Assembly: GCA_002163155.1 (NCBI GenBank)
Contig: MAAO01000004.1
Span: 248,001 to 312,000 of the forward strand
Length of the DNA: 64,000 nt
Origin: Halobacteriovorax marinus
GTDB lineage: Bacteria > Bdellovibrionota > Bacteriovoracia > Bacteriovoracales > Bacteriovoracaceae
Direction of reading: 5' to 3'
Both the position numbers and the translations under genes were made by a program. Positions 1 to 64,000 of this stretch are shown piece after piece. A model generated the notes under the pieces. The model saw only the letters and a program-made list of their open reading frames with translations, made no database searches and had not been told where the DNA came from. The stretch's first letter is position 1; every line of letters begins with the position of its first letter.

Positions 1-787
1 ATCTGTCTAAATTATCAGGATCAGACATATCCCCTATTTCACTTCTTTGGTTCACAAACCACTTCATTTTCTTTTCTGCTAATTGAGTAATACTTTGTGA
101 TGAGTTTTCTAGAGTTTTATATTTAACTTTATGCAGTTTTCCATCGAGTTGCGTTGAGACAATTTCTAGATATGGGTTGTCCTTAAGAGCTTGCAGCTCA
201 CTATCGTCTACAAAAGATTCAAACGAAGCAGCTTCACTTCTTATCTTAACTGGTTTAGAGACATTTCCTTCGAACAGTAATCCGCTAATATCATTTAAGC
301 TCTGATAGTTTAAGTCGCCTGTATGACTCTCCATATGATCTTTAACTAATTTTAAGTTATTTAAATCAAAGTAAGAATCTGATCCTGACTGCGACTGTCT
401 TTTAAATCTGCCAAAGAATTTATTCAAAAGGGAAGAGTTATCAGTCTTAGTGAATTTACTGGCAAATGCCATGTCTGAAATTTTAGCCTGCTCGAAGACG
501 ACTTTTTTCAAATCAGGTAAGACTTCAGAGAATGGAAGATAGTACAAACCATCTATCGCACTTAGAACATTATCCTTATCTGACTTTGAAAGTTTCTGTA
601 AGCCTGACTCTAAGAGAGCGCGCTTTTCTGAGTGATTAAAATCTAAGACGAGAGAAATTAACTCTTTGCAGTTTAGATTCGAACTGCTGGGAGATCTATC
701 TATTTTAGAGACGTCAGGGAACATTAACCTTTGCCCTAAAAAAGCAAAGCCAAATATAAATACAAATAAGCCTAATTTTTTGATAAT
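1..787 (-). CDS. Putative secreted protein, 3' end beyond the window
   Basis: An open frame runs from about 787 to the left edge, giving about 261 residues without a stop. It begins with a basic stretch (IIKKLG) followed by a hydrophobic core (LFVFIFGFAFLG), which looks like a signal peptide or membrane anchor; the rest is hydrophilic. A strong AAGGAG SD lies just upstream, but no ATG, GTG or TTG sits at the right distance. The codons there are ATT (785-787) and ATC (782-784), so a rare start codon is implied. The first in-frame ATG falls inside the hydrophobic segment and would destroy the signal. I do not recognise the family. Confidence 0.6.
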   Translation of the reverse strand, partial: MIKKLGLFVFIFGFAFLGQRLMFPDVSKIDRSPSSSNLNCKELISLVLDFNHSEKRALLESGLQKLSKSDKDNVLSAIDGLYYLPFSEVLPDLKKVVFEQAKISDMAFASKFTKTDNSSLLNKFFGRFKRQSQSGSDSYFDLNNLKLVKDHMESHTGDLNYQSLNDISGLLFEGNVSKPVKIRSEAASFESFVDDSELQALKDNPYLEIVSTQLDGKLHKVKYKTLENSSQSITQLAEKKMKWFVNQRSEIGDMSDPDNLDR

Positions 788-931
788 CTTCTCCTTATAA
801 TACTGAATGACCTATCGGAAGAATCAACAATTAAGTTTAATTCGTTAATTTTAATTTTTGAGAAGTAATATCCCGATACTAATAAGTATAAAACCCTGAT
901 TTAATTAGAAAAAAATACGTAGGAGCCACTT

Positions 932-1762
932 TTGACAAATTTCTTAGACCCTTCAAAATTTCATTTCTTTCTAAGTGAAAAGAACTCTACGAAACCTACT
1001 TTGGTGCTAGTTCATGGACTCCATAGCCAGCATAAGACTTTTCTAAATTGCGTTGAAGAACTACAGAAAGATTTCAATTGTTTGATTTATGATCAACGAG
1101 GTCATGGCAAAACTCCCAGACTTGGGGAAGATTACTCTGCCCACGCCATGGCGAAAGATCTTAAGAATTTATTAGATCATTTAAATCTTACAAAGATATT
1201 TCTCCTTGGACATTCTATGGGTGGTCGAACTGCTATGGCCTTTGTGGACTTATTTCCAGAGATGCTCGAAGCAGTCATCATTGAAGATATGGGTTGCCAT
1301 CAAAGAGCTGAGTTCTCTAAAGAGTTACTAGCAGAAAATATCAAAAAAGCTAAAGACCTGCACCGCGATACAAATATATTCAACTCAAGAGAGGAAGCTC
1401 TTACTTACCTCAAAGGACTTAGCCTTCCAAAAGGCATGGCCGAAGAAAAGATATTTGAAATTGAACCCGGTAAATTTGAAACTTATTTCTACACAGACTC
1501 TACTCAAATGTATGGATACCAAGGGAATTTTTCAGATCTAACATTAGGATTAAAGAATAACTCTCACACTCCTCTTCTCTTTCTAAGGGCCGATCCTAAA
1601 GTAGGAAGCGCTATGAAAGAAACATGTATAGAACATATTAAACTTCATTTGAGTCATGCCAAAGTCATAGAGATTAAAGATTCGTGGCACAATATTCACA
1701 ACTCAAAACCCGAAGAGTTTTATAAGATATTAAAAGATTTTTTCTTAGAACCCAAGAAGTGA
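932..1762 (+). CDS. Alpha/beta hydrolase
   Basis: This 276-residue protein has the alpha/beta-hydrolase fold. It shows an oxyanion-type LVHGLHSQ segment near residue 27, the DQRGHG strand near 54-59, and the nucleophile elbow GHSMGG with Ser95. A late SWHNIH segment probably supplies the catalytic His near residue 254. The start is TTG with AGGAG six bases upstream. No signal peptide is present, so it should be cytoplasmic. The substrate cannot be inferred; family members act as esterases, C-C hydrolases or related enzymes. Its last 18 bases overlap the 3' end of convergent modC. Confidence 0.85.
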   Translation: MTNFLDPSKFHFFLSEKNSTKPTLVLVHGLHSQHKTFLNCVEELQKDFNCLIYDQRGHGKTPRLGEDYSAHAMAKDLKNLLDHLNLTKIFLLGHSMGGRTAMAFVDLFPEMLEAVIIEDMGCHQRAEFSKELLAENIKKAKDLHRDTNIFNSREEALTYLKGLSLPKGMAEEKIFEIEPGKFETYFYTDSTQMYGYQGNFSDLTLGLKNNSHTPLLFLRADPKVGSAMKETCIEHIKLHLSHAKVIEIKDSWHNIHNSKPEEFYKILKDFFLEPKK

Positions 1763-2812
1763 AACAGATTTAACCAGCGCAAAAACTTCCATACCTACTT
1801 CTAAATTTAATGTAGCCAGGGAGTAGCCTGTAATTTCAGACATAAGAGTTTGTGAGTCTGCTAGTTTACACAGGACAATGACCCTTCCATTTTTCTTAGG
1901 TGAAATATCTACAATAGTCACTCGCATATGATTGAGAATACTCATACGCTCTGGTGTATCTAGAGCGATGGAAACATTTCTAGCGAGAATTCTTAAACGG
2001 TGTTGTTCCTCACAAGTTCTAGAATCAAGTCCCGTCAGTTTAAAATTTATAAGATCATTTCCAAAATTTCTAAGACCATGCTCATCACTCTCACCTATAC
2101 GACCCTCAATAACACTCACGGCACCCTCTTCATCAAAGAGCGGCGAATCCATTTGTGATAGTGCTTCTTTTAAAGTCATGACTCGTTCAACTCTACCATT
2201 TGCAATGAGTGCCACATGATCAGCTAGGCGTTCCACCACATCAGGAGAATGAGTGATATAGATGATAGGTATTTTTGAGTCTTTTGCGAGACTTTCAATT
2301 AAAAGAAGAATTTCATTCTTAGCCTGGTGATCCAAGGCCGAAAGAGGCTCATCCATACAGAGGATTTTAGGTTTAGATATAAGAGCACGACCAATTGCCA
2401 CGCGTTGAATTTCGCCACCAGAAAGAGACTGTACATTTTGATTGAGTTTATGCTCCATTCCTATTTTCATCGCCATTGATTCTACAGACTCAGTTCTTTC
2501 AATTGAGCGCTTAAGAGCATACTCTAAATTTTCTCTCACATTCATATGAGGAAAGAGTGCAGCATCTTGAAAAACAAAACCTATATTTCTCTTCTCTGTT
2601 ACTAAGCAAGTGTCTTCATTTTGCCAGAGAGTTTCATTAAACTTTAGAAGACCAATAGTCTTAGGTTCAAGCCCTGCAAGGGCGCGAAGAAGTGTACTCT
2701 TACCTGCACCAGACCTTCCAAACAATACAGTAATACCTGTCGTTGGCAGAGAGAAATCCCCTGTAGTCAGATGGAATTTTCCAATTTGTAATTTTAAATT
2801 TCCCTCTAACAT
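1745..2812 (-). CDS. modC: Molybdate ABC transporter ATP-binding protein ModC
   Basis: This is the ATPase subunit that powers molybdate (or tungstate) import with ModB and ModA. Visible motifs are Walker A GRSGAGKST (residues 32-40), the Q-loop FQDAALF, signature LSGGE (130-134), Walker B ILCMDEP (150-156) and the switch His in YITHSPD. About 125 residues after the nucleotide-binding domain resemble the TOBE/Mop-type regulatory domain usual in ModC. Its length of 355 residues is normal. It overlaps modB by 7 bases, indicating translational coupling. The assignment rests on the gene order modA-modB-modC as well as the sequence. Confidence 0.92.
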   Translation of the reverse strand: MLEGNLKLQIGKFHLTTGDFSLPTTGITVLFGRSGAGKSTLLRALAGLEPKTIGLLKFNETLWQNEDTCLVTEKRNIGFVFQDAALFPHMNVRENLEYALKRSIERTESVESMAMKIGMEHKLNQNVQSLSGGEIQRVAIGRALISKPKILCMDEPLSALDHQAKNEILLLIESLAKDSKIPIIYITHSPDVVERLADHVALIANGRVERVMTLKEALSQMDSPLFDEEGAVSVIEGRIGESDEHGLRNFGNDLINFKLTGLDSRTCEEQHRLRILARNVSIALDTPERMSILNHMRVTIVDISPKKNGRVIVLCKLADSQTLMSEITGYSLATLNLEVGMEVFALVKSVSLLGF

Positions 2813-3495
2813 GACTTCTCCTTCATAGCGATTCTTCTATTCATGCTATAAACAAGAATTAAAACTGTAATGGCAAAGAGAAGTAAAATCGCCGACAAAG
2901 TATGCGCCTTATCGTATTCCAGAGATTCAACATAATTATAAATATCAATAGAAACGACTCTAGTACTACCTGGAATATTTCCACCAACCATTAAAACCAC
3001 TCCAAATTCGCCAACAGTGTGAGCAAAACTTAAAGTCGCCGCTACTAGAAAACCATTTCGAGAAAGTGGTAGGACAATTGTTTTAAAGCGATCCAAAAAT
3101 GATGCTCTCATGGTCTTTGCAGCGTCTAGGAGATTTGTTGGGATATTTGAAAAAGCATGAACAAGTGGCTGAACAGTAAAAGGCAACGAATAAATAACGG
3201 AACCAATAACTAGCCCTGTGAAATTAAAAGTGAGTTGTCCAGAAAAGCCAAATAAACTAAGAAAATTTGTCACTGCTCCTTTTGGACTCAGAAAAACCAA
3301 GAGGTAGAAACCTAACACTGTTGGGGGAAGAACTAAAGGTAGGGCGACTAACGCCTCTAGCACCACCTTTAGAGGTGACTTCATTCGACTCATCCACCAC
3401 GCGAGAGGTGTTCCTAGAATCAACAGGACTATGGTCGCTACTGAAGCAACTTTAAGCGTAAGAAAAATGGATCCAAACTCTAGACTTGAGGACAT
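2806..3495 (-). CDS. modB: Molybdate ABC transporter permease ModB
   Basis: This is a 229-residue inner-membrane permease with about five or six hydrophobic segments, a typical size for ModB. The cytoplasmic EAA-like loop appears near residues 122-145 (LLDAAKTMRASFLDRFKTI), followed by LPLSRNGFLVAATLSFAHTVGEFG, which is characteristic of ModB/CysT-type permeases. It sits two bases downstream of modA and overlaps modC, so the three form one operon. Confidence 0.92.
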   Translation of the reverse strand: MSSSLEFGSIFLTLKVASVATIVLLILGTPLAWWMSRMKSPLKVVLEALVALPLVLPPTVLGFYLLVFLSPKGAVTNFLSLFGFSGQLTFNFTGLVIGSVIYSLPFTVQPLVHAFSNIPTNLLDAAKTMRASFLDRFKTIVLPLSRNGFLVAATLSFAHTVGEFGVVLMVGGNIPGSTRVVSIDIYNYVESLEYDKAHTLSAILLLFAITVLILVYSMNRRIAMKEKSC

Positions 3496-3497
3496 GA

Positions 3498-4256
3498 TTA
3501 ATTCTTACCTTGTGTGAGATAGCCAAATTTTTCAAGTACCCTTTGAACCTTTTCACTTTTAAAGTAGTTCAAAAAAAATCTAACTTCGACACTTTTATTT
3601 GCTCTCTTTAATATAACTGCAGCTTGATTTATTGGTGAATGCAAAGAGGTCTCAAGAGTATAGTACTCACCTTTTCTAAAAAAACTACCTTGTCTGTCTT
3701 TTAGCTGAGAAAGAGAAACGATACCAAGAGCAGCGTTACCTGTTGAGATGAATTGAAAAGTTTGAGATATATTCTCTCCAAAAACTAATTTACTTTCAAG
3801 ACTCTTATAAACTTTCAAAGACTTCAATACTGAGACAGCTGCACTTCCGTAGGGAGCTGTTTTTGGATTTGCGATGGCAAAGAATTTGAACTTACCCTCT
3901 TTTAAAATAGTCACTGCATTTTTTTTAATGCTTAAATCTAAACTATAAAGGGCAATCCTCCCTCTGGCATAAATAAAGCGGCTATCTCTTAGCGCAAGTC
4001 CTTCTCTTATGAGTAGATCAGCACGCAACTCATCCGCACTAAAGAAAATGTCAAAGGGTGCACCATTTTTAATTTGAGTGTAGAGCTTTCCGGTGGATCC
4101 ATAAGAGATCAGAACTTTATTTCCAGTTTCTTGTTCATAATTTCTACTTACAAACTTCATGGTACTCATAAAGTTAGAAGCAACTGCTATCTTAACCGTC
4201 TTAGAGAATGTCGGAACAAGGATCAGGTAAAAAGTAAGAACGAGAATATACTTCAT
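3498..4256 (-). CDS. modA: Molybdate-binding periplasmic protein ModA
   Basis: This is the substrate-binding component of the molybdate importer. An N-terminal hydrophobic signal segment (YILVLTFYLILVPTFS) is followed by the ModA-like start VKIAVASNFMSTMKFV, then SYGSTGKLYTQIKNGAPFDIFFSADE, where oxyanion-contacting Ser residues are expected. ATG at 4256 is preferred over the TTG one codon earlier; the SD is weak in either case. It is the first gene of modABC. A related oxyanion such as tungstate is possible as the true ligand. Confidence 0.9.
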   Translation of the reverse strand: MKYILVLTFYLILVPTFSKTVKIAVASNFMSTMKFVSRNYEQETGNKVLISYGSTGKLYTQIKNGAPFDIFFSADELRADLLIREGLALRDSRFIYARGRIALYSLDLSIKKNAVTILKEGKFKFFAIANPKTAPYGSAAVSVLKSLKVYKSLESKLVFGENISQTFQFISTGNAALGIVSLSQLKDRQGSFFRKGEYYTLETSLHSPINQAAVILKRANKSVEVRFFLNYFKSEKVQRVLEKFGYLTQGKN

Positions 4257-4422
4257 CAAAATGTTATATCTGAGCTCTTTTTACCTGTAAACCGTTAGAA
4301 AATATGTATAAATTCAATAGGTTGTGAGACCACGCAGTAAACAAATTTACCTTAACCAGTAATATCTGTAACATCTTTAATACTCTGATCACTTACCATT
4401 AACTATAATCAGTGGAGTATAG

Positions 4423-5559
4423 ATGATTTGGACAGTTTTCATTCTTATTTTTGGACTATTCTTAGCCTACGCTAATGGTGCTAATGACAACTTTAAAGGT
4501 GTCGCCACTCTCTATGGAAGTAGAACGACGACCTATAAGAAATCTCTCATTTGGACAACTATCTTTACACTCCTAGGCTCTCTAACAGCACTCTACTTTG
4601 CGGGAGAATTGCTCATAGTTTTTAAAGGAAAAGGCCTTGTTCCTAGTGAAGTGATTGCTCTAAATGAATTCCCCATCGCAGTTGGTCTTGGAGCCGCCCT
4701 TACAGTTATGCTTGCGACAGTATTGGCACTACCTGTATCAACAACCCATGCTTTAATTGGAGCTCTCGCGGGTGCCGGTATCATTGCTTCCTCTACAGGG
4801 ATTAATTTTACAAAACTTGCTCAGAGCTTTTTTCTTCCTTTAATTGCAGGGCCACTTCTTTCAATTCTTTTAGCGATGCTTATTTACCCAATTTTAAAAA
4901 AGCTAAAAGATAAATTGGGAGTCAAAGAAAACACCTGTCTCTGCATTGGAAATAAAACGATTGCCACCTCTCCTCTTCAAATTCCTTCGGTGAGTGAATT
5001 TGTACATCTACATCCAGAACTAAAACTCCCTTCTTCCACCATGGCCAGCGAAGCCTATTGCAAGAGTCACTACGAAGGATTTTTCCTAGGTTTCTCCGTA
5101 CACAATTTCCTAGAAAAGTTGCATTACTTTAGTGCAGCGCTAGTCTGCTTTGCCAGAGGATTAAATGACACTCCAAAAATAGCGGCCTTACTTTTAATAG
5201 GTTCAAGATTTTCTCTGCAATGGTCAATTACTCTCGTCGGTGTTTTCATTCTCATTGGAGGTATCATTCATTCAAAGAAAATTGCCGATACAATGGGAAA
5301 TAAAGTGACGAGTATGAATCCGGGTCAGGCCCTTACAGCAAACTTAGTCACAGGCTTTATGGTTTTCGGAGCCTCAAAAATGGGAGTTCCCGTATCAACA
5401 ACACATGTCTCTTGTGGATCAATTTTTGGAATTGCTTCAATAACGAGAAAAGCACAATCTAAAATGATTTTGCATATTCTCCTGGCCTGGGTAACGACTC
5501 TGCCTTTAGGTTTTATTTTTGGAGCAGGTGTCATGTTTGCACTCAGGCAGCTTCTTTAA
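4423..5559 (+). CDS. pit: PiT-family inorganic phosphate permease
   Basis: This 378-residue polytopic membrane protein belongs to the PiT family of low-affinity phosphate:cation symporters. The duplicated family signature is visible: ANGANDNFKGVATLYG near the N-terminus and FARGLNDTPKIAALLL in the second half. Each is followed by an LPVSTTHA/VPVSTTHVSCGSIFG segment. Start ATG follows GGAG by five bases. It ends inside the 3' end of the convergent response-regulator gene (17-base overlap). No pho-type regulator or PhoU-like partner is adjacent. Confidence 0.93.
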   Translation: MIWTVFILIFGLFLAYANGANDNFKGVATLYGSRTTTYKKSLIWTTIFTLLGSLTALYFAGELLIVFKGKGLVPSEVIALNEFPIAVGLGAALTVMLATVLALPVSTTHALIGALAGAGIIASSTGINFTKLAQSFFLPLIAGPLLSILLAMLIYPILKKLKDKLGVKENTCLCIGNKTIATSPLQIPSVSEFVHLHPELKLPSSTMASEAYCKSHYEGFFLGFSVHNFLEKLHYFSAALVCFARGLNDTPKIAALLLIGSRFSLQWSITLVGVFILIGGIIHSKKIADTMGNKVTSMNPGQALTANLVTGFMVFGASKMGVPVSTTHVSCGSIFGIASITRKAQSKMILHILLAWVTTLPLGFIFGAGVMFALRQLL

Positions 5560-5902
5560 AAAGCTCATCTGCAAATGAAGCTATTTCATTAAATCTCATG
5601 GGTTTTTTGAAAATCTTTTTTACGTTACTTGGGACATTAGCCTGCGTATCAAGATAGCCCGTTACAAAAACGACCGGAGGATATTGAGGATCTCTCTTAA
5701 GAAGAATTTCTGCCAGCTCAAGTCCGTCACCTTTCTCCATACGTACATCTGAGATCACTAAATCAAAGTCATTGTCCAAACTAATACGGCTGGCCTCATC
5801 TCCAGAACTGGCTGTCATCACGTCGTAACCCCTAGAGCGAAAGGAATCGGCCATAAGATCACAGATAATTTCTTCGTCATCTACAATTAGTATCTTTCTC
5901 AT
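5543..5902 (-). CDS. Single-domain response regulator (CheY-like receiver)
   Basis: This 119-residue stand-alone receiver domain has the full phosphorylation site: acidic pair Asp8-Asp9, phospho-acceptor Asp52 in VISDVRM, switch Thr81 and Lys100 before Pro101. There is no output domain, so it acts by protein-protein contact or as a phosphate relay. No histidine kinase or chemotaxis gene lies next to it, so the partner is unknown. Confidence 0.92.
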   Translation of the reverse strand: MRKILIVDDEEIICDLMADSFRSRGYDVMTASSGDEASRISLDNDFDLVISDVRMEKGDGLELAEILLKRDPQYPPVVFVTGYLDTQANVPSNVKKIFKKPMRFNEIASFADELFKEAA

Positions 5903-5947
5903 ACATCTTCACCCTTCATTATTACCGAACCTCGAGGAGGTGGCGGT

Positions 5948-6088
5948 ATGCACCATATTGACCTAAAAAGATGGGTATTTTATGAGGATTCTACATTTCT
6001 TCGTGATTTCAAGAGGATAGGTCTCTCGGCAACTACCCGCATCAAAGTCAACTATTGTCTATTGAGCTACTTTCATATAAATAATTAA
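5948..6088 (+). CDS. Possible small protein (46 aa)
   Basis: A short ORF begins at ATG 5948 with a strong GAGGAGG SD seven bases upstream and runs 46 codons to TAA. The peptide starts MHHIDLKRWVFYEDSTFLRD, is basic, and ends with a moderately hydrophobic stretch. It lies between the divergent receiver gene and the peptide-transport ATPase, ending 33 bases before the latter's ATG, so it could be a leader gene. I recognise no family. The SD is the main support. Confidence 0.35.
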   Translation: MHHIDLKRWVFYEDSTFLRDFKRIGLSATTRIKVNYCLLSYFHINN

Positions 6089-6121
6089 TGCACTGATTTT
6101 ATTAAACAAACCGGTAGATTT

Positions 6122-7834
6122 ATGTCAGAAAACATTTTAAGCATTAGAAATTTAACAATTGAATTTAAAACTGAAGACGAGACAGTTGTTGCAGTAAAAA
6201 AACTGAATTTAGATATCCCAAAAGGAAAGACTGTTGGTCTTGTTGGAGAATCTGGTTCTGGAAAATCTGTAACTTCACTTGCTATCATGGGCCTCATTCC
6301 TAGCCCTCCAGGTTCAATCTCTGAGGGAGAAATTCTCTTTCACGGTGAAGACCTAACTAAAATGAGCCAAGATCAAATGAGAAAAATTAGAGGTAATAGA
6401 ATTGCCATGATTTTTCAAGAGCCAATGACTTCTCTCAACCCAGTTTATACTGTTGGAAATCAAATTGATGAAGTTTTAGTTCTTCACCAAGGTAATTCTA
6501 AAAAAGAAGCTCGTAAGAGAACAATTGAACTTCTTGATGAAGTAGGAATACCAGATCCGAGTGAATCAGTTAATAAATACCCTCACCAAATGTCAGGTGG
6601 TCAGAAACAAAGAGTAATGATCGCAATGGCCATGGCCTGTGAACCAGAACTTCTTATTTGTGATGAGCCTACAACGGCACTAGATGTAACAATTCAAAAA
6701 CAAGTTCTTGAACTTATGTTTGAACTTCAGAGAAAGCACGGAATGTCGATGCTCTTCATTACTCACGATCTTGCTGTAATCGCAGATATTGCTGATGATG
6801 TTGCTGTTATGTACAGAGGTGACCTTGTTGAAAAAAATACAACGAGAAAACTCTTTGAAGATCCAAAACACCCATACACTAAGGGACTTCTTGCCTGTAG
6901 ACCTTCACTAGTTGAAAATCCAAAGAGATTAATGACTGTTGAAGATTTTGTAGACGTAAAAGATAATAAAGACATCAACCCTTTAAAATCTGAAATCAAA
7001 ACTCAACGTCCTATAGATGAAGAACATAACCCTGTTATTTTAGAAATTAAGAACTTTAAAAAATACTTCCCAATTAAAGGTGGATTCTTCGGTAAAACTG
7101 TTGACCAGTTCAAAGCTGTTGATGACATCAATATTAAAGTAAGAAGAGGTAGAACTCTTGGACTTGTTGGTGAGTCAGGTTGTGGAAAGACAACTCTTGG
7201 TAGAGCCGTATTAAGACTTATTGAGCCTACTGCTGGTGAAGTTTTCTACCATGGTCAAGATATTACAAAAATATCATCTGAAGAAATGAGACTACTTAGA
7301 AGAAAAATGCAAATCATCTTCCAAGATCCGTACTCATCTCTAAACCCAAGAATGACTGTTGGTGACATTATTACTGAACCAATGGTTATCCACGGAATTG
7401 GTGGAACTAAGAAAGAAAGATATGTTACTGCTGCAGATCTTCTTGAAAAAGTTGGTCTTAAAGGTGATCACTTAAATAGATACCCGCATGAGTTCTCAGG
7501 TGGACAAAGACAAAGAATCTGTATTGCCAGAGCACTAGGTCTTCAACCAGAATTCATTATTTGTGATGAATCAGTATCTGCCCTTGATGTTTCTGTTCAA
7601 GCACAGGTGTTAAACCTATTACAAGATCTTCAAGATGAGTTCAACTTAACTTACATCTTCATTTCGCATGATCTCTCTGTTGTAAAATATATCTCAGATG
7701 AAGTTTGCGTAATGAACCAAGGTAAGATTGTAGAGTATGCCACATCGGATGAAATCTACAAGAACCCAAAACATGATTATACGAAGAAGCTATTGGGAGC
7801 AATCCCAAAAGGCGTACCAAAAGAATTACAATAA
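6122..7834 (+). CDS. Fused oligopeptide ABC transporter ATPase (DppD-DppF type)
   Basis: A 570-residue protein carries two complete ABC ATPase modules. Module 1 has Walker A VGESGSGKS near residue 42, MSGGQ and a CDEPTTALD Walker B; module 2 has VGESGCGKTT near 348, FSGGQ and CDESVSALD. Each ends with the oligopeptide-transport C-terminal segment, for example YTKGLLACRPSL and YTKKLLGAIPKG. In most bacteria these are two genes; fused forms are known (YejF type). It would energise di- or oligopeptide uptake, but no binding protein or permease gene is nearby. A good terminator follows directly. Confidence 0.93.
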   Translation: MSENILSIRNLTIEFKTEDETVVAVKKLNLDIPKGKTVGLVGESGSGKSVTSLAIMGLIPSPPGSISEGEILFHGEDLTKMSQDQMRKIRGNRIAMIFQEPMTSLNPVYTVGNQIDEVLVLHQGNSKKEARKRTIELLDEVGIPDPSESVNKYPHQMSGGQKQRVMIAMAMACEPELLICDEPTTALDVTIQKQVLELMFELQRKHGMSMLFITHDLAVIADIADDVAVMYRGDLVEKNTTRKLFEDPKHPYTKGLLACRPSLVENPKRLMTVEDFVDVKDNKDINPLKSEIKTQRPIDEEHNPVILEIKNFKKYFPIKGGFFGKTVDQFKAVDDINIKVRRGRTLGLVGESGCGKTTLGRAVLRLIEPTAGEVFYHGQDITKISSEEMRLLRRKMQIIFQDPYSSLNPRMTVGDIITEPMVIHGIGGTKKERYVTAADLLEKVGLKGDHLNRYPHEFSGGQRQRICIARALGLQPEFIICDESVSALDVSVQAQVLNLLQDLQDEFNLTYIFISHDLSVVKYISDEVCVMNQGKIVEYATSDEIYKNPKHDYTKKLLGAIPKGVPKELQ

Positions 7835-7841
7835 AAAATCG

Positions 7842-7864
7842 AGGCTCCGAAAGGAGCCTTTTTT
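7842..7864 (+). terminator. Intrinsic terminator after the peptide ABC ATPase
   Basis: The stem AGGCTCC/GGAGCCT closes a GAAA tetraloop and runs into a T tract. A run of A residues on the other side gives a T-rich tail on the opposite strand too. It may therefore also serve the convergent polysaccharide operon, whose last gene ends here. Confidence 0.9.
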
Positions 7865-8591
7865 ATTTCTTAGAACTTAACCAATAATAGAAAATTTTAA
7901 AGCTTACTAGAATTCTTTTAAAGCGAAACCATTTAGGTTCCATTAAGAAGCGCCAAATTCCCTCAAGCCCAATTTTCTGAATTAACTTTGGAGCTCTCTT
8001 TACAGCACCTGCAACGAAGTCAAAAGTTCCACCAGAACCTACAACAACTTTAACTCCAAGGTTTTGTAAAAATTCTTTATGCTCTTCCATCCAATACTCT
8101 TGCTTGGGGGCCCCAAAACCGACAAAGAGATAATCTGGTTTAAATAATTTTATCTTACCTAGAATTTTCTTATTATGTAGATCAGGAAAGGGATAATCGG
8201 CCTTAACCGGAGAGAACCCCTCAACTTGGATTCCATATTGCTCTCTTATTTTCAGTACTGCATCTCGATTGATATCTTCACTACAACCCAAGAGGAAAAT
8301 TCTCTCTCCTTCCTGTCTTGCTCTTTTACAACAATCATAAATAAAATCAGAACCTGAAATCTTTGAAATTTCCTCAGTCTTATTTGAAATTTTTGCAAGT
8401 ACATGAGGTATACGTCCATCAAAAGTTGTAAAGTTCTCATTGAGAATTTTATTCAACTTTGCATCCTCATTGGCCTTAACAATGATTTCTGAATTTGCCG
8501 TAACCACAATTTTTAATTCTGGTTTTCCATCAAGCAGCGTATTTTTCTCTAACGCCTTGAATTTGATGTTCGCAAATTTGACTGCCCCCAT
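7863..8591 (-). CDS. WecG/TagA/CpsF-family glycosyltransferase
   Basis: This 242-residue enzyme matches the WecG/TagA family (GT26), which adds ManNAc or related sugars to undecaprenyl-PP-linked GlcNAc. Visible features are the N-terminal VTANSEIIVKA segment, the DGRIPHVLA region, and the diagnostic LFVGFGAPKQEYWM followed by VGSGGTFDFVAGAVKRAP. The ATG at 8591 has an AGGTG SD and lies 62 bases inside the upstream gene, a long overlap. As the last gene of the operon it probably adds an early sugar of the repeat unit. Confidence 0.88.
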   Translation of the reverse strand: MGAVKFANIKFKALEKNTLLDGKPELKIVVTANSEIIVKANEDAKLNKILNENFTTFDGRIPHVLAKISNKTEEISKISGSDFIYDCCKRARQEGERIFLLGCSEDINRDAVLKIREQYGIQVEGFSPVKADYPFPDLHNKKILGKIKLFKPDYLFVGFGAPKQEYWMEEHKEFLQNLGVKVVVGSGGTFDFVAGAVKRAPKLIQKIGLEGIWRFLMEPKWFRFKRILVSFKIFYYWLSSKK

Positions 8592-9762
8592 CTATCACCT
8601 CTTTTAAGTTGTTTAAGTTTTTCTTCCAAGTATATTTAATCTTAGCCAGCTCTCTCGCTTCGCCACCAATTAATTCCCAAGAATTTCTTTCAGCGATTAG
8701 TTTATTTATTGAATCAATTTGTCCTTTTACCGAATCTTCAATACAAGCATGAACACCATTCTCAATATCAATCCCCTCTGCACCAACAGAAGTTGTAACG
8801 AGAGGAATACCTGTATAGAGAGAGTTGATTGTTTTAACTTTCATACCGCTTCCAAAACGAAGTGGAGCAATTAAAACTTTAGAGTTCATGAGCGCTTCTT
8901 CTAAACTCTCTACATATCCTAAAATTTCTATATTATTAAACCTATTGCAAAATTCATTAAAGTCGCTACTTGCTCCTTTACCAATAATATTTAACTTTGC
9001 GCTAGGGTTTTGAAAGAGAACACCTTCCCATACATTTTCTATGAACCAACGTAGTCCATCTTCATTTGCTTTCCAGTCAAGAGAACCTATATAAGTTAAG
9101 TTCGCATTTTCTAATTCAAAGCCTGGATGATAGAACTGGAGAAGTTTGTCATCACCTAAGTGAAAAGTTTCATGAAATTTTGCTTCTGGTGATAACTTCT
9201 CTAACTCAACAATATCATTTGGAGAAGCTAGTACCATTGTAGCTTCATCACAGATCAATTTTTCGTATTTGCGAATACGACTAGATTCAAGCTTGAGAGC
9301 AACTTTTAAAAATATATTTTGTTGAAGTTCTGCGTAACGACTCCACATGACATACTCTGCATTGTGCTGGTGAAGAAGAACTCTTCCTTTGTAATCCTCT
9401 GGGATGTATTGAAACATCAAAAAATGATCAACAAAAACAACGTCGTAGTCATAAATAATTTTCGAGATTTCTTGTTCAAATGAAGCTGAGAAGTTTCGAT
9501 AAACACTTAATGGTTTTTGAGAGAAGTAAGAGAGTAAATAGTTTTTTAAACTTCGAGGTTTATCAACTATTTCACTATAAATTTTCTTAACATTAACTTC
9601 ATTTAAAAACTTAGTAATATGAAGAGACTGATCTTCTTTGATCAAACATCCAAGACTTAAATCATAATGTTCAGATAGGTACTGAATCATTTTAAATGAC
9701 TTTATCTTCCCACCACTATTGGCAGGAAAAGGTAACTGGGGTGTTAAATATAATAAATTCAA
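8530..9762 (-). CDS. Family 4-like glycosyltransferase
   Basis: This glycosyltransferase of the GT-B fold is about 410 residues long. The N-terminal NLLYLTPQLPFPANSGGK is typical of GT4 enzymes. The C-terminal half has NLTYIGSLDWKANEDGLRW, the donor-site region LIAPLRFGSGMKVKTINSL and TTSVGAEGIDIENG. I chose TTG at 9762, which has GGGAG six bases upstream, over a TTG nine codons earlier that lacks an SD. It overlaps the WecG-like gene by 62 bases and is separated from the upstream glycosyltransferase by about 135 bases, so a second promoter may lie there. Confidence 0.88.
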   Translation of the reverse strand: MNLLYLTPQLPFPANSGGKIKSFKMIQYLSEHYDLSLGCLIKEDQSLHITKFLNEVNVKKIYSEIVDKPRSLKNYLLSYFSQKPLSVYRNFSASFEQEISKIIYDYDVVFVDHFLMFQYIPEDYKGRVLLHQHNAEYVMWSRYAELQQNIFLKVALKLESSRIRKYEKLICDEATMVLASPNDIVELEKLSPEAKFHETFHLGDDKLLQFYHPGFELENANLTYIGSLDWKANEDGLRWFIENVWEGVLFQNPSAKLNIIGKGASSDFNEFCNRFNNIEILGYVESLEEALMNSKVLIAPLRFGSGMKVKTINSLYTGIPLVTTSVGAEGIDIENGVHACIEDSVKGQIDSINKLIAERNSWELIGGEARELAKIKYTWKKNLNNLKEVIDGGSQICEHQIQGVREKYAA

Positions 9763-9897
9763 AGAGAGCTCCCGTTCATCTTTACTCAACGGAATCTTAA
9801 GGGGGATTATGAAGAAATCTCTATAAATATTTACTTTCCGGAACTTATGACCGCGCCATCAAGAGAACCTATAAAAGTAGCTGATTTCATAGGTTAC

Positions 9898-10659
9898 TCA
9901 TAGTGACCGAATAGTATACATAACCATTCGGTAAAGATGTCTCAACTGAAAATATCTCAACAATTTAAATAAGTGCTTGAAATAGTATTTACGAAAACCG
10001 AGTTTGGCCCTCGGAGATGTTCCAATACTAGGCCCATCATGTTTATAGTAATAGACCAAAGGTTCCTCTATAACCGAACACTTATATCCGTTAAAAAGTA
10101 CCCTCGTCCACATATCCCAGTCCTGACAACTAGGGAATGATTCATCAAATAGCCCAGAATTAATCAGAACAGACTTCCTCAACATAACAGAGGGAGAACA
10201 AATGAAACATCTATTAATAATAGATGATCTACCATCTCCGATCACGATCTCTCTATTCTCATCAATTTTAACTTTGTCACTATTAACAACATCTGCCCAA
10301 GTGTAAACAATCCCCAACTCTTCACCAAACTCAGCGAAACGTTTGACCTGCTTCTCTAGCTTGGTTGGAAACCATTCATCATCATCATCAACAAGAGCGA
10401 TGAGATCACCTAGAGCTAAATTAATTCCCCTATTCCTAGAATGGGGTGCACCACTATTTTTTTCATTTGTGAGATAGGTGAATTTCTTAAATTTGTTCTG
10501 AAATTTTTCTATAACTATTTCATATTCATCTTGATTTGGAGAATGATCATCAACAACAATGACTTCAAAGTCCTTAAAGGTCTGTTTATCAATACTAATA
10601 AGTAATCTTTCCAAATAGTCAGATCTTTTAAATGTTGGAATTACTACTGTTACTTTCAT
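9898..10659 (-). CDS. Family 2 glycosyltransferase
   Basis: This is a 253-residue GT-A enzyme. The N-terminal VTVVIPTFKRSDYLERLL and VIVVDDHSPNQDE are the GT2 nucleotide-sugar-binding segment, and LVDDDDEWFP near residue 93 provides the DxD-like metal site. A SCQDWDMWTRVL segment near residue 178 fits the acceptor-base region. No transmembrane part is evident. It overlaps the preceding gene by 4 bases and is part of the polysaccharide operon. Confidence 0.9.
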   Translation of the reverse strand: MKVTVVIPTFKRSDYLERLLISIDKQTFKDFEVIVVDDHSPNQDEYEIVIEKFQNKFKKFTYLTNEKNSGAPHSRNRGINLALGDLIALVDDDDEWFPTKLEKQVKRFAEFGEELGIVYTWADVVNSDKVKIDENREIVIGDGRSSIINRCFICSPSVMLRKSVLINSGLFDESFPSCQDWDMWTRVLFNGYKCSVIEEPLVYYYKHDGPSIGTSPRAKLGFRKYYFKHLFKLLRYFQLRHLYRMVMYTIRSL

Positions 10660-12098
10660 AGAAATCTTATCTCCATTAAATGGTTTCCTTCAACAAGATA
10701 CTTAACTGATTGACCTGAAGCTGTATGCGAGACTCCACTCTCTCTAAATTCTTTAGAACAGGTAATTTCAACATGCTCAAATCTCAAAGTATTCTTTGAA
10801 ACTAATTGAAACTCTTTTTTAAAGAAGTAAGGTGTTTTAAATAAAAAACTTGGAAAACTATTGGATTGAATCGTAATTCTATCTTCTAAGAAATCAAATT
10901 CTCTTTTAAGAATTCCCAAGGGGGAGAGCACATGAAGAACATTTTCTTTAAAATATGATTTACACTTCTTTCTAATAGAAGTGTTAAACAATTTATTAAT
11001 AGGTAAAGGTGTTTCACCCATGTGATAAAGACTATCTTGAAATTGTTCCCCACCATAAAGACCAGTAATATTCATTCCCTTTGATTGAATAAATGGAAAG
11101 GGAAGATCATTTGTCCAATAGCCTCCTGGACGCGACAGCAGACTAAAGTATTTTTTATTTTGAACCAACCAAAAGTCTTTATCTTTATAATTATCTGCAA
11201 AAAGTTCTACTTTCATTCCACTTTCAGAGATTGTCTTTAATGCCTTTGTGAGGAAGAAACTACTAAAACAAAAGTAATCAATATAGTTATTATATGGATA
11301 CCATCCATAGAAAGCGGGATCTAACTTATCCATTAAATAAGGTTTTTCAAGCCTTTGATTCAACATTAAAGGTAAATCATCAAATGAAGAAATTTCTTTA
11401 TTTAGAAGTGAAACAATTCTATCAATATGATCGTAATAATTGCTTTTTAAAACTTTTGAACTGAGGGCCAAGATATACACTAAAGCTGAGTAGCCAAAAG
11501 ACTGATTCTGCCCACGACCTACAAAAAGAGTTTCACCTGTTGGAGACATAAAGTTTACAATAAACTCTACTCCCTTTCTGAATGATTCTCTCAAAAAATC
11601 ATTCTCTAACTTTAATGACATTTCTCCAATCATCGCCATTGAAAAACAATGGTATTGAAAAGACTTAACCCCTAGATCATCTAAAATAAGACCACTATCT
11701 AGTTGGAAATTTTCAATCTTTGTTATGACGTTATTTAAATTAAAGCCTTCATCCAACTCAAGCTTCACTCGCTCTCTTAAGAGCGTCCAGTTGGTACAGG
11801 TTGTTCCCTTAAACTTTAAGGGTCTTGATAGATTTGTAAGTTCTTGTTCTAATCCATTGGTAAGAAGAGCATAATTATTAAATTCAAAATGAAACTCTGG
11901 ATCAAGTTGATCAAGATTTTCAAACTGGTTCTTTAGATATTTCTTAGTTGGACTTGTTAGATTATTTGAGAGATGTAGAGAGGCCAATGCGAAAGACTCT
12001 CCGTAGTAACTTCTGTACTTTGAAAACTCATTAGCATCACATAATTTCATTATTTTCTTATTAAGAAATTCAACTAAATTTATGAGATCTTTTTTCAC
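10656..12098 (-). CDS. Unrecognised protein of the polysaccharide operon, possible helical-toroid enzyme
   Basis: This is a 480-residue soluble-looking protein with no signal peptide, starting at GTG. The first about 330 residues are predicted helical, with aromatic and polar blocks such as FVGRGQNQSFGYSALVYILA and AFYGWYPYNNYIDYFCFSSF. The last about 150 residues look beta-rich. This two-part plan recalls (alpha/alpha) toroid plus beta-sandwich polysaccharide lyases or hydrolases (heparinase II/III-like), but I cannot identify catalytic residues and do not claim activity. It is coupled by 4-base overlaps to its neighbours on both sides. Confidence 0.7.
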   Translation of the reverse strand: MKKDLINLVEFLNKKIMKLCDANEFSKYRSYYGESFALASLHLSNNLTSPTKKYLKNQFENLDQLDPEFHFEFNNYALLTNGLEQELTNLSRPLKFKGTTCTNWTLLRERVKLELDEGFNLNNVITKIENFQLDSGLILDDLGVKSFQYHCFSMAMIGEMSLKLENDFLRESFRKGVEFIVNFMSPTGETLFVGRGQNQSFGYSALVYILALSSKVLKSNYYDHIDRIVSLLNKEISSFDDLPLMLNQRLEKPYLMDKLDPAFYGWYPYNNYIDYFCFSSFFLTKALKTISESGMKVELFADNYKDKDFWLVQNKKYFSLLSRPGGYWTNDLPFPFIQSKGMNITGLYGGEQFQDSLYHMGETPLPINKLFNTSIRKKCKSYFKENVLHVLSPLGILKREFDFLEDRITIQSNSFPSFLFKTPYFFKKEFQLVSKNTLRFEHVEITCSKEFRESGVSHTASGQSVKYLVEGNHLMEIRFL

Positions 12099-12667
12099 GT
12101 AAGATCTCGAATATTTCGAGCTGGAACACCTGCTAAAATACAGGAGCCCTCAGAGCTCTTTGTGACGACTGCTCCAGCAGCTACGACAGTTCTGGGTGCG
12201 AGACTACAGTTTCCCAAGACTTGGGATCCTCTTGCAATCCAGGACCCCTCTCCTATTAAGATTTCTCCACTTGCAATATATTCTTGATCCATAATGGCGC
12301 CACTTTCTCCATATCCATGATCACCACTATTTAACATAGCAAATGGCGCAATAAGAACTTTTGCTCCAAGAGTTATTTTTGAAAAGGCTTGGATGTGAGT
12401 ATGGGCATTAATTCTTGAGCCCTCCCCAATAACAATTCCCTCTCCTTTAAAATGACACTGTAAATATACGTTCTCATCAATTTCACAATCATTTCCAATC
12501 TCAATTTTTTCAGGACACGATAAGCGAACGGATTTCGGTATAATGAGAAAACCAAAGTTTCTTCCCCACCGAATATTTTCACCATAATTTTTAAAGTCTT
12601 TCTTATACTTTCCGTGAAAATATAACTTGAATAGAATTCGATCTATCGCCTTTTTGATAATTAACAA
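12095..12667 (-). CDS. Hexapeptide-repeat acyltransferase (probable O-acetyltransferase)
   Basis: This 190-residue protein is made largely of left-handed beta-helix hexapeptide repeats from about residue 48 onward (IEIGNDCEIDENVYLQC, IVIGEGSRINAHTHI, ILIGEGSWIARGSQVLG). It ends with the family-typical VVAAGAVVTKSS and ILAGVPARNI. The active-site His is probably in NSGDHGYG. Such WcaF/NodL-like trimeric enzymes acetylate sugars using acetyl-CoA. Start is TTG with AGGAG six bases upstream; it overlaps the flippase gene by 7 bases. Confidence 0.88.
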   Translation of the reverse strand: MLIIKKAIDRILFKLYFHGKYKKDFKNYGENIRWGRNFGFLIIPKSVRLSCPEKIEIGNDCEIDENVYLQCHFKGEGIVIGEGSRINAHTHIQAFSKITLGAKVLIAPFAMLNSGDHGYGESGAIMDQEYIASGEILIGEGSWIARGSQVLGNCSLAPRTVVAAGAVVTKSSEGSCILAGVPARNIRDLT

Positions 12668-13983
12668 ATCTTACTCCTAATGACTCCGTAGAGTTTTACA
12701 AAATCTTCTCTATAGCCTGACGTTAAATTTAACTTGATTTTCATCTTACTAAACTCCAAATAAACAAGAATTACCCATAGAAGTGAATTTGCTATATTTG
12801 CAAGAGCAATTCCTCGTGCTCCGAAGTATTTAGAACTAAGATAATACGAAATTGCGGTAACAAATAAGACAGGAACATTCACTTTAAAAAAAAGCGACTT
12901 CACATCACCTTTCATATTAATGACTGAAACCATTGGAGAGGCCAGCGATTTCACAATAAGTAGTCCTATTACGATACTCTTTGTATAAAACAAGATCTCA
13001 CTCACATCATTATTTCCAGTAATAAGCTGTAAGAGAATTTCTCCAAAAACGAAAAGACCTATAAGCATAAGTAACGAGCTAATTATTGAAATCCTCGTAA
13101 AAGAAGATGAGACTCGCTCAATATCATGACTTTCAGAAATATTAGATATTGCAACAGAGTTTTGAAAGCCTAGAATCGAAGGCGCCAGATTCGCAAAATT
13201 ACCACAAGACAAGGCCACATTATAGTTTCCAATTGTTTTCAAGGGTGAAAAAAATGAAAGAAAAACTGTATCGGCCCTATAGATAAAGAAAGTCACACAG
13301 GAGATGAGATGACTCCAAAGTGAAAAGTCAGTCACATTTCTCACAAATTTTTCTCTATCAAATCTGACTATATTCTTTAAGATTGACGTTTTTAATCTCA
13401 AATGAAATTTAATAATGTACATCCAAGAAAAGAGAACCAATACAAAAATAAAAAGATCTTTTAAGAAAATAAATTGAAGATTAGGGAAGAAATATAGACC
13501 TATCAAAAATACAACATTAAAGAAGTACCTAACAAAGGCCACCTTACTAACGATCTCATGCTTAAACTTGGAAGTTAAATAGAAGACAAGAGGAGCAGGT
13601 AGAAAGTCTATACTTATGACTAGAAAGATCGATCCAATAGCATAGAGAAAGTCTACGTTCTGATACTTAGAATTGAGAAAGACAGCAAGACCTACGCTAA
13701 CAAGAAAGAACAGAACAAACTTCATGACACTAAAGGCGAGAAAATGACTTAATTCATTAGACTTATCTTCTTCTAACTTCTTATGTTCTTTTAGTATGAT
13801 TGATTCATAGGAAAAATTAAAAACATTTAGTAGGGCATAGAAACCGGCCACAATACCAATAATTCCATAATCTTCACGCTCAAGAATTCTAATAATAATA
13901 AAGGAGCTAAAGAAACCAGAAACGATTTGGAAAGTCTTTTCAAGAAAAGTATAGATAATGTTTTTGACTAGATTATCTTTCAC
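12661..13983 (-). CDS. Wzx-like polysaccharide flippase (MATE/MOP superfamily)
   Basis: A 440-residue, highly hydrophobic protein with about 12 membrane segments starts FLEKTFQIVSGFFSSFIIIRIL, followed by REDYGIIGIVAGFYALLNVF. This is the usual N-terminus of O-antigen/teichoic-acid flippases of the polysaccharide transporter family. It would move lipid-linked repeat units across the inner membrane. Start is GTG with GGAG about eight bases upstream, inside the end of the preceding gene (11-base overlap). Confidence 0.87.
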   Translation of the reverse strand: MKDNLVKNIIYTFLEKTFQIVSGFFSSFIIIRILEREDYGIIGIVAGFYALLNVFNFSYESIILKEHKKLEEDKSNELSHFLAFSVMKFVLFFLVSVGLAVFLNSKYQNVDFLYAIGSIFLVISIDFLPAPLVFYLTSKFKHEIVSKVAFVRYFFNVVFLIGLYFFPNLQFIFLKDLFIFVLVLFSWMYIIKFHLRLKTSILKNIVRFDREKFVRNVTDFSLWSHLISCVTFFIYRADTVFLSFFSPLKTIGNYNVALSCGNFANLAPSILGFQNSVAISNISESHDIERVSSSFTRISIISSLLMLIGLFVFGEILLQLITGNNDVSEILFYTKSIVIGLLIVKSLASPMVSVINMKGDVKSLFFKVNVPVLFVTAISYYLSSKYFGARGIALANIANSLLWVILVYLEFSKMKIKLNLTSGYREDFVKLYGVIRSKIC

Positions 13984-14767
13984 TTACAATACACTCCACT
14001 TTCCATTTCAATAAATCACCTTTCTTGAGTTCTATCATAGGAAAAGCATTTGGATTAAAAACCCTCATCAATCTACTTTTAAAAGGATTTCTTTCCCCTC
14101 TATACCAAAGCATCTTCTTTATATATGAACTCTTAAGCAGAATGTCTGATAAGAACTTAGGTATTGGTCTTGTCATAAACCAAATACTGCAAAGCTTAAT
14201 GACACTTCTTTCAGAGAACTTTGGAATCATTCTGGCATGTATTATCCATTCCTTGTTTCTTGACCTGACATACATATTTTGTTCAAAACGATCAGGAGCA
14301 ACGAACTCTACGACTTTAACCAAAATGTTATATCTCTCACCAAGAAGTTTCACTTCATCAGTTGAAAATTGGTGATAGATATTCGAATTATCAGCGGTGA
14401 AATTATTTCCTGATATTTCAGCTTTTTTAAAATAACCATCTTTAAATCTAAAACGAAGAACAAAGTCCATAAGAGGAAGATCTTCCAATACATTTAAAGT
14501 TACACTTCTAAGAACTTTTGAACCTTGAAGCTCTTCTTTTAAATTTAATTCAAAAGCTCCATCCTTCATTCTTATCAAGGCATTGTAAGTATGTATCCCC
14601 TCATCTACCACCTCATCTTCCTCTTCAATATCAAAGCGATAACCAATAGAGTCTTCTAAAGAATAAAAAGCTGATGTATCTGAAGTCTCAACACCCCAAG
14701 GGTTTATTAAGTTTTCATCATTTATGATTAAAGAATCAATCACCTTGTTTTTGATTGACCACTTCAT
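13973..14767 (-). CDS. Unrecognised protein of the polysaccharide operon
   Basis: This 264-residue protein has no membrane segment or signal peptide. It looks beta-rich in its first 170 residues (DGAFELNLKEELQGSKVLRS, DLPLMDFVLRFRFKDGYFKK) and basic near the C-terminus (WYRGERNPFKSRLMRV). It sits between a GT2 gene and the flippase, overlapping both (4 and 11 bases), so it probably acts in the same pathway. I recognise no family. A carbohydrate-binding or modifying role is only a guess from context. Confidence 0.65.
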   Translation of the reverse strand: MKWSIKNKVIDSLIINDENLINPWGVETSDTSAFYSLEDSIGYRFDIEEEDEVVDEGIHTYNALIRMKDGAFELNLKEELQGSKVLRSVTLNVLEDLPLMDFVLRFRFKDGYFKKAEISGNNFTADNSNIYHQFSTDEVKLLGERYNILVKVVEFVAPDRFEQNMYVRSRNKEWIIHARMIPKFSERSVIKLCSIWFMTRPIPKFLSDILLKSSYIKKMLWYRGERNPFKSRLMRVFNPNAFPMIELKKGDLLKWKVECIVSER

Positions 14768-15654
14768 GACTTAAACATCCTTTGAGGTAAGATAAAAAAT
14801 GGCCTAATAAAGAAAGTATAGGTAGTGATAAATAAATATAAAATTTTTGCAATTGATTTAGAGTAATTTATTCCAAGTTTGCTCTTACAACTATTGAAGT
14901 ATTTATCAAGGAAGTAATTCGTATAATATATTGTCCAGTAGAATCTCTTCAATCTATTGACTCTCTGTCCACCTGATTTCACCTCGCTTAAATGCATGTG
15001 AACACAGTGAACATCGTTAGTAACAAGAATTTTTCCTCCATTACAAAAGAGATTCATTTGAAAATCACTCTCTTCTCTAAAGCCATTTCCCTTTGAGTAG
15101 AAAGTATCAAAAGAATACTTCTGGAGGAGTTCTTTCTTAGTTATAAATATTGCGTGTGTGAAAGGGACTTCAATATCACTTTGATGAATAGCATCTGTTC
15201 GTATTTGAAATCTTAACTTATCAAAGGTCTCTTCACTTAATAATCCATCTCCGAACCTTTTTATCGAATCAGAAAAAGACTCTCCAGGATCTCTATAAAA
15301 ATGTCTTCCAGATACAACGTCTGCTCCACTTGAATTTAATTTTTCTAAACAAACACTCGCATATTTTGGACCAAGAAATTCATCATCATCGCAGTACATG
15401 ATGTATTCGTTTGTTGCCTTTTCAAAACCGACTTTTCGTCCGTACGAAGCACCTTTGTTTGTTTCATTTCTCAAGTAGATTGTTTTTATATTTGGGTATT
15501 TTTCAGCAAACAAGTTTACAACATCACCTGTTTCATCGGTACTAGCATCATCTATAAAGAGAATTTCACTTACGCCTACTTGTGTGTAGAAGGTATCTAG
15601 AACCTGCTTTAAAGCGTAGGCCCGGTTAAATGTAGGGACTATTAATGTAATCAA
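14764..15654 (-). CDS. Family 2 glycosyltransferase
   Basis: This 296-residue GT-A glycosyltransferase has the N-terminal LIVPTFNRAYALKQVL, then ILFIDDASTDETG and the metal-binding YCDDDEFLGP near residue 90. FREESDFQMNLF lies in the acceptor-base region. The C-terminal 30 residues are hydrophobic (ILYLFITTYTFFIRPFFIL) and probably membrane-associated. Start is TTG with AAGGAG five bases upstream. It is the first gene of the overlapping minus-strand polysaccharide operon. Confidence 0.88.
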   Translation of the reverse strand: MITLIVPTFNRAYALKQVLDTFYTQVGVSEILFIDDASTDETGDVVNLFAEKYPNIKTIYLRNETNKGASYGRKVGFEKATNEYIMYCDDDEFLGPKYASVCLEKLNSSGADVVSGRHFYRDPGESFSDSIKRFGDGLLSEETFDKLRFQIRTDAIHQSDIEVPFTHAIFITKKELLQKYSFDTFYSKGNGFREESDFQMNLFCNGGKILVTNDVHCVHMHLSEVKSGGQRVNRLKRFYWTIYYTNYFLDKYFNSCKSKLGINYSKSIAKILYLFITTYTFFIRPFFILPQRMFKS

Positions 15655-15858
15655 GTTAACTCCTTGAATTAATTATAGGTCCCCTTGAGTAAATAGTGGG
15701 CCAAAGGCAAAAAGTTCACTCTTAACAAAGATTAACTTTTCTTGATGAAATATGGTATAACTATCTGTAATCAGGGATTAGTTAAATAGTTTACCTCACT
15801 ATTTTTTCCCTTCTTCCGATAAGATAAATAACTAAAAACATCTATATAACTGAGCTCA

Positions 15859-17031
15859 ATGATTTTATTAAATTTTATAGAACAACATTCCTTTTTTGCA
15901 CTATCTGTCGTTTTCTTAAATCTGATTATTCTACTCATAATCTACAAGGCCAAGAAATTTAAGAGTGAAAATCTTCGCAGTGTCCTCTACATTCCAGCAA
16001 GAAAGTCTAAGACAGACGCTGTCGTTCTGGGTGGACTGGCCCTATCAATTTCTAACCTCTATGTTATTCAGTTTTTTTACTCAGCGGGAATTTTAGGAAC
16101 TTTTGAGAAATTTTCTTGTCTTGGATACTTACTTGCTTCATTTCTGGTAACGATTCACGGCTACCTAGATGATAAATTTGAAATCGCTCCAAAGGTAAAA
16201 CTTCTCAGCCAATTATTTGCAGTTATCACTTTTTCAATGTTCTTCGTATTTGTTCTGCCCACTAAATTTATTTTTATCTATATTCCAATAGCTATTTTCT
16301 GGGGCTTCGGAACACTTAACGGGAGTAACCTTCTCGATGGTTTAGATACCATGAGTGTGAAAGTATCCAGTATAGTCTTTCTAACTTTTTGCAGTATTGC
16401 TTACCTATATAATATTAAAATTGTTTTGACTCTTGTCCCCTTCTTCTGGTGTGCAATTCTATGTTTCTATGTTTTTAATAGAGCACCTGCCAAGATTCAC
16501 TTGGGAGAAATTGGTCCCAACCTCTTAGGGACTTCGTACATATTTTTCTCGTCCTTAATTTATATTAATTCATTTAATAGAGTTGGAAACTTTAATGCAC
16601 TTATATTAAGTATCCTACCTCTCTCTATTCCCATGAGTGAATTGGGAGTGAGTTTCCTAAGAAGACTATACTTCAAGAAATCTCCTTTTAAGTCTGATCG
16701 ACTACATCTGCATCACATACTGACTAGGGAAAGAAAATACTCTTCCAGTAAAGCATCAACTTTGGCGGCATTAACTTTTCTAATCCCAAGTATTGTGGCC
16801 ATGATATTTTTAAAATCTAATCCCGTCTTAGCCTATCTACTGCACGGTATTTCAATAGTTCTAATCTATATTCTCACTTGTTTTAAATTTTGGAAGAGAG
16901 ACCAAATTCTGGAACAACAAGAGAGCCTAAAAATGGGAAAAGCTCTAGAGTCAAAAAACATTAAGCTCATTAATAGTTCAATGGTAGATGAGTTCGATAT
17001 TGAAGTAGATGACAATGAAGATGGTAATTAA
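15859..17031 (+). CDS. WecA/MraY-like undecaprenyl-phosphate sugar-1-phosphate transferase, altered motif
   Basis: This polytopic membrane protein of 390 residues would start glycan assembly by moving a sugar-1-phosphate from a UDP-sugar to undecaprenyl phosphate. Family motifs seen are YLDDKFEIAPKVKLLSQ (the DDxx site), NGSNLLDGLDTMS, and DRLHLHHIL in the last cytoplasmic loop. The usual FxGDxGS motif reads IHLGEIGPNLLG here: the Asp is replaced by Glu and the Ser by Pro. This may change metal or substrate handling. It is divergent from the glycosyltransferase operon and is its likely first-step partner. Confidence 0.85.
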   Translation: MILLNFIEQHSFFALSVVFLNLIILLIIYKAKKFKSENLRSVLYIPARKSKTDAVVLGGLALSISNLYVIQFFYSAGILGTFEKFSCLGYLLASFLVTIHGYLDDKFEIAPKVKLLSQLFAVITFSMFFVFVLPTKFIFIYIPIAIFWGFGTLNGSNLLDGLDTMSVKVSSIVFLTFCSIAYLYNIKIVLTLVPFFWCAILCFYVFNRAPAKIHLGEIGPNLLGTSYIFFSSLIYINSFNRVGNFNALILSILPLSIPMSELGVSFLRRLYFKKSPFKSDRLHLHHILTRERKYSSSKASTLAALTFLIPSIVAMIFLKSNPVLAYLLHGISIVLIYILTCFKFWKRDQILEQQESLKMGKALESKNIKLINSSMVDEFDIEVDDNEDGN

Positions 17032-17035
17032 GGAA

Positions 17036-17677
17036 TTATGGCAATTGCATTAATCCGCCACGGAGATCGATTCCATTTTGATTAAAGTAGTTATGTACTT
17101 CTTCAATTAGATTATTCGCATTATCTTCGAAGTAAATAATACTCAAACTGTGTAGTTTTAATAAGACTGGTTTAAATATTGAGAGATAAACTTTAATTGT
17201 TTCTAGATCAGGAATATCAAAGAAATTTACATCAGTGTAGTTCTCTATCGTCTCTAAGATTTCTCCGAAACTTATATTTTCTTCGTTCGCTAGGTTCATT
17301 AAAGATTCTAAATCAAAGACGTACATTCCATCAATTTGGTGACACTTTATGATAAGACCTTTTTCTGACTCTAATTCTACTTCAAGACCTTTATCAATGA
17401 GTACTTTAAAAACTCCTGAAAGATTATCAGTAATAATTCCAGTCTTAAGACCTTGAACTTGCCTAAAGTAACAAGCAACACCTAACAGAGCTCTTTGTTG
17501 AGAACTCTTATAACCTATAGAGGAAAATCCAAAGTGAGTAATTCCCTTTACGAACTCTTTATAGAAAACTTTTGCATACTTAAAGATTTCAACCTGATTC
17601 TTTAGTTGAATCCTATACTTGTTCTTAGGTTTAACCAAAGTTTCTGAATTTCTATAAAGCTCTATTGCAGCACTCAT
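17036..17677 (-). CDS. Unrecognised protein, possibly a degenerate ParA/BY-kinase-like fold
   Basis: This is a 213-residue cytoplasmic protein. The segment HFGFSSIGYKSSQQRALLGV, followed by ACYFRQVQGLKTGIITDNL, has the order of a Walker A loop, helix and second strand of MinD/ParA or capsule BY-kinases. The loop, however, is not a functional consensus (G-x4-G-Y-K-S), and no tyrosine cluster is visible at the C-terminus. A regulatory or scaffolding pseudo-ATPase of the polysaccharide cluster is one reading. It ends four bases from the convergent WecA-like gene. Confidence 0.65.
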   Translation of the reverse strand: MSAAIELYRNSETLVKPKNKYRIQLKNQVEIFKYAKVFYKEFVKGITHFGFSSIGYKSSQQRALLGVACYFRQVQGLKTGIITDNLSGVFKVLIDKGLEVELESEKGLIIKCHQIDGMYVFDLESLMNLANEENISFGEILETIENYTDVNFFDIPDLETIKVYLSIFKPVLLKLHSLSIIYFEDNANNLIEEVHNYFNQNGIDLRGGLMQLP

Positions 17678-17922
17678 TTTTTCTCTCGATTGTGAAAGTT
17701 AACTCGCTTAACCTTCTCTTACTTTACGGTAGATTAAGATTGATTCTTAAACATTGGTTAAGGATCCTCTCATTCAAGGTGTTTAGCGGCAAAATCTTAC
17801 ACAAATCTTTAAGAACGCTGAGGCCTGAATGCCAAGCAGAGTAGGCAGAAGATTCTTTCATACTTAATTAAATCAATAATTTAGGTTAGAATAAGAGCTC
17901 AATCTTAAGGAGATATTTTAGA

Positions 17923-18948
17923 ATGCCAATCGTTAAAGACTCAAGCTATAACCCACCGATATTACTACAAAATGGGCACCTACAGACACTCTACCCCTAC
18001 TTCTTCAGGAAAGTTAGGGATGTACAGTACTCTAGAAAGCGACTCTTTACTTTGGATAATGACTTTATCGATGTGGATATAAGTGATGTGGGATCTAAGA
18101 AACTTCTAATCCTATCTCACGGACTTGAGGGCTGTTCAAATACTCAGTACATTATGGGAATGACCAAACATTTTAACAATCTCGGGATTGATGCTATTTC
18201 CTGGAACATGCGAAGTTGCTCAGGTGAGTTGAATTGGACCGAAAAGTTCTACCATGCTCTAACTCTTAATGATTTAGATCTAGTAATCAACCATGCGACC
18301 TCTATCAAAGATTACGATGAAATTTATCTCTTAGGTTTTAGCTTGGGTGCTATTCTCACTTCTAACTACCTTGGAGAGAGAGGAAAAAATATTGATCCTA
18401 GGATTAAGAAAGCTGTTGTTTTCTCTGTTCCCTGTGATCTCCACTCTTCTGTTCTTGAACTTTCAAAGCCAATGAATAAAATGTACTCTGAAAATTTCTT
18501 AGCAACCATGAGAAAGAAAATCATCTTAAAACACAATACAATTGGACTTAGTAAAGTCGATATAAAACATGTTAATAAAATAAAAAGCTTTTATGAATTT
18601 GATAATAGATTCACTGCTCCTCTTCACGGCTTTAAAGACGCTGATGACTATTATACAAAAGGTAGCTGTAAGCCAAAGTTAAAGAATATTTCAATTCCAA
18701 CCTTAATGGTTAACGCTAAGAATGATCCCTTTCTCGGCAAGGACTGCTTCCCAATAGCAGAGGCACACAAGAACCCCAATTTGTTTCTTGAAATGCCAGA
18801 AACAGGTGGACACGTAGGTTTTATCAACACTCTTGGAAGTGAAATCCTCTGGTCCGAGAAAAGAGCTGAGGCATTTATTTTGGATAGTGATATAAAGAAG
18901 ATTGATGACAGAGAAATTGAAAAGCGCCAGCTATTTACTGACGCTTGA
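17923..18948 (+). CDS. YheT-family alpha/beta hydrolase
   Basis: This 341-residue protein resembles the YheT/ABHD1-3 group. It starts with YNPPILLQNGHLQTLYPYFF, the typical N-terminal cap, then LILSHGLEGCSNTQYI (oxyanion region), the nucleophile elbow GFSLGA with Ser140, a late Asp in NAKNDPFLG and His in GGHVGF. It should be a cytoplasmic esterase or lipase of unknown substrate. AAGGAG lies nine bases before the ATG. It is transcribed alone and converges on the protease gene five bases away. Confidence 0.9.
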   Translation: MPIVKDSSYNPPILLQNGHLQTLYPYFFRKVRDVQYSRKRLFTLDNDFIDVDISDVGSKKLLILSHGLEGCSNTQYIMGMTKHFNNLGIDAISWNMRSCSGELNWTEKFYHALTLNDLDLVINHATSIKDYDEIYLLGFSLGAILTSNYLGERGKNIDPRIKKAVVFSVPCDLHSSVLELSKPMNKMYSENFLATMRKKIILKHNTIGLSKVDIKHVNKIKSFYEFDNRFTAPLHGFKDADDYYTKGSCKPKLKNISIPTLMVNAKNDPFLGKDCFPIAEAHKNPNLFLEMPETGGHVGFINTLGSEILWSEKRAEAFILDSDIKKIDDREIEKRQLFTDA

Positions 18949-18953
18949 TGAAA

Positions 18954-20462
18954 TTATTTATCTAATTTTAATTGATAATTATTTGTTACACCTTTATATC
19001 CGTAAACTTTTACGTAATACGTTCCCTTTGCAAGAGTCTTAGAAATTGATTCTAAACTCTTTGAACTTTTTGAACTTGCAATTATTTTTCTACTTGAATT
19101 GATAAGTAGAATGTCCAAGTCCCCTTGCGAGTGATTAAACGAAACATTAACTTTTACTGTTGCTGTTCTTGATACAACAAATTTGAAATAATCTACATCA
19201 TTTTTATAATCAAGTGATTCAGAAAAGTCTTGGTCACCTCTTAAGTAAGTTGCTTTAGAAATAGTATTATTTGAAGTTGGAGCTGATGCAGTACTCTTCT
19301 TAACCACTACTTCTAGCGAGTAAGTATTTCTAGCACCTTTATAACCAAATACTACAAAGTAAGCAGTCTTCCCATTTGCAGTGAAAGAGAACTCTTCGTC
19401 ATTATTTGATGACTCAACCTTGTTCATAACTTTTCCACTAGCATCAACTTGATAAACATCTAAGTCTCCAGCTGAGTGAGTAAATTTTGTCTTAACTGAA
19501 ACCTTAGAACCTGTTACTGCTTTTAATGAGAAATAGTCTTTATCACTTGAACTACTTATCTTTAATCCTTTAACAGATTGAGACTTTCCACTTAACTTAT
19601 AGGCCTTACTTAAAGAATTGTTTGGCTCAGTTCTATCAGTAGATGTTCCAGGAGTTGAAGACCCTCCTCCAAATACCCCAGGAAGTCTCGACTTTATAGC
19701 TGGTACGATTTTTGACATTGGAACAGCGTAGTTCTCAAACCCTCGGCCCATTCCATTATTTCCATAACCTGCGTGGTGAAGACCAACAACTTTATGAGTT
19801 CTTGCATCGAACATTGGTGAACCTGATGATCCCCCTAATGTGTCAGCGTTGTGAGTATACTCGTCAGCAACTTCTGTAATTTTTCCTTTAGAATATTTCT
19901 TCGTCCAATCACATCCTCTTGCAGAGTAGTAATCACAGTTTTGTTGAACGATATAGATACTTGTTCCATTTCTCTTTGCAGTAGAATCTAATTTTACAAA
20001 ACCAAATTTTCTACCAGGCTTACCTGCACACTTTAAAAGTGCAAAGTCTAATTCCTTATTATTCAAAACAAATGTACTACAATCGAAAGTTTCCCATGAA
20101 GATTCAGCCATTCCTTTTAAATGTCTAAAACTCGCCTTAACTCCTTCTGCATGATCAGCTGTTGGAATACAGTGCTCATTAGTCATTAAGATATCTTCAG
20201 AAATTAAAAAACCTGTACATCTAGATCTCACTACAGGTAGCTCTATATCTGCGACAGGACTTGAGGCCTTTCTAATGGCGCTTGTTGAAGTTAAACTTGT
20301 GATTTCTCTCCAATCAACATCTCCAATAATGATTTGTGAATCAAAAAATTCATTTCCATTCATCGGAGTTTCATCTTGTTTTCCGCATGAAATAAATAAT
20401 GAACTTACTAATGTCAAAAGAAGTAGAACTGATTTTGGCTGGTAAGCTGAGGTGATCTTCAT
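18954..20462 (-). CDS. Trypsin-like serine protease lipoprotein with two PPC domains
   Basis: This 502-residue exported protease has a signal peptide ending in a lipobox (SLFISC) with Cys26. The S1 triad is visible: His97 in TNEHCIP, Asp139 in KELDFALL and Ser213 in LGGSSGSPMF. Two pre-peptidase C-terminal (PPC)-like beta domains follow at about residues 275-385 and 395-502, each with DYFxxK/DxDxY-type strands and a YGYKG motif. PPC domains often help secretion and are removed later. It has a GGGAG SD. It is probably a surface or periplasmic endopeptidase. Confidence 0.9.
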   Translation of the reverse strand: MKITSAYQPKSVLLLLTLVSSLFISCGKQDETPMNGNEFFDSQIIIGDVDWREITSLTSTSAIRKASSPVADIELPVVRSRCTGFLISEDILMTNEHCIPTADHAEGVKASFRHLKGMAESSWETFDCSTFVLNNKELDFALLKCAGKPGRKFGFVKLDSTAKRNGTSIYIVQQNCDYYSARGCDWTKKYSKGKITEVADEYTHNADTLGGSSGSPMFDARTHKVVGLHHAGYGNNGMGRGFENYAVPMSKIVPAIKSRLPGVFGGGSSTPGTSTDRTEPNNSLSKAYKLSGKSQSVKGLKISSSSDKDYFSLKAVTGSKVSVKTKFTHSAGDLDVYQVDASGKVMNKVESSNNDEEFSFTANGKTAYFVVFGYKGARNTYSLEVVVKKSTASAPTSNNTISKATYLRGDQDFSESLDYKNDVDYFKFVVSRTATVKVNVSFNHSQGDLDILLINSSRKIIASSKSSKSLESISKTLAKGTYYVKVYGYKGVTNNYQLKLDK

Positions 20463-20678
20463 AAAAGGACTCCCTTTCCTAAGTATGAAATTCCTAAAGA
20501 CGGGCCCTAGGAAAGTTGAAAAAACTATACCTATTCACTAGGCTAATGACCTTACTTTTTTACTAACATCTTCTTGCATAGAAATGACAGAGAGAAAAAC
20601 CTATTTACAGTAAGTTAGGTGTATTTCATCTTTTAGATGAAAGAAGGACAGGGCCTAAATGACACTAGACAACATACT

Positions 20679-21623
20679 TTAAGTAAATTCAATGACAGAA
20701 AGTTCTGTTCTTTTTAAAGATTGAATCTCTTTAGGTAGAACAGAAATAATAACTTCCTCTAGTGCATCGATGATTTTTTCTTTTAGAAACGTTCTACCGT
20801 AAACAATGGAGACTTCTCTTGTGGGAACCGGTTTTTCAAACTCTCTAATCATTTTCTTCTTAGTTCCACTCAAATCTATTGTGGCGAGATGTGGAAGTAG
20901 AGTGTAACCAGAGCTTTGGAGTACCAAGTTTTTTAAAGTTTCTAAATTTCCAGATTCAAAACGAAGATTTTTATAGTTACTGCCTTCAAAATTCATGGTG
21001 CATAGTCTTAAGACTTGCGCCCTAAAGCAATGTCCCTCATTAAGAAGCCAGAGGTTTTCATCAGAGAGTTCTCTCTCCTTAACTTTTTTCTTCTTATATA
21101 ATTCGTTATCTGCTGAAGCGAAAATATAAAAAGGTTCATAGAAAAGCACCCTCTCTATAAGCGCGCTTTCGTTTAAGGGAGTCACTAAGATTCCAGCATC
21201 AATTTCTTCTCTATCAAGTAACTCAATAATTTCTTCTGTTTTATATTCTTCTATAATGAATTCTACTCGCGGATACTTGTCTGCAAACTTTTTGGCGAAA
21301 AGGGGAATAATATAGGGAGCAAGTGTTGGTATAACGGCTAAGCGAAACTTTCCGGCCAGCTCACCTTTGGCATCTTCAAGTATATTAAAGATTCGATTGT
21401 ATTCCTTAATAACTATTTGCGCTTGTTTAACAACCTTTTCACCTTCATCGGTAGGTATAATGGGTGTTTTCGATCTATCAAAGAGAATAACTCCCAACTC
21501 ATCTTCTAATTTTTGCAACTGCATACTTAGTGTTGGTTGAGTCACACTGCACTCTTTAGCGGCTTTTTTAAAATGACGATGCTTATTTACGGCCACGACA
21601 TATTCGAGTTGTGTTAAAGTCAT
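20679..21623 (-). CDS. oxyR: Hydrogen-peroxide-sensing LysR regulator OxyR
   Basis: This is a 314-residue LysR-family activator. The N-terminal winged helix includes HFKKAAKECSVTQPTLSMQL. The regulatory domain contains GHCFRAQVLRLC with cysteines at residues 199 and 208, the spacing and numbering of the redox-active pair in E. coli OxyR. Oxidation to a disulfide should switch on peroxide-defence genes. None of the usual targets (katG, ahpCF, dps) is adjacent. The divergent gene is a sodium:solute symporter, with 151 bases between the starts. Confidence 0.9.
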   Translation of the reverse strand: MTLTQLEYVVAVNKHRHFKKAAKECSVTQPTLSMQLQKLEDELGVILFDRSKTPIIPTDEGEKVVKQAQIVIKEYNRIFNILEDAKGELAGKFRLAVIPTLAPYIIPLFAKKFADKYPRVEFIIEEYKTEEIIELLDREEIDAGILVTPLNESALIERVLFYEPFYIFASADNELYKKKKVKERELSDENLWLLNEGHCFRAQVLRLCTMNFEGSNYKNLRFESGNLETLKNLVLQSSGYTLLPHLATIDLSGTKKKMIREFEKPVPTREVSIVYGRTFLKEKIIDALEEVIISVLPKEIQSLKRTELSVIEFT

Positions 21624-21774
21624 ATTTTTCTCTCTCCAAAACTTGTTAATAATTCATTATAATTAAGTTAATCAAAGTGTACAATAAAGACTAAAAATTA
21701 GGGGAGCTTAGGCTGAGAGGAGTGCAAACTCGACCCTCTACTTGATTCAGGTAATGCTGACGTAAGGAAAATTC

Positions 21775-23205
21775 ATGAATAACTTCTCCCCCAAAGTAAA
21801 TCTCCTAGACCTCATAACAACTGTCGATTGGATCATTTTCGTAAGCGTTTTAGCTCTAACAGGAATCAGTGTCCTCTGGGGAGCAAGATTAAAAAAGTCG
21901 AATACTGATAAGGACACAAAAGATCTTGAGAATCTAAACTATCTAGACTTACTACTCATGGGGCGCCAGTTAACTCTTCCGCTATTTGTCGCAACACTTG
22001 TAGCGACTTGGTATGGAGGAATTTTTGGCGTCACTGAGATAGCCTTTAACCAAGGTGTTTTTAACTTTGTGACTCAAGGTGCTTTTTGGTATGTAGCTTA
22101 TATCATCTTCGCCTTCTTTATCATTGATAGAATCAAAGGTTACCAAGCAGTGACACTTCCCGATTTAATTGGAAAAATGTTTGGTCCAAAATCAGCGAAA
22201 CTCAGTGCAGTCTTTAACTTCTTCAATGTTCTACCAATTGCCTACGCCATTAGTTTAGGAATTTTTTCTCAAATGATTTTTGGTGGAGAACTCTGGCTTA
22301 ACACCGCTATTGGAGTTACTTTCGTCGTTCTCTACTCCATGTGGGGAGGATTTAGGGCCGTCGTTTTTTCAGATTTAGTTCAATTCTTTGTGATGTGTTT
22401 TGCAGTCTTTTTTATTTTAGCTCTAAGTATTTACACATTTGGAGGTATCGATTTTTTAAAGTCGAATCTCCCAGAAAGTTACTTTTCCTTAACAGGAACA
22501 GTTGGTATTGGAACAACTTTTGTATGGGGTTTTATCGCTCTATCAACCCTTGTTGACCCTAATTTCTACCAAAGATGTTTTGCTGCAACCTCCTCGGAAA
22601 CGGCTAAAAAAGGTATCCTGATCTCAACATTCATTTGGTTTTGTTTCGATATTTGCACAACCTTTGGTGCCATGTATGCCAAAGCAGTTATCCCCGAAGC
22701 GGAATCCGGACAAGCCTACCTCATCTATGCTGTGCAACTTCTTCCAAGCGGTTTAAGAGGGTTTATGCTGGCAGGAATTTTAGCAACAATTCTCTCAACT
22801 ATAGACTCATACCTATTCTTAGCAGGAACAACTCTCGCCTACGATTTAGCTCCAAAAAGATTCAAAAATAGCTCTTTTGTACATCATTTAGGAATTATTT
22901 TAGTGGGAGTCATTGCGGTTATTATGTCTCAAGTATTTGGTGGAAATATTAAATCCGTATGGAAAACACTAGGAAGCTTATCCGCTGCCTGCCTCTTATT
23001 TCCAGTACTCTTTGGATACATCTTTCCAAAAAGAATCAGCGACAAACAATTTGTCACCGTATGCCTAATGGGAGTCATAACCACCTCTTATTGGCGCAAC
23101 GCATCTCACACCGGATTCTGGGCCAATATAGACGAGCTCTACATAGGCGTAGCTACAACTGCCAGCATTCTCTTTGTCTTCTTTTTACGTACAAAAAAGA
23201 GTTAG
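21775..23205 (+). CDS. Sodium:solute symporter family protein
   Basis: This 476-residue protein has about 13 hydrophobic segments and the features of the SSS/SLC5 family. These include an early LLLMGRQLTLPLFVATLVAT, the signature-like region YSMWGGFRAVVFSDLVQFFV and the late LAGILATILSTIDSYLFLAG helix, which in this family carries sodium-coordinating Ser/Thr residues. It would couple sodium entry to uptake of a small solute such as an amino acid, sugar or organic acid; the substrate cannot be told. AAGGAAAA precedes the ATG. It is divergent from oxyR. Confidence 0.9.
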   Translation: MNNFSPKVNLLDLITTVDWIIFVSVLALTGISVLWGARLKKSNTDKDTKDLENLNYLDLLLMGRQLTLPLFVATLVATWYGGIFGVTEIAFNQGVFNFVTQGAFWYVAYIIFAFFIIDRIKGYQAVTLPDLIGKMFGPKSAKLSAVFNFFNVLPIAYAISLGIFSQMIFGGELWLNTAIGVTFVVLYSMWGGFRAVVFSDLVQFFVMCFAVFFILALSIYTFGGIDFLKSNLPESYFSLTGTVGIGTTFVWGFIALSTLVDPNFYQRCFAATSSETAKKGILISTFIWFCFDICTTFGAMYAKAVIPEAESGQAYLIYAVQLLPSGLRGFMLAGILATILSTIDSYLFLAGTTLAYDLAPKRFKNSSFVHHLGIILVGVIAVIMSQVFGGNIKSVWKTLGSLSAACLLFPVLFGYIFPKRISDKQFVTVCLMGVITTSYWRNASHTGFWANIDELYIGVATTASILFVFFLRTKKS

Positions 23206-23315
23206 AATGGAACGAAGCGAAAAGCAAAAAAAAATGTCCTGCTTTTCGTGCAATACCATATTCTTTGAATTATCCTCTATGGCTACAAATATAAGCTATA
23301 AAAAAGGATGTTTCG

Positions 23316-25610
23316 ATGACTACGAAACCAACAACAGAAGAAACAAATAAACGAGCATTAGAATATCATAACGGAGAGAGACCAGGGAAAATTGAAGTCG
23401 TTTCAACGAAACCTTGTGTTACAGCTGAAGACTTATCGCTAGCTTACACTCCAGGTGTTGCAGCCCCATGTTTAGAAATTGCAAAAGACCCAGAAAATGC
23501 ATTTAAATATACAAGCAAGGGTAACCTTGTTGGTGTGATCTCTAACGGAACAGCTGTTCTTGGATTAGGAAATATAGGAGCCCTGGCAGGTAAACCTGTT
23601 ATGGAAGGAAAAGGTGTTCTCTTTAAGCGCTTCGCTGACGTTGATGTTTTTGATATCGAAGTTAATGAAGATACAGTTGAAGGAATGGTAAGAGTTATTA
23701 GCTCTCTTGAGCCAACTTTTGGGGGAATAAACCTCGAAGATATTAAAGCGCCTGAATGTTTTGAAATAGAAAAACAACTCATTGAAAAAATGAATATTCC
23801 AGTATTCCATGATGACCAGCATGGGACAGCTATTATTGCTTCGGCAGGTTTTATTAATGCTGTTGATATAGCTGATAAGAAAATGGATAAAGTAAAAGTT
23901 GTATTCAGTGGAGCCGGTGCTGCAGCTATGGCCTGTGCAAAGTTATTTTATAAACTCGGCGTAAAACATCAAAACCTTCTTATGTGTGACTCCAAAGGTG
24001 TTATCTATAAGGGTCGTGAAAACGGAATGAACATTTACAAAGAAGAGTTTGCAGCTGAATCAGATAAGAGAACTCTTGCTGATGCACTTGTTGACGCTGA
24101 TGCCTTTATTGGTTGCTCTGCCAGAGGCGTACTTTCTGGAGAGATGGTTAAAACAATGGCTAAAGATCCAATCATCTTTGCCATGGCAAACCCTGAACCT
24201 GAAATTTATCCTCACGAAGCTCACGCAGTGAGAAGTGACGTTATCATGGCGACAGGAAGATCTGATTTTCCTAATCAAGTTAATAACGTTCTAGGTTTTC
24301 CTTTTATCTTTAGAGGCGCACTAGACGTTAGGGCCACTAAAATAAATGATGAAATGAAACTAGCTGCTGTAATGGCGCTAGCAAATCTTGCAAAAGAAGA
24401 TGTTCCTGAAGAAGTGAAGATGGCCTACGCTGGACAATCATTTACTTATGGACGCGAGTATTTAATTCCAAAACCATTTGATACAAGAGTTCTAACTAGA
24501 GTTTCTCCAGCTGTTGCCAAAGCCGCAATGGATTCAGGAGTTGCTAAGACTCCTATTAAAGATATGGCCGAATATGCTAAAGGACTTGAAGAAAGACTTG
24601 GTAGTTCTGGTAGTTTCCTAAAAAGCTTAAGAGACAGGCTCACTGCTAAAGTTTCTGAGAAAGGAAAAAAAACAAGAGTTGTCTTTGCAGAAGGAAGTAA
24701 CTCAAGAATCTTAGAAGCCGTTAATTCTCTAGCTCAAGAAGGTAGAATTGAACCTATACTTCTTGGTGACAAAGAGACTATTTTTAAAAAGATGGAAGAA
24801 CTAGGTCTAGATTCACTAAAAGAGCTCGAAATTATTCAACCATCAAAACATAAGAGATTTGAAGAGTTTTATAGAGAATATTGCTCAATGAAACAAAGAA
24901 ATGGAATCAGCATCTATCACGCTGAAGACAATATGGCGCAAGAGAATTATTTTGGCGCTATGATGGTTAGAAAAGGAATGGCAGATACATTACTGTCGGG
25001 ACCAACTCTAAGTTACCCAGAATGCTTTAAACCAGTAATAAATGTTATTGGAACGCAAGAAGGTATGAAGGCCGCTGGTGTCTATATTTTGATTTTTAAA
25101 AATAGAGTTCTCTTTCTAGCTGATACTACATCTCAAATAAATCCTAGCCCTGAAGATTTATGCGATATTGCCAAGTCTACGGCAAAATTATTTAAGCAAC
25201 TTATCAACAGAGACCCTAATATTGCTTTCCTAAGTTTTTCTAATTTTGGATCAAATAATCATGCTGAAGCCAAGAAAATGAAGAAAGCAGTAAAGCTTTG
25301 TCACGAAAGATATCCTTCACTAAATGTTGAGGGTGAAATGCAGGCAGACGTTGCTGTAAATTCTTATATTAGAGAAAAACTCTTTGGCTTCTCTGAAATG
25401 AAAGGTGCTGCTGATATACTAATTTTCCCTGATTTAAATTCAGCGAATATTAGTTACAAACTTTTACAACAATTAAGTGAAGCTGATGCTATTGGACCTA
25501 TTCTTGTAAGTATGAATGACAATGTGAATATCATTCAAAGAACAGCACCTGTGTCTGAAATTATTAACATGAGTAATATTACTGCTCTTTTAGCTGAAGA
25601 AGAAAAATAA
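23316..25610 (+). CDS. maeB: NADP-dependent malic enzyme with phosphotransacetylase-like domain (MaeB)
   Basis: This 764-residue two-domain enzyme converts malate to pyruvate and CO2 with reduction of NAD(P). The N-terminal 430 residues hold the malic enzyme: AYTPGVAAPC, DIKAPECFEIE, FHDDQHGTAI and the nucleotide-binding VFSGAGAAAMACAKL. From about residue 445 a phosphotransacetylase-like domain begins (TRVVFAEGSNSRILEAV); in MaeB enzymes it usually acts as an acetyl-CoA/effector-sensing module. Length matches E. coli MaeB. It leads an operon with ridA nine bases downstream. Confidence 0.95.
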   Translation: MTTKPTTEETNKRALEYHNGERPGKIEVVSTKPCVTAEDLSLAYTPGVAAPCLEIAKDPENAFKYTSKGNLVGVISNGTAVLGLGNIGALAGKPVMEGKGVLFKRFADVDVFDIEVNEDTVEGMVRVISSLEPTFGGINLEDIKAPECFEIEKQLIEKMNIPVFHDDQHGTAIIASAGFINAVDIADKKMDKVKVVFSGAGAAAMACAKLFYKLGVKHQNLLMCDSKGVIYKGRENGMNIYKEEFAAESDKRTLADALVDADAFIGCSARGVLSGEMVKTMAKDPIIFAMANPEPEIYPHEAHAVRSDVIMATGRSDFPNQVNNVLGFPFIFRGALDVRATKINDEMKLAAVMALANLAKEDVPEEVKMAYAGQSFTYGREYLIPKPFDTRVLTRVSPAVAKAAMDSGVAKTPIKDMAEYAKGLEERLGSSGSFLKSLRDRLTAKVSEKGKKTRVVFAEGSNSRILEAVNSLAQEGRIEPILLGDKETIFKKMEELGLDSLKELEIIQPSKHKRFEEFYREYCSMKQRNGISIYHAEDNMAQENYFGAMMVRKGMADTLLSGPTLSYPECFKPVINVIGTQEGMKAAGVYILIFKNRVLFLADTTSQINPSPEDLCDIAKSTAKLFKQLINRDPNIAFLSFSNFGSNNHAEAKKMKKAVKLCHERYPSLNVEGEMQADVAVNSYIREKLFGFSEMKGAADILIFPDLNSANISYKLLQQLSEADAIGPILVSMNDNVNIIQRTAPVSEIINMSNITALLAEEEK

Positions 25611-25619
25611 GGAAAAGTC

Positions 25620-26003
25620 ATGGCCTTTACAAAGAATATAATTTCAACAGATAAAGCACCTGCTGCAGTTGGAACTTACTCTCAAGGAGTAGAGCACAAT
25701 GGTGTTTTCTACTTCTCCGGTCAAATTGGAATTGATCCTGCAACCTCAAAGTTGCAGGAAGGTTTTCAAGATCAATTAGACCAAGTCATGAAAAATATTG
25801 ATGGTCTTCTTCAGTCACAAGGACTTGAGCGTACTAATATTATCAAAACAAGTATTTTCCTAACTGATCTAGGAAAGTTTAATCTCGTTAATAAAGCTTA
25901 TGTAAGTTACTTTGAAGAACCATACCCTGCGAGAAGTTGTGTTGAAGTTCCAAATCTACCTAAAGGTTCATTAGTTGAAATTGAAGTCCTAGCAGCGAAA
26001 TAG
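25620..26003 (+). CDS. ridA: Reactive intermediate/imine deaminase RidA
   Basis: This 127-residue member of the YjgF/YER057c/UK114 family forms cytoplasmic trimers that hydrolyse enamine/imine by-products of PLP enzymes. Typical segments are ISTDKAPAAVGTYSQGV, FYFSGQIGIDPATSKL, VIKTSIFLTDL-like IIKTSIFLTDLGKF, and the C-terminal PARSCVEVPNLPKGSLVEIE, which includes the substrate-binding Arg. It is in an operon behind maeB and one base before the next gene. Confidence 0.95.
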   Translation: MAFTKNIISTDKAPAAVGTYSQGVEHNGVFYFSGQIGIDPATSKLQEGFQDQLDQVMKNIDGLLQSQGLERTNIIKTSIFLTDLGKFNLVNKAYVSYFEEPYPARSCVEVPNLPKGSLVEIEVLAAK

Positions 26004-26004
26004 T

Positions 26005-26643
26005 ATGTTTAAGAAAAAGTATATATTCGAAACACAGAGAACAAGGTTTTTCCGCTATTTTCAAAATTGCGCTTTTATCTTTGTTGTTTCGATAATACTT
26101 TATGCCATTATTTCCTTAATTTTTATTCTTGCCGCAAGAAACTTAAATCAAGAAACTAGTCAAAAATTCTACAATCTCTCGCCAGACTTAATTGTTGTAT
26201 TCACAGGCGACTCAGGAAGAATCCCCCTCGCACTAAAGCTTGCTAAGAAGTACAAACAATCAAATGTACTTATTACTGGGGTTTACTCTAAGAACTCTGT
26301 AGACTCTCTCCTGAAGCCTTTTAAGCTTGATGGAACCCTTGACCCTAACCTATTAACGATTGATTATCTTGCTCGAAATACTGTCGAAAATGTAATCTCA
26401 ACACTTCGTCACCTTAGGGAGAAAAAGGGTAATAAGAAAATCATAGTCATCTCGCATGACTACCATGTTATGAGGATAAAACTTATCTTCAGTAAGCTTC
26501 TGGAAAAGTCTGATGATTATGAGATTAACTTCTATTCAGTCAAAACAGACTTTACGACAGCTAGGAATATTAAGATTATTGCTAAAGAGTTGTACAAGTG
26601 GATTAGAACTTATGGTTTTCTACTTCTATGGTCGCCTGAGTAA
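26005..26643 (+). CDS. DUF218/YdcF-SanA-like membrane protein
   Basis: This is a 212-residue protein with one N-terminal transmembrane helix (FIFVVSIILYAIISLIFILA). A DUF218 domain follows: LIVVFTGDSGRIPLALKLA, VLITGVYSKNSV, ARNTVENVIST and IIVISHDYHVMRIKL. SanA, the best-known member, affects envelope permeability and vancomycin resistance in E. coli; the biochemical role is unclear. It begins one base after ridA and is the third gene of that operon. Confidence 0.85.
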   Translation: MFKKKYIFETQRTRFFRYFQNCAFIFVVSIILYAIISLIFILAARNLNQETSQKFYNLSPDLIVVFTGDSGRIPLALKLAKKYKQSNVLITGVYSKNSVDSLLKPFKLDGTLDPNLLTIDYLARNTVENVISTLRHLREKKGNKKIIVISHDYHVMRIKLIFSKLLEKSDDYEINFYSVKTDFTTARNIKIIAKELYKWIRTYGFLLLWSPE

Positions 26644-29319
26644 TTATGCATCAAGACTAGGTCTCTTAAACCTTTTCTTTTGAGCAACTTTCTTCTTATC
26701 GATAATTTCTGAAAGATCATTTTTTTTACTTTGAAGCCTCTTATTAACTAGACTCACTTCACCTTCAAGCTGATCATTAAAGTTCGTCATATCAATTTGA
26801 CTCTTACTCTCTAAATTCAAAAGACATTCAACTTCTTTCACATGCTCGACTAGTTTGATTTTCTTTGCACGAAGTTCATTTGATCTATTCATAATGAGTT
26901 CAGAGTTTGCAGCTTCTCTCTTGAGTTGCTTTTTCTTCTTAATGAGCATTTGATTAAGTCTAGAGACTTCTTTTTCTAATTTATCAATCTCTGTTGCACT
27001 AATTGAATTATCATTGCCTCTAGTGGCTTCATTAATTTCTACTGCATTAAGCTTAGAAGATAATTCTCTTATTCTCTTATTTAAAACGACTTGTTTTTCA
27101 GTAAAGACTTTTGTCTCATTCTTTTTCTTTTCACTCTCTAATCGAACCTCGACTAGATTAGTTTCAAATTCGGAACACTTTACTTCCAACTTTTTCAATT
27201 GTTCATCTTCACTAAAATATTTTTTAGAAACCTCTTCAAGTAGATCTTGTTCAGATAAGATCTCTTTAGAAGTATTACTCAACTTCTCTAAGTAGAACCT
27301 CTTCTTCTTCTCTATAGAACTAATGGCCTCATTTACTCTACGTTGCTTCAAAGATAACTTCTCTATGAACAATCTTTTAGTTTTCAATTCTTTAGAAGAA
27401 AGTAAAACTTCATTATTTAATGACTTTAAATGCTCTGAGTCTTTCTTTACTTTAGTAAGAATGGATTGATGTAACTTAACTGTCTTTTGAATATGCTCTA
27501 CTTTGATTCTTTTTAAATTAATCTGCCCTTCTAACTCTTTCTTAGTGTCACTATAATCTACATATGCTTGGGTCAATTTCTTAGTGACTTGAGCTTCTTT
27601 TACACTTTGCTCTTCTAGAGAGATGGTCCTTCTATCTATTTCCAATTGTATTTCGTGTTGAATATCTTGTAGAGTTAAGATCTTTTTTTCAATCTCACCT
27701 AGGCTCAATACGTTAGAGTGAACTTCTTTATCTTTTAGAGACAATTCAGTTCTTAATTCATTATTTCTTCTCTCTGTCTGGTCTTTCGTACTTCTCGAGA
27801 TTTTTAACACTTCTTCTTGAGATTGTATTTCCTGTTCGCGGTCTTTGATTAATTGATCAATCTCGGCCTTCTTTTCGATAATAGTACCAAGTTTAGTAAC
27901 TTCTAGTTGGTAGGATTCAATCACTTTTTCTTTTTTGGAATCAAGCTCGCTCAAAGAATCAATCTTCTCCTGATTTTTCCTTGAAATTTTATCTGTATTT
28001 AATTTTAGCTTTTCAAGACGTTCAGACTCACACTTTAATAGTTTTCTATTTGATAAAATCTCTAGATCAAGCGATTCACGCTCAACAGAAAGCTTATGAT
28101 TTTTAGATTCTGTATGTTTAAGCTCATCTTTAATACATTTATTTTTCAGCTGAACTTTACTTTTATTATCTTCAAGCTTCTGAATTGATTCCTTTAAATG
28201 ATTTCGACTCTCCAAAAGAAATTCTTTCCTCTCACTTAAAGAGATTGCAGTTTTATTGCTACTTTCAAATTCAATAGAAAGGTCATTTCTTTGAGATCTT
28301 AAATTTTCTAGAGACTCTTTAATAGCTATCTGATCAAGTTCTTGCCTACTGAGTTCTTTTTCTGATCTAGAAACATCTTCCCTAAGTCTATCAAGATTAA
28401 CTTCGAGAGAATCTCTTTCTTCTTTAACTAGTTTTATATCTGAATGAAATTCTGAGATATTTTCTCTTAGTTTATCTAAATCTGAATTTAGATAACTTTT
28501 ATTTTCTAAGAGTTTACCTTTTTGAGAAAGGTATTTGTTGTACTTTTCTTTTAACCTTGAAATCTCGTGATTCCTTGATTCAATTTCGTCTCTATTTTTT
28601 TTCACTTCAGATGTTGCCTCTGAAATACTATCTTTCAAATGGAGATTCTCATTATCAAGTTGCTTTACATCACTTCTTAGCTCATCTCTTTCTGACTCAC
28701 TCGATTTTGTTAACTCTTTTAAATTTGAAAGCTGCATTTGTCTTTCAGAGAATTTTCTATCTTTAATTCTGACTATTTCTTTTTGTTTTCGAACACTCTT
28801 GTCAGCTCTTTCTCTCTCTTTGGAAAGATCTTCAATTTCAATTTCAATTTTATCAATAAATGTAGAGAGCTCTTTTGTTTTACTTTTATCTTCTTCAATA
28901 CTTCGCCTCTTTTGAAATATTGATTCGTTTAGTATTTTTCTCTTAGAGAGGAAATCCCTTTTCTTAAAGTCTAGAGATTTACAAGTTAAACCTAGTTTCT
29001 CATTTTCACTTTTAACTTCTTGAAACGTGCTATCAATTTCAATATATTTTTCAAAGATAGACTCAACTTCTAATTCTCTTGCTACATTTATAGATTTTGC
29101 TTCTTTATTTCTAAGGACGAGAGAGCGACTCTCTTCTTTTATATTTTCTATATTTTCTAATAAACTCTTTGCTGTCTCTTCAAGCTCCCCTCTTTGGGAG
29201 TATCTATTATCTAAATCCAGTGCAAAGCCGTTCTTCTCACTGAGATATTCCTCTGTGAGCATCTCACATACACCCCTTAACAGACGGATCTTAAATTTTG
29301 TTTGCTTCTTTATCTTCAT
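26644..29319 (-). CDS. Large coiled-coil protein (891 aa), function unknown
   Basis: Almost the whole 891-residue protein is charged, heptad-like helix rich in Glu, Lys, Ser and Leu. I find a single proline, near residue 887 in the C-terminal tail KKRFKRPSLDA, and no Walker motifs. It therefore is not a complete SMC/RecN-type ATPase. A continuous rod of this length would exceed 100 nm. The N-terminus is basic (MKIKKQTKFKIRLLRG) and no signal peptide or membrane segment is seen. The start is uncertain: an ATG at codon 20 has its own SD-like GGGGTG. It may be structural, akin to bacterial filament-forming coiled-coil proteins. Confidence 0.85.
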   Translation of the reverse strand: MKIKKQTKFKIRLLRGVCEMLTEEYLSEKNGFALDLDNRYSQRGELEETAKSLLENIENIKEESRSLVLRNKEAKSINVARELEVESIFEKYIEIDSTFQEVKSENEKLGLTCKSLDFKKRDFLSKRKILNESIFQKRRSIEEDKSKTKELSTFIDKIEIEIEDLSKERERADKSVRKQKEIVRIKDRKFSERQMQLSNLKELTKSSESERDELRSDVKQLDNENLHLKDSISEATSEVKKNRDEIESRNHEISRLKEKYNKYLSQKGKLLENKSYLNSDLDKLRENISEFHSDIKLVKEERDSLEVNLDRLREDVSRSEKELSRQELDQIAIKESLENLRSQRNDLSIEFESSNKTAISLSERKEFLLESRNHLKESIQKLEDNKSKVQLKNKCIKDELKHTESKNHKLSVERESLDLEILSNRKLLKCESERLEKLKLNTDKISRKNQEKIDSLSELDSKKEKVIESYQLEVTKLGTIIEKKAEIDQLIKDREQEIQSQEEVLKISRSTKDQTERRNNELRTELSLKDKEVHSNVLSLGEIEKKILTLQDIQHEIQLEIDRRTISLEEQSVKEAQVTKKLTQAYVDYSDTKKELEGQINLKRIKVEHIQKTVKLHQSILTKVKKDSEHLKSLNNEVLLSSKELKTKRLFIEKLSLKQRRVNEAISSIEKKKRFYLEKLSNTSKEILSEQDLLEEVSKKYFSEDEQLKKLEVKCSEFETNLVEVRLESEKKKNETKVFTEKQVVLNKRIRELSSKLNAVEINEATRGNDNSISATEIDKLEKEVSRLNQMLIKKKKQLKREAANSELIMNRSNELRAKKIKLVEHVKEVECLLNLESKSQIDMTNFNDQLEGEVSLVNKRLQSKKNDLSEIIDKKKVAQKKRFKRPSLDA

Positions 29320-29444
29320 ACCTATAATTACCTATTCTGATCATCACAAGTATGACACACAACAACAATCAGTTGGAGTAGGCAGATAGTACATGTTCAT
29401 GCGCCTTTAGGAGCAAATAACTAAAGATGGATGATAAAAGGGAC

Positions 29445-30050
29445 TTAAACTGTTGGAATTGAAGGGATATGACAATCGTCTTCACGAGAGAGAATTTGAT
29501 CATCAACCAGCTTTAACAACCTCGTGATTTTCTTTTCTCTTTCCTGAATTAACTGATCTAATTGGTCCAGTTCTTTACGTTCACATCGAATAGTTTCACC
29601 ATTCTTTATTAGCGTAAGTTTTAAAGAATTAATTTTTTGATCAATATTATTTAGATTTCCTACTTTTACTTTTCTAGCAGCTTGAAGGTTTATTAAATTA
29701 CTTTCGCCTTCAAGTTGTTTCTTCGTTAAGAAATGTAATACCTTAGAGGATTTCTTTGTTTGATAATTTATTAATTGAATTAAATTATCTTGGTTTTTGA
29801 TGTTTTGATTAGTCGTAGCAATTGCGACTTGGGCCCTTAAGAAATTTTCCTTATGCTTTTCAAGCTCTAGGGCCATTTCTTCTAGAATATTTTCTTCAAG
29901 AGAAATTTGTTCAAGGGGTGCTTTTTGTCGATATGTATCAACAAGGGTTTGCTCTTCAATTTTAGTTTTTAAATCACTAAAATTGAGAGTTTTTTCTTTT
30001 TTAATTTTTTTTAATGAACGACTTGAATGGCTATCTTGGTTACTTTCCAT
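29445..30050 (-). CDS. Small coiled-coil protein, function unknown
   Basis: This 201-residue hydrophilic protein has a basic N-terminal 30 residues (SSRSLKKIKKEKTLNFSDLK) and a long predicted coiled coil at about residues 45-190. It ends in a short tail, HIPSIPTV. It lies 54 bases after spoT and 125 bases before the 891-residue coiled-coil gene on the same strand. No good SD precedes the ATG. Composition and position suggest the two coiled-coil proteins may work together, but no family is recognised. Confidence 0.75.
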   Translation of the reverse strand: MESNQDSHSSRSLKKIKKEKTLNFSDLKTKIEEQTLVDTYRQKAPLEQISLEENILEEMALELEKHKENFLRAQVAIATTNQNIKNQDNLIQLINYQTKKSSKVLHFLTKKQLEGESNLINLQAARKVKVGNLNNIDQKINSLKLTLIKNGETIRCERKELDQLDQLIQEREKKITRLLKLVDDQILSREDDCHIPSIPTV

Positions 30051-30104
30051 TTATATATTTTAGAACAAAAAAAACTCAAAATATGTCGGGAAGAAAGTGC
30101 CAAA

Positions 30105-32294
30105 CTACACTCTATCAACAGAGATAACCTCTTCAATTGATTCAACTGAGCTAATAGTTTTTAAAAGTTCAGAAAAGTCATTGACTTCAATTTCAAAGAT
30201 AAAACTACCTTTCCTATCAGGTAATGACTTAGCTAAAGCAGATCGAATATTCACACCAATATTATTTATATTCTTTGAAATTTGAGAAAGAATTCCTGGC
30301 TTATCATGTGTAATAACTCTTATATTCACAGGATGTTTAAATGCGAATTCAGAGTTCCATTCAACCAGTACATTTCGGCCAATATCACCTGCATCAATTC
30401 TAGTACAATTCGCAGTATGAACAGTAATTCCCCTTCCTCTTGTTATATATCCTTGAATTGGATCACCTGGAATAGGATTACAGCATCTGGCCATTCTAAC
30501 CATGAGATCATTCATCCCATCAACTATAACGGCGTTATCTTTGTTCGATTTCTTTCTAGCTGTCTGAGAGAGCTTCTTAGAAAAAGAATCGATTTCTTCA
30601 AGTTCAGTTAGAACTTTATCATCTTCTTTAGTTCGAAAAGTTGGAAATTCTTCAATAACTTGTTTCGCTGTAAACTTTCCAGAACCCACATTGATCAACA
30701 TATCATCTTCATTTGATACACTGAGAGACTTGAGTACTTTAGGAAATTCAGTTAATTTAAAAGCACTCTTTAAAGAAGTATCTACAACTCTAAAAGCTTT
30801 TTCTAAAATTTCACGACCAACTTCTTTATTCTTATCTCTTTCAACTTTTAATAACCATTGCTTTATCTTCTGCTTAGCTTTAGAAGATTTAACAATATTC
30901 ACCCAATCTTTACTTGGAGTTTGAGTCTTGCTTGTTAGAATTTCGACTGTGTCCCCAGACTTAAGCGTATACCTTAAGGGAACCATTCTACCGTTAACTT
31001 TAGCTCCAACACATTTGTGACCTACTTCTGTATGAACAGCATAAGCAAAGTCTAACGGCGTTGCCCCGTAACGAAGTTCTCTAACATCACCTGTTGGTGT
31101 GAAGACAAATACTCCCCCCACATCGAGATCATTTTTCACAACATCCATAAAGTCGGCGTTGTTATCAACACTTTGATTAAATTCTAGAAGTTCTTGAACC
31201 CAATCGAGTTTCTTCAGAGAAGAATTTGTTCCTTCTTTATATTTCCAATGTGCAGCGATCCCTCTTTCTGCAACCTCATCCATTTCTTGAGTACGGATTT
31301 GGATTTCAATTCTTTCTGCTTTGGGACCAATAACAGTAGTGTGCAGAGATTGATAATTATTAACCTTAGGAATCGCAATATAATCCTTAAAACGACCAGG
31401 GATTGGAGTAAAAGATGAATGAATAATCCCTAGGGCCTTATAACATTCAGTAATATTTGCGACATTAATTCTAAAAGCTAGGACATCTTGAATTTGTTCG
31501 AAGTCCACACCTCTAGCACTCATTTTCTTATAAATTGAAAAGAAGTGTTTTGATCTACCTTTAGCTTCACATTTTAAAGAGTACTCAATCAGGTTTTCTT
31601 TGATGACTTCAATAGTCTCACGAATATAAGCTTCTCTTTCAGACTTCTTCATCGCAATTTTTTCAGCCAAACGATAATAAATCTCTGGCTTCATAAATCT
31701 AAGGCATAAATCTTCTAGTTCTGCTTTTACTGAGTTGATACCTAAGCGACTTGCCAGAGGAACATAGATCTCTAATGTTTCTGTGGCAATTTTCTTTTGT
31801 TTTTCATCAGAAACATATTGAAGAGTTCTCATGTTATGCATTCTATCTGCTAACTTAACAATGATAACTCTAAGGTCTTTGGCCATGGCCACAACCATTT
31901 TTCTAAAGTTTTCAGCTTGTGTTTCTTCTTTAGTTTTAAATTTGATTTTTGAAATTTTTGTAAGACCAACAACAATTTGTGCAATCTCACTGGAAAATTC
32001 TCTTTCAATTTCTTCAGGCGTAACATCACAATCTTCAACAACATCATGGAGAAGTCCAGCAATGACACTATCCATATCCATTCGAAGTTTTACTAGCGTA
32101 CCTGCAACATTTAGAGGGTGAATAATATATTCTTCCCCAGAACTTCGCATTTGACCTTTATGAGATGTTTCAGCAAAGAGATATGCTTTTCTTAGAAGAT
32201 TAAAATCCGCATCAGGATAGTAAGCTTCCATTCTCTTAACAAGTTCATCAATATTCAAGTCTCTTTCATGTGAAAAATCTAAACGGTGAAGCAT
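30105..32294 (-). CDS. spoT: Bifunctional (p)ppGpp synthetase/hydrolase (Rel/SpoT)
   Basis: This 729-residue long RSH enzyme makes and degrades the alarmone (p)ppGpp. In order come the HD hydrolase domain (EEYIIHPLNVAGTL, LLHDVVED with the HDxxED motif; residues about 40-190), the synthetase domain (GRFKDYIAIPKVNNYQSLHT and IEIQIRT), a TGS domain near residue 400 (VFVFTPTGDVRELRYGATPL), a conserved-Cys region (MARCCNPIPGD) and a C-terminal ACT domain. The hydrolase motif is intact, so it is probably bifunctional. It follows gmk by 13 bases. Confidence 0.96.
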   Translation of the reverse strand: MLHRLDFSHERDLNIDELVKRMEAYYPDADFNLLRKAYLFAETSHKGQMRSSGEEYIIHPLNVAGTLVKLRMDMDSVIAGLLHDVVEDCDVTPEEIEREFSSEIAQIVVGLTKISKIKFKTKEETQAENFRKMVVAMAKDLRVIIVKLADRMHNMRTLQYVSDEKQKKIATETLEIYVPLASRLGINSVKAELEDLCLRFMKPEIYYRLAEKIAMKKSEREAYIRETIEVIKENLIEYSLKCEAKGRSKHFFSIYKKMSARGVDFEQIQDVLAFRINVANITECYKALGIIHSSFTPIPGRFKDYIAIPKVNNYQSLHTTVIGPKAERIEIQIRTQEMDEVAERGIAAHWKYKEGTNSSLKKLDWVQELLEFNQSVDNNADFMDVVKNDLDVGGVFVFTPTGDVRELRYGATPLDFAYAVHTEVGHKCVGAKVNGRMVPLRYTLKSGDTVEILTSKTQTPSKDWVNIVKSSKAKQKIKQWLLKVERDKNKEVGREILEKAFRVVDTSLKSAFKLTEFPKVLKSLSVSNEDDMLINVGSGKFTAKQVIEEFPTFRTKEDDKVLTELEEIDSFSKKLSQTARKKSNKDNAVIVDGMNDLMVRMARCCNPIPGDPIQGYITRGRGITVHTANCTRIDAGDIGRNVLVEWNSEFAFKHPVNIRVITHDKPGILSQISKNINNIGVNIRSALAKSLPDRKGSFIFEIEVNDFSELLKTISSVESIEEVISVDRV

Positions 32295-32307
32295 CTATTT
32301 ATTAACC

Positions 32308-32874
32308 TTATGTATCTAGTATTTGCTGAATAGTATTTTTTAAATCTATGAAGGCCTGTTCAAGAACTTCATTTTTTACACAAAAATCATAATCGTCTTT
32401 TCTTAAAACTTCTCTTTTGGCATTTTCAAGTCGAAGGTTAATAACCCCCGTACTATCAGTTCCGCGACCTCTTAGACGTTTTTCTAATTCCTCAATTGAA
32501 GGTGGTGCGATAAAAATAGCTTTTGCTTTATCCTTAAAATAATTTTTAAATGAGTCCGCGCCTTGAACGTCTAAATCAAACAAAAGGTGCTTCCCATTTG
32601 CCAACTCTGACTCTACAAACTTTTTTGAAGTTCCGTAGAAATTAGAATGAACTTCTGCCCACTCTATAAATTCATCGGCTTCTTTCATCGCAAGAAATGT
32701 ATCCTTCTCGATGAAATTATATGCAACTCCATCCTCTTCTCCTGTTCTAATTGGTCTCGTTGTAAAAGAAACGGACTCAACTAAACTAGGGAATTCTGCT
32801 TTAATTTTCTTTATTAAAGTGGATTTTCCTGTCCCAGATGGGGCGACAATAACAATAATCTTTCCGGTGCTCAT
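32308..32874 (-). CDS. gmk: Guanylate kinase
   Basis: This 188-residue GMP kinase converts GMP to GDP using ATP. The P-loop IVAPSGTGKSTLI (residues 8-20), the GMP-binding FTTRPIRTGEEDGVAYNFI and the LFDLDVQGADSFK segment are all present, and the length is slightly shorter than E. coli Gmk. It lies two bases after yicC and just before spoT, linking guanine nucleotide supply to alarmone synthesis. The rpoZ gene that sits between gmk and spoT in enterobacteria is absent here. Confidence 0.96.
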   Translation of the reverse strand: MSTGKIIVIVAPSGTGKSTLIKKIKAEFPSLVESVSFTTRPIRTGEEDGVAYNFIEKDTFLAMKEADEFIEWAEVHSNFYGTSKKFVESELANGKHLLFDLDVQGADSFKNYFKDKAKAIFIAPPSIEELEKRLRGRGTDSTGVINLRLENAKREVLRKDDYDFCVKNEVLEQAFIDLKNTIQQILDT

Positions 32875-32876
32875 AG

Positions 32877-33749
32877 TTACTCTATATTTAAGCTTTGTTC
32901 TCTAATCTTTTCTAATTGTACTTTCATCTGAACGACATTTTCAGAGATTTCCTTTAGGGAAGATTTTGACCCTATGGTATTTGTTTCCCTATTTAGCTCT
33001 TGAATGAGGAAATCGATCTGTCTTCCTACTTCTCCACCCTGGTCCAGGATAGAATCAAGCTTCTCTAAATGGGACTTAATACGATTAATCTCTTCATGAA
33101 CATCTAGTTTCTCTAAATAGTATACCACCTCTTGTAAGAACCTAGGTTCTTCAATATTGAGGTCACTTGAAAACTCTGCAAATTTCTTCTTTAATTTATC
33201 TTCAACATTTTTTTGAAAATGATCAGTTTCACCACAAATAACATTAAAGTGCTCTTCATATTGCTGACGATGCTCTTTAATCACTTTAAGTAACTTCTCA
33301 CCCTCTGATAAACGAGAGTCAGCTAAGTTCGCGAGGGCATTAGAGAAGGCCTCTTTAGCTAATATTAGACTCTCCTCACTCTTATCATCTAGATCCTTAT
33401 AAAAATCTTGTCTAAGAAACTCAGTAGGCTGAATTGATAACTCTAACCCACTTGCCTTAACCATTTTTGATATTTTACTTAAGAAGCTTGCAACTTTTTC
33501 TTCATCAATATCATCGAATTTTGTTTTACCTTCGGCTTTTTTATAATTAATAAAAATATCGAAGCTACCTCTTTTAAACGTGCTACTAAGCTTGTTTTTA
33601 AGATTAATTTCAATTGGTGCAAAAAGAGAAGACATTTTAAATCTCGTATCTTTAAAACGATGATTTACACTTTTAACTTCGGCTGAAATGATCCAGTCCT
33701 CGCTAGAAGCTTCCCCTTTTCCAAATCCTGTCATTGATTGAATTGGCAC
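32877..33749 (-). CDS. yicC: YicC-family endoribonuclease-like protein
   Basis: This is a 290-residue YicC family protein. The family start SMTGFGKGE and EVKSVNHRFKDTRFKM are at the N-terminus. The C-terminal DUF1732 part has RFLQEVVYYLEKLDVHEEI and QGGEVGRQIDFLIQELNRET. E. coli YicC has been described as an endoribonuclease. I place the start at GTG 33749, with AAGGAG six bases upstream, ten bases after accA; longer versions would run into accA. It forms an operon with gmk. Confidence 0.92.
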   Translation of the reverse strand: MPIQSMTGFGKGEASSEDWIISAEVKSVNHRFKDTRFKMSSLFAPIEINLKNKLSSTFKRGSFDIFINYKKAEGKTKFDDIDEEKVASFLSKISKMVKASGLELSIQPTEFLRQDFYKDLDDKSEESLILAKEAFSNALANLADSRLSEGEKLLKVIKEHRQQYEEHFNVICGETDHFQKNVEDKLKKKFAEFSSDLNIEEPRFLQEVVYYLEKLDVHEEINRIKSHLEKLDSILDQGGEVGRQIDFLIQELNRETNTIGSKSSLKEISENVVQMKVQLEKIREQSLNIE

Positions 33750-33759
33750 CAATCTCTCC

Positions 33760-34740
33760 TTATTGCACTTGAGTAATCGTATGATTACCAATTTTTCTAA
33801 ATTTTTCGAATCTATTCTCAAGAAGCTTTTCAGTTTTAATTTTTGATAAGGCCTTAAGCTCTTTAGATATTGCTTTTTTTACTAATTCATATGTAGCCGT
33901 TTTGTCTTTATGAGCTCCACCTGTTGGTTCAATTATGACAGCATCGGCAACTTCTAACTCAATTGCTTTAGATGGTACTAACTTTAGTGAGTTTGCAGCA
34001 TCTTCCGCTTTCTTTGGGTCTGCCCATAGAATTGAAGCACAAGATTCAGGAGAAATAACTGAGTAAATTGAATACTCCATCATGAGAACTCGATCAGCGA
34101 TAGCGATTCCTAAAGCTCCACCAGAACCACCTTCTCCGATAACTACAGAAATAATTGGTGATTTAATATCAAACATTTCCGCAAGGTTTTCAGCAATGGC
34201 ACAAGCTTGTCCACGCTCTTCAGCACCAATTCCTGGATAAGCACCCGGAGTATCAACTAGAGTTACAATGGGTATTCCAAAACGACCTGCAGTTTGCATA
34301 ATCCTTAGGGCCTTTCTATAGCCTTCAGGTCTTGGCATTCCAAAATTACGTTTAACTTTTTCTTTTGTCTTGCGACCTTTTTCAATTCCAATGATAGCAA
34401 CATCACGTCCATCAATTTTACCAAAACCAGTAATAATTGCGGGATCGTTGGCAAAGTGTCTATCACCACAAACTTCTTTAAAGTCTTCAACCATTTCATT
34501 TATGTAATCAATAGTATGCGGTCTATTTGGATGTCTCGATAAGAGAACACGTTCCCATGGAGTAAGTTTTTCGTATATATCTTTAATAAGAGTACTAACT
34601 TTATTTTGAAGTGCTTTAATCTCTTTTGAGATATCAATCTCTGGCTGTAGAGAAGCTACTTGTAATTCCTTGATTTGGTTTTCTAAATCACGTACTGGTT
34701 TTTCAAATTCTAAAGTGTAATTACTGAGTAAATCACTCAT
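33760..34740 (-). CDS. accA: Acetyl-CoA carboxylase carboxyltransferase subunit alpha
   Basis: This 326-residue AccA transfers CO2 from carboxybiotin to acetyl-CoA together with AccD, the committed step of fatty-acid synthesis. Characteristic segments include WERVLLSRHPNRPHTIDYI, KGRKTKEKVKRNFGMPRPEG, the oxyanion-hole/crotonase-like VTLVDTPGAYPGIGAEERGQ and IGEGGSGGALGIAIADRVLM. Length is normal. It is the first gene of the accA-yicC-gmk-spoT group; accD is not in the window. Confidence 0.96.
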   Translation of the reverse strand: MSDLLSNYTLEFEKPVRDLENQIKELQVASLQPEIDISKEIKALQNKVSTLIKDIYEKLTPWERVLLSRHPNRPHTIDYINEMVEDFKEVCGDRHFANDPAIITGFGKIDGRDVAIIGIEKGRKTKEKVKRNFGMPRPEGYRKALRIMQTAGRFGIPIVTLVDTPGAYPGIGAEERGQACAIAENLAEMFDIKSPIISVVIGEGGSGGALGIAIADRVLMMEYSIYSVISPESCASILWADPKKAEDAANSLKLVPSKAIELEVADAVIIEPTGGAHKDKTATYELVKKAISKELKALSKIKTEKLLENRFEKFRKIGNHTITQVQ

Positions 34741-34850
34741 TTTTACCTCACAATTTTGCGATAAATATCACAAGAGTTTTAACCGTCAAAAGGCTCAATT
34801 TAAGCCCCCAATACTAGGAAAATTCAATGAGTTCTACAACCCTGAAACCA

Positions 34851-34874
34851 AAAAAAGAGGCCTTTAGCCTCTTT
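34851..34874 (-). terminator. Intrinsic terminator of the lipoprotein gene
   Basis: The 8-bp stem AAAGAGGC/GCCTCTTT closes a five-base loop. Read on the minus strand, it ends in an uninterrupted T run. It lies just beyond the stop of the 216-residue lipoprotein gene and separates it from accA. Confidence 0.85.
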
Positions 34875-34914
34875 AAGTTGCAACATGTCGCATCATGATC
34901 GATTTAAAATGATT

Positions 34915-35565
34915 TTATTCGAGAACCCAGCCACTTACCTGGCCATTTTCAAAGTAAATTTGCCTAACTTGAGAACCATCATAGAATGACCATCTCTCAT
35001 TTTCATATCTTGGATCGCCGGCCACATCAACCTGGACTGGTCTCCCCCACATACGCATAATATCATCCTTTCTCATTCCCACGGCAACATTGGGACTTCG
35101 TGCAGTTTTATAACCGAAGTTATGACTAGCCGGAGATCTCATATTCTTTTTATACACGCTGAACATTTTTGTGTGAATATACTCTTGCCTCTCGCGAGTA
35201 GGCAGTTTTAAGTAGTAGATTTTTTCAGAGTCCGTATCTAAGTGATCCCTCACTGCAGAGTATTGAGTAAATTGTTCATCAGTTAGAGAGTCTAGTTTTT
35301 TCGCCAACTCCTTTCTAACAGATTGATTCTCACGAGCCTCTTCTCTTGTCAGTCCATCCATCGGTGTTCTATCAAGGATTTCATCTCGCGATCGATCGGC
35401 CCTGCCAGAATCACCAGACGTTAGCTCAAAGTCTTTTCCAGCTGTCCAAAATGAGTTAGCCTCTCGATCCATCTGATCAATGAAACTTCTATTTTCTAGA
35501 AGTGCTGCACATCCACCCAGCAAGAGTAGAGCCTGTATCAATATAATTAATTTAAAAGTTCTCAT
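34915..35565 (-). CDS. Putative outer-membrane lipoprotein
   Basis: This 216-residue protein has a clear lipoprotein signal: FKLIILIQALLLLGGC, with lipidated Cys19 in the LGGC lipobox followed by AALLENRS. The mature part is hydrophilic. Its last 60 residues (VGMRKDDIMRMWGRPVQVDV, then a WSFYDGSQVRQIYFENGQV segment) resemble the SmpA/OmlA (BamE-like) beta fold, in which a small domain reads 'GM...v...wG.P'. I chose ATG 35565 because the longer reading would bury the signal peptide. Role unknown; perhaps envelope assembly. Confidence 0.8.
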   Translation of the reverse strand: MRTFKLIILIQALLLLGGCAALLENRSFIDQMDREANSFWTAGKDFELTSGDSGRADRSRDEILDRTPMDGLTREEARENQSVRKELAKKLDSLTDEQFTQYSAVRDHLDTDSEKIYYLKLPTRERQEYIHTKMFSVYKKNMRSPASHNFGYKTARSPNVAVGMRKDDIMRMWGRPVQVDVAGDPRYENERWSFYDGSQVRQIYFENGQVSGWVLE

Positions 35566-35772
35566 AATTATAACCAGATTTTTTATTTTCGTGGCCCAGT
35601 ATTGAGCGTACATACCGCATATCGGGCAGCTCAAAGCGAAAACGAAGATATTAATAATAATTTGAGGCTATGGGACATTTTTTCCAGAGAAGAGTCTTTT
35701 AGTCGGTTATAATTATAGAGTAAAAGCCTAAGAATTACTTAAAAGTTGTCGATAAGTCTCACGGAGGATCAA

Positions 35773-36651
35773 TTGAAGATTTGGCTTAAGATCGAACAAA
35801 TTTTAAATAACTTACTGGAGACTATCTTTGGAATGTTCTCTAATTTCATTACGGGAATTACTCCTGGAAAAATTAAAAATACTCTCAGTAAGGGTAAATC
35901 AAAAATTGCCAAGACAAAGCTAGATACTAAAAAGATCTTTAACGAAAAAGGATTGAAGGCGCTATCTTCTAGTCTAGAACTTAAGAATAAAACCTTACAA
36001 AAAGCAAATGAGCTGCAACATAAAAGTGTTGAACTTGTTAGTAAGGCCAAAGAAGTAGATTACAAGAGAGTTGATTATAAGAAGTTATTCCTAGCGGGAC
36101 TCTTTATATTTGCTCCATTTTTCGGTAAGATTAAAGGCTGGTTTATCGCTCTTAGTCCTAAAATGCTTATTGGTTCTACCATAGCTGCAACAGTCGTCTC
36201 ACTTTCATCAATTAGTATTTATACCCAAAGTAAAAAAATATCCGACGAGGCTACAGCTCAAGCAAGAGATCCCGCCTCAGAAGTTGAAAATGCCGAAGAA
36301 GCCAGTAAGAGAAAATCTTATTACAAACTTCAAGAGAAGAGATTTACAATCACTCATGTGACAATGCCTGTCTATATTGAATCAGTTAACACTTACAAAT
36401 CTCTAAGCATTGATTTCACTTTTATAAGTTCAAATAGATATATAAAACATTACTTTGATAGAAATAGACACCTTATAAAGAATCGATTGAACTCAACGAT
36501 TCAACCCGTTATTCCAGCATTCCCTTTAAAAGAAGAAGGGAAGGCCATCATTAAAGATAAAATTCAAAAAGAACTCAACCTACTCATTAAAGAGCTGAAG
36601 ATAAAAGGTGAAATTAAAGAGGTCTATATTAAATCAATTCTAGCAGGATAA
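35773..36651 (+). CDS. FliL-like membrane protein
   Basis: This is a 292-residue protein. An N-terminal helical region of about 110 residues rich in Lys precedes two hydrophobic stretches (LFLAGLFIFAPFFGKI and MLIGSTIAATVVSLSSISIY). A C-terminal domain of about 115 residues then resembles the FliL/periplasmic fold, with SSNRYIKHYFDRNRHLIKNR followed by EEGKAIIKDKIQKELNLLIK. FliL proteins associate with flagellar stators, yet no flagellar gene is near. Start is TTG 35773 behind a perfect GGAGG; the TTG nine codons earlier lacks an SD. Confidence 0.72.
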   Translation: MKIWLKIEQILNNLLETIFGMFSNFITGITPGKIKNTLSKGKSKIAKTKLDTKKIFNEKGLKALSSSLELKNKTLQKANELQHKSVELVSKAKEVDYKRVDYKKLFLAGLFIFAPFFGKIKGWFIALSPKMLIGSTIAATVVSLSSISIYTQSKKISDEATAQARDPASEVENAEEASKRKSYYKLQEKRFTITHVTMPVYIESVNTYKSLSIDFTFISSNRYIKHYFDRNRHLIKNRLNSTIQPVIPAFPLKEEGKAIIKDKIQKELNLLIKELKIKGEIKEVYIKSILAG

Positions 36652-37893
36652 TTATCCTGCTTTTTGTAATACATTCTTCACCGTATTAATTGATACATCT
36701 AATTTATTTGCAGCCAACCTAACATCCCCATTCATTCGAGATAAGACATTTGAAAAGTAGCTCACTTTTAAATCTTTGTAAGTTACAAAAGTTGTCGACT
36801 GATCTTCAATAGCGGGAATTCCCACTTCAAGTAATTCTTCATCCAATGAATCGAGATCTAATTTTCTTCCATTAGTCATGACGAGTTTTTTTTGTAGATG
36901 CCCATAAAGCTGCCGTATATTACCGGGCCAAGTTAAGTTACAATAGAATTTCTCTAGACGTATGGAAAGTACACAGTCTTGACTTAATTCAAACTGACGA
37001 AGCATTGTGAGAAGTTTCTTCTTGTCATGCCTTAGAGGTCTTAACTTCATCAAAACTCCACTAGAGAGTCTAAAGTACATATCTTTTCTAAAAATATTTT
37101 CTGTAACAAGGTTGAGTAGGTTTTTTCCTGAAGCAAAAACTAGTCTGACATCAACTTTATGTTCTTTAAAGTCACCCACACTTCGGTAAGACTTTGAGTC
37201 TAGAAATAAAAGTAACTTGGTCTGAATATCAATTGGTAATGAATCAACTTCATCCAAGAATAATGTTCCACAGTCTGCTTCTTTAAAGGCACCCATTTTA
37301 TCGTTTATAGCACCCGTAAAGGCTCCCTTCACATGGCCAAAGAGTTCCGACTCCAATAAATTCCTTGAAAATGAAGATAAGTTGATATGTACAAAACGTC
37401 CTTTGCGCCCACTGCGTTCATGTATCTTCTTTGCTAAAAATGATTTCCCTGTTCCAGTTTCCCCTTCAATTAAAATATTTAAATTAGATTCAATGATTCT
37501 ATTTGAAATTTCCAGATCTTCTTGAATTAGGATATGTTCATATTCAAACTCTAATCGATTGTGCCCGATATCTACTTTATCTCCATGGGAAATGATGGCA
37601 CTAAAAACTAGATTTCCATTAATTCTAAAGGGCTGGTTCGACTTTGAATTCAATAAGAAGTACTTACTCTTTCCTTGCTCATACCATTTTAAATCCAGTT
37701 CATATTCAGTCCCTTTAAACTCAGGAAAGTAGAGATTTATAGAATCTTGCATAAAGTCGCCCTCATGCGTTGAGTAAATGGAATAACCTGTCCGATTGAG
37801 CAGTATTTCTCTTTTCTTGCCAAAAAGAGGACGCAAAAGCACTTTTGAGTAAAACTTAGAGCTATTTTGTAGATCTTGATCAAATATTTTCAT
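36652..37893 (-). CDS. Sigma-54-dependent activator with FHA domain
   Basis: This is a 413-residue protein. The N-terminal about 120 residues form an FHA-like beta domain (FRINGNLVFSAIISHGDKVD, IGHNRLEFEYE) that would bind a phospho-threonine partner. A sigma-54 AAA+ domain follows: Walker A GETGTGKSFLA, the sigma-54-contacting loop GAFTGA, Walker B GTLFLDEVDSLP and the sensor region RVFASGKNLL-like VRLVFASGKNL. A Fis-like helix-turn-helix ends the protein (VRLAANKLDVSINTVKNVL). ATG 37893 has AGGAG five bases upstream. Target promoters are not evident here. Confidence 0.9.
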   Translation of the reverse strand: MKIFDQDLQNSSKFYSKVLLRPLFGKKREILLNRTGYSIYSTHEGDFMQDSINLYFPEFKGTEYELDLKWYEQGKSKYFLLNSKSNQPFRINGNLVFSAIISHGDKVDIGHNRLEFEYEHILIQEDLEISNRIIESNLNILIEGETGTGKSFLAKKIHERSGRKGRFVHINLSSFSRNLLESELFGHVKGAFTGAINDKMGAFKEADCGTLFLDEVDSLPIDIQTKLLLFLDSKSYRSVGDFKEHKVDVRLVFASGKNLLNLVTENIFRKDMYFRLSSGVLMKLRPLRHDKKKLLTMLRQFELSQDCVLSIRLEKFYCNLTWPGNIRQLYGHLQKKLVMTNGRKLDLDSLDEELLEVGIPAIEDQSTTFVTYKDLKVSYFSNVLSRMNGDVRLAANKLDVSINTVKNVLQKAG

Positions 37894-38000
37894 GTAGACT
37901 CCTATTTTTAAGCTAAATCCATGAACTTTTTTCAATCAAATCATTTTCATCTTTTGTGCCATAATATATAAAGTCTTTTCAGACATTTAGTTAAGAGGCG

Positions 38001-38015
38001 GTTCAATTTTTGAAC
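38001..38015. promoter_or_regulatory. Inverted repeat in the engB leader
   Basis: The perfect repeat GTTCAA-TTT-TTGAAC lies 22 bases before the engB start codon, just upstream of the AAGG SD region. It could be a small operator or a weak hairpin. Its short length means chance is possible. Confidence 0.3.
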
Positions 38016-38037
38016 TTAGGCCTTTAAGGAAAAAACC

Positions 38038-38712
38038 ATGGCATACGAAATCGCAAGAGATACATCAACATTCAAATATGGAATGAGCAACCCAGCACAA
38101 CTTGAGGAATGGCTAAAAGACCATCCGAATGCCATTGGATTGGGTTTTCTTGGGAGATCAAATGTTGGAAAATCCAGCACTATCAATGCTCTATTTGGAA
38201 ATAAAATAGCTAAAATCTCTAAAACTCCAGGTCGTACTAGAGAGATCAATATCTTCACTTTCAGACTTAAAGATGACGGAAAGATTTGTGAAGATCTACC
38301 TGAATTCTATTTTTATGACCTTCCTGGATATGGACATGCCGTAGTTTCAAAGGAAATGTCTAAAAACTGGGAAGTTCTTATTGACCTCTTCTTTAGAGGA
38401 ATCTCTCTTCATACATTAATGATTAATATTCAAGATGCTCGTCATCCAAATCAAAAGGCAGATCAAGATTTTCACCAATACTTGAGAGCCTACAACTATG
38501 AGACTTTTCTCTTGTTTAACAAGATTGATAAATTGAAGAAACAAAAAGAAAGAGCAGCACTCAATAATTTAAAACCAATTCTTTCTAAAGAATTTAAATG
38601 GGTGAAACAGATATATTTCACTTCTGCTGAGAAAAAAGATGGTATTGATCAAGTAGAGGGAGCAATTATCTCCTATTTATTAAGACAGCTAGACCTTATA
38701 CAATCTATGTAA
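38038..38712 (+). CDS. engB: Ribosome-biogenesis GTPase EngB/YsxC/YihA
   Basis: This 224-residue TrmE-Era-EngA-EngB-class GTPase is needed for large-subunit assembly in the species studied. GTPase motifs are GFLGRSNVGKSSTINALFG (G1), the conserved T in KTPGRTREINIF (G2), FYDLPGYGHA (G3), LFNKIDKL (G4) and YFTSAEKKDG (G5). A short N-terminal extension and a 1-base overlap with the next small gene are seen. Confidence 0.95.
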   Translation: MAYEIARDTSTFKYGMSNPAQLEEWLKDHPNAIGLGFLGRSNVGKSSTINALFGNKIAKISKTPGRTREINIFTFRLKDDGKICEDLPEFYFYDLPGYGHAVVSKEMSKNWEVLIDLFFRGISLHTLMINIQDARHPNQKADQDFHQYLRAYNYETFLLFNKIDKLKKQKERAALNNLKPILSKEFKWVKQIYFTSAEKKDGIDQVEGAIISYLLRQLDLIQSM

Positions 38713-38942
38713 TGGGTACAGAACTGGGAAAGACCTATATTTATAGTTTTATCTACTACATTATTCTTTTGAATATTGTTTTAGTTTTTTTTTCCAGGCC
38801 TAAATTTCTAGAGAGATTTTCATTCAACTACGGATCAAAGAAAATAAGAGCAATATTTGGAATATTGCTCTTTCTAAGTAGCTTTCTTATTGGTTCAATT
38901 ACTTACGTAATAAGATACTATAATGGTATTATTCTTATTTAG
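38712..38942 (+). CDS. Small membrane protein (76 aa)
   Basis: This 76-residue protein has two clear hydrophobic helices, at about residues 10-27 (YSFIYYIILLNIVLVFF) and 47-65 (AIFGILLFLSSFLIGSITYV), separated by a basic loop. Its ATG uses the last base of the engB stop codon, so it is likely translated by re-initiation. No family recognised. Its end overlaps the convergent downstream gene by 8 bases. Confidence 0.6.
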   Translation: MGTELGKTYIYSFIYYIILLNIVLVFFSRPKFLERFSFNYGSKKIRAIFGILLFLSSFLIGSITYVIRYYNGIILI

Positions 38943-39264
38943 GACTCTTCTTAATATCATTAACGTCTTTTTCAATATCTTCTAAGTCTGATTCACAGGA
39001 CTTGATACTATTGATTAAATCCTTAACTCTGGGACTATCCCAATTAAGATCTCCATTTTCCAACGCTAAGAAAGCAAGATGGCCCAACTCTTCGTAAGAC
39101 TCATGAAGAGTAGTATTTGTTTTGGAGGCGGAGAGCATCTTCTTTCCAATTTCCGTTGTTCTCTTAAGCTCTTCTTGGCACACTTGAACAATTTCAGTAA
39201 ATCTATCTTTCCATTGTGGCTGCTTTTGCATAGATTCCTCCGCTAGCAATAAAGTTAGGCTCAT
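38935..39264 (-). CDS. Hypothetical protein (about 109 aa)
   Basis: This is a hydrophilic, acidic, mostly helical protein with two Cys residues. It has no signal peptide in the version starting at ATG 39264. A longer reading from 39339 adds 25 residues but would overlap the divergent acyltransferase gene heavily and lacks an SD, so I prefer the short form. The region LHESYEELGHLAFLALENGD suggests a helical bundle. Function unknown. Confidence 0.55.
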   Translation of the reverse strand: MSLTLLLAEESMQKQPQWKDRFTEIVQVCQEELKRTTEIGKKMLSASKTNTTLHESYEELGHLAFLALENGDLNWDSPRVKDLINSIKSCESDLEDIEKDVNDIKKSPK

Positions 39265-39400
39265 TATAGCTTTTCTAAATTTTCTTGTGAAGACAAGAGA
39301 AAAAAAAGCTCCCCTTAATACCCGACAAAAAAGATCCAAGGACCTAGGTAAAGTCTATCCCCTGCCTATTTATGCTCTTAACTATTACAATTTATTACAT

Positions 39401-40252
39401 ATGTTAGATAAACTAAAAAAATCAATTAGCTTAAAAACTTCTTCTGAAGAGAAGAAGAAGTTTGACCAAGTCTTTTCAAAACTCTTCGATCAATATGGAA
39501 AGTCTGAAGATCCTTGGGGACTCAATATTCATAAGGCCAAAAAGAGTATTGAATACGTCTGGCCTCTCTACAATAATTATTTCAAAGTAAGAGTCTTTGG
39601 AAAAGAAAATGTAGAAGATACCCCTTATATGATTATTTCAAATCACACGGGGCAAATAGCAATTGATGGAATGTTAATCTCCACAGCATTTGCCATGGAC
39701 GTTGATCCACCAAGAATACTCAGGGCAATGGTCGAGAGGTTCTTCACAGGTCTCCCTTTTATTGGAGCCTGGGCCGCTGAAGGTGGTGCCGTGCTTGGAG
39801 ATAGACAGAACTGTGTAAAACTCTTAGAAAGAAATCAGTCTGTTTTAATTTTTCCAGAAGGTGTTAAAGGGATTGCAAAAAGTACTCCTGATTATTATAA
39901 AGTGCAAAGTTTTACTCGCGGTTTTTTTAGAATCGCTCTCAGTTCTAAAGCTCCCATTTTACCAGTTGCTGTAGTAGGAGCAGAAGAAACTTTTCCCTAT
40001 GTTTATCAAGCTAAAGGATTAGCAAAACTACTGGGTCTCCCAGCACTTCCCATAAGTCCAAACTACTTCCCCCTACCTTCTCCTATTGATATCTATATTG
40101 GAAAACCTTATGAGATACCAGAGGGATTAAGTGCAGACTCTCCAGACAAAGACATAGATAAACACATTTTTGAATTAGAAAATATTGTTCAAACAATGAT
40201 TAATGACGGATTAAAAAAACGAAGGGAATTTTGGGGCAATGTTAAAAAATAA
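39401..40252 (+). CDS. PlsC-like lysophospholipid acyltransferase family protein
   Basis: This protein of about 283 residues carries the glycerolipid acyltransferase signatures. SNHTGQIAIDGML holds the catalytic His and Asp in the H-x6-D spacing of the diacylglycerol-acyltransferase-like subgroup, and LIFPEGVKGIAKS is the FPEG motif. It probably acylates a lipid at the inner membrane. The start is uncertain: ATG 39401 lacks a clear SD, and a GTG at 39287 would add 38 basic residues. It overlaps the following SDR gene by 14 bases, suggesting a two-gene unit. Confidence 0.85.
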   Translation: MLDKLKKSISLKTSSEEKKKFDQVFSKLFDQYGKSEDPWGLNIHKAKKSIEYVWPLYNNYFKVRVFGKENVEDTPYMIISNHTGQIAIDGMLISTAFAMDVDPPRILRAMVERFFTGLPFIGAWAAEGGAVLGDRQNCVKLLERNQSVLIFPEGVKGIAKSTPDYYKVQSFTRGFFRIALSSKAPILPVAVVGAEETFPYVYQAKGLAKLLGLPALPISPNYFPLPSPIDIYIGKPYEIPEGLSADSPDKDIDKHIFELENIVQTMINDGLKKRREFWGNVKK

Positions 40253-41195
40253 AAAGAAAATTCTCGTTATTGGTGCCGCAGGAGGACTCGCAAGAATTCT
40301 CTCCGGCTTACTTTCAAAAGATATGCCAGACTGTGAAATTATAGGTGTTGATTCTAGGGACTTAAATGATCTTCCCAAGAAAAGTAATATCACCTATCAC
40401 CAAATGCGCTACACTCGTGGAAACTTTGAAAAGATTTTTAGAGACAACGAATTCTACGCCGTTTACCACTTAGCAAGAATGAGCCACGCCCATTCTAATA
40501 AGACAAGCCTTACCCAAAGACTTGACCTTAACATTATGGGAACCAGTAGAATTTTAGAATTATGTTTAAAATTTGAAGTGAGAAAAGTTCTTATTCTTAG
40601 TACTTACCATGTTTACGGCGCTCTTTCGGACAACCCTACTTTTATAAAAGAAGATGCTCCTCTTAGAGCAAGCATCAAACATCCTGAACTTAGAGATGTG
40701 ACAGAGATGGATCAACTTGCCACAAATTGGATGTGGAAGAATCAACACAAGATTGAAACCATTGTACTCAGACCTTGTAGTATCGTGGGACCGCAAATTA
40801 AAAATTCTATGAGTCAGTACTTAACAACTTCTTACGTTCCCGTCGGAATAGATTTTAATCCCATGTTTCAATTTATTCATGAATTCGACATGGCCAATAT
40901 TTTAGCCAGATGCCTTGATGAAGTTCCAACAGGAATTTACAACGTAGCTCCCGATGAAGTGATTAGCATTAGAGAAGCAAAGAAAACCGTTGGTATTCCT
41001 TTCTTCAGTTTCCCTATCATGGCCCTTAGTCCCTTAGCCTCAACTTTTAAAAAATTATGGAACTTCCCTGACTATCTACTTGAGTATATTAAGTTTGGCT
41101 GCATTATTGATAACTCAGAAATCAAAAAACACCTCAAGGATGACGCACTTCGCTTCACAACTAAAGAAGCACTAGAGCTCCTTAAACTAAGATAA
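40239..41195 (+). CDS. NAD-dependent epimerase/dehydratase-like (extended SDR) protein
   Basis: This is a 318-residue extended short-chain dehydrogenase fold. The Rossmann start is ILVIGAAGGLARILSGLL, followed by YHLARMSHA, LNIMGTSRILELCLKF and VLILSTYHVYGALS. The expected YxxxK after this serine region is not visible; the equivalent stretch reads HPELRDVTEMDQLATNWM, so normal SDR catalysis is doubtful. VLRPCSIVGPQIKNSM and IYNVAPDEVISIREA are normal family elements. It overlaps the acyltransferase gene, hinting at a shared lipid-related role. Confidence 0.82.
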   Translation: MLKNKKKILVIGAAGGLARILSGLLSKDMPDCEIIGVDSRDLNDLPKKSNITYHQMRYTRGNFEKIFRDNEFYAVYHLARMSHAHSNKTSLTQRLDLNIMGTSRILELCLKFEVRKVLILSTYHVYGALSDNPTFIKEDAPLRASIKHPELRDVTEMDQLATNWMWKNQHKIETIVLRPCSIVGPQIKNSMSQYLTTSYVPVGIDFNPMFQFIHEFDMANILARCLDEVPTGIYNVAPDEVISIREAKKTVGIPFFSFPIMALSPLASTFKKLWNFPDYLLEYIKFGCIIDNSEIKKHLKDDALRFTTKEALELLKLR

Positions 41196-41212
41196 TTGAG
41201 AGCGACTTCGCA

Positions 41213-41241
41213 TTGACAATGATCACTTAAATTCTTATTAT
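41213..41241 (+). promoter_or_regulatory. Sigma-70-type promoter of tRNA-Leu
   Basis: A perfect -35 box TTGACA is separated by 17 bases from TATTAT, which matches the -10 consensus at five of six positions. The -10 box ends 10 bases before the mature tRNA 5' end. Spacing and position fit a strong stable-RNA promoter. Confidence 0.85.
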
Positions 41242-41251
41242 TTCATTCAAT

Positions 41252-41337
41252 GGCCCGGTGGCGGAATGGTAGACGCAGCGGATTCAAAATCCGCCGATGG
41301 CAACATTGTGCGAGTTCAAGTCTCGCCCGGGCCACCA
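41252..41337 (+). tRNA. tRNA-Leu (anticodon CAA)
   Basis: An 86-base class II tRNA. The acceptor stem GGCCCGG pairs with CCGGGCC, followed by A and an encoded CCA. The D arm, the anticodon stem GCGGA/TCCGC with loop TTCAAAA (anticodon CAA, reads UUG), a long variable arm and the T arm CGAG-TTCAAGT-CTCG are all visible. It lies between the SDR gene and the convergent TauE gene. Confidence 0.97.
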
Positions 41338-41339
41338 TC

Positions 41340-42101
41340 TTAAATCAAAGAAAAGATACACTTTCCTAATAAGAGAACAATCACAAAATTAAAGACTGGT
41401 TTTATAACATCCTTTGCTTTTGTTAAAACTAAACCACTCCCTATCCAATTACCTAGGACACTTCCTACTATGGCAATTAGGGCGACTTCCCACATAACTC
41501 TTCCGCTATAAGCAAAATATATGAATGATGAAATATTGGAAGAGAAATTGATAATTCTTCCCGTAGCACTTGCCTGCAACACATTAAAATTTAAATATAA
41601 AAATAAAGCTATAAGTAGAAACGTTCCGGTTCCAGGTCCAAAGAATCCATCATAAAATCCAAGAATGAGGCCAATTAAAGTTGTTCGAAATACTATTGTT
41701 TTTAAATCGAGCTCACTTGATATCTCTTCCCGTTCAAAATTCAATTTCTTATTAAGTAAAAGAATCACTGGTAAAATAAATAGCAAAATATAGATCATGT
41801 ACTTTGAAGATAGGTAGTTACTGACTTGCGCCCCTGCAAAAGAACCTATTATTGAACAAACCAATGCTATAGACCCTTCCTTCCAAACAATTGCTTTATT
41901 CTTTATGAACCTAGAAATGGCCATCAAGCCACCCACCGTTGATGCAGTTTTATTCGTACCTAGAATCAATGACTCTGGCACACCTATAGAAATATAAAGA
42001 GGAATAGTTATTAATCCTCCTCCTCCAGCGATCGAGTCAATGATCCCAGCTAAAAGCACACCAAAAAAGATTAAAGCATATTGAACATATGAGAACTCCA
42101 T
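41340..42101 (-). CDS. TauE/SafE-family anion exporter
   Basis: This 253-residue membrane protein has about eight hydrophobic segments. The duplicated family motif is visible: GIIDSIAGGGGLITIPLYIS at the N-terminus and GFYDGFFGPGTGTFLLIALF in the second half. Members export sulfite, sulfoacetate or related organic anions, though many are uncharacterised. It is preceded by and overlaps by one base a MarR-type regulator gene, so its expression is probably controlled by that protein. Confidence 0.88.
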   Translation of the reverse strand: MEFSYVQYALIFFGVLLAGIIDSIAGGGGLITIPLYISIGVPESLILGTNKTASTVGGLMAISRFIKNKAIVWKEGSIALVCSIIGSFAGAQVSNYLSSKYMIYILLFILPVILLLNKKLNFEREEISSELDLKTIVFRTTLIGLILGFYDGFFGPGTGTFLLIALFLYLNFNVLQASATGRIINFSSNISSFIYFAYSGRVMWEVALIAIVGSVLGNWIGSGLVLTKAKDVIKPVFNFVIVLLLGKCIFSLI

Positions 42102-42544
42102 TAGTTACTCCTTCTAGCATCTTGCAAGGCTGAGTTAATAAGTTCTAGTCCCTTCACTATTCTCTCTACATCTTTGTTTGAAATTGGATCGAATGCCTTT
42201 CTTAATCGCTTATTAGAATAATCATTTACCGTTTTAACAACTTTTTGTCCCTTAACTGTTAATTTCAGTATTTTCTTTCTTCTATCTTCTGTATTTATAC
42301 TTTCACTCAGATAGCCATCCTTAATAAGTGTTTTTAACGCACGACTTATATTCGCCTTATCAGTAAGAAGGGCCTCCGCAAGATCAACCGCACTTTTATC
42401 TGGTGTAAGGCTAAGCTCAATGAGTAAATGTCGCAAAAAATGAGTAAGAGGAAGATTATATTTGTTATCTTTAATAAGCTCAAACTCTCGTACAAATTCT
42501 CTGGTAAGACCTCTAATGTACTGTAATTTATTATCTTCCAACAT
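42101..42544 (-). CDS. MarR-family transcriptional regulator
   Basis: This is a 147-residue winged-helix regulator. The recognition region is SAVDLAEALLTDKANISRAL, with the wing at YLSESINTEDRRKKILKLT, typical of MarR proteins. I prefer ATG 42544, which has AAGGAG three to four bases upstream; the longer frame from 42652 would run through the operator array. It is co-transcribed with the TauE exporter. The operators upstream suggest autoregulation, with derepression when a ligand binds. Confidence 0.9.
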   Translation of the reverse strand: MLEDNKLQYIRGLTREFVREFELIKDNKYNLPLTHFLRHLLIELSLTPDKSAVDLAEALLTDKANISRALKTLIKDGYLSESINTEDRRKKILKLTVKGQKVVKTVNDYSNKRLRKAFDPISNKDVERIVKGLELINSALQDARRSN

Positions 42545-42554
42545 TGACTCCTTA

Positions 42555-42612
42555 AAAACTACATAGTTGTCATCTACAACTATATAGTTGTACTTGACAA
42601 CTACACTGAGGT
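42555..42612. promoter_or_regulatory. Phased operator array upstream of marR-tauE
   Basis: The centre is a perfect 18-bp palindrome at 42575-42592, built as ACAACTA-TA-TAGTTGT plus flanking T and A. A second copy at 42555-42570 reads AAAACTA-CA-TAGTTGT with one mismatch. A third half-site ACAACTA lies at 42597-42603. The three centres are exactly 21 bp apart, two helical turns. A minus-strand TTGACC-N17-TACAAC promoter overlaps the central palindrome, as expected for autorepression by the adjacent MarR protein. Confidence 0.75.
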
Positions 42613-42621
42613 CAATATTAT
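42594..42621 (+). promoter_or_regulatory. Possible rightward promoter with no gene downstream
   Basis: TTGACA and TATTAT are separated by 16 bases on the plus strand. The -35 box overlaps the third operator half-site. To its right there is only a tiny ORF (ATG AAT GAC stop after a GAGGA SD) and then the antisense strand of the TPR-protein gene, so any transcript would be non-coding or antisense. Confidence 0.4.
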
Positions 42622-42699
42622 ATGTAATGTTTTTAAGAAAACGAGGAAGCAATGAATGACTAGAACTCTCTGATCAAAAGTAATTTCGTTGAGAAAAAA

Positions 42700-43377
42700 T
42701 TAAATTTGCGCTTTAAAAAATTTCTTCATTTTTAAATCAGTCTCTAATTTCATCGCTTGCTTAAAAGCTCTAGAAGACAAGTGAGTTTTTCCTAGACTCT
42801 TATAGATTGATCCTAGACAACCCCATGCTCTAAGAAAATTCGGATGATGTTTCACAGTCTCTTCCAAATGAAGAATCGCTCCACGGACATCTTTGTCTAC
42901 ATAATAGAAGTGAGTTCCAAGCGTGAAATGCGCATATGCTGATCTTGTATTTCTTTTTAGAATTATTTTTAATTGAACTTCACCTAAGTCATTCTTCCCT
43001 TTCTCTAAGAGAGGTCTTGCCTGAACAATTTCCTTTATTTCCATTAATTCTGGAACTGGTTTTTGTAGAAACATAGACTGCGCTAGTACTGAATTCAATA
43101 GCGAAGGATAAGCTTCAGTTTCAAAGAGAACTTTAGAAAATACCGTTAAGAAAGCTGGACTCTCCTTCACTTTAGCATTCTCATCCCAAAGTTTCTTCCC
43201 CATATAGAGGGCCTCTGGCAACTTTGCATTGGAGTAGTACTTTTTAAAACTTGTTATCTGAGGAGATTCTTTTGTAATTTTCTTAGATGGGGCCATGATA
43301 CTTTTACAATATGGACAGGCTCCTGTACTTGGTGAAGATAGTGCTCCACAACCTAAACACTCTATTTCAAAACTCAT
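42700..43377 (-). CDS. Zinc-ribbon and TPR-like protein
   Basis: This is a 225-residue protein. The N-terminal zinc ribbon has two Cys pairs, CLGCG and CPYCK. The C-terminal part has TPR-like helical repeats, for example AYAHFTLGTHFYYVDKDVRG followed by AILHLEETVKHHPNFLRAWG. Start ATG 43377 follows GGAGG by six bases and overlaps the stop of the SPFH gene by 4 bases, so the pair is coupled. It is probably a protein-binding partner of the SPFH protein. Confidence 0.8.
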   Translation of the reverse strand: MSFEIECLGCGALSSPSTGACPYCKSIMAPSKKITKESPQITSFKKYYSNAKLPEALYMGKKLWDENAKVKESPAFLTVFSKVLFETEAYPSLLNSVLAQSMFLQKPVPELMEIKEIVQARPLLEKGKNDLGEVQLKIILKRNTRSAYAHFTLGTHFYYVDKDVRGAILHLEETVKHHPNFLRAWGCLGSIYKSLGKTHLSSRAFKQAMKLETDLKMKKFFKAQI

Positions 43378-44327
43378 TGTTTTCCTCCACACTGCGAACA
43401 GAATTTATGAACGGGCTGAATACCTGCACCGCAATTCACACAGAACTTACTAGCTTTGCTAGGTTGTTTTCCTTGTACTCTTTGAACTTCAGGAGACTCA
43501 ATGCCTCCAAAACCTCTCCCCAGCATTAATCCCATAAGCATCTGTGTGGAATCACCACCCTGAGATGACCCAAGTGCATCAAGTCCATTGGCGGCCTTAT
43601 AGAGGAGATACTTTTTAGGATCTCCCACTAAATTCATAGCGACTTTTGATTCGAGAGCTTCCATCACTTCTTTCGAAGGCAATAGAGATTTAATTTGAAT
43701 ATCAGAAACACTTATTCCATATTTTTTAAAAACTTTTTTCGCAAGTGTTTCTAATTTCTTGGAAACTTCATTTTGCTTCTTAGAGAGATCTTCAATATTT
43801 ACAATATGATCTAAGGCCTCAGGTAAAAGCTCTACAAGCTGTCCCTGTAGAAAATCTTCAAGATGACTTATATCAAAGCTATTTCTTGAACCGATGAGTT
43901 CTTGATAAACCCTTTTAGGTGAAAGTAACTTAACTGTGTAAGTTCCAAAGGCCCTAATGGGGACCAAACCTACTCCATTAAATTTTGATAAAATGGGCTT
44001 CGCTGTTCCAAATCTCTTTCCTAGATGTTTATTTCCAGTGAAGAACCATACCTCTGCTCTTAGTGGACTTCTTCCACCCCATTTCCAACTGGAAAGTCTA
44101 GTGAGTATAGGTACGTTCTCAGTAGATAACTGGTGAATGCCTGGCTTTAAAATATCGGTAATCTCACCTTTATAAATAAAGATCGCCATTTGGTTTGGCC
44201 TCACAATAACTGCCGTATCGTTGTAGAGATCAGCACTCCCTTGGTAGGGAATTTTAGTTGCGAGAAGGGCTCCGGTGTCATCTTCAAATTCGTAGACACC
44301 TCTAAATAGGTTAGTTTGTTTTTTCAT
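43374..44327 (-). CDS. SPFH-domain protein with C-terminal zinc ribbon
   Basis: This protein of about 317 residues is of the YdjI/'virion core protein'-like SPFH group. The segment SADLYNDTAVIVRPNQMAIF begins the SPFH (band-7-like) domain, followed by ILKPGIHQLSTENVPILTRL and a helix-rich part near residues 185-235. A Gly-rich stretch (MLMGLMLGRGFGG) links to a zinc ribbon with CVNCG and CSQCG at the C-terminus. Members are thought to organise membrane-associated complexes. The start is uncertain: ATG 44327, or TTG 12 codons upstream; neither has an SD. Confidence 0.82.
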   Translation of the reverse strand: MKKQTNLFRGVYEFEDDTGALLATKIPYQGSADLYNDTAVIVRPNQMAIFIYKGEITDILKPGIHQLSTENVPILTRLSSWKWGGRSPLRAEVWFFTGNKHLGKRFGTAKPILSKFNGVGLVPIRAFGTYTVKLLSPKRVYQELIGSRNSFDISHLEDFLQGQLVELLPEALDHIVNIEDLSKKQNEVSKKLETLAKKVFKKYGISVSDIQIKSLLPSKEVMEALESKVAMNLVGDPKKYLLYKAANGLDALGSSQGGDSTQMLMGLMLGRGFGGIESPEVQRVQGKQPSKASKFCVNCGAGIQPVHKFCSQCGGKQ

Positions 44328-44401
44328 GTATTTAATTTTACTGAACAAATGAATTTCACTCAATAAAGACTTTCGTGCCCATAGAAGACTAAAAGGGTTT
44401 A

Positions 44402-46354
44402 CTAATATTCAAGTTTTATACCAGTACTGAAGATGGCTCCATCTATTTGCCCAAATTTTCTCGCATCGACAAAGTTCAAGACATCAGGATCCTTTGCTTT
44501 CTGCCCGAGCAGATTTGCAATTTTTCCAAAAATTGAGAAATTACTCTTGGTGTAGGCATATTGAATATCTAAGAGTTCCTGAGAATAAACTTGTGCCCTC
44601 TTACTGATATATCTAAAACTTCCTCCAAGTGAGTGCTTTTCAAAAAATCGATAAGTTAATCCAGTGTTAAAAGTAAAGCGAGGGACATAGAAAGCTGATG
44701 CGTCTTTATCCATTGCTTTATGACCTTGTCGGTGAAAAGACAGATTAGAGAGGAGAAAGAGCTTGTCATACTTTCTCTGGTATTCAACTTCAAACCCCTG
44801 TCTTTCGAATTGACCAGAATTAAAATAAGTTGCTTCATTTGCCCCTGTCACTCTAGTAATCACATTTTCTGTTTTAAGGTAATAGAGATCAAACATGAAG
44901 TGATTTCTTTCATCTGTATATGTATAAGCTAAATCTAGCATTCCATTTTTTTCAGGGAGAAGCCCCTTTTTACCAATAACAATTCCTGGGACATTAATAT
45001 CTGTCTGAATAGGACTAGGTGAATTATATCCCACAGAATATAAAAGTTTTAATGACTGATTTTTATTAATTTTATAGACGACACCTGCACGAGGAGTTTT
45101 CTCTGCTTTTGCTAAACTGTAATCAACATATCGAAGTCCAAGTAAGAATTTCCAATATTTAGATAGAGAAAAGTCTATCTGCCCGTAGTGAGACAACTCA
45201 TAACTTTGACCATCTCCAATAATCGAAAGCAAGAGAGTATCAGAAGTCTGATCATACTTTCCGTAATCTCCCCAACTTCGTCTCTCATATTCTGATCCCA
45301 CTAAAATTGATAAGGTATCAATAGGTGTAATATGTGCGCGGGCTCCGCCTCTTAAGCGGTAGTTATCCTTTCCCTCATTACTCATTTTGTAAATAACACC
45401 AGAAGTTCCACCAAGATCATTTGCCACGGGTAATTCATGAAAGTAATTATTATAATCACCGAAGACATTAAATTTTACTTTTTTAAAGAAGTCTAACTTT
45501 TGATCGACGTGTATCAAATAACCTTTTTTTATCCAACTCGCCTTACTGATGACTGTATCTGCAGAAGCAAAGCCGCTCGTATCAGATTCAAAAACATTGA
45601 TAATGACCTTAGTATCTTTATATTTTATCTTGGCATGAACAGATTTAAAATTTTCGGACTTCCTATAGAACCCGTTCGTGGGTAGGTTTTGATTAGAAAA
45701 AGTAGCGGGAGCAGTCTTCAACCCTTCAACAGATTGATTTACACCATCATCAGTTTGAATCTCGGAGGAAATTGAAAGACTTCCATCTTTAAATTTCTTA
45801 TTGTAGTAAACGCTAGCTTTATCGCGGGCATACTCTCCCTTAGAAGCGTACAAAGTTCCTATATTATCTGTCCTAGTCACAACATTTATCACTCCAGCAG
45901 AAGCATTCGTACCATGTAGAACAGAACCTGGACCTCTAATTACTTCAATATAGTCAATAGCTTCAAAGGGAACCCCATTTAGAGGAATATCTGTATGAGT
46001 AGGCAACCAGTACGGCACGCCATCTATTAGAAATAAAACTTTCTGATTAAAGCCTTCAACTGAACCTCGAATCATTATTGGGGATGTCCCAATTTGTCCC
46101 TCAAGAGCCGTAACCCCTGGAACTAAATTAAGCATGTCCTTAATACTTCTCGCTCCAAGCTTTTCTAAATCAAACCTTGAGTAGCGAGTGACTATGGCCG
46201 GAGTTTCACTAATGCTCTCCTTATTTATCGACGCTACATCAACCGTAACAGAGAGTAGGTCTTCCATGCTGAAATCCATCAGTGTTGAAAAATCCTGAGC
46301 AATAGCAGATGTGGACAAAAGAGATAAATATAAAAAGTATTTGAAATATGTCAT
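44402..46354 (-). CDS. TonB-dependent outer-membrane receptor
   Basis: This 650-residue beta-barrel receptor has a signal peptide ending ATSAIA-like (STSAIAQ). A plug domain of about residues 40-165 contains SETPAIVTRYSRFDLEKLGA, MLNLVPGV, the IRGSVEG element, VLFLIDGVPYW and the family motif YIEVIRGPGSVLHGTNASAG. Many aromatic-ending strands follow, with a final FSTGIKLEY. It imports a scarce ligand such as a siderophore, cobalamin or glycan; the ligand is unknown. No TonB/ExbBD or inner-membrane transporter is adjacent. Confidence 0.93.
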   Translation of the reverse strand: MTYFKYFLYLSLLSTSAIAQDFSTLMDFSMEDLLSVTVDVASINKESISETPAIVTRYSRFDLEKLGARSIKDMLNLVPGVTALEGQIGTSPIMIRGSVEGFNQKVLFLIDGVPYWLPTHTDIPLNGVPFEAIDYIEVIRGPGSVLHGTNASAGVINVVTRTDNIGTLYASKGEYARDKASVYYNKKFKDGSLSISSEIQTDDGVNQSVEGLKTAPATFSNQNLPTNGFYRKSENFKSVHAKIKYKDTKVIINVFESDTSGFASADTVISKASWIKKGYLIHVDQKLDFFKKVKFNVFGDYNNYFHELPVANDLGGTSGVIYKMSNEGKDNYRLRGGARAHITPIDTLSILVGSEYERRSWGDYGKYDQTSDTLLLSIIGDGQSYELSHYGQIDFSLSKYWKFLLGLRYVDYSLAKAEKTPRAGVVYKINKNQSLKLLYSVGYNSPSPIQTDINVPGIVIGKKGLLPEKNGMLDLAYTYTDERNHFMFDLYYLKTENVITRVTGANEATYFNSGQFERQGFEVEYQRKYDKLFLLSNLSFHRQGHKAMDKDASAFYVPRFTFNTGLTYRFFEKHSLGGSFRYISKRAQVYSQELLDIQYAYTKSNFSIFGKIANLLGQKAKDPDVLNFVDARKFGQIDGAIFSTGIKLEY

Positions 46355-46615
46355 CTATAAATTATCACACGAACTAATTTTATCAAAAATAGTCATTGGC
46401 ATAATTCATTCTTAATTTGCTTCGAATATAGCCGAGTAAAATAATGGTTATCAGATCCTCATCACTGCTCATTTTGACGCACAACTATCTTCCAATTCCC
46501 AACTAAGACCCTTCGCTCCAAATTTATGCTGCAAAAGGCTAATATTAGGTGGTCATACAACCCTATTTCTGCTAATTTTTAGGATTTAAGTAGATCGTTT
46601 TATTGAGGATAAGTA

Positions 46616-48412
46616 ATGGAAACTAACGATAATCTTTACAAGATTAGACATAGTCTTGCCCACATCTTGGCGCAGGCAGTTTTAGAAGTCAGACCAGGGT
46701 CAAAACTAGGTTTTGGACCACCAATTGAAAATGGGTTTTATTACGACTTCATTCTAACCGAACCTCTCCATGAAGATGACTTCAAAGATATTGAAAAGAG
46801 AATGAAAGCTATCATCAAGAATAAGCAGGTCTTTGAAAAAGAAGATCTAAAGTTTGATGATGCCATGGCAAGATTAGAAGCGATGGGAGAACCTTATAAG
46901 CAAGAATATGCTAAAGAGTTATTTGAGAAACATAATCTTGAATATTTAACTTTCTTTAAGAACGGTTCTTTCGTTGATATGTGTGAAGGTCCACACGTTG
47001 AAAACACAAAGAAAATACATCCAGGTTGTTTCAAACTCAAATCTGTAGCCGGAGCCTATTGGCGTGGAAGCTCAGACAATCAAATGATGACAAGAATATA
47101 TGCTTGGGCCTTTGAAACTAAAGAAGAATTAAAAGAGCACGTAGCAGCTTACCAAGAGGCGCTTAAGAGAGATCATAAGAAACTTGGTAAAGATCTTGAT
47201 CTCTTTCACATTGATGATGAGATCGGTAAAGGTCTTCCGCTATGGCTTCCTAATGGAACTGTCATTAGAGATGAACTAGAAAAGTTCATGCGTGAGCTAG
47301 AATTTAAAGACCGTTTTCAAAGAATAACAACTCCATGTTTAACAAAAGTTCAACTCTACGAGAAAACAGGTCACCTTCCTTATTACGCTGAAGGGATGTT
47401 CCCATTCATGGAAGTGAAGGAAAATGAGCAAGACGGACATCATACTAATTATGTTCTTCGTCCAATGAACTGTCCTCATCACCACAAAGTTTTTGACTCA
47501 AGAAAGAGATCATACCGTGATCTTCCTATTCGCTTTGCCGAGTATGGAAATGTTTTTAGATATGAATCAGCTGGTTCACTTTCAGGACTTCTAAGAGTTC
47601 GTGGAATGTGTATGAACGATGCTCACATCTACTGTGCTGAAGATCAAATTGAAGAAGAATTCTTAAAAGTGATGAAGATGCATGAGACTGTTTATCACAC
47701 TCTTGGTCTACATAATTTCTGGATGAGACTCTCTACATGGGACCCTGAAGATCCAAAAGGAAAAGAGAAGTATGTTGATGACCCAGCAGCTTGGGAATCA
47801 ACTCAGGATAAAGTAAGGGCCGCTATGGTTAAGTCTGGTCTACCTTTTAATGAAGTTAAAGGTGAAGCGGCTTTCTACGGTCCAAAAATTGACTTCCAAA
47901 TGAAGACAGTAACTGGTCGTGAAGAGACAATCTCTACCAACCAACTTGATTTTGCTGTACCAGAAAGACTCGGTCTAACTTATACAGATAAAGATAACGA
48001 GCAGAAAACTCCTTATTGTATTCACCGTGCTCCGGCCGGTACGCATGAGCGTTTTGTAGCTTTCCTAATTGAGCATTTCGCAGGAGCTTTCCCAACATGG
48101 CTTGCTCCAGTTCAAGTCATGATCCTTCCTGTTAGTGAAAATGTTCTAGATTATTGTAATGATCTCATTGAAGCTCTAAGAGATAGTTTTGTTCGTGTAG
48201 AAATTGATACGTCTAACGACTCATTTAATAAGAAAATTAGAACAAACTCTAAGAAGAGAATTCCTAATATGCTTATCATTGGAGACAAAGAGGCAGAAGA
48301 AGGAACTGTAACTTTGAAGCGTTACGGAATCCAAGAGCAAGATCAATTCTCAAAAGAAGAATTCATCACTATGCTTATGGATAAAATTAAAAATAGAACA
48401 CTAGAAAGTTAA
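46616..48412 (+). CDS. thrS: Threonyl-tRNA synthetase lacking the N-terminal TGS domain
   Basis: This 598-residue class II synthetase charges tRNA-Thr. It starts directly in the editing domain (IRHSLAHILAQAVLEV with the HxxxH zinc-like site), so the usual about 60-residue TGS domain is missing. An in-frame stop two codons before the ATG rules out a longer start. The catalytic core has VLRPMNCPHHHKVF (zinc Cys), RFAEYGNVFRYESAGSLSGL, RVRGMCMNDAHIYC and PYCIHRAPAGTHERF. The C-terminal anticodon domain is complete. TGS-less ThrS is known in some other bacteria. Confidence 0.95.
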   Translation: METNDNLYKIRHSLAHILAQAVLEVRPGSKLGFGPPIENGFYYDFILTEPLHEDDFKDIEKRMKAIIKNKQVFEKEDLKFDDAMARLEAMGEPYKQEYAKELFEKHNLEYLTFFKNGSFVDMCEGPHVENTKKIHPGCFKLKSVAGAYWRGSSDNQMMTRIYAWAFETKEELKEHVAAYQEALKRDHKKLGKDLDLFHIDDEIGKGLPLWLPNGTVIRDELEKFMRELEFKDRFQRITTPCLTKVQLYEKTGHLPYYAEGMFPFMEVKENEQDGHHTNYVLRPMNCPHHHKVFDSRKRSYRDLPIRFAEYGNVFRYESAGSLSGLLRVRGMCMNDAHIYCAEDQIEEEFLKVMKMHETVYHTLGLHNFWMRLSTWDPEDPKGKEKYVDDPAAWESTQDKVRAAMVKSGLPFNEVKGEAAFYGPKIDFQMKTVTGREETISTNQLDFAVPERLGLTYTDKDNEQKTPYCIHRAPAGTHERFVAFLIEHFAGAFPTWLAPVQVMILPVSENVLDYCNDLIEALRDSFVRVEIDTSNDSFNKKIRTNSKKRIPNMLIIGDKEAEEGTVTLKRYGIQEQDQFSKEEFITMLMDKIKNRTLES

Positions 48413-48420
48413 GAATATTT

Positions 48421-48446
48421 CCAGCAGAGGCTATTGTCTCTGCTGG
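48421..48446 (+). terminator. Hairpin after thrS, possible terminator
   Basis: The strong 9-bp stem CCAGCAGAG/CTCTGCTGG with an 8-base loop fills the gap between the thrS stop and the convergent binding-protein gene. There is no T run on either strand, so termination would be weak or Rho-assisted; it may instead protect the mRNA ends. Confidence 0.5.
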
Positions 48447-49232
48447 TTATTGATTGATTTCTATAAAACGTCCATCTTTTAAGTCTTGAAGAATTTCATC
48501 AAATAATCCATTCCTTTTAATAATAGATAAACCTTCATTGAACTTATTCTTCATTTCTTCACCCTTAGGATTCTTTTTTGAAAAAAGAATATAGTAAAAC
48601 TTTTGCTCCTCTGTCTTTACGGGAAATGATTTAATTCTATACATATGACTTTTAGAAAATGTATTATTTAAGTGATGCATGGCCACTTGTTTGTGACTAA
48701 TGACCACATCTAATCTCTTATTAAAGAGTTTCCTAAAATTTTGTCTTACATCATTAACTCTAGAAACTTTAATCAGTCCACTATTCTCAGCGTCTTGAAA
48801 GCGGTCTCCATAATTATACGAACGAACTCCGCCAATACTTATTCCTTTTAAATCTTCATAGCTTTGTTTGCTTGGATCCCAGGAAAAGTTAGAGTCATTC
48901 AAAACAAAGAATACTTCAGTGTCTGCAACAGCTACAGGTCTACTATAGTAGAAGAATTCCTCTCTCTCTTTTCTATGTGACCAAGGAACTGTACCAACCA
49001 ACTCTCCAATTTTTGCGAGTTTAAAAGACCTCGCTCCTGGGTAGAATTGATACTCCACCTGGTAGTCAACCGCCGCAAATGCCATTGTTACAATTTTAGC
49101 AATGTATCCATTATGAGAAATTTTATTTGATGTATAGGGAGGATACTCCTCTGTTGCGAGCTTAACACTCTCTAAAGAAAAGGTGGAAAAGAGGAAGAAT
49201 AAACTGAGAAAGAAAATACTTATCGTTTTCAT
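48447..49232 (-). CDS. Periplasmic solute-binding protein (amino-acid type, SBP family 3)
   Basis: This 261-residue exported protein has an N-terminal signal (ISIFFLSLFFLFSTFS), then VKLATEEYPPYTSNKI as the first strand of a family 3 binding domain and FSRPVAVADTEVFFVLND-like FYYSRPVAVADTEVFF at the hinge. The C-terminal LSIIKRNGLFDEIL is typical. No ABC permease or ATPase is adjacent, so it may be an orphan binding protein or a sensor domain. The ligand is unknown. Confidence 0.85.
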   Translation of the reverse strand: MKTISIFFLSLFFLFSTFSLESVKLATEEYPPYTSNKISHNGYIAKIVTMAFAAVDYQVEYQFYPGARSFKLAKIGELVGTVPWSHRKEREEFFYYSRPVAVADTEVFFVLNDSNFSWDPSKQSYEDLKGISIGGVRSYNYGDRFQDAENSGLIKVSRVNDVRQNFRKLFNKRLDVVISHKQVAMHHLNNTFSKSHMYRIKSFPVKTEEQKFYYILFSKKNPKGEEMKNKFNEGLSIIKRNGLFDEILQDLKDGRFIEINQ

Positions 49233-49325
49233 AAGAGAAAGTATAATATTGAAATGTGAGTATTTTATGAACTTATAAGTATTATTGACTCACACTTTAA
49301 GTTCAATATTACAGTGGAGCTTTCT

Positions 49326-49736
49326 ATGAATTCACCTTTCCTATACATAGTCATACTAACACTCAGTATTTCCTGTAAACCCAACGGAGAGAAGTTGAAA
49401 GTAGAGGATATTCATGGGAAGTGGATGCTTACCAAAATTCTAGAGAATCCCGTCATAGTTGATAGTAGCGCTCATTTTAATTTTCAAAAAGAGGGAGAAT
49501 TGGGAGGTCATACGAGCTGTAATAATCTATTTGGCAAATATGAGTTCAAGGAAAGTAAGGTCATTTTTTCCAAGATAGGAACCACTAAAATGCTCTGCCA
49601 TGGTGAAAAGAATTCTCAAGAAATTTCTTTTACATCTTCTCTTCCAAATGTCGCAAAGGTCAAGATAGAAGAAGGCGAACTCATTATTGAAAATTCAAAA
49701 GGAGAAATACTCTTTAGGGCCACGAAGGCCCAATAG
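49326..49736 (+). CDS. META/HslJ-like lipoprotein
   Basis: This 136-residue small lipoprotein has a signal ending ILTLSISC, with Cys at the lipobox. The mature part carries the META domain pattern HGKWMLTKI, GHTSCNNLFGKYEF and KIGTTKMLCHGEKN, as in HslJ and related heat- or novobiocin-associated proteins. ATG 49326 has GGAG six bases upstream, so the GTG four codons earlier is not the start. It is probably in the outer membrane or periplasm; the specific role is unknown. Confidence 0.85.
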   Translation: MNSPFLYIVILTLSISCKPNGEKLKVEDIHGKWMLTKILENPVIVDSSAHFNFQKEGELGGHTSCNNLFGKYEFKESKVIFSKIGTTKMLCHGEKNSQEISFTSSLPNVAKVKIEEGELIIENSKGEILFRATKAQ

Positions 49737-49740
49737 GACC

Positions 49741-51048
49741 TTAGGATAAAATATCTTTTAACTTTTCTAACTCATCAAACTTTACTTCAAAAGATTCCTT
49801 AGTTTTAGTATTTTTTATAAGTAAGATTTTTTGCTCTAACTCATTCTCACCAAGCATAGAAATAAATTTAGCACCTTGTTTATCTCCCAGAGTGAAAACT
49901 TTCTTAAACTTTATAGGAGAGAGAGAGTTTGAAACTTTAAATCCTAGTTCTCTAATTTGAGAAGCAAGTTCAAAGTTCTTTGCTAGAGCACTTTCTGTTT
50001 GAAATGTTAAATAGAGATCTACATCATTTTTAGAAAGATCTGGTAAGAGATCATGTGTTTTTAAAAAGTCAGTAAGAGTAACATCTCCAAGACCAAATCC
50101 AACTCCCGCAACAGGGTTTTCATTAAAGATCTTTAAAAGATTAGCATAGGCTCCACCACCACAGAGGGCCCTTCTATTATCAGGATGTTTATCAAAAACT
50201 TCAAAAACGATTCCCGTATAGTAATCAAGACCTCTAACAATTGTAGGGTCATAAACTAAGTAATCAGCAAGTCCAATAGCACTGGCTACATCAGAAAGTT
50301 CTTTAAAACTTGTAAGCTTATCTGTCTGCTCGTTTTTTTCTAGGAATTTAAAAAGATCTTCAAATGATTGCACACTTAAATAGTTCTTTAAAATTTCTTC
50401 ACTAGCGGGTTCAAGAGAAAGCTCAGAAATCATTTTCTGGAGCGCCTCTGCAGAAACTTTCTTAGCTCTATCAATGATCTTATAAAGTTTAAGTGAAGTC
50501 TCTTCATCAACTTTCATTAAATCGTTAAAGACTGCATTTACAATATCTCTATCATTGATAAGAATTTCAAATTGATCTTTATTGGCACCAAAGCTCTCAA
50601 ATAATTTTACAATGAGTTGTAGAATTTCAATTTCACCACTTCTTCCGGTAGCACCAAAGATGTCGCAGTTAAACTGCCAATGCTCACGCAATCTTCCTCT
50701 TTGAGGTTTTTCATATCTCATAAGGTTTGGAATTGAGAACCACTTGATAGGCTTTGGTATTTCCTTGTGAACTTGGGCCACCATTCTAGCCACTGTAGGA
50801 GTCATCTCAGGTCTAATCGCCACAAAACGATCTCCCCTATCTGTGAAAGAGTAAATCTGATCGTTAATGAGCTCTTCACCAGACTTGGCCATATAAAGGG
50901 CCACTTCTTCTAACATTGGACCATCGTAGGGCTCAAAGGCAAAGAGAGAAGCTGATTCTCTCATTTTAGAAAAAATATAATCTTGTACTCTCTTATCTGC
51001 CGGGAAGAAATCTCTTGTTCCCTTGTAAGGCTTTTTATTTAATGCCAT
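49741..51048 (-). CDS. hisS: Histidyl-tRNA synthetase
   Basis: This 435-residue class II synthetase charges tRNA-His. KPYKGTRDFFPADKRVQDYI at the N-terminus, FTDRGDRFVAIRPEMTPTVARM (motif 2 region), REHWQFNCDIFGA, the histidine-binding RGLDYYTGIVFEVF and GVGFGLGDVTL (motif 3 region) identify it. A C-terminal anticodon-binding domain of about 90 residues follows. It lies 18 bases downstream of alaS, in one operon. Confidence 0.95.
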   Translation of the reverse strand: MALNKKPYKGTRDFFPADKRVQDYIFSKMRESASLFAFEPYDGPMLEEVALYMAKSGEELINDQIYSFTDRGDRFVAIRPEMTPTVARMVAQVHKEIPKPIKWFSIPNLMRYEKPQRGRLREHWQFNCDIFGATGRSGEIEILQLIVKLFESFGANKDQFEILINDRDIVNAVFNDLMKVDEETSLKLYKIIDRAKKVSAEALQKMISELSLEPASEEILKNYLSVQSFEDLFKFLEKNEQTDKLTSFKELSDVASAIGLADYLVYDPTIVRGLDYYTGIVFEVFDKHPDNRRALCGGGAYANLLKIFNENPVAGVGFGLGDVTLTDFLKTHDLLPDLSKNDVDLYLTFQTESALAKNFELASQIRELGFKVSNSLSPIKFKKVFTLGDKQGAKFISMLGENELEQKILLIKNTKTKESFEVKFDELEKLKDILS

Positions 51049-51066
51049 TAGTATTCCTATTTCTTA

Positions 51067-53703
51067 TTATAATTTTGCTTTTAAAAAGTTCTCAACATCA
51101 GAGATATTCTCAAATATTTTTGCTATTTCAGAAATATTTGGAGAACCACCTTGAGCAAAGTGAGGTTTACCACCACCTTTACCATTAACAGGTTTTAAAA
51201 CTTCTTTTAAAAGATCTCCTGCTTTTACTTTAGATTTTAAATCATCTCCAACCCAAGCAAAGGCCCTAATTGTCTTCTCATCACTTCCAGCTAGGCAAAT
51301 GATTTGGTAGTCACCGCTAGCAAGATATTGATCACCAAGATCTTTTAAGACAGCTGCATCCGCATTCATTTGGCCAACGAAGACTTTCGCCCCAGAAATC
51401 TCTATGATTTTTTTGTTATCAAATTTAGCTTCTTTCGCTGAAAGCTTCTTAGGAACTTCTTTCTTCACTGAAGATTTCTTCTTAAGTTCAGTGATCTTAG
51501 CTTCAAACTCACTTGGTTTTACTGAGAGTTGTTCTGCTGTTTTTCTTAAGATCAAGTTTCTTTCCTGAAGTAACTTATAGGCCTCAACACCAGTCACGGC
51601 TTCAATTCTTCTAATACCTTTGGCCACTGAAGATTCAGATGTAATGAGCATTAGACCAATATCACCAGTTCTACTAACGTGAGTTCCCCCACAAAGTTCT
51701 ACAGAATCACTTCCAAAAGAAACAACTCTTACTTTAGTTGAATACTTCTCACCAAAGAGTGCCATAGCACCTTTTTCAATAGCAGCATCGTAATCTAAGA
51801 GATCCGTATCAGTTTTTGAGTTTTTCATGATCCACGAATTTGCCATGGCCTCAATCTGATCAAGTTCATCTTTTGTTACTGCTTTTTGATGTTGAAAATC
51901 AAAACGTAAACGATCTGATTTAACGAGTGATCCCTTTTGAACTGCATGATTTCCAATCACTTTATGTAGGGCCGCATGTAAGAGATGGGTTCCCGAGTGA
52001 TTTCTTTTAATATTTGCTCTAACACTTGAATCAAGTGAAAGAGTTAGGCTTTCACCTTTTGCTAATTTACCTGAAATAAGTTTAGCCACGTGAACGTGAA
52101 CCTTACCTACTTTCATAGTATCAATGATCGTGACAGAGCAGTTTCCAGATTCAGCGACACCGCTGTCACCAACCTGTCCACCAGACTCTCCATAAAAAGG
52201 AGTTGCCTCAGTAACAAAGAGGAATTCTTCTCCTTCAGCTACTGACTCACTCGCCTCTCCGTCTTTAATTATAAGAGAGACAGTTGATTCTATTGATTCA
52301 TTTTCGTAACCTTTAAAATTGCTCTCACCAAGTGTAGAGACTAATTCTTCCAGTTGATTTTGATCAGCTGAAACACCTTTTCTAGAAATAACTCTAGAAG
52401 TGTTTCTATGTTCTTCATAACACTTATCATAACCTTTAAGATCTAATTCAATTGATCTACCAGATAGGTCCGACTTTAAAACATCAAGAGGAAGTCCATG
52501 AGTTGTCACAAGTTCAAAAGCTACTTTACCTGGAAAGAGCTTCTTTGAAGACGCGTTCGTGCTTAATTCTTTTTCAATTAGTTCAAGTCCAGTCTTTACG
52601 ATTGGCTTGAAGTCGTTAATTTCATTTGTGAGATTATAAGTCACCATTTCTTTAGCGTTTTTCATATGAGGATAGAAATCACTCATAATTTCAAAAACCT
52701 TATTAACCATTTCTGTGAAATCTATTTTTTCCACTTTTCTGGCCATAAGAGCGGCGACACATTTTCTAATAAGACGTCTTGGAATATATCCCTGACCTTC
52801 ATTAGATGGTGCAATTCCTTCACTCAGGATGAACACTGCACCACGGATGTGATCCGTTAACATTCTTGCTTTCTTCATATCTGCTTCTGAATTATCAGAA
52901 CTTAAAAGTTTGTGAGCAATATCCATGAGAGGTTGCATGAGATCAGTTTCATAAACAGAATCATGACCATTTATAACCATAGCTAGTCTTTCTAAACCAG
53001 AACCAGTATCTACAGACTTAAGAGGAAGAGATTTAAAACTTCCATCCTTCTGCTTATTGAGTTCCATGAATACACCTGCATTCCAAATTTCAATATATCT
53101 TGAGACATCGTCAAAGTGTCCACCTGGTTTATACTCTGGTCCATACTCTGGTCCGCAATCAAAGAAAACCTCTGTACATGGACCACAAGGTCCAGTCTCA
53201 CCGGCCGGTCCCCAGAAGTTATCATCACCCATCATGATTATATGATCAGCAGGCACTCCGCATTTCTTCCATGCTTCAACAGATTCATTATCAGCAGCTA
53301 TTCCATGTTCTTTATTTCCACCATAAACAGTGAAGTAAAGTCTCTTGGGATCAAACCCTAATTCGTCCACTAGTAAATCATAGGCTAATTTACAAGCAAG
53401 CTCCTTGTAGTAATCACCAATTGACCAAGAACCCATCATTTCAAAAATTGTTAAGTGGTGTCTATCTCCCACATCATCAATATCTTTTGTTCTTATGCAG
53501 GGCTGAAAGTTACACAATCTCGGTTGTGGCGGCTCTTCTTTCCCTAGAAAATATGGCTTTAAAGGGGCCATTCCAGAGTTTATGAACAATAAAGTTGGAT
53601 CATTCTTTGGAACAACAGATGACGCTTTAATTTTTAAGTGATTGTGTTTTTCGAAATAGGAGAGAAACTTCTCTCTAATCTCTCTTGAATTAAGACTTTT
53701 CAT
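51067..53703 (-). CDS. alaS: Alanyl-tRNA synthetase
   Basis: This 878-residue enzyme is of full family length. The aminoacylation domain starts NSREIREKFLSYFEKHNHLK and contains FINSGMAPLKPYFLGKE and FEMMGSWSIGDYYKE. The editing domain has zinc-site motifs RNHSGTHLLHAALH and ELCGGTHVSRTGDIG. The C-terminal DHHA1-type domain ends with GKGGGKPHFAQGG. It charges tRNA-Ala and clears Ser/Gly mischarging. First gene of alaS-hisS. Confidence 0.96.
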   Translation of the reverse strand: MKSLNSREIREKFLSYFEKHNHLKIKASSVVPKNDPTLLFINSGMAPLKPYFLGKEEPPQPRLCNFQPCIRTKDIDDVGDRHHLTIFEMMGSWSIGDYYKELACKLAYDLLVDELGFDPKRLYFTVYGGNKEHGIAADNESVEAWKKCGVPADHIIMMGDDNFWGPAGETGPCGPCTEVFFDCGPEYGPEYKPGGHFDDVSRYIEIWNAGVFMELNKQKDGSFKSLPLKSVDTGSGLERLAMVINGHDSVYETDLMQPLMDIAHKLLSSDNSEADMKKARMLTDHIRGAVFILSEGIAPSNEGQGYIPRRLIRKCVAALMARKVEKIDFTEMVNKVFEIMSDFYPHMKNAKEMVTYNLTNEINDFKPIVKTGLELIEKELSTNASSKKLFPGKVAFELVTTHGLPLDVLKSDLSGRSIELDLKGYDKCYEEHRNTSRVISRKGVSADQNQLEELVSTLGESNFKGYENESIESTVSLIIKDGEASESVAEGEEFLFVTEATPFYGESGGQVGDSGVAESGNCSVTIIDTMKVGKVHVHVAKLISGKLAKGESLTLSLDSSVRANIKRNHSGTHLLHAALHKVIGNHAVQKGSLVKSDRLRFDFQHQKAVTKDELDQIEAMANSWIMKNSKTDTDLLDYDAAIEKGAMALFGEKYSTKVRVVSFGSDSVELCGGTHVSRTGDIGLMLITSESSVAKGIRRIEAVTGVEAYKLLQERNLILRKTAEQLSVKPSEFEAKITELKKKSSVKKEVPKKLSAKEAKFDNKKIIEISGAKVFVGQMNADAAVLKDLGDQYLASGDYQIICLAGSDEKTIRAFAWVGDDLKSKVKAGDLLKEVLKPVNGKGGGKPHFAQGGSPNISEIAKIFENISDVENFLKAKL

Positions 53704-53898
53704 GTACTTAGGACCTTACGCGAGATGTTATTTTATTTTACTTTCAGTTATATAACAACTTACAAACGATGCCAAAATATTCAAGCGAAATCTGTGAAAA
53801 AACATGACGAAAAAAGAAAGATTTTCTGATGTCAAATAGTAGGAGTTGAGGTTAGAATTTCGGCAACTAAAAATGATAAAAATATATAGCACACAAAC

Positions 53899-53918
53899 CA
53901 ATTGATATTGATCAATTG
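53899..53918. promoter_or_regulatory. Inverted repeat in the pckA leader
   Basis: A perfect 8-bp inverted repeat, CAATTGAT-ATTG-ATCAATTG, ends two or three bases before the GAGGAG SD and 15 bases before the pckA ATG. As DNA it is a plausible regulator site; as RNA a hairpin next to the SD could affect translation. No binding protein is known. Confidence 0.5.
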
Positions 53919-53932
53919 AAGAGGAGATTCAG

Positions 53933-55516
53933 ATGGATTCATTCTACAAAGATTTAGGAATAAACACAGAAAGAGGTGATCACAGAATTCACGTAGATTC
54001 ACCTAGAAGTTTCCTAATAGCTGAAGCCGTAAGAAAAGGCTACGGACGCTTAACTGCTGACGGAGCACTTACAGTACTTACTGGAAAGCACACAGGACGA
54101 TCTGCTAAAGATAGATATATTGTAAAAACTGAAAATACTGAAGGACCAGTATGGTGGGAAAATAACCTCCATCCAATGACTACTGAGAACTTTTCAAAGT
54201 TAAAAACTAAAGTTATCGATTATTTAAATGCTTCTGGTGACCTCTACATAACTGAAAGATCAGTTGGTGCTCACAAAGAACACAATATTGGAGCGAGACT
54301 GGTAACTTCTCATCCACAACACGCTCTCTTCTCTCTTCACCTATTTAGAAGAAAAATGAGAGAGTTCAACGATAGTGATTACACAATTCTTCACGCTCCA
54401 GAATTAAAACTTGATCCAAGTGAATTTGACACAAAATCAGAGACAGCGGTTATTACTTGTCTTGATACAAATACTACAATCATCTGCGGAACACTTTACG
54501 CAGGTGAAATTAAAAAGAGTATGTTCGCGGCCATGAACTACAGACTGCCAGAAGTAAACATTCTTCCTATGCACTCTGGAGCTTCTAGACTAAAGAACGA
54601 AGACGTATCAGTATTCTTTGGTCTCTCAGGGACAGGAAAGACAACTCTTTCAACTGATGAGGGAACTTTTCTCATTGGTGACGATGAGCACGGTCTAAGT
54701 GACGAAGGAATCTTCAATTTTGAAGGTGGCTGTTACGCTAAGACCTATAAACTTTCAAAAGCAACTGAGCCAGAAATCTGGGACGCTTCAAATAGATTTG
54801 GAGCCATGTTAGAAAACGTTGTACTCGAAGAAGAAACTGGAAAAGTTGATTACGATGATAAGTCTATTGCAGAAAATGGTAGATCATCTTACCCATTAGA
54901 ATTCATTAAAGAATTAGAAACTTCTTCTAAAGGAAAAATTCCTAAAGACATTTTCTTTCTCTGTGCTGATGCTTTTGGAGTACTTCCTCCTGTAGCTCGT
55001 CTCTCTAAAGAACAAGCTATGTTCTACTTTGTGCTAGGTTACACAGCAAAACTTGCGGGAACAGAAATTGGAATTAAAGAACCTCAGGCGACCTTCTCTC
55101 CATGTTTTGGTGCTCCTTTCATGCTAAGACATCCAAGAGTCTATGCTGACCTTCTAGGTCAATACTTAGACAAGTATGATATTAAAGTTTGGCTTATAAA
55201 CACTGGCTGGACAGGTGGTGAGTACGGTGTTGGTCAGAGATTTCCTCTTGATGTCACAAGAAAAATCATTAGATCAATTCAAGCTAATAAGTTAAATGAC
55301 GTGGCCCTAGAAAATGATCCTATCTTTAACTTGGCCATCCCATGTGAAGTTCCATCAGTCCCAACTGAACTTCTAAGCCCACAGAAAACTTGGGAAGACT
55401 CAAATGCTTATAAGACAAAGGCACAAGAATTAGCCAAATCTTTCCACACTCAAATGGAAACTTTTGGAGATTTCTACACAACCAATATCAAAGGTGCTCC
55501 TAGATATAATGGTTAA
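53933..55516 (+). CDS. pckA: ATP-dependent phosphoenolpyruvate carboxykinase
   Basis: This 527-residue PckA converts oxaloacetate and ATP to PEP, CO2 and ADP, the entry step of gluconeogenesis. Visible sites include GALTVLTGKHTGRSAKDRYI at the N-terminus, the P-loop GLSGTGKTTLS (residues 230-240), the kinase-2-like LIGDDEHGLSD with metal-binding Asp, FNFEGGCYAKTYKLS and the RFPLDVTRKIIRSI region. Length is typical of the ATP type. A strong terminator follows. With MaeB in the same window it fits growth on amino or organic acids. Confidence 0.96.
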   Translation: MDSFYKDLGINTERGDHRIHVDSPRSFLIAEAVRKGYGRLTADGALTVLTGKHTGRSAKDRYIVKTENTEGPVWWENNLHPMTTENFSKLKTKVIDYLNASGDLYITERSVGAHKEHNIGARLVTSHPQHALFSLHLFRRKMREFNDSDYTILHAPELKLDPSEFDTKSETAVITCLDTNTTIICGTLYAGEIKKSMFAAMNYRLPEVNILPMHSGASRLKNEDVSVFFGLSGTGKTTLSTDEGTFLIGDDEHGLSDEGIFNFEGGCYAKTYKLSKATEPEIWDASNRFGAMLENVVLEEETGKVDYDDKSIAENGRSSYPLEFIKELETSSKGKIPKDIFFLCADAFGVLPPVARLSKEQAMFYFVLGYTAKLAGTEIGIKEPQATFSPCFGAPFMLRHPRVYADLLGQYLDKYDIKVWLINTGWTGGEYGVGQRFPLDVTRKIIRSIQANKLNDVALENDPIFNLAIPCEVPSVPTELLSPQKTWEDSNAYKTKAQELAKSFHTQMETFGDFYTTNIKGAPRYNG

Positions 55517-55544
55517 TTAAAATTTGAAATTTAAAATATAGATT

Positions 55545-55568
55545 GGGACCTTAACGGGTCCCTTTTTT
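55545..55568 (+). terminator. Intrinsic terminator of pckA
   Basis: The stem GGGACC/GGTCCC closes a six-base loop and is followed by six T residues, 29 bases after the pckA stop. The convergent phosphatase gene ends within the T run. Confidence 0.88.
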
Positions 55569-56157
55569 ATTTCAAAGGACCAACAACTTCATACTCTCCC
55601 TCACGAAAAGAAAGCTTATAAACAACGCAATTGGGAATAGGGATAAGTTCAGCCTCTTCCGGAAGAAAAGAGTGGAGAAGGATTCTAAGGGCGCCTCCGT
55701 GAGTACTAATACCCACACTAGAGTGCTCTCCTTTTTTAACAATATCTTTTATAAAGCTAACGAGGCGACTTTTCACTTCCCTGCGAGTTTCACCACCAGG
55801 ATAAGAAAAATCTAGCGCGTCTTTTGACTTTAATTGTTTGTCCCAAAAAGATTGCTTGTACGTTTTTACAATATCTTTTTTCGACATACCTTCAACTTCA
55901 CCACAGAAGGCTTCACGCAAATCCCTAGTTTTTATAATAGACACACTTTTTTCATGAAAAGAAATCTGAGCCGTTTCATGCGCCCTAGCGAGATCAGAAG
56001 AATACACAGCATCGACTTTTATCTCTTTAAAGAAATCACGAAGAATAAGCGCTTCTTTCTTACCCGTTTCATTTAAAGGTATATCAGTGTGACCTTGGAT
56101 TTTTTTCAGCTTATTCCAATCGGTCTGACCATGTCTAAATATATAAAAATCTATCAT
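55567..56157 (-). CDS. Histidine phosphatase (phosphoglycerate-mutase-like) family protein
   Basis: This is a 196-residue protein. The catalytic RHG motif appears in IFRHGQTDWNKLKKIQGHTD, followed by DAVYSSDLARAHETAQI, the proton-donor region LREAFCGEVEGM and the second His in GISTHGGALRILLHS. It could be a cofactor-dependent-like mutase or a broad phosphatase; the GpmB/CobC-type subgroup fits best. The true substrate is unknown. It precedes the chemotaxis receptor in opposite order and is probably monocistronic. Confidence 0.9.
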   Translation of the reverse strand: MIDFYIFRHGQTDWNKLKKIQGHTDIPLNETGKKEALILRDFFKEIKVDAVYSSDLARAHETAQISFHEKSVSIIKTRDLREAFCGEVEGMSKKDIVKTYKQSFWDKQLKSKDALDFSYPGGETRREVKSRLVSFIKDIVKKGEHSSVGISTHGGALRILLHSFLPEEAELIPIPNCVVYKLSFREGEYEVVGPLK

Positions 56158-56180
56158 ATGTCCTCAAATTGGGAGACTTA

Positions 56181-56201
56181 AAATTTTCTTCTAGAAAATT
56201 T
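56181..56201 (-). terminator. AT-rich hairpin after the chemotaxis receptor
   Basis: The 8-bp perfect stem AAATTTTC/GAAAATTT with a five-base loop lies six bases beyond the receptor stop on the minus strand. It is AT-rich with little T tail, so it may be a weak terminator. Confidence 0.35.
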
Positions 56202-56206
56202 AGATT

Positions 56207-58513
56207 CTAACCAATTTTATCTATTGGTTCAATATCATCAGGCTCAGCTTCTAAATCAGAATCCACTTTTCCCTTAACCATTGTATACATGTCAGTCACT
56301 AGATGTGAAAGTTTATGAGAGTTGTCTTCAAGAGTATTTGCGATATCTGAACTTTCCTGTGAAATTCTTGAGTTTTGTTGCATTACTGAATCAAGTTCTT
56401 GAATAGCATTTTTTATCTCATCAACTCCCGCAGATTGCTCAGTTGATGAGTTTGCGATTTCTTTAACTGAAGAGTTAACCTCATTAAAACTTTCTAAAAT
56501 AGTTGATAATATTTCATCACATTCTTCAATTTTACCAAGGCCTGCATCAACTTTTACTTTACCTTGTTCAATGATTCTTCCGATGTTTGATTTTGAATTT
56601 TCTACTATTTCTTTTACCTGATGAGTACTTGAAGTTAAAAGTTCTGAAATTTCTCCTGCAGCTTTTCCACTCATTTGAGCTAAAGCTCCTACTTCCTCGG
56701 CCACCACAGAGAATCCTTTTCCGTGTTCACCGGCCCTGGCTGCTTCAACCGAAGCATTAAATGAGAGTAATTTTGTTTGAAAAACGATGTCATTTATCAC
56801 TTCAGTTTTTTCAGCAATTAAAGCAATTAAGCTTATAATTTTTTCTATTTCTTCATTATTTTGATCTACTATTTTAACTAGTGATTCATTATTTACGTGA
56901 ACATCTTGAATAGTTACTTTTACCTGATCAACTGAACCTTTTCCCCTCTCTGCTTCTGACTGACTTCTCATGGCAAGTTCCGAAGTATTAGAGGCTCCTT
57001 CAGAACTTTTAGCAACCATTGCTGCAATTTCATTAATAGAAGCAGATGTCTCTTGCAAACTTGCTGCTTGTTCTTGAGTTGCCGCGGCTAGCTCATCAGA
57101 GCTAGTAGACATACCATTTGACGATTGTAATATTTCAGATGCCATTATATTAATACTTTCTGCCATCTTAGTAATTTGACTTGAAATACTTTTTCCCACG
57201 AAGAGAGAGAAGAAAACAATTATAATCACTGAGATAAAAATGAGCATGATAACTTGTTTTCTAATTGAATAAAGTGATGCCAAAGCCTCATCTTCATCCA
57301 TCTCACTTAAAATATACCAATCTAGTCCATGAATATTTAGCGGACGATAGGCACTAAGAACATTTACATCCCTATAGTCTGGAAAAATCGAAAAATCAGT
57401 TTTTCCTTTGGTCACATTATCTGCTCCTTGGGTCTCAATTTTTGCAGCAAGAGCAGAAGTATTCTTCTGTTCTATATAATCGACACTTTCCTTAGAGAGA
57501 CCAACATTCTTCATAGTGGTGATAAACCCTTCCTTATCTTCCACTAAAAAGCGAGAATCACTTCTCATAACTTTATCAAGACCAATAATATAAGTTTCTC
57601 CAGAATCTCCTTGTCCTTGCTTCTTCCACATTTTCCTACTCGTAAGAATTTCATTTACTTTCTCAACTGGAATTTGAAAAACAAGTGTCCCCAGAAGTAC
57701 TCCCTCTTCAAAAATTGGAGTTGCAATAAACTGAGCGGGAGCATCATAACTTGGATAATAACGATTCATATCTGTTATATAAGTTTTGTCTGAATCCTTT
57801 AAAGTAATGGCCTTAGAGTGAGCTTTTCCTATATCACTTCCAGCATAGGGTCCATTTTTTAAACTAGTGGCAAAGTCCAATTCTTTATAAACTGAATACA
57901 CAATATTTCCACTCTTAGCATCAACCAAAAAAATATCGTAATAACCAAATTTGTAGAGATATGTTCTAAACGTACTATGATATTTTTCGTGAATAGTTGT
58001 ATAGGTAGAATTATCTGATAATGAAACTAATTTCTCTTTTTCACCAAGAGGATTTGAGTTGGAACTAATAAAAGCATTCTGTAAGAGAATTTGATTTCCC
58101 GATAACATATTATAAGGAGCGAGGTAGTCTGATTTTTCCTTACTATTCTCAGCAGTATACTTTTTACCATATTCATTTTCATAGAAATAAGACAACTTTT
58201 TTTTGGCAGTCGTCAGGTCACCTACATTTTCTTCCTCGAATTTATCAAATGCTCCAGAGAACTCTCTCATGGCACTAATGGTTGCATTATTTTGAGCCAA
58301 AGAAGTCACTTGAGCACCAATCGTTTCATAAAGTCCCTCTAGTTCAAAAGCTTTCGCCTCTCGAATGGCCGTTAATTTTTGCTCAGCCTCGCCCACTAGA
58401 GCTTTAGAGTTACTACTAAAAGTTAGCCATGAAATAACTAGAGCGGGAATAACGCCCACAACGACAAAGGCACTAACTAGCTTTGCATTTAAGGATAGAT
58501 TTATATTTTTCAA
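56207..58513 (-). CDS. Methyl-accepting chemotaxis protein
   Basis: This 768-residue receptor has a first transmembrane helix near residues 12-30 ([21 protein letters not shown] is longer in the protein). A large periplasmic sensor region of dCache-like type follows ([40 protein letters not shown]), then a second helix [19 protein letters not shown]. The cytoplasmic signalling domain contains the hairpin tip [20 protein letters not shown], then [22 protein letters not shown] 58513 has GGGAGG six bases upstream, so the ATG nine codons earlier is unlikely. No che genes adjoin it; the ligand is unknown. Confidence 0.92.
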
Positions 58514-58707
58514 TGTATTCCTCCCAACAAGTATTTTCATTTTAGTTTAAATCCTTATTTTATTCCTTAAAAAGAAAATCAAATTCATAAAAATTGAGGT
58601 TTTCTTTATTTTAAAAAGAGGAAAAACAAATACTATTTAAGAGTTATGTCTTACAATTACAAAGAGCTGGTTAGATTAATAAAACCTATAGAACAAGGAA
58701 AGATTCA

Positions 58708-59382
58708 ATGAAGAATTTATTAACTATTATCTTTGCACTTTTTTTATCAACGTCTGCTCTTGCAGAGGTATCTACTTCAGTAGCTGTCACAAGTGACTAT
58801 GTTTGGCGTGGGCAAACTCAAACAGATCATGGAGTAGCTGTTCAAGGAACACTTGATTATTCATGGAAGTTCTTAACTGTTGGAACGTGGCTATCAAATG
58901 TGACTTCGGGTTCAGGAAACACTGAAATTGATCTTTACGTATCTGCAAAACATGAATTCAGTAAAAACTTTTCCGCATCTTTTGGAATAACAAATTACAC
59001 TTACAAGAATCTACCAACTAATAATACAATGGAGTATGCTCTGACTCTTGAATCAAAAATTGCAAATCTCTTTATTGGTTATACTGATGATTACTTTGCT
59101 GCAGATTCATCTTCTGTGTATTACCAACTCACAAGAAGTTTTAGTATTTCTAAAAAAGATAATCTTGGTTTATCGCTGGCATTAGGGATGACAACTTTTG
59201 ATAGTGAAGTAAAAGTTGGATCTACAGATTACTTAGATTATAAAGTTGGAATTACTAAATCTGTTAATAATTTTGAATATGAATTCTTTTATACAGACAC
59301 TAATAGAAAAGATAAAACTGCAACAACAGAAACTGAAACAAAAGATAGCTCTTTTGGAGTTAGTTTAGCCATTGCTATTTAA
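58708..59382 (+). CDS. TorF-family outer-membrane protein
   Basis: This 224-residue exported protein has a signal peptide (LLTIIFALFLSTSALA). The mature part starts EVSTSVAVTSDYVWRGQTQT, the hallmark of the TorF/TIGR02001 family of putative porins. Repeated beta strands with alternating polar and hydrophobic residues follow, then a final SSFGVSLAIAI strand. It probably forms a small outer-membrane barrel. A clear terminator follows the stop. Confidence 0.88.
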   Translation: MKNLLTIIFALFLSTSALAEVSTSVAVTSDYVWRGQTQTDHGVAVQGTLDYSWKFLTVGTWLSNVTSGSGNTEIDLYVSAKHEFSKNFSASFGITNYTYKNLPTNNTMEYALTLESKIANLFIGYTDDYFAADSSSVYYQLTRSFSISKKDNLGLSLALGMTTFDSEVKVGSTDYLDYKVGITKSVNNFEYEFFYTDTNRKDKTATTETETKDSSFGVSLAIAI

Positions 59383-59404
59383 TTATATTTAAAGTGAATT
59401 CCTC

Positions 59405-59433
59405 AAGGCCTATTTTGAATAGGCCTTTTTTTT
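59405..59433 (+). terminator. Intrinsic terminator after the TorF gene
   Basis: A 10-bp perfect stem, AAGGCCTATT/AATAGGCCTT, with a three-base TTG loop is followed by a run of eight T residues, 22 bases after the stop codon. Confidence 0.93.
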
Positions 59434-59534
59434 GACCTAGTTGCCCTATATATCGCAAAATCTAAATTATTCCTTAATAAAGAATCAAATTAGTGGTATC
59501 TATTCTTATACAAATAAGAAAGGACCTAAGTAAA

Positions 59535-60074
59535 ATGGAAGCATTTCCCTATTTAAAAGCACTTCATATTATCTTCATTGTGACTTGGTTTGCAGGTCTT
59601 TTCTATATCGTGAGACTTTTTATTTATCAAACCGAAGCCTCTGAAAAGTCAGAACCTGAAAAGTCTATTCTTACAAACCAATTTAAGATCATGTCCAAAA
59701 GACTTTGGTACGGTATCACTTGGCCTTCGGCAATTTTAACGGCGATTCTTGGTCCAAGTCTCATTCACATTTACTTTCCCATAAGTGAACATCCTTGGTT
59801 AATTGCAAAATTGATCTTTGTTTTATTTCTCTATATCTATCACTATATTTGCCACAGAATTTACAAGTCCCTACAAAATGAATCCTATACATGGAGTTCA
59901 ACTAAGCTTAGGATTTGGAATGAAGTGGCCACTGTTCTTCTCTTCGCCATCGTCTTCCTAGTTATTCTGCAAGATATCTTATCGATGTGGAAAGGCGTTT
60001 TGGGACTCTTAGCTTTCTCAGGGGTACTAATGGTTGCGATCAAGGCCTATAAGCAAAAGAGAGTTGAAGAATAA
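59535..60074 (+). CDS. hemJ: HemJ-type protoporphyrinogen IX oxidase
   Basis: This is a 179-residue membrane protein with four or five helices. The N-terminal YLKALHIIFIVTWFAGLFYI contains the conserved heme-ligating His of the HemJ/UPF0093 family, and PWLIAKLIFVLFLYIYHYIC matches the second conserved block. HemJ oxidises protoporphyrinogen IX in many Gram-negatives that lack HemG or HemY. I start at ATG 59535, which begins directly at the conserved region; a GTG-type longer form adds 14 residues without support. Confidence 0.85.
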   Translation: MEAFPYLKALHIIFIVTWFAGLFYIVRLFIYQTEASEKSEPEKSILTNQFKIMSKRLWYGITWPSAILTAILGPSLIHIYFPISEHPWLIAKLIFVLFLYIYHYICHRIYKSLQNESYTWSSTKLRIWNEVATVLLFAIVFLVILQDILSMWKGVLGLLAFSGVLMVAIKAYKQKRVEE

Positions 60075-60142
60075 CCTAAATTCAATGAGTTAAACTTGTA
60101 ACACTTTCAGTATTTTCTCCACTAATATATAATGGAGGTACT

Positions 60143-60670
60143 ATGAAAAAGCTTATTTACTCGATTATTTGTTTATTTCTACTCTCAGGCTGCATGGCCA
60201 AAAAGTCTGCCGCTGGAGAAGGTCTAGATTACAAGGATAGTCATTTATCTAAGGTGGATCCCGATCTTGTTGATTGGAAAACCAAAGACCTAGAATATTG
60301 GAAGTCTGTACTAAGTCCCATACAATTTAATGTCACAAGGGAAGCTGGCACCGAGCGGGCCTTCACTGGAAAGTATTGGGACAATAAGAAAGAAGGCGTT
60401 TATATTTGCTCCAATTGTGGGCAACATCTCTTTTTATCCTCCACAAAATTTAAATCTGGAACAGGCTGGCCCAGTTTCTACGATACCATCTCTAAAGGTG
60501 CAGTCTCAAAGATTGTCGATTCTAAATTTGGTATGAGTCGTACAGAAATAATTTGCTCGAGATGTGGAGCTCACCTGGGTCATGTGTTTGATGATGGTCC
60601 ACGTCCTACAGGTTTAAGATACTGTATGAATTCTGTTTCCCTAATACATGTCCCTAATAAGAAGAAATAG
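60143..60670 (+). CDS. msrB: Peptide methionine-(R)-sulfoxide reductase MsrB, lipoprotein form
   Basis: This 175-residue protein has a lipoprotein signal ([11 protein letters not shown], lipobox Cys17) and then a complete MsrB domain. The domain shows [19 protein letters not shown], zinc pairs CSNCG and [14 protein letters not shown], the [16 protein letters not shown] block and RYCMNSVSL with the catalytic Cys. It repairs R-sulfoxide methionine residues in exported proteins, consistent with the envelope anchor. GGAGG precedes the ATG. It complements OxyR as a second oxidative-stress gene in the window. Confidence 0.94.
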
Positions 60671-60677
60671 TTTGTAA

Positions 60678-60733
60678 CATATCTTAGTATCATTACACTT
60701 ATAGATAGAATTAATTAAAGGAACTAAGATATG
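60678..60733. promoter_or_regulatory. Inverted repeat enclosing the start region of the DedA-reductase fusion gene
   Basis: CATATCTTAG at 60678-60687 is exactly complementary to CTAAGATATG at 60724-60733, whose last three bases are the start codon of the fusion gene. The 36 bases between contain the AAAGGA SD. In RNA the 10-bp stem would place the start codon in a helix and the SD in the loop; as DNA it could be a spaced operator. Confidence 0.55.
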
Positions 60734-62860
60734 AAGAGTAGATTTGGTAAAATAGCCATTGTCATCACAGTGGCCATATTGTTTGTACTGGCCAAGAAAT
60801 ATAATCTAACGAGTTATTTAACACTAGATTATTTAAAAGAAAATCAAGCCGCTCTAACAGAGTACTACCTGAAAAATAAAGTTCAGACCATCGCTCTTTA
60901 TATGGTGATTTATATTGCCTCCGTTGCTCTCTCTCTACCAGGAGCGATTGTCTTAACGCTAGCAGGAGGGGCGCTCTTTGGGCTCACAACAGGAACAATT
61001 ATAGTCTCCTTTGCTAGTACTATTGGTGCTACTCTCGCCTTTCTAGTGGCAAGGTTTCTCTTAAAAGATTACATACAAGAGAAATTCTCATCCAAATTGA
61101 AAACAATAAATGAAGGAATGGAAAGAGATGGTGCGTTCTATCTCTTTACCCTAAGACTCATTCCAGCTTTTCCCTTCTTCTTAATTAATCTAGTAATGGG
61201 TTTAACTCCCATTAAAACTGTTACGTTCTTCTTTATTTCACAAATTGGAATGATTCTAGGAACTATTGTCTACGTCAATGCAGGAGTTGAGCTCTCAAAA
61301 TTGGATTCCTTAAAAGGAATTTTAAGTCCTTCATTGATACTATCTTTCACTCTCCTGGCCATCATACCTTTCATAGGAAAAAAGATTGTAGAAATATTAA
61401 AAGCGAGAAAGGTTTATAAGAAATTTAAAAGACCTAAGTCTTATGACTACAATATGATTTCTATTGGAGCTGGAGCTGGTGGGCTGGTGACTTCTTATAT
61501 TGGTGCTGCTGTGAATGCTAAAGTCGCTCTTATAGAGAAACACAAAATGGGTGGAGACTGTTTAAACACGGGCTGCGTCCCTTCAAAAGCGCTAATTAAG
61601 TCAGCCAGTGTTATTCAAAATGCCAAGAGAGCAAAAGACTTCGGAATAAATAGTATCTCTATCGATTTTGATTTCAAAGACGTTATGCAAAGAGTGCAAT
61701 CAGTTATTACAAAAATTGAACCTCATGATTCTATAGAGAGATACACTGATCTAGGAGTTGATTGTATAACAGGAAGTGCCAAAATCATCTCTCCATTCGA
61801 AGTTGAAGTTAATGGAAAGGTTCTAACTACTAAGAATATAACTATTGCCACAGGAGCCAGACCTTTTGTTCCCCCCATTCCTGGAATTGAATCCACGGGT
61901 TATTTAACTTCTGACACTTTATGGAATTTAGAAAAACTACCAAAGAGATTCATTGTTCTTGGAGGTGGTCCCATAGGCCTTGAGATGGCGCAATGTTTTG
62001 CTAGGTTTGGTTCAAGTGTGACTATTGTTGAGATGGCACCTAGGATCATGATTAAAGAAGATCCTGACGCCTCTAAAGTGGTTCATGAAAGACTAGAGAG
62101 TGAAGGTGTATCCATTTTGATTAATCATAGGGCCAAGAGTTTCGAAGGAAAGAAGTTAACCTGTGAATTTGAAGGCAAGGATATAGAAATAGAGTTTGAT
62201 GAAATCTTAATTGCAGTTGGTAGAAAAACTAACGTTACAGGCTTTGGTCTCGAAGAGCTCGGAGTAAAACTTCGAAAAAATGGCACCATTGAAACAAATG
62301 AATACTTACAAACAAATTTTCCAAACATATTCGCCTGTGGTGATGTGACCGGCCCTTTTCAACTTACCCATGCTGCCGGTCACCAAGCTTGGTACTGTGC
62401 TGTAAATGGTTTATTTGGTAAATTCAAGAAGTTTAAGGTTGATTACAGCGTCATGCCTTGGGCCACATACACTGATCCAGAAGTAGCGACTGTGGGTCAA
62501 AATGAAACAGCTTGTAAAGAACAAGGAATAGCCTATGAAGTCACTAAGTATGAAATAGATGACTTAGATAGGGCGATTGCCGACAGCGAAGATCACGGCT
62601 TTGTAAAAGTCCTAACAGTACCAGGTAGTGACAAAATCATAGGGGCCACTATTGTTGGCGTCCATGCCAGTGATCTCTTACTTGAGTTTACCGCAGCAAT
62701 GAAAAATGGATTTGGTCTTAATAAAATTCTTGGAACAATTCACCCCTATCCCACAATGGGAGAGGCGAATAAATATCTTGCTGGTGTTTGGAAAAATGAA
62801 AAGAAACCTAAGAAACTTCTAGAATTTGTTAAGAAGTTTCACAAGTGGCAGAGATCTTAA
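60731..62860 (+). CDS. TVP38/DedA-like membrane domain fused to a pyridine nucleotide-disulfide oxidoreductase
   Basis: This is a 709-residue fusion. The first about 230 residues are a membrane domain of the TVP38/TMEM64 (SNARE-associated) type: ALYMVIYIASVALSLPGAIV, LAGGALFGLTTGTI and LRLIPAFPFFLINLVMGL. From about residue 240 a flavin disulfide reductase follows: FAD site SIGAGAGGLVTSYIGAAV, the redox Cys pair in GGDCLNTGCVPSKALI, the NAD(P)-binding FIVLGGGPIGLEMAQCFARF, and a C-terminal dimer/His-Glu region HPYPTMGEANKYL, as in MerA or lipoamide dehydrogenase. Substrate is unknown; similar fusions exist elsewhere. Confidence 0.92.
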   Translation: MKSRFGKIAIVITVAILFVLAKKYNLTSYLTLDYLKENQAALTEYYLKNKVQTIALYMVIYIASVALSLPGAIVLTLAGGALFGLTTGTIIVSFASTIGATLAFLVARFLLKDYIQEKFSSKLKTINEGMERDGAFYLFTLRLIPAFPFFLINLVMGLTPIKTVTFFFISQIGMILGTIVYVNAGVELSKLDSLKGILSPSLILSFTLLAIIPFIGKKIVEILKARKVYKKFKRPKSYDYNMISIGAGAGGLVTSYIGAAVNAKVALIEKHKMGGDCLNTGCVPSKALIKSASVIQNAKRAKDFGINSISIDFDFKDVMQRVQSVITKIEPHDSIERYTDLGVDCITGSAKIISPFEVEVNGKVLTTKNITIATGARPFVPPIPGIESTGYLTSDTLWNLEKLPKRFIVLGGGPIGLEMAQCFARFGSSVTIVEMAPRIMIKEDPDASKVVHERLESEGVSILINHRAKSFEGKKLTCEFEGKDIEIEFDEILIAVGRKTNVTGFGLEELGVKLRKNGTIETNEYLQTNFPNIFACGDVTGPFQLTHAAGHQAWYCAVNGLFGKFKKFKVDYSVMPWATYTDPEVATVGQNETACKEQGIAYEVTKYEIDDLDRAIADSEDHGFVKVLTVPGSDKIIGATIVGVHASDLLLEFTAAMKNGFGLNKILGTIHPYPTMGEANKYLAGVWKNEKKPKKLLEFVKKFHKWQRS

Positions 62861-63336
62861 TCCTCTTCTTTGCAATCATCATAGAGAACTATGAATTCAG
62901 GAGCTTCTATCACTGCTCCACACCCATATTTTGATTGGTTTGGTTTGTCTTTGTATAAGAAGAACTGAAAAGCCATTCTAACTTTCTCACTCTTATTTGC
63001 CTTATTCTTCGCCTGGAATTCGAAGATGGCCTTATAGGTAAAAGTCTCTGCATCGATGATAACGAGTCTTCCGAGTTTAAACGGATCCTTTCTACCCATA
63101 AAGTACTTAGGAACTGACGCTTCTTCATTCGAGGGATCTGAAACGACTTTTATATGGGGATGCATATCTTGCTTCATACATTTGTGATCGCTCATACCAT
63201 CAACTCTTGCTCCAGAGAGTTCAAGTTTAAAAATTTCAATGGCAACTTCTTTAGGACTAAAAGAGCTCGGACAATTTATCGCCCATGTATTTTGAATAAA
63301 TATGAATGAAATTATGAATAGTATTTTTCTTATCAC
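62857..63336 (-). CDS. Putative secreted protein
   Basis: This protein of about 159 residues has a signal peptide (ILFIISFIFIQNTWA) and a Cys-containing mature part that looks beta-rich (FKLGRLVIIDAETFTYKAIF, RMAFQFFLYKDKPNQSKYGC). GTG 63336 overlaps the stop of the upstream gene (GTGA) and has AGAAGG nine bases before it. A longer ATG start inside the upstream gene is less convincing. No family recognised. The coupling to the NlpC/P60-like gene suggests a joint envelope role. Confidence 0.68.
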   Translation of the reverse strand: MIRKILFIISFIFIQNTWAINCPSSFSPKEVAIEIFKLELSGARVDGMSDHKCMKQDMHPHIKVVSDPSNEEASVPKYFMGRKDPFKLGRLVIIDAETFTYKAIFEFQAKNKANKSEKVRMAFQFFLYKDKPNQSKYGCGAVIEAPEFIVLYDDCKEED

Positions 63337-64000
63337 GTTGTTTGGCCTTCTTGCTCTAGACATTGTTTAACACAACTTTCTCCCTCTAATTTTACCCGCT
63401 TTTTCGATCGACAGCTAGGCTTATCGGATTGGTGACGAATTAAAGAAAATCTTGAGTTTGTTGTAAGAGATGCAGTGGAAACTTTTCCCGTCTTACCTTT
63501 TACTTTACTCAAACAGGTCTTTAGAGCAATTTGTCTTAAACTGTTAAACATAGTCCCAGGTCCGTTAGCGTAAGTACTTATATGAACTCTAGAAGGGCCG
63601 TAACTATTTTTTAAAGCTCCACTATGAATAAAAGTAAAATCAAAATCCGCGACATTTATTGAATTACAAGTTCCTGCTGTTGCATGTTTATTGATACCTA
63701 ATGGATCAGCACCAACACCATCAATCATAACAATATGACTTCCGGCCACATTTAACATATCCCCTGCTTTTATCGTTTCATCACCTTCGAAGCTAGCTTT
63801 CTTTAAACAACTATTTTTTTGCTTAGTTAAAGCGTGAAATGATCTAGTGGTATTACTAGTGAAAGGACCTGCAGCTGTTGTAACTTTTAATCCTTGAGAA
63901 CCAAGAGCAGTTGAGATAAAAGCAGAACAGTCAATTCCTGAAGCTGGGCTTGAAGTTTTTGCAACCCCTGATCCACCTTTAAACAGTTTTACTCCACCAC
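63333..64000 (-). CDS. NlpC/P60-like (cysteine peptidase) protein, 5' end beyond the window
   Basis: The frame is open to the right edge (about 220 residues seen). It contains SSPASGIDCSAFISTALGSQ, matching the catalytic-Cys segment of NlpC/P60 or CHAP-like cell-wall hydrolases. About 75 residues later comes IKAGDMLNVAGSHIVMIDG, with the catalytic His in SHIVMID. An FDFTFIHSG segment may supply the third residue. The Cys-rich tail (KPSCRSKK, CVKQCLEQ) is unusual. It probably acts on peptidoglycan after export, but the signal region is not in view. Confidence 0.72.
   Translation of the reverse strand, partial: GGVKLFKGGSGVAKTSSPASGIDCSAFISTALGSQGLKVTTAAGPFTSNTTRSFHALTKQKNSCLKKASFEGDETIKAGDMLNVAGSHIVMIDGVGADPLGINKHATAGTCNSINVADFDFTFIHSGALKNSYGPSRVHISTYANGPGTMFNSLRQIALKTCLSKVKGKTGKVSTASLTTNSRFSLIRHQSDKPSCRSKKRVKLEGESCVKQCLEQEGQTT

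Follow-up and report, generated by a model that had tools for sequence, protein, structure and literature searches.

A long, rapidly diverging coiled-coil protein in one heptad register downstream of spoT in Halobacteriovorax: a possible spacer rod

Downstream of spoT in Halobacteriovorax marinus lies a gene for an 891-residue protein, here called protein A, that forms a heptad pattern of continuous register. Its sequence drifts fast while its length stays near-constant within each length class, its core is better conserved than its surface, and it is confined to one genus, in which it always takes the same place after spoT. Our preferred reading, in which confidence and doubt are evenly balanced, is that A is a cytoplasmic spacer rod with its work done at the ends. 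Eukaryotes have well-known long spacer rods that set distances; a counterpart in the bacterial cytoplasm, with no enzyme joined to it, would be unusual if true. Furthermore, the locus provides a clean natural experiment, comprising five species, conserved flanks, near-constant length and almost free sequence.

The locus

The window, by which we mean the whole stretch of 64,000 nucleotides that was analysed, comes from an assembly of 4.55 Mb in 16 contigs. The features that concern us are as follows.

26644-29319, minus strand: gene of protein A, an open reading frame of 891 aa for an uninterrupted heptad coiled-coil rod protein
29251-29319, minus strand: N-terminal end of A (about residues 1-23), basic and amphipathic, outside the heptad register
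26695-29250, minus strand: rod of A (residues 24-875), one heptad register over 852 residues at eps 0.03
26647-26694, minus strand: C-terminal tail of A, basic by net charge, with the sole proline (887)
29445-30050, minus strand: gene of protein B, an open reading frame of 201 aa
30105-32294, minus strand: spoT, bifunctional RelA/SpoT with Pfam HD, RelA_SpoT, TGS and ACT domains, the fixed upstream neighbour
26005-26643, plus strand: DUF218 gene (Pfam), the convergent neighbour of A

The genes thus run spoT, B, A along the minus strand, and the stop of A abuts the end of the convergent DUF218 gene. Scans for promoters and terminators in the spoT-B and B-A gaps yielded no informative site on the coding strand. 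The linkage of A to spoT looks positional: the junction between spoT and DUF218, where two convergent genes meet, holds different inserts in other genera and seems to tolerate insertions. Examples are loci L050, L051, L052 and L044: in three of these genera a pair of same-strand genes (about 256-283 aa) sits at the junction, and in another a 485-aa gene on the opposite strand. Within the genus of A, for which we compared the window genome with four others (G001 to G004), DUF218 is not next to A in G003 (locus L036, past position 9201); a different cluster stands there, which we take by eye to resemble flagellar stator genes (motA/motB-like). Elsewhere in the window, a 301-aa protein (35746-36651, plus strand) gives a sub-threshold match to FliL, at 18.1 against 24.6 bits.

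An almost uninterrupted heptad rod

The earlier note had described A as an almost uninterrupted heptad helix of 891 residues with one proline at its extreme C-terminus and no ATPase motifs, and each of these points was borne out. The coordinates and P887 were confirmed. At the 3.1% proline average of genes in the window, a protein of 891 residues should contain about 28, and we calculate a Poisson probability of about 2e-11 for at most one. There are 10 glycines, and E and K make up about 15% each. Hydrophobicity recurs every 3.50 residues in all five homologues, with a summed power of 170.5 against a maximum of 17.8 in 100 shuffles. Sliding windows follow one register along A, which is ambiguous near residues 450-475 and gives way to another preferred register at about 561-610.

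A register HMM with hand-chosen scores placed, at its standard setting, no shift in the window protein or in G002, one each in G001 and G003, and two in G004. At the laxest setting (eps 0.03) the longest single-register runs were 852 residues in the window protein, 736 in G001, 702 in G002, 673 in G003 and 746 in G004. By comparison, runs in the same five genomes reached at most 266 residues in SMC arms, where shifts number about 0.4-0.8 per 100 residues, and at most 90 in RecN coils; among 15 other loci the longest were 188-447 in 14 and 638 in one. A shift towards the C-terminus (residues 712-764) was found in G001, G003 and G004 and, at laxer settings only, in G002; the window protein has none there. 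At 0.1485 nm per residue, the rod of A comes to about 126 nm. Internal duplication was rejected as the source of this length, there being no direct DNA repeats of at least 20 bases and only two minor short tandem runs.

The N-terminal stretch is set off from the rod by a register shift at residue 24 (laxest setting), and its hydrophobic moment reaches the 97th percentile or higher in three of the five homologues; just past it, in the coil, L46, T49 and I57 are invariant in the homologue alignment. At the other end, the last 20 residues carry a net charge of +6 in three homologues and of +2 and +3 in the remaining two. By reading of the sequence, A has neither a signal peptide nor a membrane helix, and we presume it to be cytoplasmic. 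Position a of the core favours L/I/V plus N and K/R, and position d favours L. The combination is typical of parallel dimers. In-register g-e' salt pairs were not preferred (z -1.0 to 1.3), and electrostatics favoured neither a parallel nor an antiparallel in-register arrangement, so the putative dimer is without electrostatic support.

Pfam recognised no family in A, which agrees with the lack of an ATPase, and none in B; with NCBIfam added, nothing rose above cut-off for A and nothing was found for B. Neither did Pfam recognise a domain at the ends of A, which consist of the short basic amphipathic head and the basic tail. A PDB profile search returned three weak matches, all coils. The AlphaFold2 model of A is about 89% helix at low confidence (mean pLDDT 64.1, pTM 0.26), and its kinks are taken for artefacts of modelling a monomer. 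The literature search, whose scope left out most subscription papers, turned up no paper on protein A.

Divergence with length and register maintained

Pairwise identity within the genus is 24-32% for A, as against 87-96% for spoT, 77-91% for gmk and 73-85% for DUF218. Mean identity per 50 residues over pairs stays at 14-31% throughout A; on this measure SMC arms keep 65-95% and the RecN coil 50-60%. Of 52 reciprocal best pairs between G001 and G004 over 80 kb, with a median identity of 81%, A is the lowest at 32.0%; seven of these pairs fall below 60%, and A alone among the seven has equal length. Between the window genome and G004 it ranks second lowest of 29 pairs (25.9%), above a TonB-dependent receptor-like gene, and against G001 it was not recovered among 26 pairs. 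That receptor-like gene (44402-46354, minus strand, Pfam) shares 24% identity with its reciprocal best match in both G001 and G004, a divergence similar to that of A, and may be non-orthologous or fast evolving.

The lengths of A are not one fixed value, falling at 763-764, 873 and 891 aa. Within classes, however, length is kept during divergence. The proteins of G001 and G004, both of 873 aa and 32% identical, are collinear end to end with 99% register agreement, the alignment holding a single offset throughout bar a few blocks in which a different offset scores better or almost as well. Against these two, the window protein aligns at offset -5 around residues 46-150, returns to that offset at 631-720 or beyond, and stands at -11 near the C-terminus. 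Most blocks between the two regions of offset -5 are too diverged to align, and the equal offset of these regions implies that any insertions and deletions cancel out across some 600-700 residues, at about 25% identity. G002 (763 aa) and G003 (764 aa) are 25% identical with offset 0 at head and tail; their middle is not placeable, with many compensating gaps. Shuffles that preserve the heptads support homology within classes (z 42, 14, 10 and 8) and, between classes, for the window protein with G002 (z 7.1) and three further pairs (3.7-4.3), while G002-G004 and G003-G004 are marginal (1.6 and 2.0).

Conservation also follows the heptad. Between G001 and G004 it is 0.42 at position a and 0.44 at d, 0.36 at both e and g, and 0.26, 0.22 and 0.20 at f, c and b; it is thus the helix interface that is constrained rather than the outer surface, a contrast that four other tested pairs show less strongly.

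A spacer rod or a packed filament

In the spacer reading, two chains of A would zip together along about 850 residues, giving a continuous left-handed coiled coil of roughly 100-130 nm, and two structures would be kept apart or together at a set distance by the basic amphipathic N-terminus and the short basic C-terminal tail. These structures might be the membrane and the nucleoid, or a pair of envelope or polar complexes. The shorter helix protein B, whose gene lies between spoT and A, may serve as an optional partner. Selection would keep length, heptad register and core chemistry and hardly act on the surface, so that the sequence could drift almost freely.

Spacer and filament coils have been compared before, presumably by White and Erickson. 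According to an excerpt of that comparison (PMC2650401), filament-packing coils hardly change, diverging 1-3% among mammals, whereas inert spacer coils change freely and diverge by about 20%. The fast divergence of A, its better-kept interface and its kept length thus favour a spacer or tether over a laterally packed filament. As described in PMC5082667, giantin and other golgins, Ndc80 and ROCK2 likewise conserve length while their sequences diverge, in rods of about 100 nm or more; they are, however, eukaryotic and carry binding or catalytic end domains, whereas A is bacterial and has none recognised. This lack of a recognisable end domain counts against the spacer rod, as do the length difference between classes, the missing g-e' preference, the low confidence of the AlphaFold model, the compensating gaps in the middle of G002-G003 and the weaker core contrast in the four other pairs. 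Additionally, when the two classes are compared over their last 50 residues, the homology signal does not clearly exceed background.

The chief alternative, which we consider unlikely though serious, is that A is a cytoskeletal protein resembling those of intermediate filaments, of the type of crescentin or the Bdellovibrio Ccrp, which would form polymers beneath the membrane to stiffen the predator cell and have B as its assembly partner. Like crescentin (Caulobacter CreS) and the Ccrps of Bdellovibrio and Helicobacter, A is rich in coiled coil, has short non-coil ends and contains neither an NTPase nor a globular domain; it is about twice as long as crescentin. A Ccrp is indeed present in Bdellovibrio, and the crescentin rod profile Rod_CreS weakly matches one of the five homologues. 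That match nevertheless scores 25.9 bits, far under the cut-off of 100, and the window protein has none. The rod of A is continuous in every homologue at the laxest setting, whereas the rods of intermediate filaments are described as discontinuous segments in an excerpt of PMC7002697. In the five homologues no charge periodicity exceeded the shuffle range, and a charge repeat as the sign of a staggered filament was therefore rejected; surface positions are the least conserved; and A diverges far more than SMC or RecN coils, the opposite of filament-packing coils. On these three grounds the scaffold filament suggested by the earlier note, if formed by side-by-side packing, is disfavoured. For Bdellovibrio, an excerpt of PMC8938487 reports an unchanged vibrioid shape upon Ccrp deletion, and the title of a work cited in PMC6985089 states that Ccrp 'prevents cellular indentation'; Halobacteriovorax cells are comma-shaped, as given in part of PMC4511183.

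Length classes and exchange

A tree of six genes, (G002,(window,(G001,(G003,G004)))), has 100/100 support on both inner branches and conflicts with the tree of A, ((G002,G003),(window,(G001,G004))). For A, the grouping of G001, G003 and G004 is rejected (AU p 7e-4, subject to a long-branch warning). spoT, SMC and other genes place G003 with G004; A places it with G002. Indeed, head and tail of the G003 protein resemble those of G002 (z 18.9 and 6.7) and not those of G004 (z -0.5 and -0.9), and the genes after A in G003 are also unlike those of the other genomes. The simplest reading is that the A cassette was exchanged between species; the alternative is that old paralogues were sorted differently.

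Exchange of this kind invites another explanation, which we judge quite improbable: that interaction with phage, prey or kin puts the B-A cassette under antagonistic selection, as an exchangeable locus that diversifies rapidly, its change being driven rather than tolerated. The lowest identity of 52 syntenic pairs, the conflict of trees and the likeness of the G003 head to G002 only would all fit, as would the finding that B differs in the same genomes as A. Against it, change is spread over A with no single region standing out, the conservation of core over surface is also predicted by relaxed drift, long branches make the tree of A uncertain, and no signal peptide is seen.

Returning to the spacer rod, it is tempting to speculate that A is a bacterial cytoplasmic molecular ruler, a tentative and rather doubtful extension. 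Here a stutter-free coil of about 100-120 heptads, with length and register as its main inherited property, would come as two interchangeable length classes (about 105-113 and 126-130 nm). These would swap between sister species of a probably predatory genus, and exchange of the cassette may in this way set a cell dimension.

Two further origins can be set aside. Descent from SMC/Rad50 by loss of the ATPase head and hinge is very improbable: long heptad coils of similar composition are common to both, and SMC_prok_B matches all five homologues (best 8.7e-25), but the window protein scores 58 bits against a cut-off of 567 with its best stretch in coil only, Pfam SMC_N is not found in A, which has no nucleotide-binding head or hinge, and SMC itself is a separate gene, 81-94% identical in the same genomes, with arms far better conserved and of shorter register runs. 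That the frame is a chance or decaying one without function, as very low conservation might suggest, has next to no probability and, provided that the other four genomes are sound, is refuted by frames open over 763-891 codons in all five genomes, with constant register and equal lengths within classes.

Distribution and protein B

Searching by position, a coil of 763-891 aa with one or two prolines was found after spoT in five of five genomes of the genus. By contrast with this count, a protein search with A matched 2 of 39 genomes, that is, one of four congeners, and a search with B matched its own genome only (1 of 39). Such rod proteins are therefore probably under-counted, being missed by sequence search even inside a genus.

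The stretch after spoT was also read in 56 family genomes outside the genus (16 from a first survey and 40 from a later one); it held no charged, proline-poor open reading frame of at least 250 aa within 6 kb, and no match to A or B. Eight of these had less than 2.5 kb of sequence past spoT; DUF218 directly followed spoT in five of the eight, and L129, L150 and L159, where it did not adjoin, are uninformative on the absence of A. A DUF218 match starts no more than 65 bases from the end of spoT in 26 of the 56, the nearest genera included. The simplest reading is that A was gained in the ancestor of the genus. The earlier suggestion of a lineage-specific gene linked to spoT thus holds for A, restricted as it is to this genus among the family genomes read and linked to spoT in all five; the suggestion that A and B form a stable pair does not, as B is long in two of the five genomes, of 84-86 aa in two and absent from one.

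In the window, B is modelled by AlphaFold2 as a single long helix (24-190, mean pLDDT 85.7) with flexible ends. The gene at its place encodes 84-86 aa ending in DNVLKFQ at L034:5874-6128 and L037:6365-6625, and a 200-aa coil ending in NVLSFLPPVPGL at L036:6181-6783. Judging by these sequences, genes at this place may have related ends while the coil comes and goes.

A profile of A matched 28 of the 129 genomes in our family set (120 of which have spoT at E < 1e-100), 23 of them outside the genus. From our reading of 15 loci among these 23, wider homologues were rejected, the matches being taken as due to composition rather than orthology; one locus starts in a way we assume to be that of an SMC, by its motif, and ten encode a secreted-looking protein with an (L/M/Y)PDE motif near the N-terminus. 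These ten (L066-L072, L076, L079 and L080, from other genera) make up a separate family of long, secreted-looking coiled coils, with open reading frames of up to about 1290 aa and the motif (L/M/Y)PDE(I/V)(N/D) soon after an apparent signal peptide.
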